A stretch of DNA of 64,000 nucleotides, taken from contig NZ_CP108070.1 in NCBI RefSeq assembly GCF_036178845.1, positions 10,664,001-10,728,000 of the forward strand, in the 5' to 3' direction. The number at the start of each line of letters is the position of its first letter. Position 1 is the first letter of the stretch. Below are positions 1 through 64,000 of this stretch, in pieces. The position numbers and the translations under genes are program-made. A model generated the notes under the pieces. That model was not told the origin of the DNA and made no database searches. It was given only the letters and a program-made list of their open reading frames with translations. The DNA is from Streptomyces sp. NBC_00271 (GTDB lineage: Bacteria; Actinomycetota; Actinomycetes; Streptomycetales; Streptomycetaceae).

Positions 1-81
1 CCCGCCGGCGGGCCGAACACGGGCCTGACACCGGCCGAGCAACGGGGCTCCACCACCCTTCGCGAAAAGGCGGGGAAGCGG

Positions 82-1734
82 ATGCGACAGACAGTACGGG
101 AGTTCTACGAGCGGGCCGAGCGCGCCGACTTCACGGCCGTCGTCGACGACCACGGCCGGCACACCGCGCGCGACCTCCTGGACCGCGCGGCCGAGCTGGC
201 CGAGGCGATGACACCGGACGGAACGCCGGGCGGGACGGTGCTGCTGCAGGCCGACAACTCCTGGCGCACCGTCGCGGCGACCCTCGCCATCGGGATGACC
301 GGCGGGGTCCTGGCCCTCGTCAACCGGCACACGACCCGGGCGGAGTTCGCCGCCGCCCTGGAGGACATCCGTCCGGACGCGGTGATCGCCGAGCCCTCCG
401 CCCTCGAGGAGTGGCACGCGCCGGGCAGCGGCACCCCGCCCCTGTCCGGCGCACGGCCCGCCGAGGCGCTGGACGGCTGGACGGTCCTCGCGGGCCGCGG
501 TCCGCGAGACGTCTCCCGCTGGTCGGGCGGCACCCTCATCGGCCTCACCTCCGGCTCCACCGGGCGGCCCAAGGGGGTCGTCCAGTCCGAGAGCGCGCTG
601 CGGTACGCGTGCACGTGCACCATCGATGTCAACGGGCTGCGCGACGGTGACGCGGTGGCCGCCGTCGTCCCGCTCTCCTCGACCGCCGCCTACTGTTTCG
701 GGGTCTGCCTCGCCCTCATGCTCGGCGGACCGCTCGTTCTGAGCGGCCGCTGGGACCGCGAACAGGCGCTCGCGCGGATGGCCGCCCACAACGTCCGGTG
801 GACCATGTGCGTCCCGACGATGGCCCTCCAGATGGGCTCCGCGGCGGCCGGATCACGCGTCCTCGACGGGGTCCGCTCGATCACGGTCGGCGGCGGCCCC
901 ATGGACCGCGGGGCTCTCGCCCGTGCCGAACGTTCCCTCGGCACCCGGATCCTGCGGGTCTTCGGCATGTCCGAGTGCCTCGGACACACCTCGCCGCGGC
1001 CCGACGACCCCGAGGGGATCAGGCTGGGCCGCGACGGCCGCCCGTTCCCCGGCACCGAACTGCGCGCCGTGGACGCCGACGGCACCGCCCTGGGGCCGGG
1101 CCGGACCGGGCGCGCCCAGGTCCGGGGGCCCTCGCTCTTCCTCGGCTACGCCCACGACGGCAAGGTCGAGTCGCCGGCCCTGACCCCGGACGGCTTCTTC
1201 CCCACCGGGGATCTGCTCATGACCGGCGACGACGGCACGGTCACCGTGATGGGCCGCGAGAAGGACGTCATCATCCGCGGCGGCCGCAATCTCGACATCA
1301 CGGAGATCGAGCGTGCCGTCGCCAGCCATCCGGGAGTCGCCCGGGTCTGCGTGGCACCCGTACCGGACCCGCTGCTCGGCGAACGCGCCGCCGTTCTCGT
1401 CGTGGCGGAGGCGGAGGCGGGGACGCACGGAGAGGGAGACGGCACCGGAGGCGGCGCCGGCATCGGACTGGACGAGATCACCGAACACCTCGCCCGCACC
1501 GGCCTGTCCAAGGCCAAGTGGCCCGAATTCGCCTTCTCCGTAAGCGAGTTGCCGCAAACCACCGTCGGCAAGCTCGACCGGTCCGCAGCCCGCGGACTCG
1601 CCCACGAATTGCACGCGCGGCTCGCCGCGCGTCAGGAACCACACCGACACACGGATCGCGAACCACATCGGCAAGCGGATCAGGAACAGCACGGACAACC
1701 GGATCACGAACAGCACCGGCAAGGAGATGCATGA
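82..1734 (+). CDS. AMP-forming acyl-CoA synthetase / adenylate-forming ligase
   Basis: Class I adenylate-forming enzyme that would activate a carboxylic acid as an acyl-AMP and then a CoA thioester in the cytoplasm. Seen: the phosphate-binding loop GLTSGSTGRPKGVV near residue 155, the A5-like segment FGMSECLGH, the hinge TGDLLMTGDDGTVTVMGREKD and a C-terminal PQTTVGKLDR motif with the catalytic Lys. At 550 residues it is slightly long because the C-terminus carries a His/Gln/Asp-rich degenerate repeat (HRQADQEQHGQPDHEQ-like) of about 30 residues that is not part of the fold. The start follows a GGGGAAG ribosome site. Its stop overlaps the next start (ATGA), so it is co-translated with the metallo-hydrolase. 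The substrate is unknown; the neighbouring dehydrogenases suggest acid catabolism. Bases 1-28 may hold the tail of an upstream gene (a TGA at 26-28). Confidence 0.9.
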   Translation: MRQTVREFYERAERADFTAVVDDHGRHTARDLLDRAAELAEAMTPDGTPGGTVLLQADNSWRTVAATLAIGMTGGVLALVNRHTTRAEFAAALEDIRPDAVIAEPSALEEWHAPGSGTPPLSGARPAEALDGWTVLAGRGPRDVSRWSGGTLIGLTSGSTGRPKGVVQSESALRYACTCTIDVNGLRDGDAVAAVVPLSSTAAYCFGVCLALMLGGPLVLSGRWDREQALARMAAHNVRWTMCVPTMALQMGSAAAGSRVLDGVRSITVGGGPMDRGALARAERSLGTRILRVFGMSECLGHTSPRPDDPEGIRLGRDGRPFPGTELRAVDADGTALGPGRTGRAQVRGPSLFLGYAHDGKVESPALTPDGFFPTGDLLMTGDDGTVTVMGREKDVIIRGGRNLDITEIERAVASHPGVARVCVAPVPDPLLGERAAVLVVAEAEAGTHGEGDGTGGGAGIGLDEITEHLARTGLSKAKWPEFAFSVSELPQTTVGKLDRSAARGLAHELHARLAARQEPHRHTDREPHRQADQEQHGQPDHEQHRQGDA

Positions 1735-2786
1735 CCACCCCCACGGCTCACACCGCCCGCTTCGACCGAGGCCGCTGGGCGGACGCCGGAGCCGAGACCG
1801 TACGAGCCGGCGTTCACCGCATCCCGCTTCCGCTGCCGGACGACGGGCTGCGGGCCGTCAACGTGTACGCGCTGGAAGGGCTGACGGAGGGGCTGGTCCT
1901 GATCGACGGGGGATGGTCGATCCCCGAGTCCCGCAAGGCGCTGGAGGACGCGCTGGCCACCATCGGCCACGACCTCGGCGAGATCAGCGATGTCCTGGTC
2001 ACCCACATCCACCGGGACCACTACACCCAGGCCGTCGAACTGCGCAGGCTGCTCGGCTCCCGGGTCCACCTCGGCTCGGGCGAGCGACGCAGCCTGGAAC
2101 TGCTCGGAGAGACGGGCACGGACCGGCCGTCCGGCTCGCTGCACACACTGCGCCGGGCCGGGGCCCACGAACTCGCCGAGCGGGTCGCCGCGATGGACCA
2201 CGGAGGCTTCGACCCGAGCGTGTGGGAGGCCCCGGACCGTTGGCTGGAGGACGAGGAACTCCGCTTCGCCGACACGCGGTTGCGGGTCGTCCCGACGCCG
2301 GGACACACCCGGGGACATGTCGTCTACCTCGACGAGGCGCGCGGGCTGCTCTTCTCCGGGGACCACGTGCTGCCGCACATCACCCCGTCCATCGGCTTCG
2401 AACTCGGCTCCACCGCGTTGCCGTTGGGCGACTACCTCGACTCGCTGCGCCTCCTGACCACCCTCGCCGACGCCCGGCTCCTGCCCGCGCACGGCCCGGT
2501 CGGCCCCAGCGTCCACACGCGCGTCGGCGAGCTGCTCGACCACCACGACGACCGTCTCGCCGAGGCCCTGGCGGTCCTCGGCGACCGTACGCTCACGGCC
2601 TACGCGGTGGCCCAGGAGCTGGGGTGGACCCGGCGGCATCTGCCCTTCGCGGACCTCGGCGCCTTCAACCAGATGCTCGCCGTGAACGAGACGGCCGCAC
2701 ACCTGGACGTGCTGGTGGCCCGCGGCCGGGTCGCGCGCGCGGAGACCGAGGGCGTCCTGCGCTACACCGCCGTCGTGATGTCGTAG
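1731..2786 (+). CDS. Metallo-beta-lactamase-fold hydrolase
   Basis: 351-residue MBL-fold protein, probably a zinc-dependent thioesterase or glyoxalase-II-like hydrolase. The metal motif is THIHRDHYTQ (HxHxDH, near residue 90), followed by PTPGHTRGHVVY and FSGDHVLP, the other metal-binding strands. A C-terminal helical extension of about 80 residues (HHDDRLAEALAVLG...) resembles the LACTB2-like subgroup. The ATG at 1731 was chosen because it overlaps the stop of the acyl-CoA synthetase (ATGA) behind AAGGAGA. A much longer in-frame reading from 798 runs through the synthetase and is not real. Coupling suggests it releases or cleaves a CoA thioester made by the same pathway (inference). Confidence 0.88.
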   Translation: MTTPTAHTARFDRGRWADAGAETVRAGVHRIPLPLPDDGLRAVNVYALEGLTEGLVLIDGGWSIPESRKALEDALATIGHDLGEISDVLVTHIHRDHYTQAVELRRLLGSRVHLGSGERRSLELLGETGTDRPSGSLHTLRRAGAHELAERVAAMDHGGFDPSVWEAPDRWLEDEELRFADTRLRVVPTPGHTRGHVVYLDEARGLLFSGDHVLPHITPSIGFELGSTALPLGDYLDSLRLLTTLADARLLPAHGPVGPSVHTRVGELLDHHDDRLAEALAVLGDRTLTAYAVAQELGWTRRHLPFADLGAFNQMLAVNETAAHLDVLVARGRVARAETEGVLRYTAVVMS

Positions 2787-2804
2787 CCCTGGCCCCCGGC
2801 CCGC

Positions 2805-3554
2805 TCAGCGCGCCGTCCAGCCTCCGTCGACGTACAGCTCCGAACCCGTCATGAAGCTCGCGTCGTCGGAGGCGAGGAACGCGACCGCGGCCGCCACCTC
2901 GTCGGGTGTGCCGAGCCGGCCGAGCGGGGTGCCGTCGAGCATCGCGGTCAACCGGGGCGTACCGCGCCACAGTTCACGGGAGCGGGGCGTCTCGATGAAG
3001 CCGGGGTGCAGCGAGTTGACACGTACGCCCCGCTGCGCCCAGTGCAGCGCGGCGTTCTTGGTCATCAGACGGACCGCGCCCTTGGCCGCGTGGTACGAGA
3101 ACTGGGCGCCGAACCCGCCCACCGTGCCGAAGATCGACGCGACGTTGACGACGGACCCGCCCCCGGAGCGCTCGATGGCCGCGCCGCCGTGCTTCATGCC
3201 GAGCCAGACGCCGGTCTGGGTGACCGCGAGCACCTGGTCCCAGGTCTCCTTGGTCTCCGTCTCCACGGTGCCCATCGCGGCGATCCCCGCGTTGTTGACC
3301 AGTACGGCCAGCCCGCCGAGCGCGGCCGTCGCCCTGGCGACGACCTTCTGCCAGGCCGACTCGTCCGAGACGTCCAGAGCAAGGCCCAGGGCGCCGCCCC
3401 CGACCTCCTCGGCGAGCTTCTCGCATCGGTCGGCGTCCAGATCGGTCACCACGACCGCGGCGCCCTCGGCCGCCAGTCGCCGGACGACCGCTTCGCCGAT
3501 GCCTCCGGTGGCGCCGGTCACCAGCGCCGCCCTCCCGGTCAGTCTCGCTTCCAT
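2805..3554 (-). CDS. Short-chain dehydrogenase/reductase (complete)
   Basis: Classical SDR of 249 residues that would oxidise or reduce an alcohol/ketone with NAD(P). Seen: glycine-rich TGATGGIG near residue 15, an acidic end of beta-2 (VTDLDAD, NAD-preferring), NNAG, catalytic Ser in NVASIFG, YHAAKG as YxxxK, and the PG after beta-6 (LHPGFIETP). The C-terminal FMTGSELYVDGGWTAR is typical of the FabG-like group. It is convergent with the MBL gene and lies 23 bp downstream of a second SDR on the same strand, so the two are probably one operon. The ATG at 3554 is preceded by GGGAG. Confidence 0.9.
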   Translation of the reverse strand: MEARLTGRAALVTGATGGIGEAVVRRLAAEGAAVVVTDLDADRCEKLAEEVGGGALGLALDVSDESAWQKVVARATAALGGLAVLVNNAGIAAMGTVETETKETWDQVLAVTQTGVWLGMKHGGAAIERSGGGSVVNVASIFGTVGGFGAQFSYHAAKGAVRLMTKNAALHWAQRGVRVNSLHPGFIETPRSRELWRGTPRLTAMLDGTPLGRLGTPDEVAAAVAFLASDDASFMTGSELYVDGGWTAR

Positions 3555-3577
3555 CGCGACCACTCCCGTCTCCGTCG

Positions 3578-4279
3578 TCAGCCCTTGACGCCGCGCCAGG
3601 CGAGCGCGCCGCCGTCGATCACATACGCGGCACCCGTGATGAACGCCGCGCTGTCGGACGCCAGGAAGCAAGCCGGCCGCGCTACTTCCTCCGGGCGCCC
3701 CAGCCGGTCCACCGACTGCGGTGCGGTCAACTCCCGTTCCCGCGGGTCCCGATCCTCGCCCGCGGCGAAGAAACTCCGTGCCAGAGGCGTGTCGATCACG
3801 CCGGGGCAGAAGCAGTTGCAGCGCACCGGGGCGAGATCGACGGCGGTGACCTTGGTGAGATGGATGACCCTGGCCTTGGTGACCCCGTAGGCGGGGGAGT
3901 CGGGGAAGCCGACGAGGCCCGAGACGGACGCGGCGTTGACGATGGCGGGGCCGCGCGGTGAGCGGCGCAGATACGGCGCGGCGAACTTGGTCGTCAGCCA
4001 CGCGGCCTTGAGATTGACCTCGTAGACCGCGTCCCAGACCTCCTCGGAGAGCGAGTCGACGGCGCGGTCGTGGTCCGTCGTGACCGTGCTCTCGATCACC
4101 CCGGCGTTGTTGACCAGCACGTCCAGCCCGTCGAACCGCTCCGCCGCACGCGTCACCATCGTCTCGATGTCGTCGCGGACCCGCAGATCGCACACGATCA
4201 CCTCGGGCTTCGCCCCGGCGGCGCGTACCGACTCGGCCGTAAGAGCGGCGGTCCGCGCGTTCCGGTCGGAATCCAGCAT
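3578..4279 (-). CDS. SDR lacking the N-terminal nucleotide-binding motif (truncated)
   Basis: Second SDR of the operon, 233 residues. It has NNAG, NAASVSG with the catalytic Ser, YGVTK as YxxxK, and FCPGVIDTP. However, the protein starts at MLDSDRNARTAAL, which matches the acidic end of beta-2 in a normal SDR. Beta-1 and the TGxxxGxG dinucleotide loop, about 30-35 residues, are missing. No frame upstream encodes them. A good ribosome site (GGGAG, 8 bp spacer) sits directly before this ATG, so the lesion looks like a deletion just after the start codon. An 8-codon-longer GTG start at 4303 is possible but adds no motif. The protein is probably non-functional, or the loss is an assembly artefact. 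Confidence 0.7.
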   Translation of the reverse strand: MLDSDRNARTAALTAESVRAAGAKPEVIVCDLRVRDDIETMVTRAAERFDGLDVLVNNAGVIESTVTTDHDRAVDSLSEEVWDAVYEVNLKAAWLTTKFAAPYLRRSPRGPAIVNAASVSGLVGFPDSPAYGVTKARVIHLTKVTAVDLAPVRCNCFCPGVIDTPLARSFFAAGEDRDPRERELTAPQSVDRLGRPEEVARPACFLASDSAAFITGAAYVIDGGALAWRGVKG

Positions 4280-4313
4280 GCGGTCTGCTCCCGTCCGTGG
4301 CACGAGGCACTTA

Positions 4314-4330
4314 CTGAACCAACTTCAGTT
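4314..4330. promoter_or_regulatory. Palindromic operator upstream of the SDR operon
   Basis: ACTGAA-CCAAC-TTCAGT is a perfect 6-bp inverted repeat with a 5-bp spacer. It lies 35 bp upstream of the SDR start, and an overlapping TGAAC...GTTCA pair adds to it. Size and position fit a TetR/FadR-type repressor site; no cognate regulator gene is adjacent. Confidence 0.5.
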
Positions 4331-4466
4331 CAGAGGGGAGTCTAGGTCGGCGGTGAGGCGGCGACAAGAGCTGCGTCGGAAGGAAGGCCTCGCGTACCGG
4401 AGGTACCTGTTTGGCGTGAATGGCGCTGTTGCGTCCGGGCTTTGAGATGAGTAAGCGTTCTCTGTC

Positions 4467-7400
4467 ATGGAACGTGACCGGAGCCCCGAAGGCTTCCCCA
4501 CCTCCCGTCCCTCCCCGCTTTCCGCACGCTCCCCCTTCTCTCGTCCTTCCCCTCTCTCTCGTCCTTCCCGCCGTCAACTCCTCGCCGTGGCAGGCGTCGC
4601 GGGTGTCGTGGGCGTTTCCTCCACCGTCCTCAGTGCCGCTGCGGCCGCGGCGAGCAGCAGCGCCGCGCTCTCCCTGTCGTTCTCGGAGGCCACCAACGGC
4701 GCGGCCACGCTCTCGCCGGCCGGTGACCGATTGGTAGTCGAGATCCAGCATGTGCTGTGGTCGCTCCCGCGCACCGGCGGCCGTGCCGTACCCCTCACCC
4801 CGGCCGGCCTCGAACCCGACCGGCCCACGCACTCCCCGGACGGCAAGCTCATCGCGTTCTGCGCGTACCAGGGCGGCGGCTACCACCTGTGGACCATGCG
4901 CCCCGACGGCTCGGACGTACGCCAGCGCACCGACGGCCCCTGGGACGACCGCGCCCCGGCCTGGTCCCCGGACGGCACCCGGATCGCCTTCGCCTCCGAG
5001 CGGGGCGGCGACCCGGTCGAGGGCAGCCCGTACCGTATCCACGTCCTGGACCTGGCAAGCGGCGAACTGACCCGTGTCACCGGGCTCACCGGTCAGGACG
5101 GCCCGCTGCAGGACGGCCCCTGGGAGGACTTCGACCCCACCTGGTCACCGGACGGCAGACGCGTCCTCTTCGTCCGTGCGAAGGCCGTCACCCTGCCCAC
5201 GGGACCCGGCCTCGAAGCCCGCACCATCGCCGCGGTACCGTCCGGCGCCGCGGGCCCGGTCGTCGTCGAGCACACGGAGACCACGGCCGCACAGGTCATG
5301 ACCCCGGCCCTCGCCCCCGACGGCCGCCGCCTCGCGTACCTGCGCGTCACCGCCGCCCCGAGCGCCTCTTGCACCCTCGTCGTCGACGGCACGCCCGTCG
5401 CGCTCGCCGGAGACCTCGCACCCGTGCCGCCACGCTGGACCGCGGCGGGGGAACTGCTCCTCACCGTGGACGGCCACTTCACCCTCGTACGACCGGAGAA
5501 GCCGGCGCGGACCGAGCCGATCCCCTTCGAGGGCGAACTGCCGGTGGACCGGCCGCGGTACCGGACCAAGGAGTACGACCTCGGCGAGGAGCGGGTGCGC
5601 CCGGTGCGGGGCATCCACCTGCCCGCGCTGTCCCCCGACGGACGGCGGATCGCCTTCGCCGCCCTCAACTCGCTCTGGCTGGCCGCAACCTCGGGCGGCC
5701 GCCCGCCCGAGCGGCTGCGGAAGTCCGGGCCCACCCGCTATCTGCTCGCACCGGTCTGGGCACGCGACGGACGGTCCCTCGTGTACGCCGACGACCGCGA
5801 CGGACTGCTCGGCGTGTACCGGCGCGATCTCGCCACCGGAGAGGAGACCGCGCTCGCCACGGGCGGGCGGGTCCATCCCGCGCTCTCGCCCGACGGGATG
5901 CGGCTCGCCTGTCTCGACATGACCGGAGGGCTCGTCCTGCGCGATCTGGGCAGCGGTGAGGAGCGTGTCCTGGTGACCCCGCTCGGCGGCGGCGGGCTGC
6001 CCGGCCGCCCCAGCTGGTCGCCCGACGGCAGATACCTCGCGCTGTGCGACCGCAACCGCCTCAACCTCCGCTTCCGCGAGGGCTACAACGTCATCCGGAT
6101 CGTCGACACCACGACCGGCACCGACCGCCTCCACGCCGTCGCACCCCACGTCTGCATCGCCGACCGCTACGACTCCGGACCCGTCTGGTCACCCGACGGA
6201 CGCTGGATGGCGGTCGTCGTCGAGTCCGCGCTGTGCCTGCTGCCCGTCGCCCCCGACGGCACCCCGACCGGCGCCCCGCGCACCCTCGCCACCGAACCCG
6301 CCGACCACCCCTCCTGGTCCGGCGACTCCAAGACCCTCCTGTACCTCTCGGCGGGGCGCCTGCGGCTCATCGGCATCGACGGGCAGGGCCACCGCACCGT
6401 CCGGGTCCCGCTCGACCAGCACCGGCCCGCCCCCGCCGACACGGTGGTGCACGCCGGGCGCCTGTGGGACGGCACCGGCCAGTCGACCAGGGACGACGTG
6501 GACATCGTCGTACGTGGCGGACGCGTCGACGAAGTCGCGCCGCACCGGGCCCGCCGCCGTGGCGCCCTCCGCAGGATCGACGCCTCGAACCGCACCGTGA
6601 TCCCCGGGCTGTGGGACACCCACACCCACCCCTGGCAGAGCACCTACGGAGGCCGCCAGACCGTCGGACAACTGACCTACGGGATCACGACGGCCGTCTC
6701 CCTGGGCGGATTCGCCTACGAACAGGCCCGTATCCGCGAGGCGGTGGCCGTCGGTCAGCTCGCTGGACCCCGCCTGCTGACGACCGGCGAACTGCTCGAC
6801 GGCTCGCGGGTCGCCTACAGCATGGGGCGCGCCCACCGCACGAGGGACGGTCTGCGCAGGTCGCTGGAGCGGGGTGCCGCCCTCGACTGGGACTTCGTCA
6901 AGACCTATGTACGAGCGCCGAGTTGGGTGATGGAGGAAGCGGCGCGGTTTGCGCACGAGCGGCTCGGGGTGCGCGCGGGGAGCCATCTCCTGTCACCCGG
7001 CATCCAGAGCGGACAGGACCTGACGACCCATCTGCTCGCCACTCAGCGCGGGGAGTTCGGACACGCGCTGAGCGCGACGGGGCGGGCCTACGAGGACGTC
7101 GTGGAGATCTACACCGAGCAGGGTGCCGACTTCGCCCTCGTCGCCACGCCGTTCACCTCCGCCCCGCTGCTCGGTGCCGATCCCGGGCTCGCCGACGACA
7201 CCCGCGTCACCGTCGTCATGCCCCCGTGGGACTCCGCCGCCGTACGGCGGTCCGCGGGCGTGCCGCCCACCGCGGCCCAACTGGCCACCCTGCGCACCGA
7301 GACGGACGTCTACCGGCGGGTGCTGGCCGCGGGCGGTCTCGTCGCGCTCGGCACGGACCAGCCCCTCGTACCGGTCGGGCTCTCCCTGCACCTGGGTCTG

Positions 7401-7760
7401 CGCGCCCTGCACCGCGGCGGGCTGTCCCCGGCCGGGGCGCTGCGCACCGCGACCGTCCTGCCGGCCCGCCTCTTCGGTCTCGACGGCGACCTCGGCACCG
7501 TACAGCCGGGGAAACTCGCCGATCTCACGGTGGTGGACGGCGATCCCTTCGAGGACTTCGACACCCTCGTCCGCACGGTGTCGGTGCTGAGGGGCGGAAC
7601 GCCGTACGTGACGCAGGACCTGGTGGCCGCCTTCGAGCCGCCGTCGCAGGTCTCGGCGACGGCGGCATCGGAGCGGTGGCGCGCCACGACCGAGGACGAC
7701 TGGCTCGAAGTGGGGCGGCTGATGCGCAGGGACGGCTGTTGCCATACGGGTTCACTGTGA
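4467..7760 (+). CDS. Tat-exported TolB-type beta-propeller fused to an amidohydrolase
   Basis: 1097 residues. The N-terminus is Ser/Pro/Arg-rich, then SRRQLLAVAGVAGVVGV reads as a twin-arginine signal ending near residue 55. Residues about 60-640 hold roughly ten WSPDGxxIAF-type blades (PAWSPDGTRIAFASERGG, PTWSPDGRRVLFVR, SWSPDGRYLALCD and others), a TolB/DPP-like propeller. Residues about 650-1060 are a metal-dependent amidohydrolase: DTHTHPW supplies two metal His, KTYVRAP a candidate carbamylated Lys, AGSHLL and EFGHALS further His, and GTDQPLVPVG the metal Asp. This architecture is known for secreted imidazolonepropionase-like or prolidase-like hydrolases; the substrate is unknown. It is convergent with the pseudokinase gene, overlapping by 9 bp. 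Confidence 0.88.
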   Translation: MERDRSPEGFPTSRPSPLSARSPFSRPSPLSRPSRRQLLAVAGVAGVVGVSSTVLSAAAAAASSSAALSLSFSEATNGAATLSPAGDRLVVEIQHVLWSLPRTGGRAVPLTPAGLEPDRPTHSPDGKLIAFCAYQGGGYHLWTMRPDGSDVRQRTDGPWDDRAPAWSPDGTRIAFASERGGDPVEGSPYRIHVLDLASGELTRVTGLTGQDGPLQDGPWEDFDPTWSPDGRRVLFVRAKAVTLPTGPGLEARTIAAVPSGAAGPVVVEHTETTAAQVMTPALAPDGRRLAYLRVTAAPSASCTLVVDGTPVALAGDLAPVPPRWTAAGELLLTVDGHFTLVRPEKPARTEPIPFEGELPVDRPRYRTKEYDLGEERVRPVRGIHLPALSPDGRRIAFAALNSLWLAATSGGRPPERLRKSGPTRYLLAPVWARDGRSLVYADDRDGLLGVYRRDLATGEETALATGGRVHPALSPDGMRLACLDMTGGLVLRDLGSGEERVLVTPLGGGGLPGRPSWSPDGRYLALCDRNRLNLRFREGYNVIRIVDTTTGTDRLHAVAPHVCIADRYDSGPVWSPDGRWMAVVVESALCLLPVAPDGTPTGAPRTLATEPADHPSWSGDSKTLLYLSAGRLRLIGIDGQGHRTVRVPLDQHRPAPADTVVHAGRLWDGTGQSTRDDVDIVVRGGRVDEVAPHRARRRGALRRIDASNRTVIPGLWDTHTHPWQSTYGGRQTVGQLTYGITTAVSLGGFAYEQARIREAVAVGQLAGPRLLTTGELLDGSRVAYSMGRAHRTRDGLRRSLERGAALDWDFVKTYVRAPSWVMEEAARFAHERLGVRAGSHLLSPGIQSGQDLTTHLLATQRGEFGHALSATGRAYEDVVEIYTEQGADFALVATPFTSAPLLGADPGLADDTRVTVVMPPWDSAAVRRSAGVPPTAAQLATLRTETDVYRRVLAAGGLVALGTDQPLVPVGLSLHLGLRALHRGGLSPAGALRTATVLPARLFGLDGDLGTVQPGKLADLTVVDGDPFEDFDTLVRTVSVLRGGTPYVTQDLVAAFEPPSQVSATAASERWRATTEDDWLEVGRLMRRDGCCHTGSL

Positions 7761-9386
7761 TCCGCCCTTGAAGGTCCGCAGGAAGGTGGCCAGGGCGGCC
7801 CGGTTGGCGGCGGTGTCCCAGTCGGCTGCCGGGGTCGTCCACCTCAGTGAGAAGCCCTCGTGGTCACCGATGAGGTAGCCGCGCCCGAACGTGCGCTCAC
7901 GGACTTGGCCGTTCGTCGAAAGCCACTCCATGTCCGCACCCTTGTAGCCCTGGTAGGTGACGGCGCGGATGTCACCCAGTCGTTCGTAGGCGATGGAGTC
8001 GCCGCGCAGCGAGGTGTCCACCTCGCGCCAGACCGCGACGGGGTCCGAGGTGAGCTGGGTGCTGTAGGTGACGACCAGCGTGCGCGGGTCCCCGCTCGCG
8101 CCGAGCGTGACCCGATAGGAGCCGTCGGCGGAATTCTCGGTCCGCACCGGCTTCCAGCCCTTGGGCAGCTCGACGGAGAAGCCCTGGGGCGCGGTGTAGC
8201 GGAAGAAGGCGGTCGGCGGGTCCTCGGTGAGGGTGTGGGACGGAGAAGGGGAGGCGGATGAGGAAGAAGAAGGGGAGGGGGACGTCGACGGGGCTTGCTG
8301 GGGAACGGTGCTGCTGGGCGAGGCGCTCGGCGTGGGGGACGGTGTGGCGGAAACCCTGGGGGACGGCGCGGGACCGGACGCGGAGGTGCCGCGCTCGGAC
8401 AGCCCGCCCGCCGCGGTGAGCCCGGCGAAGCAGACGACCGTCACGGCCAGCGCCCCGCCCAGCAGCACCGGGCGGCTGAGGGGCACCTTGCCCCACACCC
8501 GCCTCGTCGGCGGGGCGTCGAGGTCCCGGAAGATCGGGAGGGTCTCGGTGGGCATCGAGTCGTCGTCGAGTTCCGCCTTGAGAATGCGCGTGAGCGCCTC
8601 CCGCACGACCGACTCGGGCACCCGCTCCACCGGATCCCTGCGCAGGAGCCCCTGAATGGCCGGACTGAGCGGCCCGGCGCTCAACGGGGCCCGGATGGGC
8701 AGCCGTTCCACGGCGCGGAACGTCGCCTCGAGCCCTCCCCGGTCCCGGATGGCCGGCCGGCCCTCGACCATCGCGTACATGATCGCGCCCAGCGCCCACA
8801 GGTCCGTGGCCGGTCCACCGCCCTCGCCACGGGCCTGCTCGGGAGAGGCGTACGACGGTGCCGTGAGGCGCGGGGACGCGCTGGCCCCCATCAGCCCGAA
8901 GCCGGCCACCGTGACCCCGCCTTGCTCCTCCACCCATATCTGGCCAGGGCTGAGGTCGCCGTGCGTGATCCCTTCCTGATGGGCCGCGCCCAGGACGTCG
9001 AGGACGCCGAGCCCGATCCGGGCCGCGCGGACGTAGTCCACCGGGCCGTGCCCGAGGAGCGCGCTCAGCGGAACGCCCTCCGGCCGTGCGGTGACCGTCC
9101 ACAGGAAATCCTTGTCCTCGACGACGTCGAAGACGACGGACACTCGCCCGGGGCAGACCAGCCCCAGGGCCTCGGACTCCCGGGTGATCCGGACGGCGGT
9201 GCGCAGCTCCGCCTCCTCACGGAGATGGGCCGGGAGCCGGGAGCGCGTCAGAGCGACCGGCCGCTCGGACTCGACGTCCTGACCGTGCCAGCCCTCACGC
9301 CCCTCCTCGTGGTGGACGCCCTCCAGCAGTCGGTATCTTCCGGCGACCAACTCATCCGTGGAGACTTGCACCTTGACCATGGTCAT
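7752..9386 (-). CDS. Membrane-anchored protein kinase-like protein (pseudokinase)
   Basis: 544 residues. Residues 1-270 show a Ser/Thr kinase fold: HGDLSPGQIWV at the catalytic loop (142-152), SPE in place of APE (181-183), DLWALG (195-200) and the RDP element near 250. Critical residues are missing. There is no glycine-rich loop, no VAxK lysine (PVALTRSR instead), the catalytic-loop Asn is Gln, and DFG reads GFG (162-164), so ATP-Mg phosphotransfer is unlikely. One membrane span lies at about 306-327, then a Pro/Ser/Thr linker of about 65 residues, then an extracytoplasmic domain of about 135 residues (PQGFSVELPKGW...). Probably a sensor or scaffold. The second ATG, at 9380, has better ribosome-site spacing (AGGG) and may be the real start. 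Confidence 0.85.
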   Translation of the reverse strand: MTMVKVQVSTDELVAGRYRLLEGVHHEEGREGWHGQDVESERPVALTRSRLPAHLREEAELRTAVRITRESEALGLVCPGRVSVVFDVVEDKDFLWTVTARPEGVPLSALLGHGPVDYVRAARIGLGVLDVLGAAHQEGITHGDLSPGQIWVEEQGGVTVAGFGLMGASASPRLTAPSYASPEQARGEGGGPATDLWALGAIMYAMVEGRPAIRDRGGLEATFRAVERLPIRAPLSAGPLSPAIQGLLRRDPVERVPESVVREALTRILKAELDDDSMPTETLPIFRDLDAPPTRRVWGKVPLSRPVLLGGALAVTVVCFAGLTAAGGLSERGTSASGPAPSPRVSATPSPTPSASPSSTVPQQAPSTSPSPSSSSSASPSPSHTLTEDPPTAFFRYTAPQGFSVELPKGWKPVRTENSADGSYRVTLGASGDPRTLVVTYSTQLTSDPVAVWREVDTSLRGDSIAYERLGDIRAVTYQGYKGADMEWLSTNGQVRERTFGRGYLIGDHEGFSLRWTTPAADWDTAANRAALATFLRTFKGGSQ

Positions 9387-9542
9387 CCCTCGCTGCGCAC
9401 CGGACTCTCACCTTTCCCGGATGTACGGCGGGCGTGACGTTGTGTGTTCAACGGCAGGCGATTCCGGGGCCCGGTTTTCCGGAATTCTTTGCGCGTAGCG
9501 CACCCGTGCGAAGAATTCAGGCCTCATCCACCGCAGTTCATC

Positions 9543-10778
9543 TCACGGTGTCGTCGTGGACATCAGGCCGGTGTCCTTGCCGATGTACGACTCGGCGAAG
9601 GTGGCCGCCGCCGCGGGTGAGCCGAGGATCCGTCGGAGGCGGGCTCGCGCGGAACCCGCCCGGAAGGGATCGCCCGAGGACGGTCCGTGCAGCAACTCCG
9701 CGAACCACCGGGAGAATTCCTGGTACTCCCACACCCGCCGCAGACAGGCCGCCGAGTAGCCGCGCAGCCCGTCGGCGTCCCCCCTGAGGTAGTAGGCGAC
9801 GAGCGCGTCGGCCAGCAGCAGGGCGTCGTGCAGCGCGAGGTTCATGCCCTTCGCGGCGATCGGCGCGACGAGGTGCGCGGAGTCTCCGGCCAGGAACAGC
9901 CGCCCGTACGTCATCGGCGCCACGACGTAACTGTGCATGTCGAGGACGCGTTTCTCGATCAGCGGCCCCTCGTTGAGCACCGGGACCCCGGCGGCCGACA
10001 GCCGGGCGTGCAGCTCCGACCACACCCGGTCGTGCGACCAGTTCTCCGGGCCCTCACCGGGCGCCACCTCCAGGTAGTAGCGGGTGACTTCGGGGCTGCG
10101 GGCCATATGGGCGCCGAATCCGCGCGGGTGGACACCGAAGACGACGCAGTCGCTGGACGGCGGTGCCTCGGCGAGCAGCGCCAGCCAGCCGACCCCGTAG
10201 TCGTACCGGGCCACCGTGCTCCGGTCCGGGGCCACATGGGTGCGGGTCACTCCGCGCGCGCCGTCGCAGCCCGCGACGATGTCGCAGTCGATCCGTCGGC
10301 GCTCACCCGTCTGCGGATCGGTGTAGAGCACCGTCGGGCGGTCGCCGTCGATGCCATGGAGGGCGACGTCCCGCACACCGAAGAGGATCTCGCCGCCCTT
10401 CACATCGGCGTACTCGCGCACCAGGTCCGTCACCAGCAGCGGCTGTGGATAGACGAAGTGCCGGTCCCCGGTCAGCGCGGCGTAGCGGAAGCGGTGCTGC
10501 TCGCCGTCGATCCGGAACTCGCACTCGCTGTGCGCCTGTGCCTGCTCCACCAGCCGGTCGGCCAGCCCCTGTCGACGCAGCGCCCGCACCGCCCACTCCT
10601 CGATGAAGCCGGCGCGGGGCCGCTGTTCGACGAACTCCCGGCTCTCGGTCTCCAGGACCACGCAGTCGACGGACGCGGCCCGCAGGATGTTGGCGACGGT
10701 GAGCCCGGCAGGTCCCGCACCGAGGATGACGACGGGGACGCGCGGTGCCGGCGCGGATGTGGGGGAGGGGTTGATCAT
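9543..10778 (-). CDS. pobA: FAD-dependent aromatic hydroxylase, 4-hydroxybenzoate 3-monooxygenase-like
   Basis: 411-residue group A flavoprotein monooxygenase. It has the FAD motif VVILGAGPAGLTVANIL near the N-terminus, the DGARG motif that follows the second Rossmann strand (CDGARGVTRTHV), and the C-terminal FAD-ribityl motif GDSAHLVAPIAAKGMNLALHD, whose wording is close to PobA. The REFVEQRPRAGFIEEW segment also matches PobA (R..RAG.LE). Expected reaction: p-hydroxybenzoate + NAD(P)H + O2 to protocatechuate. No PobR or pca genes are next to it, so the exact phenol is not certain. The start ATG at 10778 begins the Rossmann-containing N-terminus; the open frame continues upstream to 11444 without conserved sequence. 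Confidence 0.85.
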   Translation of the reverse strand: MINPSPTSAPAPRVPVVILGAGPAGLTVANILRAASVDCVVLETESREFVEQRPRAGFIEEWAVRALRRQGLADRLVEQAQAHSECEFRIDGEQHRFRYAALTGDRHFVYPQPLLVTDLVREYADVKGGEILFGVRDVALHGIDGDRPTVLYTDPQTGERRRIDCDIVAGCDGARGVTRTHVAPDRSTVARYDYGVGWLALLAEAPPSSDCVVFGVHPRGFGAHMARSPEVTRYYLEVAPGEGPENWSHDRVWSELHARLSAAGVPVLNEGPLIEKRVLDMHSYVVAPMTYGRLFLAGDSAHLVAPIAAKGMNLALHDALLLADALVAYYLRGDADGLRGYSAACLRRVWEYQEFSRWFAELLHGPSSGDPFRAGSARARLRRILGSPAAAATFAESYIGKDTGLMSTTTP

Positions 10779-10899
10779 CCCGGCATTATGGTGGCGACCC
10801 GACGAGCCCTCACCGCGCCTGCGCAACCCTCTGACACGGCTCGCACAACCCCTCCCGCACCTGCCCGCGCCGACGTGCCGCGGTGCCCCCGGGCGCTGT

Positions 10900-13800
10900 T
10901 CAGGCGCGCGCCACGAACTCCCAACTCCCGTGCGGTACCGCGTACACGACGAACCCCGGCTCCGAGCGCAGCCACTTCGCGCCGGACGGTGACGCGACGG
11001 CCGAGCGGTCGGCCGCCGGCACATGCACCTCCGCCGTCGCCCCGACCGGCACTCCCACCGACAGCCGGGTCGTCCCGTCCACGACGGACCACGCGGCCGC
11101 CGCCCGGCCGCGCACGGTCCGCACCGAGGTACGGGCCCAGTCCACGCCCGTACGGCCGTCCGGGCGGACCGTGAAGGTGCGGTAGCCCGCGTCGCCGGGG
11201 CGCAGGCCCGCCACGTTCTCGTAGAGCCACTGCACCACGGTGCCGAGGAAGTAGTGGTCCCGGGAGCGGGAGTCGAGCGGCCACATCTCCCACATGGTGT
11301 CGGCGCCGTTGTCGAACCAGTACCCCCAACCGGGGTAGGTGCGCTGGGTGGCGAGGGCGTGGGCCACCTCGGGATGCCCCTGGGCCGAGAGCTCGCGCAG
11401 CAGCACGCTGGTGCCCAGCGCCCCCGTGTTGAGGTGGTTGCCACGCCGTGCGATGTCGGCCAGGAGCGAGTCGACCACGCTCGCCCGGGCGCCGGGCGGG
11501 ACGAGCCCGAAGGCCAGCGGGACGCAGTTGCTGGTCTGGCGGTAGTCGGGGTCCTTCGCCGTGCGGTAGTGGCCGTCCGCGCCGAGGAACGCCGCGTTGA
11601 ACGCCTCCTTCAGCGCGTCGGCCGTCTTGCGGTAGCGGGCCGCCACCTCGGTGTCGCCCAGCAGGTCGGCCAGTTCCACGGTCCCGGTGAGCGCGCGGTG
11701 CAGATAGGCCGTGGCGGTCAGCCTGGTGTCCTCGGGAGGGTTGCCGCCGTAGCCCGGCGGCAGCCAGTCGCCGAGGGCGGTCACCGCGAGCCCGTCCTGG
11801 AGACGCCCGATCTCCCAGTCCAGATAGCGGATGAGCGGCGCCCAGTGGTCACGGGCGAGCCGCTCGTCCCCGTACACGCGGTACATCTCGCGCAGCAGGA
11901 AGGGGTACACCGTCGTCCACTCGGGAGCCGGGGCCAGATCGTGGTAGCCCCAGCCGCCGCTCGGCACGATCACCGGCAGCTGCCCTGCGGCGTCCTGACT
12001 GTCTCTCAGGTCACCGAGCCACTTCGTCAGGAAGCGGTGCACACCGAAGGCGTACGCCATCACGGGCGCCCCCAGCTGCGCGTCGCCGGTCCAGCCGTTC
12101 TTCTCGTACACGGGGGTGTCCGTCGGAATGCCGTGGAGGTTGTTCAGGACGGTGCGGCGCATCGCCCGGTCCAACTGCTCGTAGAACGGCTCGGAGCAGG
12201 AGAACGTGCTCGTCGACGCCACCCGCGTGTGCACGACCCGACCGAGCACCTGCTCGGGCCCCGGCTTCGCGGGCAGCCCGCTGACCTGGACGTAACGGAA
12301 GCCCTTGTACGAGAACCGGGGCTCCCACACCTCGTCCGCACCGCCGCCCGCGCACACGTACTCGTCCGTCTGGCAGCGGCCCGGCACCAGGTCGTTGCGG
12401 GCGAGCACACTCCCGTCGGAGTTCAGCCGCTCCCCGTGGACCAGCCGGACGGTCGTCCCCGCCTCGGCGCGCACGGTCAGCCGGGTCCAGCCTGCGAGCG
12501 TCCGCCCCATGTCGACGACGTAGACGTCCTGGCTCAACTCACGGATGTCCACCGGGCGTACGGTCTCCGCCACCTCGATCGGGTCGTGCCCCTGAGCGCG
12601 CAGGGTGCCCTTGGGCGCGGTCTGCCGCTGGGCCTCCTGCCAGGAGCGGTCGTCGAAGCCGGGGCGCGTCCAGTCCCGGGGCGCCTTGCGGGCGTCGTAG
12701 GTCTCGCCCGCGTAGAGGGAGTTGGAGAGGGTCGGTCCGTCGGTGATCCGCCAGGTGCCGTCCGTGGCGACGGTGGTGCGCGAGCCGTCCGGATGGTCGA
12801 TCTCCAGTTGCGCCAGCAGCCGGGGTTCACCGTGCCAGGGCGCTCGGTTCCAGTTCCACGCGGTGGGGCTGGTCAGGCCGAAGAAGCCGCGCCCCAGCGT
12901 CACCCCGATCGCGTTGGCACCGCGCCGGACGCGGTCCGTGACGTCGTGCACCGCGTAGAGCACCGTCTCCTCGTAGTCCGTGAAGCCGGGGTCGAGGACC
13001 TGACGGCCGACGCGGACTCCGTTGATCTCGGCCTCGTAGTAGGCGAGTCCGCTGATGTGCAGACGGGCGCGCACGACGTCCTTCGGGACGCTGAACGTCC
13101 GGCGCAGCAGGGGAGCGGGCTGTTCGGGGACGCTGACGGACACGCCGGTGCCCCAGGGGCCCTGTCCCCAGGGTGCGAGCACGGCTGCTCCGGACCAGGT
13201 CGTGTCGTCGAAGTCGGGCCGCTGCCAGCCCTGTTGCTCGCTGTCGGCGCAGCGCCAGCCGTCGCCGGTGACGAGCTCGACCGTGTCGCCGGACGTGGTC
13301 TCCACGATCAGGCGGAGCAGGAGCCCGCCCGGATTGGCGGACCCGTTGTCGCGGTTGGTCGCGACGGCGGCGACCACGATCCGCCCGCCACTCGCCCCGC
13401 GCAACTGCTCGGTGACCTCGGCGAGATGTCCGGTGCGCCAGGCGTCCGTCTGCTGGGGCTGATGCAGGACCTGCTGTCCGTCGACGTAGAGCGTGAAGTC
13501 GTCGTCGGCCGTGGCCACCAATCTCGCCCTGCGCACCTCACTGCCGGTGGGGAGGGTGGTCGCGGTACGGAACCAGCGGGGCCCGACGGGGGCGGAACCG
13601 GTGGTCGAGCCGGGCGACCAGATCCAGGACGCCCCGTCGAAGCCGGGCGGTTCGGGCAGGGCCGCCGCCCCGATCCAGAATCCCTGCCAGCCGTCCTTCG
13701 GCAACGTTGTCTCCCACCAGCGCGGGGCGCTCCACGCCGACGGGCGGCCGTCGCCGTCCCAGACCCTGACCTGCCAGTGGTAGCGGGTACGGGGCCGCAA

Positions 13801-14175
13801 CGCGGGCCCCGCGTAGACGATGCCGACGCTGCGGTCCGACTCGACCCGCCCCGAGTCCCAGACCAGGCGCCGCCCCTCGCGCAGGTCCTTCTCGGTGAGC
13901 GCCACCCGCACCCGGTACGCGGACTGCCGCGCCCCCCGGCCGGGGGCGTTCAACTCCCAGGTGAGTCTGGGGTGTTCGACCTCGGTACCGAGCAGCGTCT
14001 CGGCGTACTCGACAGTGGTGCGGTCGATGCGCAGACCGCCCTCCCGCGGGGCGTCGGCGCTCGATCCGGGAGTCGCGGAGGCGGTGTGGGCGCCTCCGGA
14101 CCCGAGCGCGACGGTGGCGCTCGCTCCGACGACGGAGCTGCGCAGGAAGACGCGGCGGTTCCAATCCTTGGCCAT
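10900..14175 (-). CDS. Tat-exported alpha-L-rhamnosidase (GH78)
   Basis: 1091 residues, the usual length for GH78. The twin-arginine signal NRRVFLRSSVVGASA is followed by an Ala-rich H-region and a likely cleavage near ASA-TPG. Then come a fibronectin-like N-terminal domain (HPRLTWELNAPG...YRVRV), a lectin-like domain with FTLYVDGQQV, the Bac_rhamnosid_N region, and the (alpha/alpha)6 catalytic domain. The catalytic domain has TDTPVYEKNGWTGDAQL, with the acidic residues expected for the general acid, and ADTMWEMWPLDS, with the second Glu. It would remove terminal alpha-L-rhamnose from plant glycosides or pectin outside the cell. A LacI-type operator lies about 80 bp upstream, divergent to a serine hydrolase. 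The 5' leader contains a 12-bp tandem repeat. Confidence 0.93.
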   Translation of the reverse strand: MAKDWNRRVFLRSSVVGASATVALGSGGAHTASATPGSSADAPREGGLRIDRTTVEYAETLLGTEVEHPRLTWELNAPGRGARQSAYRVRVALTEKDLREGRRLVWDSGRVESDRSVGIVYAGPALRPRTRYHWQVRVWDGDGRPSAWSAPRWWETTLPKDGWQGFWIGAAALPEPPGFDGASWIWSPGSTTGSAPVGPRWFRTATTLPTGSEVRRARLVATADDDFTLYVDGQQVLHQPQQTDAWRTGHLAEVTEQLRGASGGRIVVAAVATNRDNGSANPGGLLLRLIVETTSGDTVELVTGDGWRCADSEQQGWQRPDFDDTTWSGAAVLAPWGQGPWGTGVSVSVPEQPAPLLRRTFSVPKDVVRARLHISGLAYYEAEINGVRVGRQVLDPGFTDYEETVLYAVHDVTDRVRRGANAIGVTLGRGFFGLTSPTAWNWNRAPWHGEPRLLAQLEIDHPDGSRTTVATDGTWRITDGPTLSNSLYAGETYDARKAPRDWTRPGFDDRSWQEAQRQTAPKGTLRAQGHDPIEVAETVRPVDIRELSQDVYVVDMGRTLAGWTRLTVRAEAGTTVRLVHGERLNSDGSVLARNDLVPGRCQTDEYVCAGGGADEVWEPRFSYKGFRYVQVSGLPAKPGPEQVLGRVVHTRVASTSTFSCSEPFYEQLDRAMRRTVLNNLHGIPTDTPVYEKNGWTGDAQLGAPVMAYAFGVHRFLTKWLGDLRDSQDAAGQLPVIVPSGGWGYHDLAPAPEWTTVYPFLLREMYRVYGDERLARDHWAPLIRYLDWEIGRLQDGLAVTALGDWLPPGYGGNPPEDTRLTATAYLHRALTGTVELADLLGDTEVAARYRKTADALKEAFNAAFLGADGHYRTAKDPDYRQTSNCVPLAFGLVPPGARASVVDSLLADIARRGNHLNTGALGTSVLLRELSAQGHPEVAHALATQRTYPGWGYWFDNGADTMWEMWPLDSRSRDHYFLGTVVQWLYENVAGLRPGDAGYRTFTVRPDGRTGVDWARTSVRTVRGRAAAAWSVVDGTTRLSVGVPVGATAEVHVPAADRSAVASPSGAKWLRSEPGFVVYAVPHGSWEFVARA

Positions 14176-14191
14176 GTGTCGCCCCTCGATG

Positions 14192-14253
14192 GTGAAGTCG
14201 ACGGTGGAGTCGTTGGTGAAGGCGTTGATGAAGTCGTTGTTGGTGAAGCGGTG
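14192..14253 (+). repeat. 12-bp tandem repeat in the rhamnosidase 5' leader
   Basis: About five imperfect copies of GTGAAGTCGTTG (copies begin at 14192, 14204, 14216 and 14228, then after a 3-bp slip at 14243). It occupies the leader between the GH78 start codon and the LacI-type operator. Confidence 0.6.
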
Positions 14254-14256
14254 AAT

Positions 14257-14268
14257 TGAAACGTTTCA
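14257..14268. promoter_or_regulatory. LacI-family operator between rhamnosidase and serine hydrolase genes
   Basis: TGAAACGTTTCA is a perfect 12-bp palindrome with a central CG, the hallmark of LacI/GalR operators in streptomycete sugar regulons. It sits in the divergent intergenic region, so it could control both genes. No LacI gene is in the window. Confidence 0.75.
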
Positions 14269-14420
14269 TTCCGCTCGTAACGATCCTACGCATCCCGTCT
14301 CTTCAGCCTCAAGAGTCCTGCACGCACCTCGTGGACAGACGGTGTCCGGCGAAGGAAAGATGCCAAATGCACACAGTGCCCCGCTCCCGTCACCGCCAGA
14401 GCCGCCCGGAGGCAGCCTTC

Positions 14421-15875
14421 ATGAGCGCCCGTCCCCTGCCCGCCAGCACCCCCGCCGCCCAGGGGGTGGACGCCGCGGGCATCCACGCCTTCCTCGACGC
14501 CGTCGAGGCGGCGCCGGACATCGAACCGCACAGCCTGATGATCCTGCGCCACGGACACCTGGTGGCCTCCGGCTGGTGGGCGCCCTACACACCCGACCGC
14601 CGCCACCTGCTCTACTCGCTCAGCAAGAGCTTCACGTCCACGGCCGCCGGATTCGCCGTCGCCGAAGGGCTGTTGCGCCTGGACGACCCCGTGATCTCGT
14701 ACTTCCCCGAGTTCGAGGCCGACATCACCGACCCGCGCAGCCGCGCCATGCTCGTACGTCATGTGGCATCGATGGCCAGCGGCCACCTCGAAGAGACCTA
14801 CGCGACCTCGATCCGGCGCGACCGCGACGAGATCGTACGGGGGTTCCTGCTCTTCCCGCCGGACCGGGACCCCGGGACCGTCTTCGCGTACAACCAGCCC
14901 TGCACGTACACGCTCGCCGCGATCATCCAGCGCGTGAGCGGCCAGTCGCTGACGGAGTATCTGCGGCCCCGGCTGTTCGACCCGCTGGGCATCGGCGAGA
15001 CGGCCTGGCTCCAACGGCCGCCCGGGCGTGACCTCGGCTTCAGCGGTCTGCACGCCACGACGGACGCGATCGCCCGGCTCGGCCAGTTCTATTTGCAGGA
15101 CGGTGTCTGGGAGGGGCGGCGGCTGCTTCCGTCCTCATGGATCGCGGAAGCGACCCGCGCGCACATCTCCACCGCGGACGGTACGCAGGAGGGAGCGCTG
15201 TCGGACTGGCAGCAGGGGTACGGGTACCAGTTCTGGAGGAGCAGGCACGGGCACGGGTATCGCGGCGACGGCGCGTACGGGCAGTACTGTCTCGTCCTGC
15301 CCGAGCACGACGCGGTGATCGCGACGACCGCGGCGACCGAGGACATGCAGGGTCTGCTGAACCTGGTGTGGCGCCACCTCCTCCCGGCGTTCGGCGCTGA
15401 ACTGCTCCCGGGCGCGGCGGACGAGGGCGTGCGCCGCCGCCTCGCGGAGCTGGCCCTGCCGCCCGTCGAGGCGAGCCCCGAGCCGCCCGCGCGGGGCGAC
15501 GACTGGAAGAGCGTCGTGTTCGCACCGGAGGACGGTGAGTGCCCGCAGCAGCGGACCTTGACGGGCGTCACGGTCAGCGCCGATGCGGACGGGAAGGGCT
15601 GGGGTGTGTCGCTCGCGGAGGACGACGAGCTCATCGAGCTGCGGCTCGGCGCGACCGGTTGGACCGTCGCCGTGGACGGTCCGCCCACGGCGGTCAGCGG
15701 AGGCTGGACGGACCAGGACACGCTGCGCCTCGACGTGCTGTTCCTGGAGACCCCGCACCGGCTGACCGTGACGTGTTCACTGCCGGACGGCACCTTCACC
15801 GTGCGCTGGCACACGACACCGATCCATGGCGGCCGGCTGCGCTCGCTCCGGGCGCCCGTGGGGGATCGGCTGTGA
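14421..15875 (+). CDS. Serine hydrolase, beta-lactamase class C / penicillin-binding family
   Basis: 484 residues. The SxxK motif is in YSLSKSFTS (near residue 75) and the YxN motif in AYNQPCTYTL. A C-terminal beta domain of about 130 residues follows the fold, as in esterase/D-aminopeptidase relatives. No signal peptide was seen, so it is probably cytoplasmic. The ATG at 14421 is preceded by GGAGG with an 8-bp spacer; an earlier in-frame ATG at 14367 also has a fair site (GGAAAG), so the N-terminus could be 18 residues longer. Divergent from the GH78 rhamnosidase under a shared LacI-type operator, which suggests it de-esterifies glycoside-derived substrates (inference). Confidence 0.85.
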   Translation: MSARPLPASTPAAQGVDAAGIHAFLDAVEAAPDIEPHSLMILRHGHLVASGWWAPYTPDRRHLLYSLSKSFTSTAAGFAVAEGLLRLDDPVISYFPEFEADITDPRSRAMLVRHVASMASGHLEETYATSIRRDRDEIVRGFLLFPPDRDPGTVFAYNQPCTYTLAAIIQRVSGQSLTEYLRPRLFDPLGIGETAWLQRPPGRDLGFSGLHATTDAIARLGQFYLQDGVWEGRRLLPSSWIAEATRAHISTADGTQEGALSDWQQGYGYQFWRSRHGHGYRGDGAYGQYCLVLPEHDAVIATTAATEDMQGLLNLVWRHLLPAFGAELLPGAADEGVRRRLAELALPPVEASPEPPARGDDWKSVVFAPEDGECPQQRTLTGVTVSADADGKGWGVSLAEDDELIELRLGATGWTVAVDGPPTAVSGGWTDQDTLRLDVLFLETPHRLTVTCSLPDGTFTVRWHTTPIHGGRLRSLRAPVGDRL

Positions 15876-16207
15876 CAGCCGGGTGCCCTTGTCCGGTAGG
15901 TAGGTAGTAGGCGGTGGGTGGCGGCCCGCACTTGCCCAGGGCACGCGGTGGACGGCGAGCTCGCCGAGCGCCCTGCAGTGACCTGAAGTAGCGTGAGGCT
16001 ACCCGCGCCCGTCCGCCCGTGGCCTGCCGAGACCCGGCAGACGGATCCCGCCCGGCCACCGACCGACAACACCACCACCGGAGTGAAGCAAGCCGGTCGG
16101 GCTCGTGTGTGGTCCGTGTGTCGCCCGCGCGCCTGGCACCAGCCCCCGTGACCATCTGCGGGCGGAGCGCTTCGAGATCAGACCGACTCTCCAAGGCAGG
16201 GATCCGG
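15876..16207. other. Intergenic region, no gene seen
   Basis: 332 bp between the serine hydrolase and the alcohol dehydrogenase. It starts with a short GTAGGTAGGTAGTAG slippage run near 15896-15911. No convincing small gene, hairpin with T-tract or palindrome was found; it presumably carries the dehydrogenase promoter. Confidence 0.4.
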
Positions 16208-17233
16208 ATGACTAGCTATCGCGTCGCGCAGGTGACCGCCCCCGGCGGTTCGTTCGAGGTCGTCGAGCGTGAGGTACCGCAGCCGGGCCCCCGACACGTA
16301 CGGGTCACCGTCGACGCCTGCGGGGTGTGCCACAGCGACACCTTCTTCGTGAACGCCGGCGTTCCCGGCGTGACGTTCCCGGTGGTCCCCGGGCATGAGA
16401 TCGCCGGGCGGATCGCGGAACTCGGCGAGGGGACGGGGGACTGGGGCTGGCAGGTGGGCGACCGGGTGGCGGTGGGCTGGTTCGGCGGCGCGTGCGGCCA
16501 CTGCACGCCTTGTCGGCAGGGCGACTTCATCGTGTGCGAGAACCTGCAGGTCCCCGGCTGGGCGTACGACGGTGGATACGCGGAGACGGCGGTCGTGCCC
16601 GTGGACGCGCTGGCCCGGATCCCCGACGCGCTGGCGGCCACCGACGCGGGGCCCCTGGCCTGCGCGGGCGTGACCGTGTTCAACGGGCTGCGGCGCAGCT
16701 CGGCGCGGCCGGGTGACCTGGTCGCCGTTCTCGGCATCGGCGGCCTCGGGCACCTGGGGGTGAAGTACGCGGCCGCGATGGGCTTCGAGACCGTGGCCAT
16801 CGCCCGCGGTGCCGACAAGGCCGACTTCGCCAAGCAGCTCGGCGCGCACCACTACATCGACAGCACGGCCGGCACTCCGGTCGCCGAGGCGCTTCAGTCC
16901 CTCGGGGGTGCCCAGGTCGTCCTGGCCACCGCGTCGAACTCCGCCGCCATCACCGCGACCGTGGACGGTCTGCGTCACCGCGGTGAGCTGGTGGTCATCG
17001 GCCTGGACGCGGAGCCGCTCGGCATCACCCCGGCCCAGCTGCTGATGGCGGCCAAGGTCGTCAGCGGCCACCCGAGCGGCACCTCGCAGGACATCCAGGA
17101 CACCATGGAGTTCAGCGCCCTGCACGGCATCCGCCCGATGACCGAGGTCGTGACGCTGAGTGAGACCGACGATGCGTACCAGAAGATGCTCTCCGGTGCC
17201 GCCCGCTTCAGGATGGTGCTCACCATGAGCTGA
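16208..17233 (+). CDS. Zinc-dependent alcohol dehydrogenase
   Basis: 341-residue medium-chain dehydrogenase/reductase. The catalytic zinc ligands are Cys in ACGVCHSD (near 37) and His-Glu in PGHEIAG. The four structural-zinc Cys are in GACGHCTPCRQGDFIVCENL. The Rossmann motif is GIGGLGHLGVKYA, close to GLGGLGHVAVK of the AdhP/propanol-preferring group. It would interconvert primary alcohols and aldehydes with NAD(H). The ATG at 16208 gives the family-typical N-terminus. It is monocistronic, with its own upstream gap. Confidence 0.93.
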   Translation: MTSYRVAQVTAPGGSFEVVEREVPQPGPRHVRVTVDACGVCHSDTFFVNAGVPGVTFPVVPGHEIAGRIAELGEGTGDWGWQVGDRVAVGWFGGACGHCTPCRQGDFIVCENLQVPGWAYDGGYAETAVVPVDALARIPDALAATDAGPLACAGVTVFNGLRRSSARPGDLVAVLGIGGLGHLGVKYAAAMGFETVAIARGADKADFAKQLGAHHYIDSTAGTPVAEALQSLGGAQVVLATASNSAAITATVDGLRHRGELVVIGLDAEPLGITPAQLLMAAKVVSGHPSGTSQDIQDTMEFSALHGIRPMTEVVTLSETDDAYQKMLSGAARFRMVLTMS

Positions 17234-17242
17234 CACGGCGGC

Positions 17243-17719
17243 TCAGCGGCCCGGGTGGCGTTGGGCGAAGTGGTCTAAGTCCTCCGGGGACGGCCGCGGC
17301 AGACCGTTCTGTCGGGCGCGGGCGCGGGCGGTGGCCTCGGCGAGGGAGGCGGTGCCCGTCCTGCCGAGCAGGCGCTCGCACCGGGACCGCGTCCCGTACG
17401 ACGGCGGCCCGGCGCAGTACCCCCGGGCAGTCGTCGCGCCCCACCTGTCACGGTGGCCGCAGCCGCAGGGGATCAGGCCGAGGTGACGGCCCCGGTGGCG
17501 CAGCGCCCACGTGACCTCGTCGCGGAAACCCGCGGGGCGCACCCGCTCGGAGTGCAACCAGCCCTGGCGGCAGCGCTGCCCCTCAGTGTCCGAGTCGGCG
17601 TCCTCGGACGTACTGGACGACGACCCGCTGTCCGCCGACTTCCCCGACGTCACCTCCGTCGAGGTCGGCCGGACCGTGTTCGACGGGCGGACCGTCTTCG
17701 CGCGCGGGACACGCCCCAC
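17243..17719 (-). CDS. Hypothetical protein, Cys-containing
   Basis: 158-residue reading frame, not recognised. The first 60 residues are Ser/Thr/Asp-rich and low complexity. The second half (LIPCGCGHRDRWG..., GYCAGPPSYGTRSRCERLL) has spaced cysteines that could bind a metal, and the end (PRPSPEDLDHFAQRHPGR) looks protein-like. The true start may be an internal GTG near the Cys-rich part. It is convergent with the alcohol dehydrogenase. Confidence 0.4.
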   Translation of the reverse strand: MGRVPRAKTVRPSNTVRPTSTEVTSGKSADSGSSSSTSEDADSDTEGQRCRQGWLHSERVRPAGFRDEVTWALRHRGRHLGLIPCGCGHRDRWGATTARGYCAGPPSYGTRSRCERLLGRTGTASLAEATARARARQNGLPRPSPEDLDHFAQRHPGR

Positions 17720-17846
17720 GGCCGATCCTCAGCGCCTGGGCCTAGTCGACGGTCGGCATGTACGTCAACTCCCCTTGCCTGGATGGCAATTAATCGACCG
17801 CACATTGGTCCCGTCGTCGGGCGTGGCCTAGCATCGGGCTTACCCA

Positions 17847-17862
17847 ATACCCCTGGGGGTAT
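17847..17862. promoter_or_regulatory. CstR/CsoR-type operator upstream of sqr
   Basis: ATACCCCTGGGGGTAT, a GC-tract palindrome flanked by ATA/TAT, ends 26 bp before the SQR start. The same design recurs before the CstB-like gene and between the repressor and rhodanese genes, so it is almost certainly bound by the CsoR-family repressor at 22028-22309. Confidence 0.8.
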
Positions 17863-17888
17863 ATCCCGAGGATTGCGAGGAGCCCTCC

Positions 17889-19118
17889 ATGCCCTCCACC
17901 CACTCCGCCTCAGGCGCCGCCCGCGACCACTTCCAGGTGTTGATCGTCGGAGGTGGAACCGCGGGCATCACCGTCGCGGCCCGCCTGCGGCGCGCCGGTG
18001 TCCGCGACATCGCGGTGCTCGAACCGGCCGACGTCCACTGGTATCAGCCGCTGTGGACCCTGGTCGGCGGCGGCCGGGCCCCACTCGGTGTCACCCGCCG
18101 CCCCGAAGCCTCCGTCATGCCCAGGCAGGTGCACTGGATCCGCGAGGCCGCCACCGCCGTCGACCCCGAGGCGCGGACCGTCACCACCGCCGCGCACCGC
18201 ACCATCGGCTACGACCACCTCGTGATGGCCCCCGGTCTCCGACTGGACTGGGACGCGATCCCCGGACTCGACGCCGCCGTCGGGCACGGTGCCGTATCGA
18301 GCAACTACGCCTTCGAGTACGCCCCCTACACCTGGGAACTCATCCGTGGCCTGCGCTCGGGCACCGCGGTCTTCACCCAGCCGAGCGGCCCGGTGAAATG
18401 CGGTGGCGCCCCGCAGAAGATCGCCTATTTAGCCGCCGACCACTGGCGCAGGCAGGGGGTCCTGGACCGTATCCGGGTGGTCCTTGTGCTGCCCGCCGAC
18501 TCCATGTTCGGCGTACCGGTCTGGCGCAGGGCCCTGGAACGCGTAGCCGAGCGTTACGGCATCGAGGTCCGGCTGAACTCCGAGATGACCGCCGTCGACG
18601 GCGCGGCCCGTCGGCTGACCGTGGCCGACCACTCCACCGGCACCGAGGACGGTCTCGCGTTCGACCTGCTCCATGCCGTACCGCCGCAGCGCGCCCCGGG
18701 CTGGGTCGAGCGCGGCCCGCTGACCGATCCCGCGAGCCCCTACGGCTACGTCGAAGTGGACAAGCACACCCTGCAACACCCACGGCACCGCAATGTCTTC
18801 GCCCTCGGCGACGTCGCCAACCTGCCCACCTCCAAGACCGGCGCCGCCGTCCGCAAGCAGGCCCCCGTCCTGGTGGCCAACCTGCTGGCCGAGATCAACG
18901 GCGAGCACCGTGAACAGCGCCGCTATGACGGCTACACGTCCTGCCCGTTGGTCACGGCCCGCGGCAAGGTGCTGCTCGCCGAGTTCGACTACGACCAGCG
19001 TCCCGCCCCCAGCATCCCCTTGCTGGACACCACCAAGGAGCGCCGCGACATGTGGCTGCTCAAGCGGTACGGCCTGCCTGCCCTGTACTGGCGCGGCATG
19101 CTCAAGGGCCTCGTCTAG
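17889..19118 (+). CDS. sqr: Sulfide:quinone oxidoreductase (two-Cys type)
   Basis: 409-residue flavoprotein that oxidises H2S and passes electrons to menaquinone, leaving a sulfane sulfur on a low-molecular-weight thiol or an active-site Cys. Seen: N-terminal FAD motif VLIVGGGTAGITVAARL, redox Cys171 in PVKCGGAPQK and Cys352 in YTSCPLVTARGKVLLAEFDY, and the second FAD motif VFALGDVANLPTSKTGAA. Only two catalytic Cys fits the short type II group with mitochondrial-like proteins. The C-terminal amphipathic segment (MWLLKRYGLPALYWRGMLKG) is the expected membrane attachment. It starts the sulfide regulon, 26 bp after a CstR-type operator. Confidence 0.93.
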   Translation: MPSTHSASGAARDHFQVLIVGGGTAGITVAARLRRAGVRDIAVLEPADVHWYQPLWTLVGGGRAPLGVTRRPEASVMPRQVHWIREAATAVDPEARTVTTAAHRTIGYDHLVMAPGLRLDWDAIPGLDAAVGHGAVSSNYAFEYAPYTWELIRGLRSGTAVFTQPSGPVKCGGAPQKIAYLAADHWRRQGVLDRIRVVLVLPADSMFGVPVWRRALERVAERYGIEVRLNSEMTAVDGAARRLTVADHSTGTEDGLAFDLLHAVPPQRAPGWVERGPLTDPASPYGYVEVDKHTLQHPRHRNVFALGDVANLPTSKTGAAVRKQAPVLVANLLAEINGEHREQRRYDGYTSCPLVTARGKVLLAEFDYDQRPAPSIPLLDTTKERRDMWLLKRYGLPALYWRGMLKGLV

Positions 19119-19179
19119 GGAGCCCTCGGCGTCGCTCACGGTCGTCGGCCGGTTGCCGTCGCTGAAACACCTCCGCTCA

Positions 19180-19243
19180 TATCCCTCGGGATACCCCCCG
19201 GGGTATCTCTGTTACGGTGGATGCCAGATACCCCCCGGGGTAC
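19180..19243. promoter_or_regulatory. Tandem CstR-type operators upstream of the persulfide dioxygenase
   Basis: Three palindromes lie in 64 bp: TATCCC-TC-GGGATA (19180-19193), GATACCCCCCGGGGTATC (19190-19207, sharing four bases with the first) and GATACCCCCCGGGGTAC (19227-19243). The last ends 25 bp before the GTG start of the CstB-like gene. Two full sites plus one partial suggest cooperative or graded repression. Confidence 0.75.
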
Positions 19244-19267
19244 TTTCATTCGGAAGGAGCCGAACCC

Positions 19268-20641
19268 GTGTTCTTCATCGACACCCTGGAGTTCGAGGGC
19301 CTGGGCAACCGCAGCTACCTGGCCGGCGGCCCTGGCGAGGCGGTCGTGGTCGATCCCCCGCGGGACATCGATCAGGTGATCGCCGCGGCCGCCCGGCGAG
19401 GCGTACGGATCGCGTACGTGGCCGAGACGCACCTGCACAACGACTACGTGAGCGGCGGGCTCGAACTGGCCCGAGTCACCGGTGCCCGCTATCTGGTCCC
19501 GGCCGGGGCCTCGGTGTCCTTCGCCCGCACTTCGGTCGCCGACGGCGACACCGTCACGGTCGACCGGGGTCTGACCCTGAGGGCACTGGCCACCCCGGGC
19601 CACACCCCGCACCACACGTCCTACGTCCTGGAAGAGGACGGGCGCGGCGTGGCCGCCTTCACCGGCGGATCACTGCTGATCGGTACGGTGGGCCGGCCGG
19701 ACCTGGTCGAACCGCGGCTGACCGAACAGCTGGCCCGCGCCCAGCACGCCTCGGCCCACCGTCTTGCCGAGGAGCTGGACGACGAGGTGCCGGTGCTGCC
19801 CACGCACGGGTTCGGCAGTTTCTGCTCCGGATCCCAGGCCGAGGGGGACACCTCCACGATCGGGCGGGAACGCAAGACCAACGAAGCCCTCACCCGCGAC
19901 GTGGACACCTTCGTCGCCGACCTGCTCGCCGGTCTGGACGACGTCCCGGCGTACTACGCGCACATGGGCCCGGTCAACGCCGCGGGCCCCGCTCCCGTCG
20001 ACCTCACCCCGCCACGTCCGGCCGACGCCGCGCAGATCGCCCAGCGGCTGGCGGCCGGTGAATGGGTGGTCGACCTGCGCAACCGTGTCGCGTTCGCCCA
20101 GGGGCACGTCGCCGGCTCCTTCAACTTCGAGGGCGACGGCAAGCCGGCCACCTACCTGGCCTGGCTGATCCCGTGGGGCAAGCCCGTCACGCTGCTCGCC
20201 GACACACCCGAGCGGATCGCCGCGGCACAGCGGGAGCTGGCCCGGGTCGGCATCGACCGGCCGGTCGCCGCCGCCACCGGCGGCCCGTGGGACTGGGTGC
20301 CCGGGGGAGTGGAGCCGCGGTCCTTCCCACGCGCGACCTTCGCCGACCTCGCCGCCCGCCGCGGTCGCGGCGAGGACGTGGTGGTGCTGGACGTGCGGCG
20401 CGACTCCGAGCGTGCGGGCGGCTTCGTGGAGGGCTCGGTGCACATCCCCATCCATGAGCTGCCCGGTCGTCTCGGCGAGGTGCCCGCGGGGGAGGTGTGG
20501 GTGCACTGCGCGGGCGGGATGCGCGCGGCGATCGCCGCCTCCTTCCTGGACGCCACGGGACGCGGCGTGGTCGCCGTCGACGACGGCTTCGACGCCGCTG
20601 TCGAGGCCGGACTGACTCTCACCTGGTCCGGTACGGGCTGA
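19268..20641 (+). CDS. Persulfide dioxygenase-sulfurtransferase fusion (CstB-like)
   Basis: 457 residues in three domains. Residues 1-240 are an MBL-fold persulfide dioxygenase (ETHLHNDYVSGG with His55/His57, PGHTPHHTSY with His112, PTHGFGSFCSGS with Cys186). Residues 250-345 are a rhodanese-like domain without an active Cys. Residues 355-455 are an active rhodanese with Cys414 in CAGGMRA. This is the order of Staphylococcus CstB, which makes sulfite and thiosulfate from persulfide. The residue matching the third iron ligand of human ETHE1 (Asp in FTGD) is Gly134 here. The GTG at 19268 has GAAGGAG with good spacing; the upstream in-frame ATG at 19217 would place the start before the last operator and was rejected. 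Confidence 0.92.
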   Translation: MFFIDTLEFEGLGNRSYLAGGPGEAVVVDPPRDIDQVIAAAARRGVRIAYVAETHLHNDYVSGGLELARVTGARYLVPAGASVSFARTSVADGDTVTVDRGLTLRALATPGHTPHHTSYVLEEDGRGVAAFTGGSLLIGTVGRPDLVEPRLTEQLARAQHASAHRLAEELDDEVPVLPTHGFGSFCSGSQAEGDTSTIGRERKTNEALTRDVDTFVADLLAGLDDVPAYYAHMGPVNAAGPAPVDLTPPRPADAAQIAQRLAAGEWVVDLRNRVAFAQGHVAGSFNFEGDGKPATYLAWLIPWGKPVTLLADTPERIAAAQRELARVGIDRPVAAATGGPWDWVPGGVEPRSFPRATFADLAARRGRGEDVVVLDVRRDSERAGGFVEGSVHIPIHELPGRLGEVPAGEVWVHCAGGMRAAIAASFLDATGRGVVAVDDGFDAAVEAGLTLTWSGTG

Positions 20642-20816
20642 TCCCCGCCAGGTCCAGCACGGGCTGAACCTCACCTGGTCCGGTACGGACTGACTTCCAT
20701 CTGGTCAGGCACGGACGGACCCGCGGCTGGTCCGGCACCGACCGTCCCTCGGCCGGTCTTGCGCGGACTGACCCGCACCGGTCCCGACCGCACCCGGTCC
20801 CGTATGGACTACTGCA
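20617..20816 (+). repeat. Degenerate ~25-bp tandem repeat starting in the CstB-like 3' end
   Basis: About seven to eight imperfect copies of a CACCTGGTCCGGTACGGACT-GA unit. The first includes the last codons and stop of the persulfide dioxygenase gene (TGGTCCGGTACGGGCTGA); later copies lie at about 20648, 20672, 20698, 20724, 20750, 20774 and 20796 and decay progressively. This fills the spacer before the rhodanese gene. Confidence 0.6.
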
Positions 20817-20879
20817 CCTCAGTCAGTCCCGCGCGGCCCCCCGCCCCCCACCGCAACACCCCTTCGGAGTGATGAACCC

Positions 20880-21257
20880 ATGTTCTTCCGCAGTCGCAGT
20901 GGCAGTCACAGCAGTACTTCCCGTCGTCTCGACCCTGTCCAGGCCCACCAGCGGGCCGCCCACGGCCAGGCCGTCCTGCTTGACGTCCGTGAAACCGCCG
21001 AGTGGGAGGCGGGACACGCACCGGATGCGCTGCACCTGTCCCTGTCCCGGCTGGTGGCGGGGGAAGCCCTGCCGCCGGCCGCCCAGGGCAGGCCCGTCGT
21101 GGCGATCTGCCGCTCCGGCCGCCGTTCGCGGCAGGCCGTCGAGATCCTGTCCGGCCGCGGCACGAAGGCCACCGATGTCACCGGCGGCATGGTCGCCTGG
21201 GCGCGGGCCGGTCTGCCGGTGGCCGGCCCGGACGGAGACGACGGTGCCATAGCGTGA
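20880..21257 (+). CDS. Single-domain rhodanese
   Basis: 125-residue rhodanese-fold sulfurtransferase moving sulfane sulfur between thiols. The active-site loop CRSGRRS has the Cys-x5-Ser/Arg layout and the fold starts with AVLLDVRETAEWEAGHAPDA. It has no signal peptide; its Ser/Arg-rich N-terminus is short. The GTG of the TauE/SafE gene overlaps its stop (GTGA at 21254), so the two are translationally coupled. Expected role: accept sulfur from SQR or the CstB-like enzyme and pass it to a thiol. Confidence 0.88.
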   Translation: MFFRSRSGSHSSTSRRLDPVQAHQRAAHGQAVLLDVRETAEWEAGHAPDALHLSLSRLVAGEALPPAAQGRPVVAICRSGRRSRQAVEILSGRGTKATDVTGGMVAWARAGLPVAGPDGDDGAIA

Positions 21258-22006
21258 GCGCGTTCGTTCTTGCGCTTGTCGCGGGGGCCCTGGTCGGACT
21301 CGCGCTGGGCACGCTGGGCGGGGGAGGCAGCGTCCTCGCCGTGCCCGCCCTGATCTACCTGCTCGGTTTCACCCCGGCGGCGGCCACCACCGCAAGCCTC
21401 CTGATCGTCACCGTGACCTCGCTCACGGCCCTGTTCGGCCACGCCCGCAGCGGCCATGTGCGGTGGCGGGCCGGCACCCTGTTCGCGGCCGCCGGCATCC
21501 TCCCGGCCGTGGCGGCCGGAGCGGCGTCGGCCCGGCTGCCGCAGCCGCTGCTGATCGCCGCGTTCGCCGCCGTCGCCGCCCTGGCGGCCACTCGCATGCT
21601 GCGCCCCTCGCGGGCGACGTCCGCAACGGAGCCCGGCGCTGTCCGGCCGGCCAGGGCCCTCGGCACCGGAGCGGGGCTGGGCGCGCTGACCGGACTGCTG
21701 GGGGTGGGCGGCGGGTTCCTCGCCGTGCCGGCCCTGGTCACCGTCCTGGCCTTCGAGATGCAGGCCGCCATCGGCACGAGCCTGCTGATCATCTCGGTCA
21801 ACTCGCTGGCCTCGCTGCTCACCCGCGGTGCCACGACGTCGGGCCTGGACTGGACGTTGATCGCACCCTTCACGGGGACCGCGATCCTGGGCGCCTGGGA
21901 CGGCAGACGCCTGGCCGGCAAGGTCTCGGGCCGCCTCCTTCAGCGCACCTTCGCCGTGGTCCTGCTGGCGGTCGCCGCATTCATGCTCGTCGACGCCCTG
22001 ACCTGA
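21254..22006 (+). CDS. TauE/SafE-family membrane transporter (probable sulfite exporter)
   Basis: 250 residues with about eight hydrophobic segments. The two glycine-rich inverted-repeat motifs of the family are present: LGTLGGGGSVLAVPALIY near the N-terminus and LTGLLGVGGGFLAVPALVTV near the middle. The GTG start overlaps the rhodanese stop. In sulfide-oxidation clusters this family is thought to export sulfite, the toxic product of persulfide dioxygenase; that role fits the context. Confidence 0.9.
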   Translation: MSAFVLALVAGALVGLALGTLGGGGSVLAVPALIYLLGFTPAAATTASLLIVTVTSLTALFGHARSGHVRWRAGTLFAAAGILPAVAAGAASARLPQPLLIAAFAAVAALAATRMLRPSRATSATEPGAVRPARALGTGAGLGALTGLLGVGGGFLAVPALVTVLAFEMQAAIGTSLLIISVNSLASLLTRGATTSGLDWTLIAPFTGTAILGAWDGRRLAGKVSGRLLQRTFAVVLLAVAAFMLVDALT

Positions 22007-22027
22007 CCCCGGCCGGTCCCGGCGGAC

Positions 22028-22955
<928 letters not shown>

Positions 22956-23116
22956 TGGTCGGAAAACGATGCCGCCGCGCTCATCTCCGATCGCCGGAGG
23001 TCAGCCTCGGAGATACTCCCGTAGGCGCCTCGGTCGTCCGCATACGGTGCGGTCACGCGGCGGCGGGACGGGCATCGCCGATCCCGCCGTACAGCCGACA
23101 ACCAAGGGGAGGCGCT

Positions 23117-23491
23117 ATGGCGAGTGTGGAAGTGTCGCTGAAGGAAATGATGACGGCGGCCGAGGGGGCGTTGGGGGCGGCCGTCGTCGACTACACCAGC
23201 GGCATGGCGCTGGGCACACTGGGCGGGGGCAAGGACCTCGACCTCACGATCGCGGCCGCCGGAAACACGGATGTCGTCCGCGCGAAGGTGCGGACCATGG
23301 AGCAACTGGGTCTCAAGAGCCGGATCGAGGACATCCTGATCACTCTCGAAAGGCAGTATCACCTCATCCGACCGGTCACCGGACGCAACGGCAACGGTCT
23401 GTTCCTCTACCTCGTGCTCGACAAGGCGCGTTCGAACCTGGCGATGGCCCGCCATCAACTCAAGCGCGTCGAGGAGCAGTTGGAAGTCTAG
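23117..23491 (+). CDS. Conserved small protein, Roadblock/LC7-like
   Basis: 124 residues with a strong ribosome site (GGGGAGG). The sequence (SLKEMMTAAEGALGAAVVDYTSGMALGTLGG, then ITLERQYHLIRPVTGRNGNGLFLYLVLDKARSNLAMARHQL) resembles the roadblock/LC7 alpha-beta fold found beside bacterial small-GTPase systems. No GTPase is nearby. Probably cytoplasmic; function unknown. Confidence 0.7.
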   Translation: MASVEVSLKEMMTAAEGALGAAVVDYTSGMALGTLGGGKDLDLTIAAAGNTDVVRAKVRTMEQLGLKSRIEDILITLERQYHLIRPVTGRNGNGLFLYLVLDKARSNLAMARHQLKRVEEQLEV

Positions 23492-23528
23492 GTCGGCCGG
23501 ATCCTCGGCCCGACGTGTGCCCACGATG

Positions 23529-23542
23529 TGAAGACTTCTTCA
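23529..23542. promoter_or_regulatory. Inverted repeat upstream of the ArsR gene
   Basis: TGAAGA-CT-TCTTCA is a perfect 6-2-6 palindrome, 150 bp before the ArsR start and 38 bp after the preceding stop. It could be the ArsR operator or part of a terminator; no T-tract follows. Confidence 0.4.
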
Positions 23543-23691
23543 AGTCACCACATCAGCATCACCCCAACAAGTGGATGCGCACGGCCGTGAGCGAGAAGGA
23601 TCGACAGCGACGGACACATGGTGCGGCGGCGCCTTCCGGGTGTCGCCGCACCAGGTGACGACCATCCCCACGCGGCAGGGAGCGAGCACCG

Positions 23692-24051
23692 ATGCGGGTC
23701 CCCCTCTACCAGGCCAAGGCGGAGTTCTTCCGCATGCTGGGACATCCCGTGCGCATCAGGGTCCTCGAACTGCTGCAACACGGCCCCGTCCCCGTGCGGG
23801 ACCTGCTCGCCGACATCGACATCGAGCCGTCCAGCCTGTCGCAACAGCTGGCCGTCCTGCGTCGTTCCGGCATCGTGGTGTCCATCCGCGAGGGCTCCAC
23901 CGTCAGTTACGCACTGGCAGGCGGTGACGTCGCGGAGCTCCTGCGTGCGGCCCGCCGTATCCTCACGGAGCTGCTGGCCGGGCAGAACGAACTGTTGGTA
24001 GAACTACGACAGAACGACACGTCCCTGCCGCCGGTGTCCTCCGGCGGCTGA
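23692..24051 (+). CDS. ArsR/SmtB-family transcriptional regulator
   Basis: 119-residue winged-helix repressor. It opens with AEFFRMLGHPVRIRVLELLQHG and the recognition helix is IEPSSLSQQLAVLRRSGIV, followed by the wing REGSTVSYALA. It has no cysteine, so it is not a Cys-based metal or persulfide sensor. The C-terminal helix is long (LLRAARRILTELLAGQNELLVELR). It has a GGGAG ribosome site. No partner gene is obvious; its target may be the small downstream ORF or its own promoter. Confidence 0.88.
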   Translation: MRVPLYQAKAEFFRMLGHPVRIRVLELLQHGPVPVRDLLADIDIEPSSLSQQLAVLRRSGIVVSIREGSTVSYALAGGDVAELLRAARRILTELLAGQNELLVELRQNDTSLPPVSSGG

Positions 24052-24055
24052 GCCT

Positions 24056-24265
24056 GTGCGGGGCCGTGGGCCGCGCCGCTCCGTCACCCTTGCTCACATC
24101 GGCCGCGCACTGGGCGCGGGGGCGACGCCGGATGAGGTCCGCGCCGCCGTCCGCGCCACCGAGCCATTCGGAATGACACGGACCTGGAGTGCCTCGAACG
24201 TCCTCGACGCGCTGCTCGCCGAGCGGGAGGAACAGGAGGGGAAGCGGACGCCCGGCGCCGCCTGA
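24056..24265 (+). CDS. Possible small protein downstream of the ArsR gene
   Basis: 69-residue frame starting with GTG 4 bp after the ArsR stop. LAHIGRALGAGATPDEVRAAVRATEPFGMTR is regular, helical and protein-like. Not recognised. Close spacing suggests co-transcription, but there is no clear ribosome site. Confidence 0.4.
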   Translation: MRGRGPRRSVTLAHIGRALGAGATPDEVRAAVRATEPFGMTRTWSASNVLDALLAEREEQEGKRTPGAA

Positions 24266-24328
24266 TCCTCCTCGCCCGCGCCAAGGTTGTCGCCACGGTG
24301 CGACTTCCGCACCTGCGTGAAGACGTGG

Positions 24329-24682
24329 TCAGGCGGGCTGCCACAGCTCGACCCGATTGCCCTCGGGATCGGTGACCCAGCCGAATCGACCGACACCCTC
24401 CATGTCCTGCGTCTCTTCAGACACGTCCGCTCCCTTGGCGCGCAATTGCGCGAGCATCGCATCCAGGTCGCGGACCCGGAAGTTGAGCATGGCCTGCTGG
24501 GCGCGGGACCCGAAGTAGTCGGTCTCGGACTCGAACGTCGCGAACACCGTCGGCCCGGTCTCCTGACGCCACAGTCCGTTCTCATCGGCGTCCAGGCCCA
24601 GGCAGTCGCGATACCACGCGTTCAGGGCCGCCGGGTCGGAGGCCCGCATGAAGTACCCACCGATTCCAAGCACACGTTCCAT
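24329..24682 (-). CDS. VOC-family (glyoxalase/bleomycin-resistance-like) protein
   Basis: 117 residues, the size of a two-module vicinal-oxygen-chelate subunit. It opens with GIGGYFMRASDPAALNAWYRDCLGL and ends with GRFGWVTDPEGNRVELWQP, the two classic module motifs including the Glu of the second metal-binding strand. Enzyme or binding protein; substrate unknown. Monocistronic. Confidence 0.88.
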   Translation of the reverse strand: MERVLGIGGYFMRASDPAALNAWYRDCLGLDADENGLWRQETGPTVFATFESETDYFGSRAQQAMLNFRVRDLDAMLAQLRAKGADVSEETQDMEGVGRFGWVTDPEGNRVELWQPA

Positions 24683-24798
24683 GCCGCTATCTTGCCAGGA
24701 CGGCGATCAGGCGGGCCGGCACCACACCAACGCCCGCTTCACGCCCCCGTCTCGATCGCGGGGCGTCTCGCTCGGCCGCCCGTGAACCACGGCCAGGC

Positions 24799-25794
24799 TC
24801 ACAGCGAGGCTTCGACGACGAAGAGCTGGGCGTCCGTGCCCGAGCAGGGTTCGACGACGGCCTCCGCGCCCGCGACGGTGCTCGCGGCTCTGATGCCCAC
24901 GCACTTCTCGTCGGTCACATGGATCAGATAGGTCCGGCCGGCGGCCTTCCCGGAGACCCCGGAATCCCGCGATTCCCCGGATTCCCGGGATTGCTCGGAT
25001 TCCTTGGGTTCCATGCGTACGAAGCGGAAGGCGGTGGTCCGGTCGCATGCCTCCCAGGGTTCGAGCAGATCCTTGCCGGGCCCGGAGGTGAGCGCCTTCA
25101 GGCAGCCTTTCCCCTGGTCGGGGCGGAACCAGGAGATGCGGTAGGCGTTCTTGCCCACCGGCTCCAGGGTCGTCGTCTGCGGCTCCGTCTCGCCGCAGGG
25201 GCGCTGTACGGCGACGAGGGAGCCGTACCGGTTGTCCGCCACCTGTCCGTCCGTCACGCACAGGCCGGGGGACCCGAGCGGCCGGATGAGGACCTGGTCG
25301 CGCGGCAACTGCGTGGACGCGGATGTCGGTGCGGACTCGGACGTCCCCGAGCCGCCGGAGTCACGAAGGGCGGCCCAGGACGCGGCCGTGACCACCGCGA
25401 CGGCGACGACGGACACGGCGACGACGCGCGTGCGGCGGGCGTCCGTGAGTCGCCGGACCGTGCCAGGGGCGTTCGCTGCCGAGGCACCGCTCTCCGAGGA
25501 CGGCGCCGGAGACTCGGCGGCACGCTGCCGGGCGGCAAGCCATTCGTCCACGTCATCGCCCTCCCCGCATGCGCGGACGAACGCGGCCAGCAGTTCCGGT
25601 CGCGGCAGTGAGCCGTTGCGCAGCACGTCGGCCAGCGTGCTGCGCGGCAGCAGCTCCCCATGCCGGGCGGCGCGCTCCTCCAGCTGTCGATACGTCAGCC
25701 GGGAGCGCGCCTTCAGCTCGCGCAGCTCCGCGTTCAGCTCAGTCGCGGTCCGTAACTCCTGCAGCGCGAGCGCCCTCTGTTCCATGCGACCCAT
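24799..25794 (-). CDS. HTH (XRE-like) protein with one membrane span and an extracytoplasmic domain
   Basis: About 331 residues. The first 90 residues are a helix-turn-helix-like region (LKARSRLTYRQLEERAARHGELLPRSTLADVLRNG) followed by a streptomycete-type DEWLAARQR. A single span VVAVSVVAVAVVTAASWAAL lies near 130-150. The rest is outside the membrane and contains paired Cys (PGLCVTDG...QRPCGE, GKGCLKAL...EACDR, EKCVGIRA...VEPCSG) in three beta-trefoil-like repeats, reminiscent of ricin-type sugar-binding folds. It may couple cell-surface ligand sensing to DNA or to a cytoplasmic partner. The start is uncertain among 25821, 25794 and 25785. Confidence 0.7.
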   Translation of the reverse strand: MGRMEQRALALQELRTATELNAELRELKARSRLTYRQLEERAARHGELLPRSTLADVLRNGSLPRPELLAAFVRACGEGDDVDEWLAARQRAAESPAPSSESGASAANAPGTVRRLTDARRTRVVAVSVVAVAVVTAASWAALRDSGGSGTSESAPTSASTQLPRDQVLIRPLGSPGLCVTDGQVADNRYGSLVAVQRPCGETEPQTTTLEPVGKNAYRISWFRPDQGKGCLKALTSGPGKDLLEPWEACDRTTAFRFVRMEPKESEQSRESGESRDSGVSGKAAGRTYLIHVTDEKCVGIRAASTVAGAEAVVEPCSGTDAQLFVVEASL

Positions 25795-25850
25795 ACTTGT
25801 CGTGCGCCTGCCATGGAACAAAACCCTTTCAGGACAACATCACCGGACGA

Positions 25851-26603
25851 CTACCGCGCCTTCGGCGAGGTGTAGCCGATGACCCTGCCCGCCGTGGCGG
25901 CCTGGGTCTTCTTGTAGGTGAGCTGCTCAAGCGAGGTGTTGCCCTCCACGGAGTTGTAGACCTTCCTGGCGGTGTTGTACGAGGTCACGACGCCCACGTG
26001 GTCGGCCCGGCCGTCACCGTTGTTGTCGTAGCTCACGACGTCACCGGGCCTCGGCTTGTAGGTGTTCGCCGCCACCTGCGCCTTGGTGTGCCAGGTTCCG
26101 TTGGACCTGCCGTACGTGCGGAAGGAGTCGGCTGCCGCGTTCAGGCCGGTGATCTTCGCCTTGCCCCAGTACCAGGTGTACTTGGCGAAATCTGCGCACC
26201 AGGCGCGCGAGGTCCACTTGACGCTGGTCCAGGTCTTCGTCCAGGCGCCGTTGACCTTGATGTACATGTAGCCCTTGCTCGTCCCGCATGCCTGGCGGTT
26301 GACGATCGTGCCGGTGCGGGGCGCGCTGGTGTGGTCCCACTGGAGGTTTGCCTTCGCCGTCCAGAAGCCGGTGTAGAAGTTGCAGTTGTTCCTCTCGGTG
26401 TCGCCGTCCTTGGCGTCGCCCTCGTACTTCCGCTTCTGCACCTCGGCGTTGCCGCTCGTGTACTGGCCCAGCGCCTGCTCGGCGATCAGCGCCCCCGGAG
26501 CGGTCGCCGCGTGGGCCGGGGCGGCCATGACGAGGCTCCCCAGTGTCATGGCCAGGGCCGCCCCCGCGACGGCTGTGGTCTTCACCGTGTTCCTTGCGGA
26601 CAT
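25851..26603 (-). CDS. Secreted CHAP-domain protein
   Basis: 250 residues with a Sec signal peptide (KTTAVAGAALAMTLGSLVMA then APAHA-ATA, cleavage near residue 33). The mature part carries a C-terminal CHAP amidase/endopeptidase fold: catalytic Cys in SRAWCADFAKYTW and His in GRADHVGVVTSY, with YKPRPGDVVSYDN between. Likely cleaves peptidoglycan or acts in cell-wall turnover outside the cell. Confidence 0.85.
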   Translation of the reverse strand: MSARNTVKTTAVAGAALAMTLGSLVMAAPAHAATAPGALIAEQALGQYTSGNAEVQKRKYEGDAKDGDTERNNCNFYTGFWTAKANLQWDHTSAPRTGTIVNRQACGTSKGYMYIKVNGAWTKTWTSVKWTSRAWCADFAKYTWYWGKAKITGLNAAADSFRTYGRSNGTWHTKAQVAANTYKPRPGDVVSYDNNGDGRADHVGVVTSYNTARKVYNSVEGNTSLEQLTYKKTQAATAGRVIGYTSPKAR

Positions 26604-26703
26604 CCCGTGCTTCCTTCCATCCGATCCGTACCGGACCCGAAGGCGGGTCCGGCTGACAGACCGAAAGGCTGGCCAGGGTGTTCGAGGTCATCAATGGGTT
26701 GAA

Positions 26704-26727
26704 GTGTCCAGGACATGTCCGGGACAC
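26704..26727. promoter_or_regulatory. 24-bp near-perfect palindrome
   Basis: GTGTCC-A-GGACATGTCC-G-GGACAC: the inner 10 bp and outer 6 bp are perfectly symmetric and only one base pair in the 24 is broken. It lies in the divergent 314-bp gap between the CHAP gene and the exported hypothetical at 26918. Further TGTCCGG half-sites follow. A dimeric repressor site is the simplest reading. Confidence 0.5.
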
Positions 26728-26917
26728 CCGTGGCCTGTCCGGCCTGGTCAGGGGCTTGTCCGGGCGGCACGCGGTGAGCGGAACGGGGCACCGGACCCCC
26801 CTTCGGAAGGAGAGACTCGGAGCCCTCGGGCAGACTTCAGACGCAACCCCGCGCCCTTCGCGTGTGTCTTGACCCGCAGGAGCGGCGCAGTGCGCGCGGC
26901 AGGGTGAGGAGCTCGCG

Positions 26918-27463
26918 ATGATGTCCGTACGCATGTGGGGGCCCGGAGTGGGAGCCGTGGCAGTGCTGTTGGCGACGGGGGCGTGGGCGCGGTGGTCGGC
27001 GGGCGTGGACACAGGCCTGTGGTCCGAGGTACGACCGGTGGTCGAGGCCCGGCTCGTGACTCAGGCAGCGGGGAGCGGCTACGGGGAGAGCACGCCTGCC
27101 CTCAGGGCGAAGTGGTTCTGCCGGGCGGAAGCACTGGACCTCCGGGAGAACGGAGACCGGGTGCGGGCCGGGGTCGACACGCTGTGCCTGGAGTACGGGG
27201 TGCGTGACGGCGCCCTCGTGGAGTGCGGCGGTGCTCACTTCCCGCAGGTGGTGCGGCTGGAGCGGGACACCGACGGCGGCTACCGCGTCGTGGCGCAGGA
27301 GGAGCCGCCGGACGGCGCCGGCTACGCCGAGTGGGAGGAGAACCACTTCAGCTTCCTTGCCGAATCCCGGCTCGACGACGACGCCGGGACGCCCGCCGCG
27401 CTGGAGACCGCGGCCCGCGCGCACTTCGCACTGCCCGCCGGCGCACCGGTCGAGGACTGCTGA
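26918..27463 (+). CDS. Exported or membrane-anchored hypothetical protein
   Basis: 181 residues. The N-terminus WGPGVGAVAVLLATGAWARW is a signal anchor or uncleaved signal. The remaining domain is acidic with two Cys pairs possible (KWFCRAEA, DTLCLEYG, LVECGGAH, VEDC at the very end). Not recognised. Two adjacent ATGs (26918 and 26921) follow GAGGAG. Confidence 0.65.
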   Translation: MMSVRMWGPGVGAVAVLLATGAWARWSAGVDTGLWSEVRPVVEARLVTQAAGSGYGESTPALRAKWFCRAEALDLRENGDRVRAGVDTLCLEYGVRDGALVECGGAHFPQVVRLERDTDGGYRVVAQEEPPDGAGYAEWEENHFSFLAESRLDDDAGTPAALETAARAHFALPAGAPVEDC

Positions 27464-27629
27464 GCCCCAGCTCCTTCCGCTCGGCCGTCCTCACAGACAG
27501 ATCTTCTCGTACGGCACCTCGGCCCGGTACCTGTGTCAGGTCGACGTTCCACCGGTAGGTGGCGGAGGCAGGTTCGCCCCGAATTCCGTGAACCGTGATC
27601 GTTTTGTCAGACACGTCCTAGAAGCAATG

Positions 27630-28474
27630 CCATTGCGTTATTGGTCCGGGGGCTGGGGTCGTGTGATGAGGATGGCTTGAGTGCCGGTGTGGGTGGGTTG
27701 GGGCCATGTGTGGTGTTCGGGCCGCTTGAGCCGGTAGTTGGACATCTTGCGTTTCACCACACGGGGCTGGCTGCGGAGTCGTCTGACGGGCAGGAGCCTT
27801 TCCAGAAGGTCCTGTTGGAGGATTCGCGATGCTCTGACCAGGAGGTGAGGGGGACAAGCTGCCTGGCGTGACGGTCACACTGCGGCGGGCGGACCGCAGG
27901 GTTTCGGTGAAGGAGACCCGGTCGGGGTCGAGCTGACGGGTGGCCGCGGTTCTCAGCATGAGCTCACGCAGGGCATGGTGGACCAGGAGAGGAGCCCAGA
28001 TCTGCTGGCGGACACCCTCAGGGGTCTTGCTGCTGAGCACGACCCCCGCGCCCCGCTGGTGGGTTTTGATCTCGGCGAAGACAGATTCGATCTCCCAGCG
28101 TTCACGGTAGAGGGCGGCCAGCTGCCGGGCCGGGTAGCGGCGGGCGTCGAGGAGGCTGGTGACAAGACGGTAGCCGTCGGCGGTGGCTTTGAGCTGGTAG
28201 GCAAGGACACGGACCTCGACCGGATCCCGGCGGGGCCGGGTCGGTGGAGGCATGGATGTGGGAGAGCCAGACCCGTCGCGAAGTCGCTTGTCGACGGGCA
28301 GGATGCGGTTGGCGGGCACCCGCCACAGCAGATCGGCTCCGGTGGCGGTGAACGCCTGCCACAACGGGACACCAAGGAACTCACGGTCGGCCAGGACGAG
28401 CTGGCCCGGGCCGCAGGAACGGGGCAGGCGGCCGACCAGGGTGACTTCCCCGGTGCGGCAGCCGGCGAGTCCGC
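27630..28474 (-). pseudogene. IS4-family transposase remnant
   Basis: C-terminal half of an IS4-type DDE transposase: LADREF with a catalytic Asp region, VLAYQLKATADGYRLVTSLLD, and YRERWEIESVFAEIKTHQRG, the YREK-like motif with the catalytic Glu. The N-terminal part is missing; the frame runs in from about 28474 without a start. The tail is frameshifted near 27780-27880, since a MSNYRLKRPEHHTW end typical of the family is readable in another frame. Dead. Confidence 0.8.
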
Positions 28475-28711
28475 AACACCCCTGGGGACATCATCAACAT
28501 CCGCACGACCTCAGCCGCCGCACTGGCCCTTGCCGCCGGCTGGAGCGAGCAGGTCGGCATCTACCGCCTCTACCACGCTCTGGAGCTGTGGGACATCGAC
28601 GTGGAGAACGCGATCGCTGCGGATCCACTGTTGGACGTGGCCAAGACCGACTACTACTCCGTACGCGACGACCTGGACAAGACGCCGGGACGACGCTCAT
28701 GTCCGAGGTGA
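28475..28711 (+). pseudogene. Orphan C-terminal gene fragment abutting the IS4 remnant
   Basis: Uninterrupted frame of 78 codons starting exactly at the IS4 boundary (AACACCCCTGGGG) and ending at TGA 28709. It contains SAAALALAAGWSEQVGIYRL and WDIDVENAIAADPLLDVAKT, clearly protein-like. It has no start codon, so it is the tail of a gene cut by the IS. Family not recognised. Confidence 0.45.
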
Positions 28712-28771
28712 CAGCCGCGGTGAAGACCGCCGGAGAACGCCACGACGAAGACCAAGCAGACAACGAAGACC

Positions 28772-29395
28772 GTGACCGAGAGCGTCGGCAAGACCTATGT
28801 GGTCTACGACGCGGTGCGCTACGGCAAACCGGGCGCCGATCACATGCGATTCAGTAACGACGGCCGGTCGACCAAGAAGCTGGGGAGCACCGAGGCACAC
28901 AGCTTCACCGACGAAAAGATCGGCACCATCGTGTGCACCGGGACGCCCTACCCGAAGAAGGGACCCGTTCCGCCGAGGGCCCATCCGCCTACCGTGCCGT
29001 CGAAGGGTGCGAGCTGTCGGTCCGGCACCGTTACCTGGGGAGCCTCGGTGAGCAGACGCGTGATCGTTGCCGCGTCCGACCGCCGACGCACGCCGCCGAA
29101 TATCTGGGTCACTCTGCGACTCAGGGATGTAGTGCAATTGCGTTCCCGGTTTACCACCGACCACAACTACCCCCGGCTTGCCCAAGACCTGGTGGCGGCC
29201 TACTCGGAAAAGATGAGTCAGTTCACCTACACCTACACCTACCCCTGTGCCGGCTCCGGTGCCGCCCACGGCACCATGTCGGTGTGGCTACCTGGATTCG
29301 GTGGGACGCTCAGCTGCATCAGCAAGCGAAGCGGGATGGGAGCTGAGGAGGGTAGCGGTTGCTGTCGAATGCAGAGCCGGCCGGCCGCGGCGTGA
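28772..29395 (+). pseudogene. Fragment(s) of small exported-type proteins
   Basis: The frame opens with a Thr/Lys-rich stretch read from 28724 (TKTKQTTKTVTESVGKTYVVY) and a tidy domain to about residue 75 (HMRFSNDGRSTKKLGSTEAH). The middle is Pro/Arg-rich and random-looking, then a second tidy piece (DLVAAYSEKMSQFTYTYTYP...GTMSVWLPGFGG) follows. It probably joins two unrelated remnants. No function assigned. Confidence 0.3.
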
Positions 29396-29421
29396 CCTTC
29401 CAACTGCCCTCGGCCGCCGCG

Positions 29422-32055
29422 TCAACCGTCACCCTGCTCGATGTCCAGATGGATCGGACCCCGGAGAACGGGGCTGGGTCGGTACGGCGGCGGATCGGCG
29501 ACCAGCCTGGGTCGGTCGAGCCGGCGTACCAGCTCGGTCAGCGCAATCTGGGTTTCACGCCGGGCCAGCGGGCCACCGAAGCACAGGTGGATGCCGCTGC
29601 CGAACCCCAGGTGCTGGTTGTCACGCCGATCCGGGTCGAATCGGTCCGGATCGTGGAAGCGCTTCGGGTCGCGGCTGCCTGAGGCGAGCATGAGCATGAT
29701 CTGCGAGCCCTTGGGGATGACGGTGTCAGCGACGGTGATGTCGCTGTACGCCGCCCGCCAGGGAATGATGTGCACGGGGGGCTCGTAGCGCAGCAGTTCC
29801 TCGACCAGCGGCACGATCAGGTCCGGTTCGTCTCGCAGTCGTTGCAGCACCTGCGGGTGGCGCAGCAGCGTCAGCATGCCGTTGGTGATGAGGTTGACGA
29901 TGGTCTCATGGCCGGCGATGAGGAACAGTTTGGCGGTGGCCACGATGTCGGCGTCGGCCATCCGACCGTCGGGTCCGTCGTAGTTGGCCAGCCGTGACAG
30001 GAAGTCGACTCCCGGCCGTCCGTGGCGCTGTTCCACCAGCTCGCCGAGGCACTGGCGCAGATCTTTGCGGGCCTGTACGCCCTTGTCCAGTTTCTCCTTC
30101 GGGTCGGTCTTGGGGTCGTAGTCGATCGAGTTCATGATGTCGTTCACCCAGAGGTGGAACCTCGGCTCGTCCTCGCGTGGCACGCCGAGCAAGCGACAGA
30201 TCACGGTGACGGGAAGCGGGAAGGCGAAGTCGTCGACGACGTCGATCCGCTCCCTGCCCGCCAGATCGTCGATCAGGCTGCCGACGGTGGCGGTCAGGAA
30301 ACCTTCAAGTCCGGTCACCAGCCCAGGGGTGTGCGGGGGGCCGAAGTGACGCATCGCCATACGCCGCAGGCGATCGTGCTCGGGCGAGTCCATGTGGATG
30401 AACGACGACGGGGCCCCTCCGTCGCCCGAGGGCATCGGACACGACAGATTGCGCACGTCGGAACTCAGATGCGGGTCATTCAGTACGTCCGTGATCTCGC
30501 GATAGGCGCTGATGACGTAGCTGCCGTCCTCCTGCCGAGCCACTGGCGTCCTGCGCAACTCGGCATACAACGGGTAGGGGTCGGCCCGGGCGGAGTAGTC
30601 GAAGATCCGTTGCAGCGTGCCGGACGTGCCGGGCGTCCCGCTCGTCCGGCCTCCCTCCTGCCGATGCCGATGCCGCTGACCGGCCGTGACGCGGCGCTCA
30701 CCCGGGTCATGGCCTGTGACGACCACCGTGGCGCCCTGCGCGAGCCGGGCGGGGCCGGGGAAGTCGACGGGCACCGGCTTCATGTCGGCCGGCTGGTCCG
30801 GCGTTGGGCAGGGGGGCGGGAAAGGTGCTGCCGTCTCGATCAACCGTCGGTAGTGGTCCAGCCACTTGCCGTTGTTGAAGCTCACGGCGGCCGTGACGCG
30901 GCCCCGATAGCCATATGCGGTGACGAAACGGTGGTCGTCCAGCGATCCCTGGGTGACGACCACCTCGTCGGCGAAGGTCGGCACGCCGACGGACTTGATG
31001 TTGACGCCGAACTGGATCGACCAGAACAGCGGGATGGACAGGTGGGGCCGGCGGTCCGCCTGGGCGCTGACCATGTTGTGTGCCGCGACCTCTGCCTGCT
31101 CCACGGCGTTGGACCAGTGCTCCAGTGCGATGAGCCGGTATTCGTAGATGGGGTTCGGGCAACGTGCCACGTCTCCCGCGGCGAAGACGTCGTCGGCGAC
31201 GCGGCCATGGATGTCGAGGGCGCGGCAACCCGTGTCACAGGTGATTCCCCACACGCCCGCCGCCAGTCCCGACTCCCGTAGCCACTCGGTGTTGCGGATG
31301 CTCCCGAGCGCCACCACCGCCACATCGGCGTCGATGGTGCTGCCGTCGGAGAAGTGGGCGCGGCGGAAGTGCCCCTGGGCGTCGCCTTCCAGCTTGGTGA
31401 CTTCGACGCCGCACCGCAGGTCGACGCCGTGGGCGCGCTGCATGTCCGATGCCACCTCGCCGACCATGGCGCCGAGTGCGCCGACCAGCGGGGCCGGTGC
31501 GAGTTCGGCGACGGTCACCGGGATGTCCCGCTCGCGGCAGACGGAGGCGATCTCGGAGCCGGTGAATCCCGCACCGATGACCAGTACGCGGGAGGGCCCG
31601 GCGGCGAGGGCTCGCTGCAGGCTCTCGGCATGCTCGCGCGTACGTACGACGAACACTCCGGCCAGGGCCGCCTCGGACTCGACGAACCACGGCCGGGCCC
31701 GTACCCCGGTGGAGATCAGCACCCGGTCGAAGGGAACCTCGCGTCCATCGGCGAGATGTACGTGGTTGGTCGCGAGGTCCAGCCCGCTGGCGGGCACGCC
31801 CAGCAGCCACTGCGCATCGATGCCACGACGGCGGGGCAAAGTGGTGCCGTCGGCCGGCACCCACCCGGTCAGTACTTGCTTGGACAGGGGAGGCCGGTCG
31901 TAGGGCTCGCCCAACTCGTCACCGATCATGGTCAACGATCCGGTGAAACCCTCGTCGCGCAGAGCCTCCGCGGCCCGCAGCCCTGCCAGCGACGCCCCGA
32001 CGATCACGACGCGGCCATCGCGATTGAACGCACGCAGGTTGTCGGCACTGGTCAT
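29422..32055 (-). CDS. Ferredoxin reductase-cytochrome P450 fusion
   Basis: 877 residues in one frame. Residues 1-410 are a pyridine-nucleotide ferredoxin reductase: FAD motif VVIVGASLAGLRAAEAL, DRPPLSK, NAD motif VLVIGAGFTGSEIASV, and VFAAGDVARCPN. Residues 411-482 are a Pro/Gly/His-rich linker (HRHRQEGGRTSGTPGTSGT). Residues 483-877 are a bacterial P450: I-helix FLIAGHETIVN, ExxR in EELLRYEP, and heme loop FGSGIHLCFGG with the Cys thiolate near 825. The ATG at 32055 overlaps the ferredoxin stop (TGATG). Together they would form a compact electron chain for monooxygenation of an unknown substrate. Separate genes are the norm, so this fusion is unusual; a lost stop between two genes is the alternative. 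Confidence 0.9.
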   Translation of the reverse strand: MTSADNLRAFNRDGRVVIVGASLAGLRAAEALRDEGFTGSLTMIGDELGEPYDRPPLSKQVLTGWVPADGTTLPRRRGIDAQWLLGVPASGLDLATNHVHLADGREVPFDRVLISTGVRARPWFVESEAALAGVFVVRTREHAESLQRALAAGPSRVLVIGAGFTGSEIASVCRERDIPVTVAELAPAPLVGALGAMVGEVASDMQRAHGVDLRCGVEVTKLEGDAQGHFRRAHFSDGSTIDADVAVVALGSIRNTEWLRESGLAAGVWGITCDTGCRALDIHGRVADDVFAAGDVARCPNPIYEYRLIALEHWSNAVEQAEVAAHNMVSAQADRRPHLSIPLFWSIQFGVNIKSVGVPTFADEVVVTQGSLDDHRFVTAYGYRGRVTAAVSFNNGKWLDHYRRLIETAAPFPPPCPTPDQPADMKPVPVDFPGPARLAQGATVVVTGHDPGERRVTAGQRHRHRQEGGRTSGTPGTSGTLQRIFDYSARADPYPLYAELRRTPVARQEDGSYVISAYREITDVLNDPHLSSDVRNLSCPMPSGDGGAPSSFIHMDSPEHDRLRRMAMRHFGPPHTPGLVTGLEGFLTATVGSLIDDLAGRERIDVVDDFAFPLPVTVICRLLGVPREDEPRFHLWVNDIMNSIDYDPKTDPKEKLDKGVQARKDLRQCLGELVEQRHGRPGVDFLSRLANYDGPDGRMADADIVATAKLFLIAGHETIVNLITNGMLTLLRHPQVLQRLRDEPDLIVPLVEELLRYEPPVHIIPWRAAYSDITVADTVIPKGSQIMLMLASGSRDPKRFHDPDRFDPDRRDNQHLGFGSGIHLCFGGPLARRETQIALTELVRRLDRPRLVADPPPYRPSPVLRGPIHLDIEQGDG

Positions 32056-32279
32056 CACGGCGACGCCTCCGTCGGTGCGTGCCGCGCATCCAGCTGGTCG
32101 ACCAGGATCGCCTGGACCGGGCAGGCCGCCGCGGCACGTAGCACCTGGTCGCGCCGGGCGTCGTCGGGGTTCGCGTCGTACATGAGCGCTTTCTCACCGT
32201 GCATCCGGAACGCCTCCGGAGCCAGGAACGCGCGCTGCGCATACCCCTCGCATCGGGAAAGTTCAACGACAACTTTCAC
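32055..32279 (-). CDS. [3Fe-4S]-type ferredoxin with a missing cluster ligand
   Basis: 74 residues. The fold matches P450-partner ferredoxins: VKVVVELSRCEGYAQRAFLAPEAF... then LRAAAACPVQAI. The cluster motif should be C-x5-C...CP; the second Cys is Arg here (CEGYAQR), explained by one base change TGC to CGC. Two Cys remain, so a normal cluster is doubtful. The GTG at 32279 follows GGAGG. The stop overlaps the start of the reductase-P450 gene, so this is the first gene of the operon. Confidence 0.8.
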   Translation of the reverse strand: MKVVVELSRCEGYAQRAFLAPEAFRMHGEKALMYDANPDDARRDQVLRAAAACPVQAILVDQLDARHAPTEASP

Positions 32280-32717
32280 CCCGACCTCCACAGGGAGTGG
32301 GAGCTGCAGCCCCTCAAGTCGGCGCCACTCCGGCGCGCAATGAGGGAGGATCCGGCCGCTGCCCACGCCTGCGAAGTGCGAGGGGGTGCATCGCGCTCGT
32401 CGGGTCTCCATGGAAAGAACTGATCATCGCGGCTAAGGCGATCGGCGTCGGGCTAGGGACGTATCCTTGGTTGCGGCTGCATTTTGGTTACGTAAGCGGC
32501 GCTCTTTTGGATTGCCGTTTCGACAGAAACCGTGTGGCACGGTGCGCCGAAATACGGTCAGAGAGTCAGCGTAACAGCGGCACCGATACCGGCGAGTCCA
32601 GTGTTGATCGATTAGATGGCCGCAGGCCAGAGGCCCGGCCCTGCACTTCTTCGGCTTCCGGGGCACTCGCCTAGGATCAGTAGAAATCAAGCGTTGGCCG
32701 GGGCGGATGCGGATAGA
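32280..32717. other. Intergenic region, probable P450-operon promoter
   Basis: 438 bp, with an AT-richer core at about 32460-32530 (a TTACGTAA palindrome near 32487 and TTTCGACAGAAA near 32518). Only implausible short frames cross it; no gene is called. Confidence 0.4.
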
Positions 32718-32760
32718 AGAGGGCGGGAGTCAGTCTCACTGACTCCCGCCCTCTTTTATT
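32718..32760. terminator. Strong bidirectional hairpin terminator
   Basis: A perfect 17-bp stem (left arm 32718-32734, AGAGGGCGGGAGTCAGT) with a CTC loop and right arm 32738-32754, followed by TTTATT. It would end transcription of the flanking IS1380 remnant or of any rightward transcript. Confidence 0.85.
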
Positions 32761-32779
32761 GTCTCTCGGTGTTCGCGAC

Positions 32780-33088
32780 ACACCTCCGCGCCGGGCCGTC
32801 GGTGTCGAGGCGATGGGGCCGAAGACCCCTGCCTGGTCCCGCAGAACAGCCAGGTCCGCGATGGCCTCGCCGCCGTCGGCGAGCATCACCGCCAGGTCGG
32901 TGGCTATCCGTCCCGGGTCGTATCCGGTCCCGCGTGGCCGAAGCGGTCTGAGAGTGGTGGAGTACCCGGCGATCAGCCCCGTGGCATCGGCGAGATCTGC
33001 CGGCAACCGTGCACCGGCATGCCCGACCACCCCACCCAGCACCATCAGCACTGAGATGGACCTTGGGACGCAACCCGATAGCCTGCAC
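32780..33088 (-). pseudogene. IS1380-family transposase N-terminal remnant
   Basis: Starts as MQAIGLRPKVHLSADGAG (ATG at 33088), then shifts frame near 33030 into VGHAGARLPADLADATGLIA and DPGRIATDLAVMLADGGEAI and VLRDQAGVFGPIASTPT, the conserved N-terminus of IS1380 transposases. It stops after about 100 codons, so it is truncated as well as frameshifted. AAAGTGCC/GGCACTTT repeats at about 33097 and 33156 are likely its terminal repeat region. Confidence 0.75.
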
Positions 33089-33174
33089 GCAGAAAGTGCC
33101 CTCCGCCTGGACCGACAGAACCCCTCAGCGAGGTTCATCGTCCCAGGCCAGGAAGGCACTTTCGTATTTCCGCC

Positions 33175-33480
33175 TCAACAGACGCAGTACCCGTACTGGG
33201 CCCATCTGGCCAGGTCGGAGCGCTTGACGGTCTCACGGGAACGGCCGCACTCAATCGGCGTGGAGTCCACGACCCATACGTCGTCGCTCCACAGCGTGGT
33301 GTCCCGGGCCGGCGTGCGGGTCACGTGGCGGACGACGTCTGCGGACTTGCGCAGGCGCTTGTTGTAGCCGGGCTGCTTGGGCAGGTAGGGGAAGAGGTAC
33401 CGCAGGTGGGCATGAGCGTGCCTCAGCCACCGCGCCTCGCAGGTGAAGCCGAGCGTGGCCTGCATCATTGAGCCTCCGCC
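33175..33480 (-). pseudogene. IS982-family transposase, central fragment
   Basis: Contains LGFTCEARWLRHAHAHLRYL, FPYLPKQPGYNKRLRK, TTLWSDDVWVVDSTPIEC and GRSRETVKRSDLARWAQYGY, the part of an IS982 DDE transposase that carries the first catalytic Asp. The N-terminus lies 4.5 kb away at 37961-38043 on the same strand; the unit between them carries inverted IS ends. The C-terminus is absent. Confidence 0.8.
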
Positions 33481-33493
33481 AACTTGAAGTCGC

Positions 33494-33590
33494 AGGTCAA
33501 TGGGCTGGTGTGACCGGTACTCAGGGTGCTCACGCTGGTCGTGGGCGGGAGCCTGTGGAGTAGATCGTCTGTCAGCGGTTGACTTCGAGG
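33494..33590 (+). repeat. Left 97-bp inverted end of the composite unit
   Basis: Pairs with 37864-37960 in reverse orientation, with only a handful of mismatches. It includes the stop of the IS5-type transposase and the terminal AGGTCAA. Confidence 0.75.
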
Positions 33591-34009
33591 TTCGTCAGAA
33601 CGAGCAAGGCTCGCAGGAGGCGGGTGGCGCGGGCGGGGTCGGTGCGGAGCTTCGTGAGGGTCCGCCAGTTCTTGAGGTGCGCGAAGCCGTGTTCGACTGG
33701 CGCGCGTCCGACGGCGAGGACGTGGTTGGCTTCCTTCTGGCCGGGGGTGAGTTTGTGGGTGCGGCTGGCGTGGAAGCCGGTGACGATCACGGGGTCGAGT
33801 ACGTCGTTGTCCAGGCCGCGGAAGCCGAGGTCCGCGAGGGAGCCGAGGCCGGCGGCGCGCAGGTGGGCCGGGATGTGGTCGTGGCGGGCGGCGGTGATGT
33901 CGTGGGTGCGGCCGGGCCGGGCGGCGGATATCCAGATCACGCGGCCGCGTTCGTCGGTCAAGGCGAGGAAGTGCAGGCCGTGATGGTGGTGTTTGATGCC
34001 CCTATGTTT
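33572..34009 (-). pseudogene. IS5-type transposase, C-terminal half
   Basis: Reads GIKHHHHGLHFLALTDERGRV, ARPGRTHDITAARHDHIPAH, LGFRGLDNDV and VEHGFAHLKNWRTLTKLRTD to LEVNR-stop, i.e. the DDE_Tnp_4 catalytic half with the final Glu. It is cut at about 34009 by the IS110 element; the N-terminal half continues at 35377. Confidence 0.85.
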
Positions 34010-34010
34010 G

Positions 34011-35150
34011 TCAAGCTGCGGTTGTGAGGTTTGATGGATCGTCAGGCTGGTGGTGGCATGCGGTCATGTCGGCGCGTATCAGCGCGTAGACCTCGCGGGC
34101 CGCGTAGCGTTTCAGGCAGCGCATGATCTCGCGTTTGCCTCGCCCCTCGGTAGTGCGTCGCTCCAGGTAGGAGCGGGTGCGTTCGTCCTGGCGCATGCGG
34201 GTGACCAGGATGCGGTGCAGCGCGGCGTTGGCCTGTCGGTCTCCGCCCCTGTTGAGCCGACGGCGCCGGGACTTGCCCGAGGACTTCTCGACAGGGCTGG
34301 CGCCGCACAGCGCGGCGAAGGACGCCTCGCTGCGCAGTCGCTCAGGGTTGTCGCCGGCGGTGATCAGCAGGGCCGCGGCGCTGTCCGGCCCGATCCCGAA
34401 CCGCTCCAGCAGGCTGGGTGCGCTTGCCTGGACCGCTGCGGTCATTCGCCGCCCAAGCTCGGTGACCTCCTGCCGAAGCCGCGAGACGCGCTGTGCGAGC
34501 AGCCGGAGCGTGAAGACTGCCGTGTCGGCTGCTGGGTTGCCGTCGCAGGGATCGGGCAGCTCCGCGCAACGGCGGACCAGTACCGCATTCGAGAGCGGCT
34601 CCAGCTCCTCGCGCAGGGCGGATGGAGCGTTGACCAGCACGGCCTTGAGCTGGTTGAGCGCCTGGGTGCGGGCCTTGACCGCGGAGTTCTTCGTCAACCG
34701 GAGCATACGCAGCACCTCTACCTGCCCGTCGCCGCTCTTCGGCAGCGCCCGTGCGGTGCCCGACAGTGCGGCTCGGGCGGCGGACTCGGCGTCGACGGCG
34801 TCGGTCTTGCCGCGGCGACGCCGGGCGGATCGGTCGGGCTGGTTAACCTCTACCACCGGCACCCGCTGGGTCGCGAGGTAGCGGGCGAGTCCAGCACCGT
34901 AGGAGCCGGTGCACTCCACACCGGCCCGCAGCACGGTTCCGAACTGGCGCGTCCAGTCAAGAAGTTGGCCGTAGCCCGCCGCGGTGGCCGGGAACTCCCC
35001 GGTGTCCAGCAGCCCGCCCAGATGGTCAAGGACGGCGCCGACGTGCACATCCTTGTGGGTGTCGACTCCGAGCACCACCGAACCCGGCGCGGCAGCGGCC
35101 GTGGCGGCTTGGAGGGTGTGGAAGGCAGCGGGCATGCTGAGGGTGGTCAC
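34011..35150 (-). CDS. IS110-family transposase (RuvC-like DEDD recombinase)
   Basis: 379 residues. The N-terminal RuvC-like domain has GVDTHKDVHV (Asp), ECTGSYGAGLARYL (Glu) and KTDAVDAESAARA (paired Asp). The C-terminal Tnp20 domain has GIGPDSAAALLITAGDNPERL and GASPVEKSSGKSRRRRLNRGG, with the Ser used for strand exchange. All family motifs are present, so it is probably active. This enzyme class uses a bridge RNA for target choice. Confidence 0.92.
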   Translation of the reverse strand: MTTLSMPAAFHTLQAATAAAAPGSVVLGVDTHKDVHVGAVLDHLGGLLDTGEFPATAAGYGQLLDWTRQFGTVLRAGVECTGSYGAGLARYLATQRVPVVEVNQPDRSARRRRGKTDAVDAESAARAALSGTARALPKSGDGQVEVLRMLRLTKNSAVKARTQALNQLKAVLVNAPSALREELEPLSNAVLVRRCAELPDPCDGNPAADTAVFTLRLLAQRVSRLRQEVTELGRRMTAAVQASAPSLLERFGIGPDSAAALLITAGDNPERLRSEASFAALCGASPVEKSSGKSRRRRLNRGGDRQANAALHRILVTRMRQDERTRSYLERRTTEGRGKREIMRCLKRYAAREVYALIRADMTACHHQPDDPSNLTTAA

Positions 35151-35376
35151 GGTGCTCCTGTTCGACGACGCAGTGCCGATGACCAGCGCCGGTCGGTGGA
35201 GCGGTCAGGACTGTGACGGTGCCTTCTAGGCCAAGGCCCCTATCGGGACACGCTCCGCCGGCCCGGTGCCGGTATGCGCCGCTCCGACCGGGTCGACAGA
35301 TCAAACACAAGGCACAAGCAGCCAGCCAGAGTACGGGTCAGGCCACGGCCGGAACGACACGATCATCATGCTCACA
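35151..35376 (-). ncRNA. Candidate IS110 bridge-RNA region
   Basis: 226 bp without a credible gene between the right end of the element and the transposase start, exactly where IS110 elements encode their bridge RNA. GC-rich complementary segments occur (for example around 35240-35285). Called by position and family knowledge; loops were not resolved by eye. Confidence 0.4.
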
Positions 35377-35788
35377 GCCGGAGTAGTTCCGCCGGTTGGC
35401 CTTGCCGGTGCGACGTTGGGTGGGGATGAGGGTGCCGTCGATCAGGACCACCTCCCCGCCTTGTCTTAGCGACCCTCTTCAAGGCGCGGTCCAGGCACGG
35501 TGCCTGGGCTGCGAGCAGTGTGATCAGCTCGTCGCGCCAGCGGCGGACAGTGGACTCGGACACGTTGTTGCCGCCGGCCATGTCGGCCAGTCGCTGATCG
35601 TGGCGCAGCACGGCCAGGACGATCACCGCGATCCGGCCGGGCGGTAGGATCCGCCACCTGGACCGTATCGCCTTCAGATGGCGGCGCAGCAGACCGGCGA
35701 GGTGGTTGACGGTGTGCGTGGACAGCGGCAGACGGCACTGGTAGACAAGCGGGCAGGTGTCCTCGGCGCGTCCTTTGGTTTTCGTCAC
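35377..35788 (-). pseudogene. IS5-type transposase, N-terminal half (frameshifted)
   Basis: Begins MTKTKGRAEDTCPLVYQC and has the N-terminal helix-turn-helix (DMAGGNNVSESTVRRWRDEL). Near 35465 the frame breaks; the correct continuation VVLIDGTLIPTQRRTGKANR and RNYSG is readable one base over and supplies the first catalytic Asp. It ends where the IS110 element starts. Two lesions therefore inactivate this gene. Confidence 0.8.
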
Positions 35789-35860
35789 ACAATTCCAACG
35801 GCCGCCGGGGGCACCGCGGTTACGCTCGCGCCGGACTGCTCCGGGCGACAGCGTCCCCGG

Positions 35861-36313
35861 TCACAGGCGGGTGGTGAACCGGCCGTCGGGCAGTTTGCGC
35901 AGCCAGCCGCGATCAACGAGTCTGACCAGTCTCCCGCACAGCGGTTCCCGCTTGGCCCGCACGCTGACGTCGACTCCCAGCATCTCGCCGACATGCCGGG
36001 CCATGACGGGTCCGGCAGTCTGCCGCACAGCGGCGAGGACGCGCTGGTAGTCCGGCGGGAGCATGGTCTCCTCCAGGTCCGGCTCGCGGTGCGGAATCAG
36101 CATCACCGACCGTCCACCCACCTGCCCGGGCATCGGCGCGGCTGAGGCGCGCTCGTCGGCGAGTTGTTCGCTCACCTGCTCCAGGACCCGCTCGGCGACG
36201 GCAAGTTCGTCCCGCTCGGCCCGCACCTCTGCCAACTGCTCGGCCAGCTGTTCTTCGAGTTCGTCCAGTTCCGCACGCCGCGCGGTGATCCGTTCCAGCA
36301 GCTCGGGATCCAT
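35861..36313 (-). CDS. Coiled-coil protein with a winged-helix-like C-terminus
   Basis: 150 residues. Residues 1-55 form a charged heptad coiled coil (RAELDELEEQLAEQLAEVRA...). The C-terminal 75 residues (DYQRVLAAVRQTAGPVMARHVGEMLG then REPLCGRLVRLVDRGWLRKL) read as a winged helix. Proteins of this kind accompany IS elements in streptomycetes; a role in transposition is not shown. It lies inside the composite unit. Confidence 0.65.
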   Translation of the reverse strand: MDPELLERITARRAELDELEEQLAEQLAEVRAERDELAVAERVLEQVSEQLADERASAAPMPGQVGGRSVMLIPHREPDLEETMLPPDYQRVLAAVRQTAGPVMARHVGEMLGVDVSVRAKREPLCGRLVRLVDRGWLRKLPDGRFTTRL

Positions 36314-36537
36314 GCACTGGGTCGTAGAAGGCCACCCGGCCTCAGCGAGCGGGAACCGCAGAGCTGTCCGCTCCTACTCGGCGGCCTCCCGCACGTCTTC
36401 CACCCGCGCTGGCTGTCGGCGCCCTCGCGTCGTCGTTGATTCACGTGGCGGTGCAGGCCGTCTCCCAGCGCCATCCGGCCGCCGAGAAAGCGACCTGGAT
36501 TGTGCCGTACGCCGGGCCGCATCCACGCTGGACGACG

Positions 36538-36810
36538 TCATGCTTCGTGGTCGGGGTCGAGCACCACCATAAACCTGTTGCCTTCCGGATCCGTCATCAG
36601 GGCGTGCATACAATCGTGAGGTTCCACGAGAGAGGCGCCCTTGGCGATCAGCGTCTGAACCTGTTCGGCGATCGTTCCAACAAGGACGGTGACGACCGGT
36701 AGCACAGCCGGAGATTCCGCTTCGCCGACGCTGTACCCACCCCAACCCGGGATGCCGCCCCAGAACCTGATCATGTTCTCTGGGTCTACTGCTTCAAAAT
36801 GAACGTGCAT
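36538..36810 (-). CDS. Short VOC-family-like protein
   Basis: 90 residues. MHVHFEAVDPENMIRFWGG then LMTDPEGNRFMVVLDP match the start and end of a VOC module, but the usual 115-130 residues are not reached and the middle is compressed (VLVGTIAEQVQTLIAKGASLVEPHD). Possibly a deleted glyoxalase-like protein. Cargo of the composite unit. Confidence 0.5.
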   Translation of the reverse strand: MHVHFEAVDPENMIRFWGGIPGWGGYSVGEAESPAVLPVVTVLVGTIAEQVQTLIAKGASLVEPHDCMHALMTDPEGNRFMVVLDPDHEA

Positions 36811-36848
36811 GCTGCTGTCTCACTTTCATCTGTGCGACCGAAGCCGAA

Positions 36849-36880
36849 AACGGCCTACCGAATCAATCCGGCAGGCCGTT
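36849..36880. terminator. Hairpin downstream of the secreted-protein gene
   Basis: AACGGCCTACCG / CGGCAGGCCGTT arms (12 bp, one mismatch) with an 8-nt loop, between the VOC-like and secreted-protein genes. There is no T-run, as is common in streptomycetes. Confidence 0.55.
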
Positions 36881-36895
36881 ACGGGTGAACGGACT

Positions 36896-37366
36896 TCAGC
36901 AGTCGATCACGGTGTTGTGCGTGTCTGCGATTCCGGGTTCGCTGAAGCGTCCGTGGTACTCGACCTGAAGGGTCACCTGAGTGTTGTACGTTTCCTTCTC
37001 TCCATCATGCACGCACGTGAGCCCTGGAGTGGTGTAGCGCCCGCTGCACCTCGTCCACCCGCTGTCCTTGTGCTTCACCGCGCGCCAGTACCCGTCGCGC
37101 ACGTACTCCTGAAGATCGACCTGGACCCGGCACTGGTCGGGTGCCGGAGTTGAGCAACCCGTGTAATGGCCCTGGGCGTACAGCGGGCCGCCATGGGTGA
37201 CCTGGAACGGTTTCTCACCCTGGAACGTGCACCACACGGGAAAGGCAGCAGTCCTCGCGACGGCTCTTCCCGTGCTGCCGCTCGGAGCTGCCGCAGCCGA
37301 CGCCGTGGCAGCCGGCACCAGCAGGGCCCCTGCCGCGAGAAGCGGGACGACAAAACGTGCTTTCAC
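36896..37366 (-). CDS. Small secreted protein
   Basis: 156 residues with a Sec signal (VVPLLAAGALLVPAATASA, cleavage near residue 26-30). The mature part has six cysteines (FPVWCTFQG, YTGCSTPAPDQCRVQV, WTRCSGRYTTPGLTCVHD, and a terminal VIDC) suited to disulfides. Family not recognised. The GTG at 37366 has a purine-rich AGGGGGAA site. Cargo of the composite unit. Confidence 0.6.
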   Translation of the reverse strand: MKARFVVPLLAAGALLVPAATASAAAAPSGSTGRAVARTAAFPVWCTFQGEKPFQVTHGGPLYAQGHYTGCSTPAPDQCRVQVDLQEYVRDGYWRAVKHKDSGWTRCSGRYTTPGLTCVHDGEKETYNTQVTLQVEYHGRFSEPGIADTHNTVIDC

Positions 37367-37863
37367 TTTTCCCCCTGAGAAAAATCGAACGCGTGTTGCG
37401 CCACCGACCACCCTCATGGGTTCACAGGCGCCACACAAGATCCGTGGCGCGAACTTTCCGCTGTTTGTCCGGTTCTCAGTCGTGGAATTGGCCGTTCCCT
37501 CCCGTCCACTGGCAGCGGGCCGGTAGAAACGACGAAGCCCCCGCCGGCCGAGAAGCTGACTGGGGCTGCCTGTGCGGTTTCGTGATCACAGATGCACGTG
37601 CGGATCACCTCGTTCAGCTCCTACGCCTGCTCAGGCGTCGACTTATTCGGGCCGTTGGTGAACGCCTCGACCGTCCGCTCCACGGCGTCCGGACGGTTCA
37701 GTACTGGGCACTGCCTGCGCCCCCACTCGACCAATGATCAGCGGGGCGAAGCAGACCCCGAATTGGCAACAGCGTCTGAGGAAAGCAGCCGGGGCCCAGT
37801 TGCCGCCCGACGATACATGCTCGGCTGCGCGCCGGTGGCGCGCCTCTGGCGGAGAACGGCGGA

Positions 37864-37960
37864 CCTCGAAGTCAACCGCTGACAGACGAACCACTCCAGA
37901 GACTCCCGCCCACGACCAGCGTGAGCACCCTGAGTACCGGTCACACCAGCCCTTTGACCT
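37864..37960 (-). repeat. Right 97-bp inverted end of the composite unit
   Basis: Inverted copy of 33494-33590. The last codons of a second IS5-type transposase copy (LEVNR-stop, plus strand) are all that remains of this arm; 37520-37860 beside it holds no convincing gene. Confidence 0.75.
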
Positions 37961-38043
37961 GGCCCGAACTGCGGCGAACCCTTCAGCAGATCATCGGTCT
38001 TCACATAGAGCGCGGCCGCGAGGGAGTCCAACTCTGTCTTCAT
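37961..38043 (-). pseudogene. IS982-family transposase, N-terminal fragment
   Basis: MKTELDSLAAALYVKTDDLL followed by KGSPQFGPG is the canonical IS982 N-terminus. It stops at the edge of the composite unit; the central part is at 33175-33480. Confidence 0.75.
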
Positions 38044-38113
38044 GCACCGACATGGGACTCCCTCGCCTCGACTGAGCAGGGGATCGTGGCAATCCCGGCG
38101 TAGGTACCTTCGA

Positions 38114-39106
38114 CTACGGTGTCAGCACGATCCTGCCGAAGACCTCGCCCGCGTCCATTTTCTGGTGCGCCAGCACGGCTGCGTCCAGTGGCAGCACCTC
38201 GTGCACCACTGTTTCGATCTCACCCCGGCTCGCTGCGGCGAACTGCTCGCTCCGCACGGCACGCCGGTCGGCTCCGGTGACGGTGGCTGCGCTGAAAGCG
38301 GCGAAGGACATCGACTTCTGGAACGCCGCCATGATCTTCGTGCCGAAGTCCGGCGGTGGCTGGCCTGCGACAGCGCCCACGGCCACCATGCGGCCGTTCG
38401 GGTTGAGCCGGTCGAAGAACGACGGCATGTCCTTGCCGGCCACCACGTCGATGATGACGTCATACCCTGCGGGAGCTGGTTGCCCTCCGTCGCCGGAGCG
38501 GTCCAGCACGTGGGTCGCGCCGAGACGTCGCAGCCGCTCGCCGCGCTCGGCCGAGGAGGTGGTGACCGCCACCGCGGCGGCGCCGCCGCGAGCGGCGAGT
38601 TGCACGGCCATGATCCCGATGCTGCCGGCCGCACCACGCACCAGGACCGTCTCCCCGGGGGCGAAGTGGGCGTGGCGGAGCCCGAAGTGGGCCACGACGC
38701 CGGAACTGCCGAGTGTCACCGCATCGACCGCGGACAGGTTCACGGGCAGGGGAACGATCTCCTCGACCGGTGCGAGGGCCTGTTCGACGTAGGCTCCGCC
38801 GGTGCCGGTGAAGGCCCACACCCGCCCGCCGATCCACGAGGCGTCGACGCCGTCACCGACCGCGGTCACGGTGCCCGCCACCTCGCTGCCCGGGATGTGG
38901 CCCTCCTTGAAGCCGTAGGCGGCCAGGGCCCCGCTTCGGATCACAGTGTCGACTCCACCGACGCCCACGGCCTCGGTGGCGATCACCACATGTCCGGCAG
39001 CAGGTGCGGGAGCCGGCAGGTCGACAACAGCCAGACCTTCAGGACCTCCGTACGTCTGGATCGCGATTGCCTTCAGTGTCGTCTCCCATGTTCTCGGACC
39101 GATCAT
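38114..39106 (-). CDS. NADPH:quinone-oxidoreductase-like medium-chain dehydrogenase
   Basis: About 330 residues, zinc-less MDR of the Qor group: IPGSEVAGTVTAVGDGVD, the NADPH loop VLVRGAAGSIGIMAVQLAA, and VIIDVVAGKDMPSFFDRL. No catalytic Cys/His zinc set was seen. The family N-terminus should begin at LKAIAIQTYGG; that codon is CTG at 39076, preceded by GGGAG with a 6-bp spacer. The conventional ATG at 39106 has no ribosome site. CTG initiation or a mutated ATG is possible. It is divergent from a TetR gene over a palindrome. Confidence 0.85.
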   Translation of the reverse strand: MIGPRTWETTLKAIAIQTYGGPEGLAVVDLPAPAPAAGHVVIATEAVGVGGVDTVIRSGALAAYGFKEGHIPGSEVAGTVTAVGDGVDASWIGGRVWAFTGTGGAYVEQALAPVEEIVPLPVNLSAVDAVTLGSSGVVAHFGLRHAHFAPGETVLVRGAAGSIGIMAVQLAARGGAAAVAVTTSSAERGERLRRLGATHVLDRSGDGGQPAPAGYDVIIDVVAGKDMPSFFDRLNPNGRMVAVGAVAGQPPPDFGTKIMAAFQKSMSFAAFSAATVTGADRRAVRSEQFAAASRGEIETVVHEVLPLDAAVLAHQKMDAGEVFGRIVLTP

Positions 39107-39232
39107 GTGCGGTCGTGCTCCGTACCCGCCGCCGATCGCCGCCGACGGCGGGAGGGGGTTCACGGCGCGGCAGGGGTTCGGTTCCGGTGCTGTGCGCCCC
39201 GATGATCTCGGTGAGCTGCTACGTCTTGAACG

Positions 39233-39256
39233 CTAACGGACGCCCCCGTCCGTTTA
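39233..39256. promoter_or_regulatory. TetR operator between the oxidoreductase and its regulator
   Basis: TAACGGAC-GCCCCC-GTCCGTTTA: 7-bp perfect arms extended by TA/TA around a 6-bp spacer, 15 bp before the TetR GTG. Typical size and place for an autoregulated TetR operator. Confidence 0.75.
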
Positions 39257-39270
39257 GGTAAAGTGAGAGC

Positions 39271-39900
39271 GTGATCGACCGTTTGCCTCACACCCTGCGT
39301 TCCGACGCGCTGGACAACCGCGAGCGCATCCTCGACGCGGCCCGGGCACTGTTTTCCGCCGACGGCCTGGACGTGCCGATGCGGGAGATCGCGCGGTGCG
39401 CGGGGGTCGGACCTGCCACCTTGTACCGTCACTTTCCGACCAAGCAGGTGCTGGCCACCGAAGCCTTCGCGGACCAGTTGCGCGCATGTCACACCATCGT
39501 CGACGACGGGTGCGCCGATCCCGATCCGTGGCGTGGCCTTTGCCTGGTGATCGAGAAGATCTGTGAGCTGCACGCGCGGGATCGGGGTTTCAGCGAAGCC
39601 TTCATGTCGGCCTTTCCAGGGGCGCCGGATGTCGCGGGCCGTGAGTACACGGTGAAAGCGGTCGCCGGACTGGCCCAGCGGGCCAAGGACGCAGGGCGCC
39701 TGCGGTCCGACTTCGTCCTGGACGACCTCATTCTCATCCTCATGGCCAACAAGGGGATCCACACCAGATCGACCGACACCCAGGTCATGGCCTCCCGACG
39801 CTTCGCAGGGTTGGCGATCCAGGCGTTCGAAGCCTGCCCTCAGCACGCACCGCTACCACCAGCGGCACGACTGGTATCCGCAGCACCGGACAGCGCCTGA
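39271..39900 (+). CDS. TetR-family repressor
   Basis: 209 residues. N-terminal TetR helix-turn-helix: NRERILDAARALFSADGLDV then MREIARCAGVGPATLYRHFP. The C-terminal ligand domain ends in a low-complexity Ala/Pro tail. The GTG start lies 15 bp after the palindromic operator, so it probably represses itself and the divergent quinone-oxidoreductase gene in response to an electrophile or drug. Confidence 0.9.
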   Translation: MIDRLPHTLRSDALDNRERILDAARALFSADGLDVPMREIARCAGVGPATLYRHFPTKQVLATEAFADQLRACHTIVDDGCADPDPWRGLCLVIEKICELHARDRGFSEAFMSAFPGAPDVAGREYTVKAVAGLAQRAKDAGRLRSDFVLDDLILILMANKGIHTRSTDTQVMASRRFAGLAIQAFEACPQHAPLPPAARLVSAAPDSA

Positions 39901-40005
39901 CCGTGGGCGAGCGGTATCCACGCTCGACGCACGAACCACTGAACCCCTTGGAATAGATCATCCAGGCAGGTGCTTCGGTCACCCTGTCGCCGAGGGGCAC
40001 TGTCC

Positions 40006-40550
40006 TTACGTGCCGCGGTGGGCCCGGCGGAAGTGGCTGGAGTCGGCGAACTGCCAGCGTGCCGCGACGTCGGCGACGGTGTACGGGCTGCCTGGACAGT
40101 CGAGTTCGCGGCGGGCGCCTTCGAGGCGGCGGCGTCGCACATAGGCCATGACGGTCTCGCCGTCGGCGAAGGCACGGTGGAGGGTGCGGACGGAGACGTT
40201 CAGCGCCCGAGCGATGGTGGCCGGAGCCAGGTCCGGGTCCCTCAGCCGGCTGTCGGCGTATGCGGTGGCCGCGGCCCGCAGTGACTGTGGTGGGACCGCG
40301 ATGGGTGCGTGTGTCCGGATGAGTCCGGTCAGCAGCATGGCCATCGCCTCGCCGGCCGCATGCGTTGCCTCCGGGCCGAGCTGCTCCGCGAGGGACCAGG
40401 CGGCGTCGAGATGGGCGAGAAGCAGCCGGGACTCCGGGGCCGTGGAGGGGGCGACGGTCAGGGCCGGCAGCCGGGTTCGGTACAGGTGCTGGAGCAGGCC
40501 GGCCCTGGGCAGGATGAGCACCCTGCAGTCGGTCGGTGCCGTGTACGCGA
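40006..40550 (-). pseudogene. AraC-family regulator, truncated at both ends
   Basis: Carries the C-terminal half of an AraC activator (LAPATIARALNVSVRTLHRAF, then PYTVADVAARWQFADSSHFRRA). The N-terminal domain is replaced by an ISL3 fragment at about 40550. The C-terminal YGxxP motif is destroyed: after HRGT the expected Tyr codon is TAA, and GQCPSATG is readable beyond. Two lesions make it very unlikely to function. Confidence 0.7.
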
Positions 40551-40559
40551 CTGTCCCGG

Positions 40560-40760
40560 ACGCCCACCGAGTTTCACCGCCACCGCCCTCATGGCCGACC
40601 GCGCCGCCGGTGAGGAACGGCGCCGCGGCTCGGTCAGGCCCGCCACCTGTTCCACAAGCGTCCGGCGGTGACACTGGCTGTGCCCGCAGAAGAACCAGCG
40701 CACGCGCAGACGGAGGGTCAGCCCCCGCCCGCTTACACGTAACCGCGCATACCTGACGCC
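40560..40760 (-). pseudogene. ISL3-family transposase N-terminal fragment
   Basis: RGLTLRLRVRWFFCGHSQCHRRTLVEQVAGL matches the zinc-finger-like N-terminus of ISL3 transposases (RVRRFFC..C.RRTFVEQ), ending at VAVKLGGRPGQ. Short and without flanking element sequence. Confidence 0.65.
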
Positions 40761-40981
40761 ACTATCGGCTGTGAACCCGCGTAGCAGGACGCTCACACCG
40801 AGGACACCTGCCCGGAGGGCCGCATGCCGCCGCGTCGACCATCAAGTTGCCATCGACGGTCATGACCTGCCGAACCATGAGGTTCAGCTCCGGCAAGAGG
40901 ATGCCCTTGAGCCTCTCCAGTCCCATGGTGGAGGGATTCCCCGGTGGGACAGTCCTGCAGTCCGGGCGCGGAAGACCGTCT

Positions 40982-41170
40982 TAGGGCCTGTCCGGCGGAT
41001 CATGCCGCAGACGCGGGGCTTGGCACGCCCATCTGCGGCGTTGTCGTCGGTCGCCATGGCTCCGCCATGACTCCCTCCTCCGCCTTGCAGCCGCACGCAC
41101 CAAGCCCCGCTCACCAGCGTTGATGAGGCACGGTCCGTTTCCTGCGACTTGATCCGCCGGACAGGCCCTA
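40982..41170. mobile_element. 189-bp MITE with 21-bp perfect inverted ends
   Basis: Left arm 40982-41002 begins TAGGGCCTGTCCGGCGGATC; right arm 41150-41170 is its exact reverse complement. The outermost TA on each side fits a TA target duplication (Tc1/IS630 type). The interior has internal hairpins (GGCTCCGCC region) and no gene. Repeats with these ends are familiar from streptomycete intergenic regions. Confidence 0.8.
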
Positions 41171-41213
41171 GGCTCGGCATCTCCCCCGTGTGCGACCTGC
41201 GTCTTGGCCGAGA

Positions 41214-41780
41214 TCAGCGTTGGCTGGCAGGCTTGCTTGGAAGGTCAGTGCGACTGCCCCGGCAGGAGTAGACGATCTCCACTGAACCACCGGGGAGGGC
41301 ACGCTCGCGTTGGAAGGTCAGCCCGGTGTCGGGACTGAGCATGGGTGTCAGTTGCATCCCACCGCCGAACAGCATCGGCAGTACGACCAGTTCGAGGGTG
41401 TCCAGTGCGCCAAGGGCGTGGAACGTCCCGATCGTCTGCGGGCCCCCGATGAGGTGGACGTCGCCACCCCGGTTGGCCGAGCGGAGCTTCTCCAGCAGCC
41501 GCACCGGGTCACTGTCGGTGATGACGTGGTCAGGGGTGCCGTCCGGACGGTGTGAGCCGAGTACGAACACGTCGAGGTCCGGCCACGGCCAGCGGTTGTT
41601 GGCCAGCGCGGGTTCGAAGGTGGTGCGGCCCATCAGCGCCGCCTCGCAGCCTTCGAGGAACTCCCGGATACCGTGGCTTTCGCCGGAGACGAACGCGGGG
41701 TCGGCAGTCAGGGCGGGCCACCCGTTCGGTGTGGTCACGTAGCCATCGGCACTCATGCTCATACGGGCGCGGATCTGCAT
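41214..41780 (-). CDS. Dihydrofolate-reductase-family (RibD C-terminal-like) reductase
   Basis: 188 residues. MSMSADGYVTTPNGWPALT, EALMGRTTFEPALAN and the NADPH motif DVHLIGGPQTIGTFHALGAL then LPMLFGGGMQLTPML match the RibD_C/DHFR-like family, usually of unknown substrate. No riboflavin genes nearby. Monocistronic. Confidence 0.88.
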   Translation of the reverse strand: MQIRARMSMSADGYVTTPNGWPALTADPAFVSGESHGIREFLEGCEAALMGRTTFEPALANNRWPWPDLDVFVLGSHRPDGTPDHVITDSDPVRLLEKLRSANRGGDVHLIGGPQTIGTFHALGALDTLELVVLPMLFGGGMQLTPMLSPDTGLTFQRERALPGGSVEIVYSCRGSRTDLPSKPASQR

Positions 41781-42533
41781 GATTTCTCCTCGGGGCGTCC
41801 CGGCGGCGCGGCGGCGATGCAGCCGGCAACCCGAACCACTGGTCGACGAATGGACAGCACTTGCTGATCACAGAGCCGCGGCCCGTCCGGATTCTGCGTC
41901 GCGAGTCGCGCCTCTACCCAAGCGTCGAACGGGGGACCCACCGATCGACATGCTGCCGAGAAATCCTTTCCCATGACGAGATCGTGGACCCACAGCCTCG
42001 GCACCCGGCCGCATCTCCCGCTCGCGGATCGCGACTCCGCCTGGCCAGGACCCGGTTGTGACCGCACTACCTGACGAGTACGGACGTTGACGAACCAGCA
42101 CTACACGGTCCGTACAAGGGTTCACGGAAGCGCGGTCACAACCTCTATGTGTTCTCTGGTCCTCCCCGCGCAGGCGGGGGTTGGCTTCGTCCATGAGGAG
42201 AACGGACAGCCGGCGAGGAAAGCCGACTGCGGACCACAGGGGGCGTGGAACTCACCGCGCCGTACGGCCTGGAAGCGATCTCACGCGCTGGTGGTTTTGC
42301 CCGTCGCCCATCCAGCGGCGCAGCACTGGAAGGAGGCGCTCTGGCGGTGTAGTCACCGGTTGAGGGTAGAAGCGGCCGCGACCCGTCTGCCGAGACTTTT
42401 CCGCGGAGTGCGCTGAGGACGGCGAGTTTTGTCAGGGCCTCGCTTTTGGTGAGCTCGGAAGTGCCCGACGTACAACGCCCGTCCGGGGCAGGAGTGTTTC
42501 GACGCCGTCCCAGATGGTCAGCCGCAGCGGCGC
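41781..42533. other. Gap without a supported gene
   Basis: About 750 bp with only short implausible frames. The one notable structure is a single CRISPR-repeat-like hairpin at 42158-42189, listed separately. Confidence 0.4.
42158..42189. repeat. Solitary CRISPR-repeat-like hairpin
   Basis: TCCTCCCCGCGCAGGCGGGG then GTTGGCTTCG resembles type I-E repeats of actinobacteria (CCCCGC-GCAG-GCGGGG stem). There is one copy only, with no spacers and no cas genes in the window. Confidence 0.35.
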
Positions 42534-42779
42534 ATGGGCGGTCACGACGAACGGCTCCAGCTGGTCATCGCCTCCCGGAAAAAGGCCGCCGCCGACAAAC
42601 GGGCGCAACGCGGCGGGACCGAAGCCTCGCACAGCAGCGGGACCACGACCGAGGACCTGGCCCGGAGAGTGCCACACGTGTCGTGCCCCACCTGCAAGGC
42701 TCCAGTGGGGAAACCCTGCAGCGTGCCGGGCAGCCACCAGGCTCGCTTTCAACGCGCGCAGACACAGCGACGGCCGTGA
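42534..42779 (+). CDS. Small CPxC zinc-finger protein
   Basis: 81 residues. The C-terminus VSCPTCKAPVGKPCSVPGSH has the CPxC-x5-G-x2-C...H motif of small zinc-finger proteins found on actinobacterial phages and plasmids. The N-terminal half is Lys/Arg/Ala-rich. No strong ribosome site; the true start may differ. Confidence 0.45.
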   Translation: MGGHDERLQLVIASRKKAAADKRAQRGGTEASHSSGTTTEDLARRVPHVSCPTCKAPVGKPCSVPGSHQARFQRAQTQRRP

Positions 42780-42900
42780 TCGAAGAGCAGCCGCGCTCGC
42801 CCGCGCTGATGAACGGCGGCCAATCGGTCAGTCCCCGAGTCCCTGATCCGCGCAGTCAGGTAGGCGTTTGGTGCGCCTCAGCTGCGGAGGTGAGACTGGG

Positions 42901-43554
42901 TTACGGCGCCAGCAGCTGGCCGACGTTGGGCGGGAACGCCGTGAAGTCAACCCGCTGGTCGCCGCCTGTGAAAGTCGGTGGCTGCACAACCGAGTAGAGG
43001 ACGCCGCCTGTGGGCGAGCCGTCTGGGTTTGTAGCCTGGGGCGGCGGCCAGTTGGGCATGGTCGCGGTAGCCGTGAGTGGCTTCTCGCTCTGGAACTCGA
43101 ACGGGCCGGGCAGGTTTCCAGACCTTTCAAACTTGATCTTGGAGGTCTCGTACCAGGTCTCGGTGAACCCGCTGGACGACAGCCGCACGGTACTCAACGG
43201 CGAAACGTCGACGTCCGGAAGCGTCATGGTGATCTTGCCGAACAGCGGGTGAGCTGCCTCGAGCGTGAAGTCGAGCGATTGCAACCGTACGAAGTCGGGG
43301 CCTCCTGCCAACGCTTTGACCACCCGGCTGCCGATGAAGTTGAGCGTCTGCTCACCAGACTGAAGCGAACTCGTCATGACGGCGCCGAAGACGCTGACCG
43401 ACAGGTTGACCGTCTGCCCGACAACAGGGAGGGCAGCGGCCGCCTGGGAGCGACTCGCAACGGCCGGTACCAGGAGGCCACCCGCGGCGGTAGCGAGCGT
43501 GCCCTTCAGGAAGCGGCGGCGTGCGACGCCAGATTGATCATTCGATGCATGCAT
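42901..43554 (-). CDS. Tat-exported protein of unknown function
   Basis: 217 residues. GVARRRFLKGTLATAAGGLL is a classic twin-arginine signal (RRRFLKG), cleavage near residue 38. The mature part is beta-rich (VNLSVSVFGAVMTSSLQSGE, ITMTLPDVDVSPLSTVRLSS) with no Cys and no recognised catalytic motif. Monocistronic. Confidence 0.75.
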   Translation of the reverse strand: MHASNDQSGVARRRFLKGTLATAAGGLLVPAVASRSQAAAALPVVGQTVNLSVSVFGAVMTSSLQSGEQTLNFIGSRVVKALAGGPDFVRLQSLDFTLEAAHPLFGKITMTLPDVDVSPLSTVRLSSSGFTETWYETSKIKFERSGNLPGPFEFQSEKPLTATATMPNWPPPQATNPDGSPTGGVLYSVVQPPTFTGGDQRVDFTAFPPNVGQLLAP

Positions 43555-43854
43555 GACCGCATACTCGCGTCTCCGTCCACCAGTGGCCGGGCAGGTTGCT
43601 CCGTCACCACCCATATGGCGATGAGCAGCTCAGTACGGGGCATCCACTCGCTCGCGGTTGCCGCCCGTGACCTCGCCGACGAACCACCAGCCCTTGCAGA
43701 CCGGGTACCGCTTCTTGGGCCGGCGGAACGGACGGCCCTCGCGCAAGGCGGTGGCGACTCCAGATTGCTCCGCCACCACTCCTGCCGCTCACGCTTCCAT
43801 CTCCACGCTGTTATGCGGCAGGCCGCTGAGCAGTACCGGCGTGACTTCCGGTCC

Positions 43855-43901
43855 CTGGGGCAGCGGGCTGCCGCACTGGCTGCAAGTCCGGACGCTCTTC
43901 C
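43855..43901 (-). repeat. Dispersed 47-bp repeat, copy 1 (zinc-knuckle-coding)
   Basis: Matches 53532-53578 with about four differences. On the minus strand both encode SVxxCSxCGSPLPQ, a CxxCGxPL knuckle. Here it lies in a frame (43789-44172) without other support, so it is probably a remnant of a small zinc-ribbon gene. Confidence 0.5.
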
Positions 43902-44269
43902 CTGCCACAGCTCCAGAATCCCCCTGGATGATCCATGCGACCAGGAACGACACCGAAGGACAGGCCTGCGGAGTTGCGCCTCCCGCTGTCAGCCGGTCGG
44001 GTCCGGCTGAGCGAGGTGAGGGCGCGCGGACGCGCGGTACGGGAGGCGATCCGCTCCATCTCTGTTTCCGCCGCAAACGGTCACTCGGCCTTCGGTGAGA
44101 AAGCCATGCGGTTACCAGCCTTCGGGTGACAACACTGTGTGCTGGTGGGGGAGTGGGGCAGGCGCCTTTCATGCGACTTCCCCAGCGTCATACCTCCTGG
44201 CGTCCGTATAGCGTGCCGACCGTCTGGCCGGCATACGACGAACCGGTGGGCACCCGTGCCGTCTCCGGC

Positions 44270-44574
44270 GTGTCTGAGCGGATGGAGCGGCTTGAGCACA
44301 AGAACGAGCAGCTCAGGTATGCGCTCGAGAGCCGTCCGGTGATCGATTTGGCCCCGGGGCGCTGATGGCCGCCTTCGGCTGTCCGGCCGAGGACGCGTGG
44401 GAGATTTCGGTGGAGGTTTCCCAGAACAGCAACGTCAAGCTCCGGGTGGTGGCCGATGTGGTGACTGCGGCGGTGACCGGGCCGGAATCGATGCCGCCTG
44501 ACCTGCAGAACCATCTGCAGACGGCCGTCGAGAGGTGGCGATCGCGTGAGCATGAGCCCGGGGCGGGCGGGTAG
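44270..44574 (+). pseudogene. ANTAR-domain protein, frameshifted
   Basis: Reads MERLEHKNEQLRYALESRPV then IDLAPG from a GTG at 44270, then must shift one base in the CCCCGGGG run (44352-44359) to continue LMAAFGCPAEDAWEISVEVS and NSNVKLRVVADVV, the ANTAR RNA-binding helices. A single missing G explains the break; a sequencing error or a real pseudogene are both possible. Otherwise a small RNA-binding antiterminator. Confidence 0.65.
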
Positions 44575-44794
44575 TCGTCCTCAGCCGGACGGGGAAGGGC
44601 CATGACACCTGGGGAGGTCGAAGGGTCCTTCCCTGCCGACGGCGTCCGGTGTCATCCGGCCTCGGCACGTTCCGCACTGTCTCCGATCTTGGGCTCCTGC
44701 TGCCGCGGTTACCGGGCCTGCACGTATCCCGCTGACTGGCCGTGCTCGTGGTGGGTACCCGGGGCGGTGCAGTCAGCCGGGAAGGACCTATGCC

Positions 44795-44998
44795 GTGATC
44801 GTCATTGCTGTTTTGCTGCTGCCCCTGCTCGGGCTTTTGCTGTACGGCATGGACCGCGTCGAGGACCGTCTCACCGCCAGGCCGCCAGAGCCGCGTCATG
44901 CCGGCGGCCGCCGCCTGCGGTTGATTCCCGGCGGCCGGCAGCACACCGCTCACCATGCGGCACGCCGACAGCACGAACGGCAGTCCCGGGCGGCTTGA
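44795..44998 (+). CDS. Small membrane protein, streptomycete-type
   Basis: 67 residues from GTG after GGAAGGA. One span at the start (MIVIAVLLLPLLGLLLYGMD), then a basic Arg/His tail. The VEDRLTARPPEPRHAGGRR segment is typical of small conserved streptomycete proteins; function unknown. Confidence 0.6.
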   Translation: MIVIAVLLLPLLGLLLYGMDRVEDRLTARPPEPRHAGGRRLRLIPGGRQHTAHHAARRQHERQSRAA

Positions 44999-45196
44999 CC
45001 CCGTCCGCATCCGCCGCTTGAGGAAGCAGAGCAGCGACGGCAACAGGAGCGGGCCGCGGAGAGAGCGCTGGGCTCAGGAACCTGACCCGGAACCCGAGCG
45101 GGCCCCCGAGGCCGCGTCGTGTGAGCGGTGCAACGGGCCGATCACCGGCCGCTCGGCTACGACTTGTTGGCCTGGTGGTCACAGGACATTTTCACC

Positions 45197-45298
45197 ATGG
45201 ACGCAGAGGCCCTTCGGGTTCTCCTCAACTACGGTCTGCTCGCCCTGCTTTATGTGCTCGTCGGCCATGGGATCGCTGTGCGGCTCAGTTGCGTCTGA
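45197..45298 (+). CDS. Possible 33-residue single-span membrane peptide
   Basis: MDAEALRVLLNYGLLALLYV then LVGHGIAVRL: an acidic cap and one hydrophobic helix. Below usual gene-size limits and without a clear ribosome site. It lies in a run of small genes before the two-component system. Confidence 0.3.
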   Translation: MDAEALRVLLNYGLLALLYVLVGHGIAVRLSCV

Positions 45299-45382
45299 CC
45301 GCATTCCTGCCCTTGAAGTCACCAAGGATTTCAGGGTCCGTTCAGGCGGCACAGAAGTACGACACCAAGGAGGACGAGCCCT

Positions 45383-45568
45383 GTGACATCCGACCCGGCC
45401 GAAAATGATCACCTGCCGGTTTACGAAAGCCTGGTGCGTGAACGCGGTGATGCCGTGGCAGAAGCTCGCCGGGAAGTGTCCAGTCTCTTTTACCGAGACC
45501 CCGCTCTGTACGACAGCGTGCAGCCCGACCTGAACGCAAGGAGTCCCGGCTCGATCCCTACAAGTTGA
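45383..45568 (+). CDS. Small acidic protein
   Basis: 61 residues from a GTG preceded by AAGGAGG at good spacing. LPVYESLVRERGDAVAEARRE is a regular amphipathic helix of the sort found in small conserved streptomycete proteins. Not recognised. The tail past residue 50 may be altered. Confidence 0.5.
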   Translation: MTSDPAENDHLPVYESLVRERGDAVAEARREVSSLFYRDPALYDSVQPDLNARSPGSIPTS

Positions 45569-45864
45569 GCCATCGGCTTGTCACCCTCGGCGCACCCCTG
45601 GGTGAACGAGGTCTCCACCCTGAAGGCCGTTTGAGGGACTGGAGCGTCACCTTTCGTACGCGGACACGCAACGTGTGGTGCGATGCCCACGTGAAATCCG
45701 GGGGTCGGGCTCGGAAAGTGACGCCCGCCCTGAGGGGATAGATCTCAAGCTCAGTGCCTGTTCCGCTTTTCGTGGACCCAGCCCACGGCTGTCGGCCTCG
45801 ACGGCGATCGTGAGGCGATGGTCTACTGAGCGGCCAGGCCCGCGAGCCTGGTTAGGGTCGGGGC

Positions 45865-47034
45865 GTGGATCGCTGCAGCAGACAGTCGGACGACGTGTTC
45901 GCCGGGGAAGCGTGGGGAGAGGTGTCGCCCCGGGCTGCCCGGGCGCTGTGGTGGGGGTCGGCCGGTCTGGTGCTCGCTGTCCTCGGCGCCTCGGTGCTCG
46001 TCGCCGGCGCGGAGCGCGGCTGGCGACTGCTCGTGGCCGTGGCCCTGGTTCTTGTGCAGGTCTGTGCCCTGAGGTGGCAGGCGCGTGCCCCGGTTGCCGT
46101 ACTGGCCGTGAATGCGACGACGGGGCTCGCGGTGTGGGCGCTGCTGCCCGCGGTGACCTTGACGGGGGCGCTGCTCGCGGCGCAGGTCTCCTTGTGCGTG
46201 CTGTCGGCCATCAGGCCGCGGCGGGTGTCGGTGGGGGCGCTGGCGGCGGTGTGTCTGCCGGCGCCGCTGGCGTTCGGGGCGGGCGGTATGGCGGGGCTGG
46301 CGGTCTATCTGCTGACGGTGGTTTTGGCGTGGACCGCGGGGCAGTGGCGCAGGGCGCAGCGGGCGCGGATGAGGGCGGAGATGCGCCGGGCTGTGGTGGA
46401 GGAGCGGGCGCGGATCGCGCGCGAGGTGCATGACGTCGTGGCGCACACGCTGTCGGTGATGGTCATTCAGGCGGGTGCCGCGGACGATGTGTTCACCCAG
46501 CGGCCCGAACAGGCCCGACAGGCGCTGCGGGCCATTGAGACGGGCGCCCGCTCGGCGCTGGGTGAGCTGCGGCTGCTGCTGCGTGCGTTCCGGTCCGACG
46601 CGGGAGAGGACGGAGCCGGGGAGCAGCGCGAGCCGGGGCCCTCGCTCGCGCGTCTGGACGAGCTGGTCGGCACCGTGCGCGCGACCGGGATGACCGTGCT
46701 CGTACACCGCGAGGGCGCCATCGACGGGCTGCCGGCCGCGGTGGACCTGGCGGCGTACCGGATCGTCCAGGAGGCCCTCACCAACACGCTGCGCCACGCG
46801 GCCGGCGCCGACGAGGTGAGCGTGCGCGTGACTGTCGACGGGGAGTGTGTGAAGGTCACGGTGGTCGACAACGGGCGTACGTCGCAGGGAAGTTCGGCTG
46901 CGGTGGGGACGGGGCGCGGTCTTGTGGGGATGAAGGAGCGCGCGCGGCTCGTGGGTGGCAGTCTGCGTGCCGGTCCGCTGTCCGGAGGCGGGTTCGAGGT
47001 GGCGGCGCGGCTGCCGGTGGAGGACGTGTCATGA
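45865..47034 (+). CDS. Sensor histidine kinase (HisKA_3/NarL-type)
   Basis: 389 residues. About four to five membrane helices in residues 25-160 with almost no extracellular loop, so it senses the membrane or an internal signal. Phospho-acceptor His189 in AREVHDVVAHTLSVMVIQAG, then N-box EALTNTLRHA and G-box GTGRGLVGMKER of the HATPase domain. The ATG of the response regulator overlaps its stop (ATGA). Typical streptomycete paired TCS; the signal is unknown. Confidence 0.93.
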   Translation: MDRCSRQSDDVFAGEAWGEVSPRAARALWWGSAGLVLAVLGASVLVAGAERGWRLLVAVALVLVQVCALRWQARAPVAVLAVNATTGLAVWALLPAVTLTGALLAAQVSLCVLSAIRPRRVSVGALAAVCLPAPLAFGAGGMAGLAVYLLTVVLAWTAGQWRRAQRARMRAEMRRAVVEERARIAREVHDVVAHTLSVMVIQAGAADDVFTQRPEQARQALRAIETGARSALGELRLLLRAFRSDAGEDGAGEQREPGPSLARLDELVGTVRATGMTVLVHREGAIDGLPAAVDLAAYRIVQEALTNTLRHAAGADEVSVRVTVDGECVKVTVVDNGRTSQGSSAAVGTGRGLVGMKERARLVGGSLRAGPLSGGGFEVAARLPVEDVS

Positions 47035-47690
47035 CGCTGCGTGTGGTGGTGGCCGACGACCAGGTCCTGGTCCGTACCGGATTCCGCATGATCATCGATG
47101 CCCGGGACGATCTCGAGGTGGTCGGTGAGGCGCCCGACGGCTGGGAGGCGGTGCGGCTGACGCGGGAACTGGCGCCCGACGTGGTGCTGATGGATGTACG
47201 CATGCCGGTCGTGGACGGCATCGAGGCGACCCGGCAGATCGCTGAGTCGGGCAGTGGAGCCCGGGTGCTCGTGCTGACCACCTGGGACGTGGACGCGCAC
47301 GTGGTCGCCGCTCTGCGGGCCGGGGCGAGCGGCTTCCTGCTCAAGGACATGCGCCCCGCCGAACTCGTCGACGCGATCCGCCTCACCGCGCGCGGCGACG
47401 CGCTGCTGGCACCGGCCGTACTCAGCCGCGTCCTCGACCGGTTCCTGCGCACCACGCCCGACGCGGCGCCGCCGCCCTCCCTGCAGGAGCTCTCCGGACG
47501 CGAGCGGGAGGTGCTCACCCTGATCGGGCAGGCGCTGTCGAACGCGGAGATCGCCGAGCGGCTGCGTCTGTCGGAGGCCACGGTCAAGAACCATGTCACC
47601 GCGGTGCTGCGCAAACTGGGTCTCCGCGATCGCGTCCAGGCCGTCGTCGCCGCCTACGACCACGGCCTCGTGCAGCCGCGCCGCCCCTGA
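47031..47690 (+). CDS. LuxR/NarL-family response regulator
   Basis: 219 residues. Receiver: VVVADDQVLVRTGFRM, phospho-acceptor Asp55 in DVVLMDVRMPVVDG, Lys in FLLKDM. Effector: LSGREREVLTLIGQALSNAE then LRLSEATVKNHVTAVLRKL, a complete LuxR helix-turn-helix. Coupled to the kinase by an ATGA overlap, so the two are one phosphorelay. Confidence 0.95.
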   Translation: MTLRVVVADDQVLVRTGFRMIIDARDDLEVVGEAPDGWEAVRLTRELAPDVVLMDVRMPVVDGIEATRQIAESGSGARVLVLTTWDVDAHVVAALRAGASGFLLKDMRPAELVDAIRLTARGDALLAPAVLSRVLDRFLRTTPDAAPPPSLQELSGREREVLTLIGQALSNAEIAERLRLSEATVKNHVTAVLRKLGLRDRVQAVVAAYDHGLVQPRRP

Positions 47691-47804
47691 CAACGCCGCC
47701 TCCTCCTCAAGGAGGAGACCGGGCCGCGGTCCTCCTGCGTTCCCAGTGCCGTTCCGTTCCCGTGGCCGATCCGGGGCCGGGGCGCCCGGCCATAGCGTCG
47801 AGGT

Positions 47805-48446
47805 GTGAACGATGACCTCGCCTGCCTCATGTATCTGCTCGCCTACGACGACGCGGCCGAAGGCCCCTACGACCGTTCCCGCACGGAGCTGCTGGTCCGG
47901 ACCGCCGCCCTGGTCGACCTCGCGTTGCGCGGCCGGCTGGAGGAGGACGGCGGCGGCACGGTCACGGTGTCCGGCGCACAGCCGACCGGTGACCCGGTCC
48001 TGGACGGCGTGCTACGCGATGCCGCCGCCGGGCACGGATGGAAGCGCCTTGTGCGCCGCCACCGCAAGCAGACCCTGATCCAAGTGGAGAACCGGCTCGC
48101 CGCGGCGGGAGTTCTCACCGTGAAGGCGCCTCGTACCCGCCTCGGCACACGGCGGATGACCGTGACCGACCACGCCGTGCGCGCCGCACTCCGCGCCCGC
48201 GTGTCCGCGGCGCTGCACGGCGATGGCCCCGTGAGGGAGATCCCCGCCGCCGACGCCGCGCTGCTGGCGCTGGCCACGGCGGGCCGTATCCGGTCGGTTG
48301 TCTCACGGCAGGACCACAAGACCTTCCGGGCCCGTATCGACGCCTGTACGGGGCATCTCGGCGCCCTCGCGCCCGGCCTGGAGAAAGCCGTACGCGCCCT
48401 GCCGACGACCATGATCGCCGCGCAGGGCGGCATGGGCGGCAGCTGA
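47805..48446 (+). CDS. GPP34 (GOLPH3-like) family protein
   Basis: 213 residues, matching the actinobacterial GPP34 fold: ELLVRTAALVDLALRGRLEE near the start, RHRKQTLIQVENRLAAAGVL, and LLALATAGRIRSVVSRQDHK. In eukaryotes the family binds PI4P on Golgi; in streptomycetes its role is unknown, but it may bind membranes. It follows the two-component system after a 114-bp gap. Confidence 0.85.
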   Translation: MNDDLACLMYLLAYDDAAEGPYDRSRTELLVRTAALVDLALRGRLEEDGGGTVTVSGAQPTGDPVLDGVLRDAAAGHGWKRLVRRHRKQTLIQVENRLAAAGVLTVKAPRTRLGTRRMTVTDHAVRAALRARVSAALHGDGPVREIPAADAALLALATAGRIRSVVSRQDHKTFRARIDACTGHLGALAPGLEKAVRALPTTMIAAQGGMGGS

Positions 48447-48461
48447 CCGAACGGGGAGACG

Positions 48462-50024
48462 ATGAACATGCACCGCGTCCTGACCGCCCTGGGCTACGCC
48501 CTGACCGCCGTGCTCGCGACAGCTGGGTCCGCAGCGCCACCAACCCAGCCCGCCACCGCCACCGCCACGACGGTACGTACCGACGACGGACTGGTGCGGG
48601 GTGCCGCCCACGACGGCTACCGCACCTTCGAGGGCATCCCCTACGCGGCGCCCCCGGTCGGCAGGCTGCGCTGGGCGCCGCCGCATCACCCGGTCCCCTG
48701 GCCCGGGGTATGGGACGCGACCCGGCCCGCGAGCGCCTGCCCGCAGTCGGCCGGCGAGGTGCCCGGCGGCAGCACCGACGAGGACTGTCTCCATCTGAAC
48801 GTCACCACGCCCGACGACGCAGGACCCGCGCGTCCCCGGCCGGTGATCGTGTGGCTGCACGGCGGCGGCTTCACCACCGGAGCGGGCAGCTCCTACGACG
48901 CCCACCGCATGGCCACCCGCGGCCACGTCGTGGTCGTCACCGTCAACTACCGCCTCGGGGCCCTGGGGTTCTTCGCGCACAGCGGGCTGCCTGGCTCCGG
49001 CACCTTCGGCCTGGCCGACCAGCAGGCGGCGCTGCGCTGGGTCCGCGCCGAGATCGGCGCCTTCGGCGGCGACGCGCGCAACCTGACGCTGGCTGGTGAG
49101 TCGGCGGGCGGCTACAGCGTCTGTGCCCAGCTCGCCTCACCCGCCGCCGCGGGGCTCTTCGACCAGGCGATCATCGAGAGCGGCCCGTGCACAGGCCGCC
49201 CCGACCGGCCGTTCGCCCCATCCTCCGTTCCCCTGTCCGCGGCGCGCGCCACGGGCGCGGGCCTCGCGGCGAAGGTTGACTGTGGCTCTGCCCGCGACGT
49301 GATGGCCTGCCTGCGGCGTGTGGACGTCTCGCGTCTGCTCGCGTCTCAGGACACCGATCAACAGCCCGCATACGCCACCCCGTTGCTGCCCCGCGACCCA
49401 GCAGCGGCGATCACGGCCGGCCGCTTCCACCGCGTCCCCGTGCTCATCGGCAACAACCACGACGAGGGCAACGGCTGGGCAGCCGGGATCATCCAGGCCG
49501 GCCATCCCGTCACTCCCGGCACCTGGCCCGACGTCGTGGCCTCCTTCTTCCCCTCCCCGGGGCAGGCGAAGGCGATCGTCCGCGAGTACCCGGTGCATCG
49601 CACCAACGGGGGCCCGGTGTTCGGCGCGGTCATCGGCGACGCCGACTTCGCCTGCCCCACGGCGCGCACCGGCGGCCTGCTCGCCGCCCAGGTGCCCGTC
49701 TGGCGCTACGAGTTCGCCGACGAGGACGCCCCGCCGCTCACCTCGGGCACGCCGCCGTTCCCGCTCGGTGCACCGCACGCGAGCGAACTGCCCTACCTGT
49801 TCGACCTGGGCGGCCGCCCCCGCGACCTGACCGCGGCACAGCACCGGCTGGCAGACACCATGATCGACTACTGGGCCGGCTTCGCCGGCACGGCCGACCC
49901 CAACGGCCCGTCGTCCCCGCGCTGGTCCCGGCAGACGGTGCTGTCCCTGGCGCCGGACCGCATCGTCTCCACCCGCACGGCACAGTCCCGCCACCACTGC
50001 ACGCTCTGGAACGCCCTCGGATGA
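48462..50024 (+). CDS. Secreted type-B carboxylesterase
   Basis: 520 residues. The Sec signal runs to about residue 30 (ALGYALTAVLATAGSAAPPTQ). Alpha/beta-hydrolase: FEGIPYAAPPVGRLRW, oxyanion HGGGF, EDCLHLNV, nucleophile Ser in LAGESAGGYSV, and Glu/His further on (NNHDEGNG, GAPHASELPYLF). Would hydrolyse esters in the medium. It is 15 bp after the GPP34 gene, and a perfect hairpin follows the stop. Confidence 0.92.
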   Translation: MNMHRVLTALGYALTAVLATAGSAAPPTQPATATATTVRTDDGLVRGAAHDGYRTFEGIPYAAPPVGRLRWAPPHHPVPWPGVWDATRPASACPQSAGEVPGGSTDEDCLHLNVTTPDDAGPARPRPVIVWLHGGGFTTGAGSSYDAHRMATRGHVVVVTVNYRLGALGFFAHSGLPGSGTFGLADQQAALRWVRAEIGAFGGDARNLTLAGESAGGYSVCAQLASPAAAGLFDQAIIESGPCTGRPDRPFAPSSVPLSAARATGAGLAAKVDCGSARDVMACLRRVDVSRLLASQDTDQQPAYATPLLPRDPAAAITAGRFHRVPVLIGNNHDEGNGWAAGIIQAGHPVTPGTWPDVVASFFPSPGQAKAIVREYPVHRTNGGPVFGAVIGDADFACPTARTGGLLAAQVPVWRYEFADEDAPPLTSGTPPFPLGAPHASELPYLFDLGGRPRDLTAAQHRLADTMIDYWAGFAGTADPNGPSSPRWSRQTVLSLAPDRIVSTRTAQSRHHCTLWNALG

Positions 50025-50036
50025 CCACGGCCAGGT

Positions 50037-50067
50037 AAGGGTCCGCCGACCAGGCCGGCGGACCCTT
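50037..50067. terminator. Hairpin after the carboxylesterase
   Basis: AAGGGTCCGCCG / CGGCGGACCCTT: a perfect 12-bp stem with a 7-nt loop, 12 bp after the stop. No T-tract. Confidence 0.7.
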
Positions 50068-50083
50068 GGCTTGACCCCGCAAA

Positions 50084-51175
50084 GTGCGTCACTACGGGAC
50101 TGTCCTGGTCGACGTCGAAAGCCGGCGTCCACTGGACCTGCTGCCTGACCGGGAGGCGTCCAGCCTCGCAGCTTGGCTCGCGGGACGGCCCGGGGTGGAG
50201 GTGGTCTGCCGCGATCGGGCACCGTTCTTCGCCGAAGGTGCCACGGCCGGGGCACCACAAGCGGTGCAGGTCGCGGACAGGTGGCATCTTGGGCACAACC
50301 TGAGCGAGGCTGCGGAGCGGTGCGTCGCAGACCACCGCAGATGCCTGCACGTCCTGGCGCCAGATCCAGCCCAGCCTGCCCCCGAGCCGCAGAAGTTCGA
50401 AGACCCCTCCGGCTCGCCTTGGCCTAGGGGACACCGCTTCGCTGACCGCACCCGTGTCAACCACGCGACCGTCCACGAACTGCTGGCAGCCGGGCTCAGC
50501 CGGAGGGCGATCGGCCGCCAACTCCGTATGACCTCCCGCACTGTCAAGCTCCTCGCCGACGCAGCCACCCCGGAGGACCTGTTCCAGGGGCAATGGCAGG
50601 GCCGACCATCCAAACTCGACGCATTCAAGCCCTACCTCGATGACCGCTGGAACCAAGGCTGCACGAACGCCTGGAGGGTGTGGGAGGAGATCGTGCCGCT
50701 CGGCTATCAGGGCAGCTACCAGCGGGTTCGCGCCCATTTCCGGGAGAAGCGGCTCTCGCCACGTCCCGTCACGGCTCGGCCACCGTCACCCCGGGTCGTC
50801 GCCGGACGGATCCTCCGCCGGCCGGAGACCCTCACCGAGACGGAGCACCTTCGGCTCAAGGCCGTTCTGGTCCACTGCCCTGAACTGGACGCCCTCACCG
50901 GCCACGTCCGCTCATTCGGCCAGATGCTCACCGAGCCCCAAGGTGAACGGCTGCCGCAGTGGCTCGATGCCGTCCGGCGAGACAACCTCCCCGGCCTCCA
51001 CACCCTCGCCGCAGGCATCGACCGTGACCGCGATGCAGTCATCGCCGGCCTCACCCTGCCCTGGAGCTCCGGGGTCGTCGAAGGCCACGTCAACCGCATC
51101 AAGATGCTCAAACGCCAGATGTTCGACCGGGCCGGCTTTCGTCTTCTCCGCAAGCGCGTCCTGCTCTACTCGTGA
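50084..51175 (+). pseudogene. ISL3-family transposase lacking its N-terminus
   Basis: 363 codons of a protein usually over 500 long. It starts mid-domain at HYGTVLVDVESRRPLDLLPD, then QVADRWHLGHNLSEAAERC, a middle HTH (LLAAGLSRRAIGRQLRMTSR) and the catalytic end LTLPWSSGVVEGHVNRIKML and FDRAGFRLLRKRVLL. The zinc-finger N-terminus and first catalytic region are missing, so it cannot transpose alone. The start codon offered (GTG 50084) is accidental. Confidence 0.85.
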
Positions 51176-51183
51176 TGCACAGG

Positions 51184-51459
51184 TCAGACCGCATCATCAA
51201 AAAGCCCGAAGCCTTCCGGAAACCCTTCCAGGAACTCCCGCCGCGCGGGGTCGGACTCGGCTTCGGCCATCGTCCCGAGCAGATCGATCAGTTCGCTCCG
51301 TTGGTCACTCGACAGCTTGCTCACCAGGTGGGCGACACCCTCCAGGACCTTGACGGCGTCGTCCGGATCCATCTGCTCGTCCTCACTGCCCTCGATGAAC
51401 CACAGGACATCAACTAAGGCTGCGGCCAGGGCGTGGGTCAGAGACGAGTACACGGGCAT
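51184..51459 (-). CDS. Small acidic helical protein
   Basis: 91 residues from the ATG at 51459: PVYSSLTHALAAALVDVLWF, DPDDAVKVLEGVAHLVSKLS, then RREFLEGFPEGFGLFDDAV. Conserved-looking and helical, not recognised. It is convergent with the ISL3 remnant and divergent from the CadD-type transporter. Confidence 0.6.
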   Translation of the reverse strand: MPVYSSLTHALAAALVDVLWFIEGSEDEQMDPDDAVKVLEGVAHLVSKLSSDQRSELIDLLGTMAEAESDPARREFLEGFPEGFGLFDDAV

Positions 51460-51611
51460 GAAGGATGTCTCCCAGCAGGTCACGGCAGCAGAGTCCGGCC
51501 ATCCCACCACGCACCACCGACATCACACTCAGTCAGCCCTCCACGGAAAGTGAGCCAGAACCCGAGAAGGAGCAGCACTGGACCTCGGCTCCGCCAGAGG
51601 CTCGGTACGGG

Positions 51612-51633
51612 GTCCCGGTAGCGTCACCGGGAC
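51612..51633. promoter_or_regulatory. Inverted repeat upstream of the CadD-type transporter
   Basis: GTCCCGGT-AGCGTC-ACCGGGAC: perfect 8-bp arms, 6-bp spacer, 27 bp before the GTG. Either an operator or an RNA hairpin close to the ribosome site. Confidence 0.5.
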
Positions 51634-51660
51634 ACCCACCTCGGAGGAGAGCACCCACTC

Positions 51661-52263
51661 GTGAACCTGGGGATCATCGGGCAGGCAGCCGGGCTGTTCG
51701 CCGTGACCAACATCGACGACATCCTGATCCTGGCGTTGTTCTTCGCCCAGGGCGCCGGGCGCTGTGGCTCTACCCGTCGCATCGTGCTCGGCCAGTACCT
51801 GGGCTTCGCCGCGATCCTCGCCGTGGCGGTGGCCGCCGCATTCGGCGCCACCTTCCTGCCCGAGGCCGCCATCCCCTATCTCGGTCTGCTGCCGCTCGCG
51901 CTGGGCCTCAAGGCCGCCTGGCAAGCGTGGAAGGACCATCGAGAGGGTGGTGGGGGCGAGGAGGAGCAGGCCAAGGAGGGCGGCCCGAGCCCGCTGGAGG
52001 TCGCCGCGGTCACCTTCGCCAACGGCGGCGACAACATCGGCGTCTACGTGCCCGTCTTCGCAACCGCCGGCATCGGCGGGATGGGCGTGTACGCCGTGGT
52101 GTTCCTCGTGCTGGTGGCCGTGTGGTGCTTCGCGGGCCGGTTCTTCGCCACCCGCCCGGTCATCGCCAAGGCCCTCGCCCGCTGGGGCCACATCCTGCTG
52201 CCCCTGGTCCTGATCGCCATCGGCCTGCTCATCCTCATCGAGGGCGGTGCCTTCGGCTGGTGA
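51661..52263 (+). CDS. CadD-family cadmium-resistance transporter
   Basis: 200 residues with five or six hydrophobic segments. LFAVTNIDDILILALFFAQ and TFANGGDNIGVYVPVFA are the paired acidic motifs (NIDD, GGDN) of the CadD family, which exports Cd2+ or related ions. A charged cytoplasmic loop of Gly/Glu (GGGGEEEQAKEGG) separates the halves. GGAGGAG precedes a GTG start. No metal-sensing ArsR gene adjacent. Confidence 0.88.
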   Translation: MNLGIIGQAAGLFAVTNIDDILILALFFAQGAGRCGSTRRIVLGQYLGFAAILAVAVAAAFGATFLPEAAIPYLGLLPLALGLKAAWQAWKDHREGGGGEEEQAKEGGPSPLEVAAVTFANGGDNIGVYVPVFATAGIGGMGVYAVVFLVLVAVWCFAGRFFATRPVIAKALARWGHILLPLVLIAIGLLILIEGGAFGW

Positions 52264-52461
52264 TTCGGCTGGCACCCACCGTTCGAAAAACCGGCGACAT
52301 CCAGGTGCCTCTCAAACTGGCGTACAAGTGCTGTCCATCCTCCCATCCTCGTGACCGAAGCCACGGGAGCGTGTCAGCCAACCGACATGGCGGTGGAGCG
52401 GTCCGGACCACAACGGGGGATGGGCAGTGCCGGTTTCTGAGCCCCATAGCGTCACATGAAG

Positions 52462-52478
52462 GCGTCACGGCGTGACGC
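52462..52478. promoter_or_regulatory. Inverted repeat upstream of the GNAT gene
   Basis: GCGTCAC-GGC-GTGACGC: perfect 7-bp arms, with another GCGTCAC half-site at 52449. It is 162 bp before the GNAT start. Confidence 0.4.
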
Positions 52479-52640
52479 TGTCTGAACGCGATCGCCTCTG
52501 GCGATAGGCCCGGGTGCGGCACCTCGTTTCTCTGGCACTGCTGCAGTGTCTCTATGCGGACGCGTTGGGTGAGGTTGTGGCGGTTCCGGACGGCAATTTT
52601 CGGATGCGGCACGCCGCCGCTCCGTGGTGGGATGCGCTGC

Positions 52641-53489
52641 ATGAGCGACCTGTCGCTGCGTGCCCGGATCGAGCAGTACTACGCCACTGTGCCGCTGCTG
52701 TTCGCCGACGCCGAAACGTTCGGTCCGTTGCGGCTGTTTGTACGAAAGGAGCCAGGAACCCCGTACTACGGCGGTCCGAGTCACGCTCAGCCCACGGCAG
52801 AGGGCTCCGCGGTCGTCACCGCCGCCGACATCGCCCGGGTGCGTGCCCGGCAGCGCGAACTCGGCGTGCCGGAAGCCTTCGAGTGGCTCGCTGAGGCAGC
52901 GCCGATGCTGCGCGCCCGTATCGAGGCCGTCGGGCTCCCGGTGGAAGCACGCCCGCTGATGGCCCTCGACCCGCACCGCCCGGTGCTCCCGCAGCCTCTG
53001 CCGGACGGCGTCACGATCCGCGCGCTGTCGGCCGAGGACCCGGCGCTGCCCGCAGCCCTCGCCCTTCCCCGCCTGGCTTTCGCCGAGGCGGGCACTGCGG
53101 TGGGCTCGGCGGGCCGCGCTGAACTGTCGGCGGCGGCCGAGGAACTGACCGTGGACGGCACGGTCGCAACGATCCGCCCCGCCATCCGCGCCGGGCACAA
53201 GACACTCATCGCTGCCCTCGCCCCGGACGGCACCCCGCTCGCCGCCGGCCACTACCACCCGGCGAACGGCACGACCGAGATCGGCGGTGTCGGCACCCTG
53301 CCCACCGCTCGCCGCCAGGGTCTTGCCGCCGCTGTCACGGCGGCCCTGGCCACCCACGCCCGCGACCACGGGATGCGCACCGTCTTCCTCGCCTACGCGG
53401 AGGACGTCATCGCCCGTATCTACGCCCGCCTGGGCTTCCGCACTGCCGATATCACCCTTCTGATCGCCAACCAACCCGCACGGTCGTAG
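52641..53489 (+). CDS. GNAT-family N-acetyltransferase
   Basis: 282 residues. The C-terminal GNAT half has EIGGVGTLPTARRQGLAAAV, the RxxGxA/G acetyl-CoA loop, and AYAEDVIARIYARLGFRTAD, the final strand-helix. The N-terminal half (ARIEQYYATVPLLFADAETF) is a distinct accessory domain as in two-domain GNATs. The substrate is unknown. The ATG at 52641 gives the natural N-terminus; longer in-frame reading from 52554 looks non-coding. Confidence 0.88.
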   Translation: MSDLSLRARIEQYYATVPLLFADAETFGPLRLFVRKEPGTPYYGGPSHAQPTAEGSAVVTAADIARVRARQRELGVPEAFEWLAEAAPMLRARIEAVGLPVEARPLMALDPHRPVLPQPLPDGVTIRALSAEDPALPAALALPRLAFAEAGTAVGSAGRAELSAAAEELTVDGTVATIRPAIRAGHKTLIAALAPDGTPLAAGHYHPANGTTEIGGVGTLPTARRQGLAAAVTAALATHARDHGMRTVFLAYAEDVIARIYARLGFRTADITLLIANQPARS

Positions 53490-53531
53490 GCTCGGGACAG
53501 TCTCCGCTTCAGGCACAGGCCCGTTGGCTGC

Positions 53532-53578
53532 TGGGGCAGCGGGCTGCCGCACCGGCTGCAACTCTGGACGCTCTTCCT
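53532..53578 (-). repeat. Dispersed 47-bp repeat, copy 2 (zinc-knuckle-coding)
   Basis: Partner of 43855-43901. On the minus strand it encodes SVQSCSRCGSPLPQ just downstream of the GNAT stop. No full gene surrounds it; 53490-53857 otherwise holds no supported gene. Confidence 0.5.
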
Positions 53579-53857
53579 TCGTAGGTCAGGGCACCGCTCG
53601 GCGGCAAGATCGGATGAGACGGGACAATCCGCATGAGCTGTGGATTCGATGTTCAGAAACCAGGGAGCGTTGACCGCTAGGGCGCGTATCGAGTCGTGAT
53701 CATTCTGCGGATTCGCCCCGGTGGCGGCCGGAGGGCGGGAGCGGCCCCGACACCATCGGGCCGTACCAGTACTGCCGGATGGTGCAGGTCCGGTGGGCCT
53801 GTCGGAGAGGAGCACCACCGCTGCCCCCACTGCAAACGGCGCGTAGCGTGTCGAGGC

Positions 53858-54376
53858 ATGACGCTGCTGCCGGACCTGCCTCAGAACGCGCCATTGCTCG
53901 ACCTGCTGCGGCAGCAGGGCGTTCCGCAGGAGCGCGGTGCCTACGTCCACGAGGGGTGGGAGCTGCATACCCACCCCGATCTGGTCGAGAGGCTTGAGGA
54001 CCTTGCTCCCCAGTGGCCCGTCCTGGTGACGTTCGGGGTGCCGGTGCTTGCAGGCAAGGGCATCGCCGCGGTCGTCGCCTGGGGCATGGGCATGCTGCTG
54101 GTGCGCCTACCCGAAGCGCCGGCCGAGCCCCTGGAACCTGCAGAGCCCTGCCCGCCCCTGACGGATCCGGGCCAGGGTTGGTACTCGCTCTGCCCCTGGC
54201 AGAGTGAGCTTCCCTCGGCGGAGTCCAAGCGCCTGTTGTCGCTGCTGATCCAGCATGCGCTCTCCTATGCGGCGAGCCTGTCGGAGGACGACAGCATCGA
54301 CTGGCAGGGGCGCCCGGTGCTGGCTCCGGGCGGGCGCAGGGGAAAGGCCAAGGGCAGACGTCCCAGCAGGGACTAG
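53858..54376 (+). CDS. Conserved hypothetical protein
   Basis: 172 residues. Helical N-terminus (PLLDLLRQQGVPQERGAYV), a hydrophobic stretch LVTFGVPVLAGKGIAAVVAW (about residues 50-75), then a Pro/Glu-rich segment and a basic end (GGRRGKAKGRRPSRD). Possibly a peripheral membrane protein. Not recognised; reads as a genuine streptomycete gene. Confidence 0.6.
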   Translation: MTLLPDLPQNAPLLDLLRQQGVPQERGAYVHEGWELHTHPDLVERLEDLAPQWPVLVTFGVPVLAGKGIAAVVAWGMGMLLVRLPEAPAEPLEPAEPCPPLTDPGQGWYSLCPWQSELPSAESKRLLSLLIQHALSYAASLSEDDSIDWQGRPVLAPGGRRGKAKGRRPSRD

Positions 54377-54850
54377 GCAGCGTCTCTTCGATCTTCGGCG
54401 GAGAGGCGCCCCCCCCAGAGGTTGTAGTCGGGCTTCCCGATCACAGTGGCCTGGGTTCCACGGGTTTCACACGGGATTGCCCGCAAACCTGGCCATGGTG
54501 GGAGGGGTGGTCCCCGCGCAATAGCGGTGATGAGAAGGCCCGTCCGTCGAAGCCGAGGCCGTGCGGGGGTGGTTGGCGAAGTGCACAGGCGGAAGGGCTC
54601 GTTCGGGTAGTGCGGATGATCTTTCACTGAGTAGTGTGAATCATCGGATAGTGGGCCGCAGTTCGCGCGCTGCCCTCGTGACTCCGCCGCTTGACCGCTG
54701 ACGCTTGCCACGCCCGAAGACGTCTCTGCGGCTGGATGGTGGGCCGCAAGACGACGTCTCGTTCCTCGGCCGTGAGGTGGTTCGCGGTTTCGGGAAGAGC
54801 GACATGCGTGCCGCCGACGTCGCAGAGGACCAGAAAGTGAGTGTAGACAG
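54377..54850. other. Gap without a supported gene
   Basis: 474 bp. Minus-strand frames cross it (for example one reading HLTAEERDVVLRPTIQPQ near 54750) but none has a start, ribosome site and family motif together. Promoter of the hydrolase at 54851 presumably at its right end. Confidence 0.35.
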
Positions 54851-55714
54851 ATGCAACCGACGTTCGTACTGGTTCACGGAGCCTTCGCGAACTCTTTCTC
54901 CTTCGCGCCACTCCAGGCCGAACTCGGCCTCCTCGGACACCGTTCGGTCGCCGTCGATCTTCCGGGGCACGGGTTCGCCGCGACGTACCCGCGGGCCTAC
55001 CAAGCGCCGCAGGATCTCGGAAGTCTCGCCACCGCGCCCGGGGCAATCAAGGGCGTCACGCTCGCCGACAACGCCGCGCACCTCATCGGGATACTGGAGC
55101 GAGCCAAGCGGAACGGGCCCGTCATCCTCGTCTCGCACAGCCGCGGCGGCATAACGGCCACCGTCGCAGCCAACCGGCGGCCCGACCTGATCGACCGCAT
55201 CGTCTATGTCTCCGCCTGGTGCCCCGTCGACCTCGACGTCAGCGCCTACTATGCCGAGCCCGAGATGGCCACGGTCGACGCCACAGGGCTGGCATCGGCG
55301 ATGGTCGGGAACCCTGCCGAGCTCGGGCTGCTGCGCTCCAACTTCCGCACCGCTGACCCTGGCGTCCTCGCGGCCTTCAAGGCGGCTTTCCTCGCCGATG
55401 GGACGGACGAGGAGTTCATGGTCTTCCTCAATACCTTCCAGCCCGACGAGAACCTCGACGCCGGCACACCCGAGGACCGGGCGCAGCCCGACAGCTGGGG
55501 GCGGATCCCAAAGACATACGTCCGGCTGGCCGAGGACACCAGCGTGCCGCTCGCCATGCAGGACCGGATGATCCGCGAGGGCGACGCGCTGACGCCGGAG
55601 AACCCCTACGACGTCCGTACGCTCACCAGCAGCCACCTGAAGTGGCTGATCGACCCGGCACCGGCAGCCCGAGTGCTGGGCGAAATCGCCGCGCTCTTGC
55701 CTGCCGAATCATGA
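54851..55714 (+). CDS. Alpha/beta-hydrolase (methyl-salicylate-esterase-like)
   Basis: 287 residues. FVLVHGAFANSFSFAPLQ supplies the oxyanion region, nucleophile Ser in LVSHSRGGITATVA, and the catalytic His late in TLTSSHLKWLIDPAP, with VDLPGHG near the start. This is the EstC / hydroxynitrile-lyase-like subgroup. Substrate unknown. The next feature, a decayed IS5, overlaps its stop by 6 bp on the other strand. Confidence 0.88.
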   Translation: MQPTFVLVHGAFANSFSFAPLQAELGLLGHRSVAVDLPGHGFAATYPRAYQAPQDLGSLATAPGAIKGVTLADNAAHLIGILERAKRNGPVILVSHSRGGITATVAANRRPDLIDRIVYVSAWCPVDLDVSAYYAEPEMATVDATGLASAMVGNPAELGLLRSNFRTADPGVLAAFKAAFLADGTDEEFMVFLNTFQPDENLDAGTPEDRAQPDSWGRIPKTYVRLAEDTSVPLAMQDRMIREGDALTPENPYDVRTLTSSHLKWLIDPAPAARVLGEIAALLPAES

Positions 55715-56490
55715 TCGGAGCCAGATGAGGAGAGCAGCGGCGGTGACAGTGCCGAGGTAGACGTACCCTCGCTTGTCATATCGAGCGGCGACGGCTCTGA
55801 ACTGCTTGAGCTTGCAGATGGCTCTCTCCACCGTGTTGCGATCTTTGTACCGGTCCTTGTCGAAGCCCGGAGGCCGTCCGCCGCGTGAACCCCGACGCAA
55901 GCGGGCGGCCTTGCGGTCCGTCTTCTCCGGGATGGCGTGTCGGATGCCGCGCTTGCGGAGGTAGGTGCGGATCTTGCGGTTCTGTACGCCTTATCGGCGC
56001 CCACGCTGTCCGGAGTGCGGCGGGGACGCCCGATCCCCTTGCGGGGAACGCGGATCTTGTCCATCACCAGCTCAAACTGGGCGCAGTCCGCCCGCTGCCC
56101 CGGCGTGATGAGCAGCGTCAGCGGGCGGCAGCGGCCCTCCGCGACGACATGGATCTTGGTCGTCGGCCCGCCGCGGGAACGGCCAAGGGCCTAGCCTGGC
56201 GCACCGCCTCCTTCAGCAGGGGCCGCAGGGTGATGTGCGCGTGCAGATGAAATGATCTTGACGTTCCTGTCGAGGCCGCCGTCGGCGTCGCCCCTGGCCT
56301 CGACGTGCTGGAGGAGCATCTCCCAGGTGCCGTCGGCCGACCACAGCAAATGGCGCTTGTGGACCGTCTTCCACGGGCCGAAGCGTTCGGGCAGTTCGCG
56401 CCACTGCACCCCGGTGCCGAGCCGGTGAATGATCCCGTTAATCACCTGCCGATGATCCCGCCAGCGGTCGCACCGGTTGTTGCTCACCGG
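55709..56490 (-). pseudogene. IS5-family transposase with at least two frameshifts
   Basis: Pieces in order: NNRCDRWRDHRQVINGIIHR and GVQWRELPERFGPWKTVHKR (N-terminal domain), RSRGGPTTKIHVVAEGRCRP and KAYR in a second frame, then RGGRPPGFDKDRYKDRNTVE and YVYLGTVTAAALLIWL in a third. One missing G near 55990 explains the last shift; another break lies near 56200. Dead element. Confidence 0.8.
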
Positions 56491-56660
56491 CATCGCCGAG
56501 CACCCTGGCTGCTCCACCAAGGAGCTTGCCGCCCTCACGAGCCTCGCATCGGCCAGTGCCAGTGAACACGCCGCCACTGTCCTGCGCGAGACAGGACTGA
56601 TCCGCACCGTGAGGTACCGCAATGCGGTTGCTTCACAGCCCTACCAATCCGGGCACGGCC
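56480..56660 (+). pseudogene. ArsR-like winged-helix regulator fragment
   Basis: LTGIAEHPGCSTKELAALTS then SASASEHAATVLRETGLIRT is the HTH of an ArsR-like regulator (PGxxTxELA...SASEHxxVLRxxGLI). The N-terminal part is cut by the IS5 and the C-terminus drifts out of frame after RTVRYRNAV. Confidence 0.6.
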
Positions 56661-57299
56661 CCTCTGAACTCTCCGAAGGGAACCGGTCGAGACCGAGGTG
56701 GCCAGCTATCTCTGAACGAAATGGCCAACCACTGTTGAGCACCGGACGCTCACCATCGGTCTCCCGATCGTCTTCTCGACCCAGATCAGGAGGGGCCGTG
56801 TGGTGAGCCTCGAAGACCTGTTGCAGCAGGCGTTGCGCATACATGATCTGTACGACGAGCTCAATGGCTCCGGCCGGGCGAACAGATGCCCCAACCCGCC
56901 CGTCAGGGCAGCCAGTTCCTCTGCCCACCCCTCAACGGGCTCCACCCTCACATCCATCAGCATGACCGGACAACGGTCAGCACCGATCGCAGTCACAAGA
57001 CCTGAGGTAGTACCTGACAGTGTTAGAAAAATCTATCCCTGCCAAATCGCAGCGAGGCCCGGATAGCGTCACGACTCGTGCGACACCACCGGTGACCAAG
57101 TACGAAGACGGACGACGAGATTGATACGAGTCCTTAGCTCACTGACAGGCGGCAGCGTACGGCAACGTGAAGAACCGCCGATCCGAGGTCTGCCCTGCGG
57201 CCAAAGCTCAGGCCGGATTAGTTTCCACAACGGCCATCGACGAACTTTGTTCTGAGTCTTTAACGACCCGGGACGCTTATCTATATGAAAGAGCCCATC
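56661..57299. other. Gap leading into the AT-richer island
   Basis: About 640 bp with no supported gene. The right part (57020-57290) is visibly AT-richer, with GTTAGAAAAATCTATCC and TCTTTAACG, and presumably holds the epimerase promoter. Confidence 0.4.
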
Positions 57300-58214
57300 A
57301 TGGCCATACATGTCGTTATCGGCGCCGGTTCCATCGGCACGAATGTCGCTCGCCTGCTCGCCGACCGCGGTGAAAGCGTCCGCATTGTCACGCGCAGCGG
57401 CTCGGGCCCGGAGTATCCGCAGATCGAACGGGTCGCCGCGGATGCTTCCGACCCGGGCCGCTTGACCGAACTGTCTCGCGGCGCAAAGGTAATCTATCAC
57501 TGTGCGAACCCGCCTTCCTACACAATGTGGGAACGGCTGTTGCCGCCCATACAGAATGCGGTCATCGCAGCCGCGAAAGCAAACAGGGCCGTGCTGGCAA
57601 TTACTGGCAGCATGTACGCTTACGGCCCGCAGCCTGGCGGTATGATGAACGAATACACCCCCATGGCCGCCACTGGGCCTAAAGGCCGTCTCCGTAAACG
57701 GCTGTGGGAGCAGGCCCTTAACGCCGGAGTCCGCACTGTGGAGGTTCGCGGGTCCGACTACATCGGTAGGGGCTCGAATGGCCTGTATTCTATAATCATT
57801 GAGCCGGCAATGAAGACGGGCCGAGCAGCCTGGGTGCCTGCCGATCTAGACGCGCCACATACCTTCACCTTCAACGGAGACATGGCTCAGGCCCTGGTCG
57901 CACTTGGAAATGATGAGCGTGCGTGGGGTCAGGCGTGGCATGTGCCGTCGCCACCGGCCATCAGCATCCGTGAACTGGCGCGGCGCTACGCCGCCGCTGC
58001 AGGTCGGCCCCCGGTCAAGCTGATCCCGCTGCCACGCGCGGCAATGCGCACAGCTGGGCTTTTCGTGCCGACAGCCCGTGAAATGGCCGAAATGGACTAT
58101 CAGTGGTATTCGCCGTTCCTCGTGGACGCCTCAAAAACAGCTGACGCCTTCGGCCTCACCGCCACCGACCTAGACATCATTATCAATAATCAGGTGAGCG
58201 CGGCCGCGGCTTGA
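57300..58214 (+). CDS. NAD-dependent epimerase/dehydratase-like (extended SDR)
   Basis: 304 residues. NAD motif VVIGAGSIGTNVARLLADRG (GxGxxG), then an acidic/basic second strand (RIVTRSGSG, Arg suggests NADP). SMYAYGP replaces the usual active-site strand. No clear YxxxK is found, since the expected position reads GPKGRLRKRL, so catalysis by the standard mechanism is doubtful. The ATG at 57300 is preceded by AAAGAG; an ATG at 57285 has nothing. Codon use (ATA, AAT, TTA-like choices) differs from the neighbours, suggesting transfer. Confidence 0.75.
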   Translation: MAIHVVIGAGSIGTNVARLLADRGESVRIVTRSGSGPEYPQIERVAADASDPGRLTELSRGAKVIYHCANPPSYTMWERLLPPIQNAVIAAAKANRAVLAITGSMYAYGPQPGGMMNEYTPMAATGPKGRLRKRLWEQALNAGVRTVEVRGSDYIGRGSNGLYSIIIEPAMKTGRAAWVPADLDAPHTFTFNGDMAQALVALGNDERAWGQAWHVPSPPAISIRELARRYAAAAGRPPVKLIPLPRAAMRTAGLFVPTAREMAEMDYQWYSPFLVDASKTADAFGLTATDLDIIINNQVSAAAA

Positions 58215-58389
58215 TCCCGCCTCCCGATTTCGACAGCAAGCAGCGATTCCGGCACTGCGCTTCTTCATGACCCGTCCGGAGAATCGGTCCTTATCGCATT
58301 TGAGTAAATCCTGCGATGAGGCCCACCATCTGGGCTGTGTCGTGAAAGGTATCCCTCTTCGGCAGTGAGAAACAACGACAGGAGTAGCC

Positions 58390-58790
58390 ATGATCTACCA
58401 CATCAACCGCGCGAAGGCTAAGGCCGAAGTCACCCCCGAGCAAATCGAGGCTGCCTTGGAAAGTTGGCGCAACCAAGGACGGTCCAACCCGGCCGTGAAG
58501 TCTTTCATGGCCGCGATCTCGGCGGGGACTTCGACTACAGCTGTGTCTTCGTCGTTGAGGACTTCGACGGCCTCTACGAGTACCTGACCCACCCCGCGAC
58601 TATCGGGACTGAGCATCTGGGCCTGGCGCTGCTCGAACGCCTCGACATCTTCGACATCAGCGACGACGATGACCCTGACCTGTACGCGAAAATCGAAGAA
58701 CTGCACCGCCGCCGGAGCGCCCTGAACCCGGAGGTTCCCGGCATGCTTTCGGCCGTCCCAGACTTTCGCGGCGCCGGCGCGAACGACTAA
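58390..58790 (+). pseudogene. Dabb-family (A/B-barrel) protein, frameshifted
   Basis: Frame 1 from ATG 58390 gives MIYHINRAKAKAEVTPEQIE and LESWRNQGRSNPAVKSF; frame 3 from about 58509 gives GRDLGGDFDYSCVFVVEDFD and YEYLTHPATIGTEHLGLALL. Together they form one Dabb stress-responsive domain of about 133 residues. A lost G in the ATGG run at 58507-58510 explains the shift. Confidence 0.7.
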
Positions 58791-58904
58791 TCAGCACGTC
58801 ACGACCGGCAAGTATACGCAGCAAGGCACACGGCACCTGCCGGTCGTGACGCAATCGCCGTAGAGCAGACGTCATCCGACTTCGTCACCAGCAGAGAGAG
58901 ATGA

Positions 58905-59300
58905 CGTGACTTTCTCGAGCAAGATGCTGGCACGCTGCTAGTGTCTACGGCATTGTTCGGCCTGGTGTCAGGCTTCTCAAACGCCGAATCATATGGTTGG
59001 AGCTCGCTGGCATCGCGGGGCTTCCTCGTCGGAGCCGCTGTGTTACTCGCTGTCTCTGTGCTCTGACAGCGCCATGCCGCGTATCCATTGTTGCCGCTGC
59101 TGATACTGCGCGACCGCGACCGAGTAGCGTCCTTCGTCTCGGTAATAGTGGCGGGCATCGGCCTGTTCGCCGTGTTGTTGTTCGCGACGTATTATGTGCA
59201 ATCAACGCTCGGATTCCCACCGGTCAGGACCGGCGTTGCTTTCCTGCCGATGATCGCGACGCTGGTACTGGCCGCGCAGCTGGGAACATCGAACCGCCGA
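58905..59300 (+). pseudogene. MFS drug-efflux transporter fragment
   Basis: TALFGLVSGFSNAESYGWSS, FLVGAAVLLAVSVL, then an in-frame TGA at 59064, then LPLLILRDRDRVASFVSVIV, IGLFAVLLFATYYVQSTLGF and PPVRTGVAFLPM. These are helices 7-10 of a DHA2-type exporter. The N-terminal half is absent and the frame ends soon after. Confidence 0.7.
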
Positions 59301-59736
59301 CCTGCTGGCTGGTATTCACGAGGGCGCCCACGATGCCGGCGTATTGCGGTTCCACTCCGAGCGTCGCGACCTGCACCGACGCGGGCATGATCGTTCGATC
59401 GGAACCGCGCTGCTCATACTATTGTTACGACTACCTCCGGCGCTTACCGTGCTGCCCATGTAGTCGCTCCGATCCCGTTCTATTCGATCGGATTGCGCTA
59501 ACCTCAATCCTCGAACTCCGGATAAATCGTTCCGCCACGGACCGATTTCCGAGGATACGCGGTGGAGGTCCTGGCGCAGCGAAAATTCGCGTAGAGAGCC
59601 CTAGTCGGTGAATATGAAATACCCTCGATAACTTTTACGCTAGTTATGGCACCGACTCGGTGAGGCCCTGGCCAGATATTACGCTGCGGCCAGGCCAGCA
59701 TCGAATGACACGCAATCCTTGAGAAGGAGCAGTTCT

Positions 59737-60105
59737 GTGCACCTAATTGACGCGGTAGGTCGCCTTTGTGACGCCATCAATTCGCATTCAGCGCAACGAG
59801 TCGCCGACTGCTTCACTGCCGACTACGCGGCGGAGGTGCCGCACCGTCCTGCAGAAAGTTTTACTGGGCGGGAGCGTGTTCTGATGAACTGGTCCTTGAT
59901 ATTTACCCGAGTGCCCGATCTGCAAGCAAGAGTTCTGCGGACAGCGGTTTCGGGGTCAGAGGTGTGGTCCGAATGGGAAATGAGTGGAACTTCTTTTGAA
60001 GGACTACCCGCTCTCTTGGTCGGACCTGTAGTAATGACCGTCCGCGACGGTCGGATAAATTGGACTCGTTTCTATGTGAGTCCGGTCCCGCCCGTCTCAT
60101 CCTAA
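59737..60105 (+). CDS. SnoaL-like (NTF2-fold) protein
   Basis: 122 residues with an NTF2 cone: VGRLCDAINSHSAQRVADCF, FTADYAAEVPHRPAESFTGR, then EWEMSGTSFEGLPALLVGP and VMTVRDGRINWTRFY. The GTG at 59737 has AAGGAG at ideal spacing. The family includes polyketide cyclases and small binding proteins; function open. AT-richer like the epimerase, so probably part of the same acquired island. Confidence 0.75.
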   Translation: MHLIDAVGRLCDAINSHSAQRVADCFTADYAAEVPHRPAESFTGRERVLMNWSLIFTRVPDLQARVLRTAVSGSEVWSEWEMSGTSFEGLPALLVGPVVMTVRDGRINWTRFYVSPVPPVSS

Positions 60106-60119
60106 GGTAACTAATCAGG

Positions 60120-60328
60120 TCAGTTGATCGTGGGTACCCACGGTCGGCCGGACGCCAATCGGACGAGCGCGTCGAGCAGGTTGATGCCGTGTTTGGTGGC
60201 GGTGGCGAGGTAGGAACGCAGATGGCAGAAGTGTTCCGCGCCGGTCAGGGTCCGCATGCCACCGGAGATCTTCTGCCGGAATTTGACCATGCGGACTTCC
60301 CGTTCGGCGGCGTTGTTGTCGAACGGAA
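60120..60328 (-). pseudogene. IS66-family transposase, C-terminal fragment
   Basis: PFDNNAAEREVRMVKFRQKI then GGMRTLTGAEHFCHLRSYLA and TKHGINLLDAL is the standard IS66 TnpC C-terminus, with the last catalytic Glu. Only about 69 codons remain. Confidence 0.8.
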
Positions 60329-60415
60329 AACGGCGACCGAGCGGACCGGCACCACGCCATCGCCCGCTTCACACCCCCCGTCTCAAACACAGGGGAAATC
60401 ACAGCTCGCGGCGGC

Positions 60416-60760
60416 TCACTCCGCACGCTTTTGGAGCTCGGCCAGGTAGTCGGCGATCGCGTGACGGTTGCGGGCCGGGATGTCGATGCGCTCGGTCAGA
60501 CTGTCACGCTCTCGTTCGAGAGCCGCCACCGTCTCGGATGTGACGCCTTTGAAGACGATCGGATCGCGCGGTGATTGCAGGCAGGGAAGGATCGCGCGGA
60601 TTGCCTGCGTCGACAGGGCCGCGTTGAGCAGTTCTCGGATCTGCTGGGCGCGGCCCAGGGCTGCTTCGCTGTAGTCGCGGTAGTTGTTGGGCCCGCGGGT
60701 CGAGGTGATCAAGCTCTTTGCCTCGTGGAACCGCACCTGTCGCGGAGACGCACCACGTGG
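60416..60760 (-). pseudogene. MerR-family regulator, N-terminally damaged
   Basis: Reads VRFHEAKSLITSTRGPNNYR, DYSEAALGRAQQIRELLNA and LPCLQSPRDPIVFKGVTSET, then a coiled-coil (LERERDSLTERID). This is a MerR regulator from the recognition wing onwards; the first helix-turn-helix helix is not readable in frame. It might still start from the GTG in VRFHEAK but would lack full DNA contact. Confidence 0.55.
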
Positions 60761-60972
60761 TGGACCTGTGGGGTGGCCATCGCGATGCGGCACGCACACA
60801 GCCCTGGCATCGCGACACTCACCGCCATCCACCGAGCCCTCGGTGCCGACTGAGCGCGCGGCGGCATCCGGCGAAGATGCGACTCAGACCACAAGAGAAA
60901 CGAAGCACACACCCACTCGCAGCGATCACTGCCCGCGCCGATCATCCGCTTCCCGTTGAGAGAACGCCCACC

Positions 60973-61672
60973 ATGACCTCCGTACTCATTGTCAATCAGC
61001 AGTCCTTGCAGCGCCGCGGACTGCGCATGCTCCTGGCGGAGGAGCCCCACCTGGCTGTCGTCGGCGAGGCCTCGAGCGGGGCCGAGGCGGTCCGCATGAG
61101 CGCCGCACTGTGCCCCGACGTCGTGGTGATGGACAGCCACATTTCCGACTCGGACGGCACCGAGACCATCCGCCGCATCACACGGCCTCCCACCCTCCCC
61201 TGGACCCCCGAACTCTCCAGAACGCAAGGGAACCGTCCACGCGTGCTGATCCTGACCCCCGCCAGCCACGAGCAGCGCGCCTACGCCGCCCTGCGCGCCG
61301 GTGCCGGTGGCTTCCTTCTCCACGACGCCACCCCCGGCGAACTGACCGCGGCCATCCGTGTCGTGGCCGCCGGGGACGCCGTCATCCCCCCCCGGCCTGA
61401 CCCGCGCTCTCATCGACACCGTCCGACAGTTGCCACCTGCGCTCCCTGCCGAGCGGGAAGTCGGGATCGGCACGCTCACCGAGCGGGAGCGTGTCGTGCT
61501 CACCGCCGTCGCCTCCGGCTGGTCCAATGCCGAGATCGCTGCGCGGCTGTCCATCGCCACGACCACCGTCACGGCCCACGTCAGCAACATCCTCGCCAAG
61601 ATCGGTGCCCGCGCCCGTGTCCAGGCGGTGGTCTTCGCCTACGAATCGGGCCTGGTGCTGCCGGCCGCCTGA
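60973..61672 (+). pseudogene. NarL-type response regulator split at a C8 tract
   Basis: Receiver: SVLIVNQQSLQRRGLRMLLA, Asp in CPDVVVMDSHISDSDG, and FLLHDATPGEL where the usual Lys is His. After GDAVI the sequence runs into eight C (61386-61393) and the frame breaks; the LuxR domain (LTERERVVLTAVASGWSNAE, IATTTVTAHVSNILAKIG) is intact one frame over. Full length would be about 233 residues. No kinase gene adjacent. Confidence 0.8.
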
Positions 61673-61821
61673 ACAGCCCGAAGCCCTGCCGCGGCCTCCA
61701 GCTGGTCGACCGCGGTGGGAGCCCACCTCTGACGCGTAAATAGATCCTGGTCAGGATGGGTGTGGGCAGGGCTGAGTGCCCGGTGGTCGCGGTGGGTCGC
61801 CGGGTGTCTGGGGCTGCCGGG

Positions 61822-63066
61822 TCAGGCGGGGTTCTCCCTCGGGTTGAGGGTGACGGTGTAGCCGAGCTGGTTGAGCTGGTTGACCGCGCGGCGGGTGGCG
61901 CGTTCGGGGTCGCGTTGGGTGAAGTAGGTGCCGCCGAGTTCCTGGTAGGGCACGTTGTCGGTGAGCATGTGCCAGAGCGCGGTGATGATCGAGTGCTCGA
62001 CGGCGACCAGCGCTCTGAGGGGGCCGCGGCGGGCGGTCAGGCGCTTGTAACGGGCCTGCAGATAGGTGTCTTTGGTTCTGACCGCGCCGAACGCGGCGAG
62101 GCCGAGGGCGCCCTTCAGGTAGGGGTTGCCGGGCCGGACTTTGGTGCTTTTGGTGCGGCCGGCGGACTCGTGGTGGCCGGGGCAGACCCCGGCCCAGGAC
62201 GCGAGGTGTTTGGCGGTGGCGAAGCGGTTCATGTCGCCGCCGGTCTCCGCGATGATCACTTCGGCGACGGCCCGGTTGATCCCGGGGATGGTGTCGAGCA
62301 GGTCGAGGGCGCCACGAAAGGGTGCCATCGCCTCCTCGATGCGTCCGGTGAGCTGGTCGATCATCGTGGTGAGCTGGTCGTAGTGGTCCAGATGCAGGCG
62401 GGCCAGGAACGCGTGGTGTTCGCGGAAGCGTCCGGTCAGGGCCTCGGTGAGTTCGGGGATTTTGTTGCGGAGCCTGCGTTTTGCCAGGTCCGCGAGGACC
62501 TGCGGGTCACCTTCGCCGCGGATGAGGGCTTCGAGCATGGCCCGGCCGGAGACGCCCATGATGTCGGAGGCGACTGCGGAGAGTTTGATGCCGGTGTCCT
62601 CCAGCAGCTTTTCCAGCCGCTGGACCGCCCGGCCGCGTTCACGGGTGGCGGTGGTCCGGGCGCGGGTGAGGTCCCGTAGTTCGCGGACCGGCTCGGGCGG
62701 CACGAAGGAGGGCCTCACCAGGCCGTGGGCGCCGAGCTGGGCGAGCCACGCCGCGTCCGAGACGTCCGTCTTGCGGCCGGGCAGGTTCTTGACCTGCCGC
62801 GCGTTGACGAGGATCACGTTCAACTCGCAGGCCAGCACGTAGTAGAACGGTTTCCAGTAGTCCGAGGTCGCCTCGATCACCACCAGCGTCACCCGTGCGG
62901 CGAGCAGATGATCCCGCAGGGCGAGGACCGCGTTCGTCGTCGATCCCCACGTCGTGGTCTCGGTCGTGAAGGACCCCCGCCGCTTCGTACTCGGGGTGCG
63001 GACGCACGCCTTGGCGTCCTTCTTGCTGATGTCGAGGCCCACGCAGCGTTCGTGCAGCACGTCCAT
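61822..63066 (-). CDS. IS110-family transposase, second type
   Basis: 414 residues and complete. DEDD: CVGLDISKKDAKACV (Asp), VVIEATSDYWKPFYYVL (Glu), KTDVSDAAWLAQL (Asp pair). Tnp20: DTIPGINRAVAEVIIAETGG and WAGVCPGHHESAGRTKSTKV, with the conserved Ser. GGGAG precedes the ATG at 63066; longer frames upstream are not conserved. It is only distantly similar to the element at 34-35 kb. The non-coding flank at 63067-63350 holds a TCCACGG-TTC-CCGTGGA hairpin (63164-63180). Confidence 0.92.
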   Translation of the reverse strand: MDVLHERCVGLDISKKDAKACVRTPSTKRRGSFTTETTTWGSTTNAVLALRDHLLAARVTLVVIEATSDYWKPFYYVLACELNVILVNARQVKNLPGRKTDVSDAAWLAQLGAHGLVRPSFVPPEPVRELRDLTRARTTATRERGRAVQRLEKLLEDTGIKLSAVASDIMGVSGRAMLEALIRGEGDPQVLADLAKRRLRNKIPELTEALTGRFREHHAFLARLHLDHYDQLTTMIDQLTGRIEEAMAPFRGALDLLDTIPGINRAVAEVIIAETGGDMNRFATAKHLASWAGVCPGHHESAGRTKSTKVRPGNPYLKGALGLAAFGAVRTKDTYLQARYKRLTARRGPLRALVAVEHSIITALWHMLTDNVPYQELGGTYFTQRDPERATRRAVNQLNQLGYTVTLNPRENPA

Positions 63067-63365
63067 GACCTTGCTCCCTCCCTGGCGACGGACCTGTCGT
63101 ATGCCGTTCCGGGAGGGCCAGGGTGAATCAGGAATTCTGACGCACGTGCTTCGCAGCAACACTCCACGGTTCCCGTGGACGGCCCCCAGCACCACGCTGA
63201 CCTGCGAGCTCACCAGCATCACAGAAGTATCGGTTTCGGCCGGAACGAACCCCTCCAGCGTCTCGGACCGGCATCAGCCCACGTCAGGGCAGACAGAAGC
63301 ACCTCCAGCGCGCGCGATGGCATTTACCACGCCCCCGGCGCGCACCGAAGGTGCGCTGGACCGCT

Positions 63366-63510
63366 GACCTGAAGATCGCCGAGCAGGTGAACCGCTTGGT
63401 CCGACTGTCGCGCCAGGCCGGGGATTTGGTGGTGTGGGTGCTGCACTCCGAGCCCGGCACCGGCGACGTTTTCGACCCGGCCCTCGGCCATGTCCGGCTC
63501 ATGGAGGAGC
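63366..63510 (+). pseudogene. Isochorismatase-family cysteine hydrolase fragment
   Basis: QVNRLVRLSRQAGDLVVWVL then HSEPGTGDVFDPALGHVRLM matches the segment around the first active-site residues of isochorismatase-like hydrolases. The start, the catalytic Cys end and the rest are missing. Conserved sequence ends near MEEL; 63511-63737 shows nothing recognisable. Confidence 0.55.
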
Positions 63511-63737
63511 TGGAGCGAGCGGACGGGGTGCAGATATGCCACCACCGCGGTCAGCCGGGGCCCGTACTGCACCGGCGCGTCCACCCCGGCCGGAGCATTT
63601 GCGCAGGTCGCCGTCGCGCATCCGCACCGCCGCGCCACGAGCCGGTGCTCGACAACCCGGGAAGTTGCCCATCACGCCGCCGAGAGATGATCGCCCGCCA
63701 GGCTCACACGGCACGGCCCCCCGCAGCCACGCCGGTG

Positions 63738-64000
63738 TCAGGACAGGGGCCAGTGGCGCAAGGCGGCGTCGGCCAGCTCCTGCAAGTCGTCGCGGGCGAC
63801 GCCGCTCGCGGCTTGGACGGCGATGCCGTAGGCGAGGGTGGTGAGGTAGCGGGCCAGGAGGCCGGGGTCGGTCTGCGGGGGCAGATCGCCGTCATCGACG
63901 GCGCGCCGGAACCGCTCGCGGATGCGGGCGTATCCGGTAGTGCGCCAGTCGACGAGGAGGGCGCGGACATCCTGGCCGGAGTCGCTGGTGGCCAGCGCCC
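63738..64000 (-). CDS. TetR-family regulator, C-terminal part (runs off the window)
   Basis: The open frame entering from the right edge reads RALLVDWRTTGYARIRERFR, AVDDGDLPPQTDPGLLARYL then TTLAYGIAVQAASGVARDDL and ends ALRHWPLS-stop. This is the ligand-binding half of an AcrR/TetR protein. The DNA-binding half lies beyond 64000. The opposite-phase frame of the same stretch is a shadow. Confidence 0.7.
   Translation of the reverse strand, partial: ALATSDSGQDVRALLVDWRTTGYARIRERFRRAVDDGDLPPQTDPGLLARYLTTLAYGIAVQAASGVARDDLQELADAALRHWPLS

What the first reader, a model, noticed from the sequence alone, without database searches (positions are those of the whole stretch)
29422..32055. Ferredoxin reductase fused to a P450 in one 877-residue protein
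A full class I ferredoxin reductase (two Rossmann motifs) continues in frame through a Gly/His/Pro linker into a complete P450 (AGHET, ExxR, heme Cys). Known natural P450 fusions mostly use CPR, phthalate-dioxygenase-type reductases or ferredoxins; a reductase-P450 fusion with a separate, translationally coupled ferredoxin is an unusual arrangement. The ferredoxin-reductase step would be intermolecular and the rest tethered.
Basis: partly seen in the sequence, partly recalled or inferred. Interest (0 to 1): 0.8.

Follow-up and report, generated by a model that had tools for sequence, protein, structure and literature searches.

The report
Ferredoxin reductase–P450 fusion in Streptomyces
A bacterial oxidising enzyme (a cytochrome P450) and the reductase that feeds its electron chain, normally two neighbouring genes, have become one protein in a group of Streptomyces through loss of a stop codon, and the small electron-carrier gene beside them is decaying in several of these strains.

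Summary
On the minus strand, 32058/32055 to 29422, one frame encodes a ferredoxin reductase (FdR) followed by a P450. The fusion recurs in 23 other genome loci, 2 plasmids and database proteins P0001-P0008, so it is no sequencing error. Relatives mostly keep two genes. At codon level the FdR stop TAG became sense (CAG in 18 of 24 fused genome loci), the ribosome-binding spacer became linker, and the P450 ATG is replaced in 23 of 23 alignable loci. Both domains are under purifying selection. The locus matches the published three-gene Fd-FdR-CYP147 operon (inference; no named CYP147 sequence compared). The P450 class table I read has a ferredoxin-P450 fusion but no reductase-P450 fusion with a free ferredoxin. 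New point: the window's ferredoxin has lost a cluster cysteine (CX5C to CX5R). Ferredoxins are broken in 7 of 22 assessable fused genome loci, by about six lesions, against 0 of 75 assessable two-gene loci. Six of the 7 share a genome with a close two-gene paralogue, which may supply ferredoxin in trans; but that trend is confounded with presence of a second P450 gene beside the operon. Activity is untested.

The parts
29422..32058 (-). FdR-P450 fusion ORF, 878 aa from GTG 32058 (877 aa from ATG 32055)
   Evidence: full-length fused homologues P0001-P0008 and P0010
30814..32013 (-). ferredoxin reductase domain (Pyr_redox_2 aa 16-322, Reductase_C aa 345-415)
   Evidence: matches biphenyl dioxygenase ferredoxin reductase structures over aa 16-426
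30619..30813 (-). linker aa 416-480: FdR C-terminal tail shared with two-gene FdRs, then translated former intergenic spacer
30658..30660 (-). former FdR stop codon, now CAG (Gln467); TAG in many two-gene relatives
30649..30660 (-). former stop and ribosome-binding spacer (CAGGAGGGAGGC), now translated as QEGG
30643..30645 (-). former P450 start codon, now ACG (Thr472)
29425..30618 (-). P450 domain (aa ~481-878)
   Evidence: CYP164A2, 3r9b, aa 478-872
32055..32279 (-). upstream ferredoxin gene, GTG start 32279-32277, 74 aa; stop overlaps FdR ATG by one base
   Evidence: Fer4_13 and Fer4_15 above their cut-offs
32232..32234 (-). Arg16 codon (CGC) at the position of the second cluster cysteine

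Best explanation
The protein is a class I P450 system of the Fd-FdR-CYP147 operon type in which the reductase and P450 genes fused. Shown from sequence: (1) relatives have Fd, FdR and P450 as three genes; (2) where FdR and P450 lie in frame, change of the FdR stop TAG to CAG opens the spacer, and the P450 start is replaced by different codons in different lineages; (3) both domains stay under purifying selection and the catalytic motifs are intact. Inferred: NAD(P)H reduces FAD in the FdR domain; a separate small [3Fe-4S] ferredoxin takes one electron at a time and shuttles it to the heme of the same or another copy; the long linker keeps donor and acceptor close. Inferred for this genome and less certain: because the cis ferredoxin lost a cluster cysteine, ferredoxin comes in trans, most likely from the two-gene paralogous operon at G000:C1:7293898-7296538 (FdR 84%, P450 79%, ferredoxin intact).
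For: The fused frame is in 24 genome loci and 2 plasmid loci. Former stop, of 24: CAG 18, CGG 3, CCG 1, CAA 1, unalignable 1. Former start, of 24: ACG 17, GTG, CTG, ATA, ATC, CCG, TCG 1 each, unalignable 1, ATG 0. Fused loci fall in one 100/100-supported clade of 26 rows that also holds four two-gene loci (L029 and L030 left out as partial). Window against L009: FdR 12 nonsynonymous / 24 synonymous, P450 23/24, ferredoxin 9/0. Ferredoxin broken in 7 of 22 assessable fused genome loci, 0 of 75 assessable two-gene loci, 74 distinct proteins. Six of the 7 have a close two-gene paralogue in the genome against 2 of 15 intact ones. Gene order, sizes and CXXYXXC motif agree with Fdx3-FdR1-CYP147G1 of M. 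marinum, where only Fdx3 of 11 ferredoxins worked (PMC6237146, passages and section 8).
Against: No activity, expression or structure data; the AlphaFold model was too poor to use (mean pLDDT 42.7). CYP147 membership is inferred from operon anatomy. Supply in trans has a clear exception, L144 (ferredoxin broken, no close paralogue), and two intact loci that do have a close paralogue, L020 and L129. The trend is confounded: all 7 fused loci without a second P450 gene upstream have a close paralogue, 1 of 15 with it does. The ferredoxin's excess of nonsynonymous change is seen for window-L009 (9/0, not significant alone, p 0.12) but other pairs of that lineage give 4/3, 7/3, 10/8 and 10/11. L029 has lost its FdR N-terminus. 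Selection rests on pairwise counts; the codon-model run printed no omega.
Confidence: 0.66

Rival explanations
1. The fused copies are redundant operons on the way to becoming pseudogenes: stop loss, start loss and ferredoxin lesions are steps of decay, with the two-gene paralogue doing the work.
For: Six of seven fused genome loci with a broken ferredoxin share a genome with a close two-gene paralogue; L029 has lost part of FdR; the window locus is flanked by transposase remnants.
Against: The frame runs through FdR and P450 in the fused loci apart from L029's missing N-terminus and L030, which is cut by a contig end. In the window lineage, after the cysteine loss, the fused ORF keeps dN/dS 0.20-0.33 in 5 of 5 pairs. 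Fifteen of 22 assessable fused loci keep an intact ferredoxin and 13 of those have no close paralogue.
Confidence: 0.2
2. The ferredoxin is kept because of its neighbourhood, not because of the fusion: where a second P450 gene lies just upstream, the ferredoxin also serves that P450; where the operon has moved away from it, the ferredoxin decays.
For: A 433-aa P450 (82-98% identical) lies upstream in 15 of 22 assessable fused loci and in 0 of 17 two-gene loci examined; ferredoxin is broken in 2 of 15 with it and 5 of 7 without (Fisher 0.014).
Against: Two-gene operons have no such neighbour and yet keep the ferredoxin (17 examined; 75 of 75 intact); L020 and L129 keep an intact ferredoxin without it; L018 and L144 have it and lost theirs.
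Confidence: 0.25
3. The Arg-substituted ferredoxin still works in cis with an altered cluster.
For: The substitution is shared by window, L009, L145 and L146, so it has persisted; the other two cysteines remain; part of the pairwise counts show some constraint.
Against: In M. tuberculosis Fdx all three equivalent cysteines (12, 18, 56) bind the cluster (PMC9868604, passages); L146 adds a stop codon.
Confidence: 0.08
4. Assembly or sequencing artefact joining two genes.
For: Two-gene relatives have the stop at this place.
Against: Same fusion in many genomes and data sources, with several different start-codon states.
Confidence: 0.01

Closest known systems
Fdx3-FdR1-CYP147G1 of Mycobacterium marinum and other CYP147 operons (PMC6237146: abstract, passages, section 8)
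   Same: Neighbouring ferredoxin, reductase and P450 genes; ~70-aa ferredoxin with CXXYXXC(X)nCP (in the window's relatives); ~466-aa reductase; a Streptomyces example (CYP147B1) is named
   Different: Three genes there (in Myxococcus xanthus ferredoxin and reductase are fused); here reductase and P450 are fused and the window ferredoxin reads CXXYXXR
Class V P450: CYP51-ferredoxin fusion of Methylococcus capsulatus (PMC9868604 discussion section; PMC9112060 table)
   Same: Class I-type chain with one junction fused, there too proposed to arise by loss of a stop codon
   Different: There ferredoxin is fused and reductase separate; here reductase is fused and ferredoxin separate
Class VII CYP116B/PFOR fusions (PMC9868604 discussion, PMC9112060 table)
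   Same: Reductase and P450 on one chain
   Different: PFOR carries FMN and a 2Fe-2S centre (position after the P450 recalled); here an N-terminal FAD-type FdR and no ferredoxin domain
Ferredoxin-FdR fusions such as P0014, P0021, P0034, P0069, P0120
   Same: FdR 66-69% identical to the window's
   Different: They fuse the other junction of the operon (ferredoxin to reductase)

Membership tests
Class I P450 redox system | FAD/NAD(P) ferredoxin reductase of the Pyr_redox_2 + Reductase_C type | tested here: met
   sequence matches to BphA4-type reductase structures
Class I P450 redox system | P450 heme domain with I-helix, ExxR and Cys motifs | tested here: met
Class I P450 redox system | three separate polypeptides | tested here: not met
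   FdR and P450 are one frame
CYP147 family | more than ~40% identity to a named CYP147 (nomenclature rule recalled) | not tested
   no named CYP147 sequence came up in the calls made
CYP147-type operon | ferredoxin, FdR and P450 genes together, ~466-aa FdR, CXXYXXC ferredoxin | tested here: inconclusive
   gene set, FdR size and relatives' motif agree; the window ferredoxin itself reads CXXYXXR
Single-cluster [3Fe-4S] ferredoxin, CXX?XXC(X)nCP | three cluster cysteines | tested here: not met
   second cysteine is Arg in the window; met in 75 of 75 assessable two-gene loci
Class V (P450-ferredoxin fusion) | ferredoxin domain on the P450 chain | tested here: not met
   no Fer4 match on the 878-aa protein
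Class VII/VIII (PFOR, BM3) | FMN and/or 2Fe-2S reductase domains on the P450 chain | tested here: not met
   one search shows only Pyr_redox-type, Reductase_C, NAD_binding_8 and p450 matches
Electron transfer NAD(P)H to FAD to ferredoxin to heme | measured activity | not testable with these tools
   sequence only

The most novel reading that the evidence does not exclude
Fusing reductase to P450 frees the enzyme from its own ferredoxin: the tethered FdR-P450 runs on ferredoxin borrowed from sister operons (or, most boldly, on none), so the cis ferredoxin gene is lost again and again after fusion, as was not seen in any of the 75 two-gene operons scored.
Probability: 0.25. Interest if true: 0.72.

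Novelty: new variant of a known kind. Interest (0 to 1): 0.55.

Why it matters
It adds a natural domain arrangement absent from the P450 class table I read: reductase tied to heme, ferredoxin left free. It gives a natural experiment on which link of the class I chain matters: the fusion, start-codon losses and ferredoxin losses can be read at codon level, and several of the genomes hold a two-gene sister operon as control. It is also a possible practical scaffold, a ready-made reductase-P450 chain needing only a small ferredoxin.

Tried and rejected
Artefact: rejected because the fusion recurs.

One origin versus several, or re-splitting: not settled. The best tree puts four two-gene loci (L045, L046, L047, L051) inside the fused clade, but holding the fused rows together is not rejected (AU p 0.31; FdR alone 0.24, P450 alone 0.44). 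The four keep a TAG and an ATG at the old places, so they may be the unfused ancestral state.

Close-paralogue rule: in the first 16 assessable fused loci a broken ferredoxin went with a close two-gene paralogue (84-87% in the best match) in 6 of 6, an intact one in 1 of 10 (Fisher 0.0009). Six fused genomes examined afterwards: four agree (intact, no paralogue: L130, L141, L142, L143), one is neutral (L129, intact with paralogue), one contradicts (L144, broken without). Together 6 of 7 against 2 of 15 (Fisher 0.002). When I checked the report I found a confounder: a second P450 gene upstream in 15 of 22 loci, nearly exclusive with a close paralogue (1 of 15 against 7 of 7, p 5e-5). Related rows are not independent; I call it a trend. 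A further genome draw brought no new fused genome.

Fusions elsewhere: P0010 (58%, keeps a Met at the junction), P0249 and P0246 are further reductase-P450 chains. P0249 and P0246 are N-terminally incomplete, and P0012, P0247 and P0280 look like deleted or frameshifted pieces, so I count P0010 alone as a clean, probably independent case. No three-domain Fd-FdR-P450 protein appeared in the lists I saw (best 120 per search, candidates capped).

AlphaFold gave an unusable model; no structure search was made. The codon-model omega was not printed. Downstream neighbours looked at differ among loci and named no pathway. Literature: seven searches of an open-licence library; in the listings and the passages I opened I saw no natural FdR-P450 fusion. 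Subscription papers and preprints were not searched.

Full report
WHAT IS THERE. On the minus strand one frame runs from GTG 32058 (ATG 32055) to a stop at 29422, 878 or 877 residues. Pfam finds a ferredoxin reductase (Pyr_redox_2 16-322, Reductase_C 345-415) followed by a P450 (554-848). By sequence it matches BphA4-type ferredoxin reductase structures over residues 16-426 and P450 structures such as CYP164A2 over 478-872. Upstream, overlapping the FdR ATG by one base, lies a small ferredoxin gene (GTG 32279, 74 aa). The genome has 12.28 Mb in 3 contigs and the window lies at C1:10664001-10728000.

THE FUSION IS REAL AND SHARED. A protein search returned eight full-length homologues of the same plan at 77-95% identity (P0001-P0008), shorter ones P0009 and P0011, and P0010 at 58% (only the 7,994 candidates sharing most words were scored). 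A scan of 84,980 species genomes with peptide patterns from this protein found 88 relatives and returned the best 80; 16 are fused (L009-L020, L023, L029, L030, L059; L075 was a false flag of my script, its two hits being different genes). Draws of Streptomyces genomes gave a fused frame in 7 of 392 and of the family in 8 of 394; the draws overlap. In 296 genomes of the class 17 had a match at E 1e-110 or better, and only the window's own was fused over its length. Two large Streptomyces plasmid records are fused too. Dropped as duplicates: L089 (same as L018) and L131 (same as L015). My set is 24 genome loci (window, the 16 above, L090, L129, L130, L141-L144) and 2 plasmid loci (L145, L146).

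HOW IT AROSE. Many two-gene relatives end FdR with TAG, then a short spacer with GGAGG, then the P450 ATG; in some the two genes share a frame, for instance 9-18 bases apart in L021, L022, L024, L025 and L026 (35 loci aligned). In fused loci the bases typically read CGG CAG GAG GAA GGC CGG ACG ACC: the stop is sense and the ribosome-binding site is translated. Over the 24 genome loci the former stop is CAG in 18, CGG in 3, CCG in 1, CAA in 1, unalignable in 1 (L030); the former start is ACG in 17, GTG, CTG, ATA, ATC, CCG and TCG once each, unalignable in 1, ATG in none. Different replacements suggest that the start was lost more than once after the stop. Against full commitment: L129 keeps a GTG there, and L011, L017, L019 and L143 have an ATG and L023 a TTG a few codons further on, so internal initiation may survive in those strains. 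In the window no such codon remains. The careful tree (41 rows; L029 and L030 left out) gives one 100/100 clade of 22 fused and 4 two-gene loci; whether the fused ones are one clade is undecided.

HIDDEN BY ANNOTATION. Some public records list the P450 half alone: P0127 (416 aa, S. gilvosporeus) is found letter for letter, after its first residue, inside the 875-aa frame of L142, and P0131 (397 aa, S. noursei) inside that of L013. P0001 is recorded whole, as 'Cytochrome P450' of S. mirabilis.

SELECTION. Between window and L009, FdR shows 12 nonsynonymous and 24 synonymous changes and P450 23 and 24, with about 2.8 and 2.9 nonsynonymous sites per synonymous site (Fisher 3e-7 and 1e-4). The fused ORF has dN/dS 0.20-0.33 in five of five pairs within the window lineage, within the range of the chosen two-gene pairs. 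So both halves are maintained.

THE FERREDOXIN. Relatives carry C-X5-C...CP. In M. tuberculosis Fdx the equivalent cysteines 12, 18 and 56 bind the cluster (PMC9868604, passages). The window's second cysteine is Arg; L009 and plasmid loci L145 and L146 share this, and L146 also has a stop. Other fused loci show other lesions: L015 (5' part replaced), L018 (gene gone), L023 (first cysteine lost and a stop), L059 (internal deletion with the third cysteine), L144 (frame broken and third cysteine lost). That is 7 of 22 assessable fused genome loci (L029 and L030 cannot be scored) by about six separate lesions, plus both plasmid loci of the window lineage. Among 78 two-gene loci with FdR (fetched up to L117), 3 could not be scored (L008, L067, L092) and 75 of 75 are intact, 74 distinct proteins; Fisher for 7 of 22 against 0 of 78 is 1e-5, ignoring relatedness. 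Window-L009 the ferredoxin has 9 nonsynonymous and 0 synonymous changes (p 0.12), but four other pairs of the lineage give 4/3, 7/3, 10/8 and 10/11, so free decay is not proved by counts alone.

TRANS SUPPLY OR NEIGHBOURHOOD. The broken-ferredoxin genomes of window, L009, L015, L018, L023 and L059 each hold a close two-gene operon with intact ferredoxin (L003, L048, L044, L024, L054, L021); of the first ten intact loci only L020's does. Six fused genomes looked at afterwards gave four in agreement, one neutral and one against. In total 6 of 7 against 2 of 15. In M. marinum only Fdx3 of eleven ferredoxins supported CYP147G1 (PMC6237146, section 8), which would explain why only a close paralogue could help. 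But the fused loci also fall into two settings: 15 of 22 have a second P450 gene (82-98% identical to L011:2984-4285) upstream, and 14 of these have no close paralogue; the 7 without it, the window among them, all have one (none of 17 two-gene loci examined has it; in L090, L130, L141 and L144 it is seen only in part). Ferredoxin is broken in 2 of 15 with it and 5 of 7 without (p 0.014). So ferredoxin may be kept for the second P450. The data cannot separate the two. Decay is not confined to ferredoxins: among two-gene loci, L067's FdR match begins at residue 190, L037 and L067 gave short P450 matches, and L050 and L060 had a stop within the P450 match.

WHAT IT WORKS LIKE AND WHAT IT IS. It works, by inference, like a class I chain of the CYP147 operon type, whose M. 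marinum member hydroxylates undecanoic acid at the omega-1 position (PMC6237146 passages; also PMC9962201 passages). Membership in CYP147 was not tested against a named sequence. In the classes listed in PMC9112060 (table, passages), class V joins ferredoxin to heme and VII and VIII join other reductases; none joins FdR to heme with a free ferredoxin. In other bacteria the first junction (ferredoxin to FdR) is fused (M. xanthus in PMC6237146). So both junctions of this kind of operon have been fused in nature.

VERDICT. A genuine, recurrent and selectively maintained fusion of an unusual kind, with an unexpected side story of repeated ferredoxin loss. The chemistry is untested.

Noticed in passing
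L011:2984-4285 and 14 other fused loci, e.g. L013, L142, L016: A conserved second P450 gene (433 aa, P450 Pfam, distant from structures in the PDB) lies upstream of the fused operon in 15 of 22 assessable fused loci and is absent from the window.
   Followed up: partly
window 27618-28364, 33572-33961, 34011-35150 (minus): DDE-type transposase remnants and an IS110-family transposase on both sides of the operon.
   Followed up: partly
window 25851-26603 (minus): A 250-aa protein with a CHAP domain downstream of the fusion.
   Followed up: no
G000 C1:2605604, 7293898, 8832133, 10804764: Further FdR-P450 gene pairs in the same genome (54-84% identity), one about 110 kb from the window locus.
   Followed up: partly
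L146 (NZ_CP108366.1 440786-453410): Its ferredoxin looks chimeric: first part like the fused clade, last part like two-gene ferredoxins, as if by gene conversion.
   Followed up: no
L045, L046, L047, L051 junctions: Two-gene loci next to or inside the fused clade have different small deletions in the FdR tail; in L045 and L046 the shifted FdR frame ends overlapping the P450 start by four bases.
   Followed up: partly
proteins P0255-P0348: Long P450 relatives include ones whose source names pair P450 with class 3 adenylate cyclase/TPR proteins or RND exporters.
   Followed up: no
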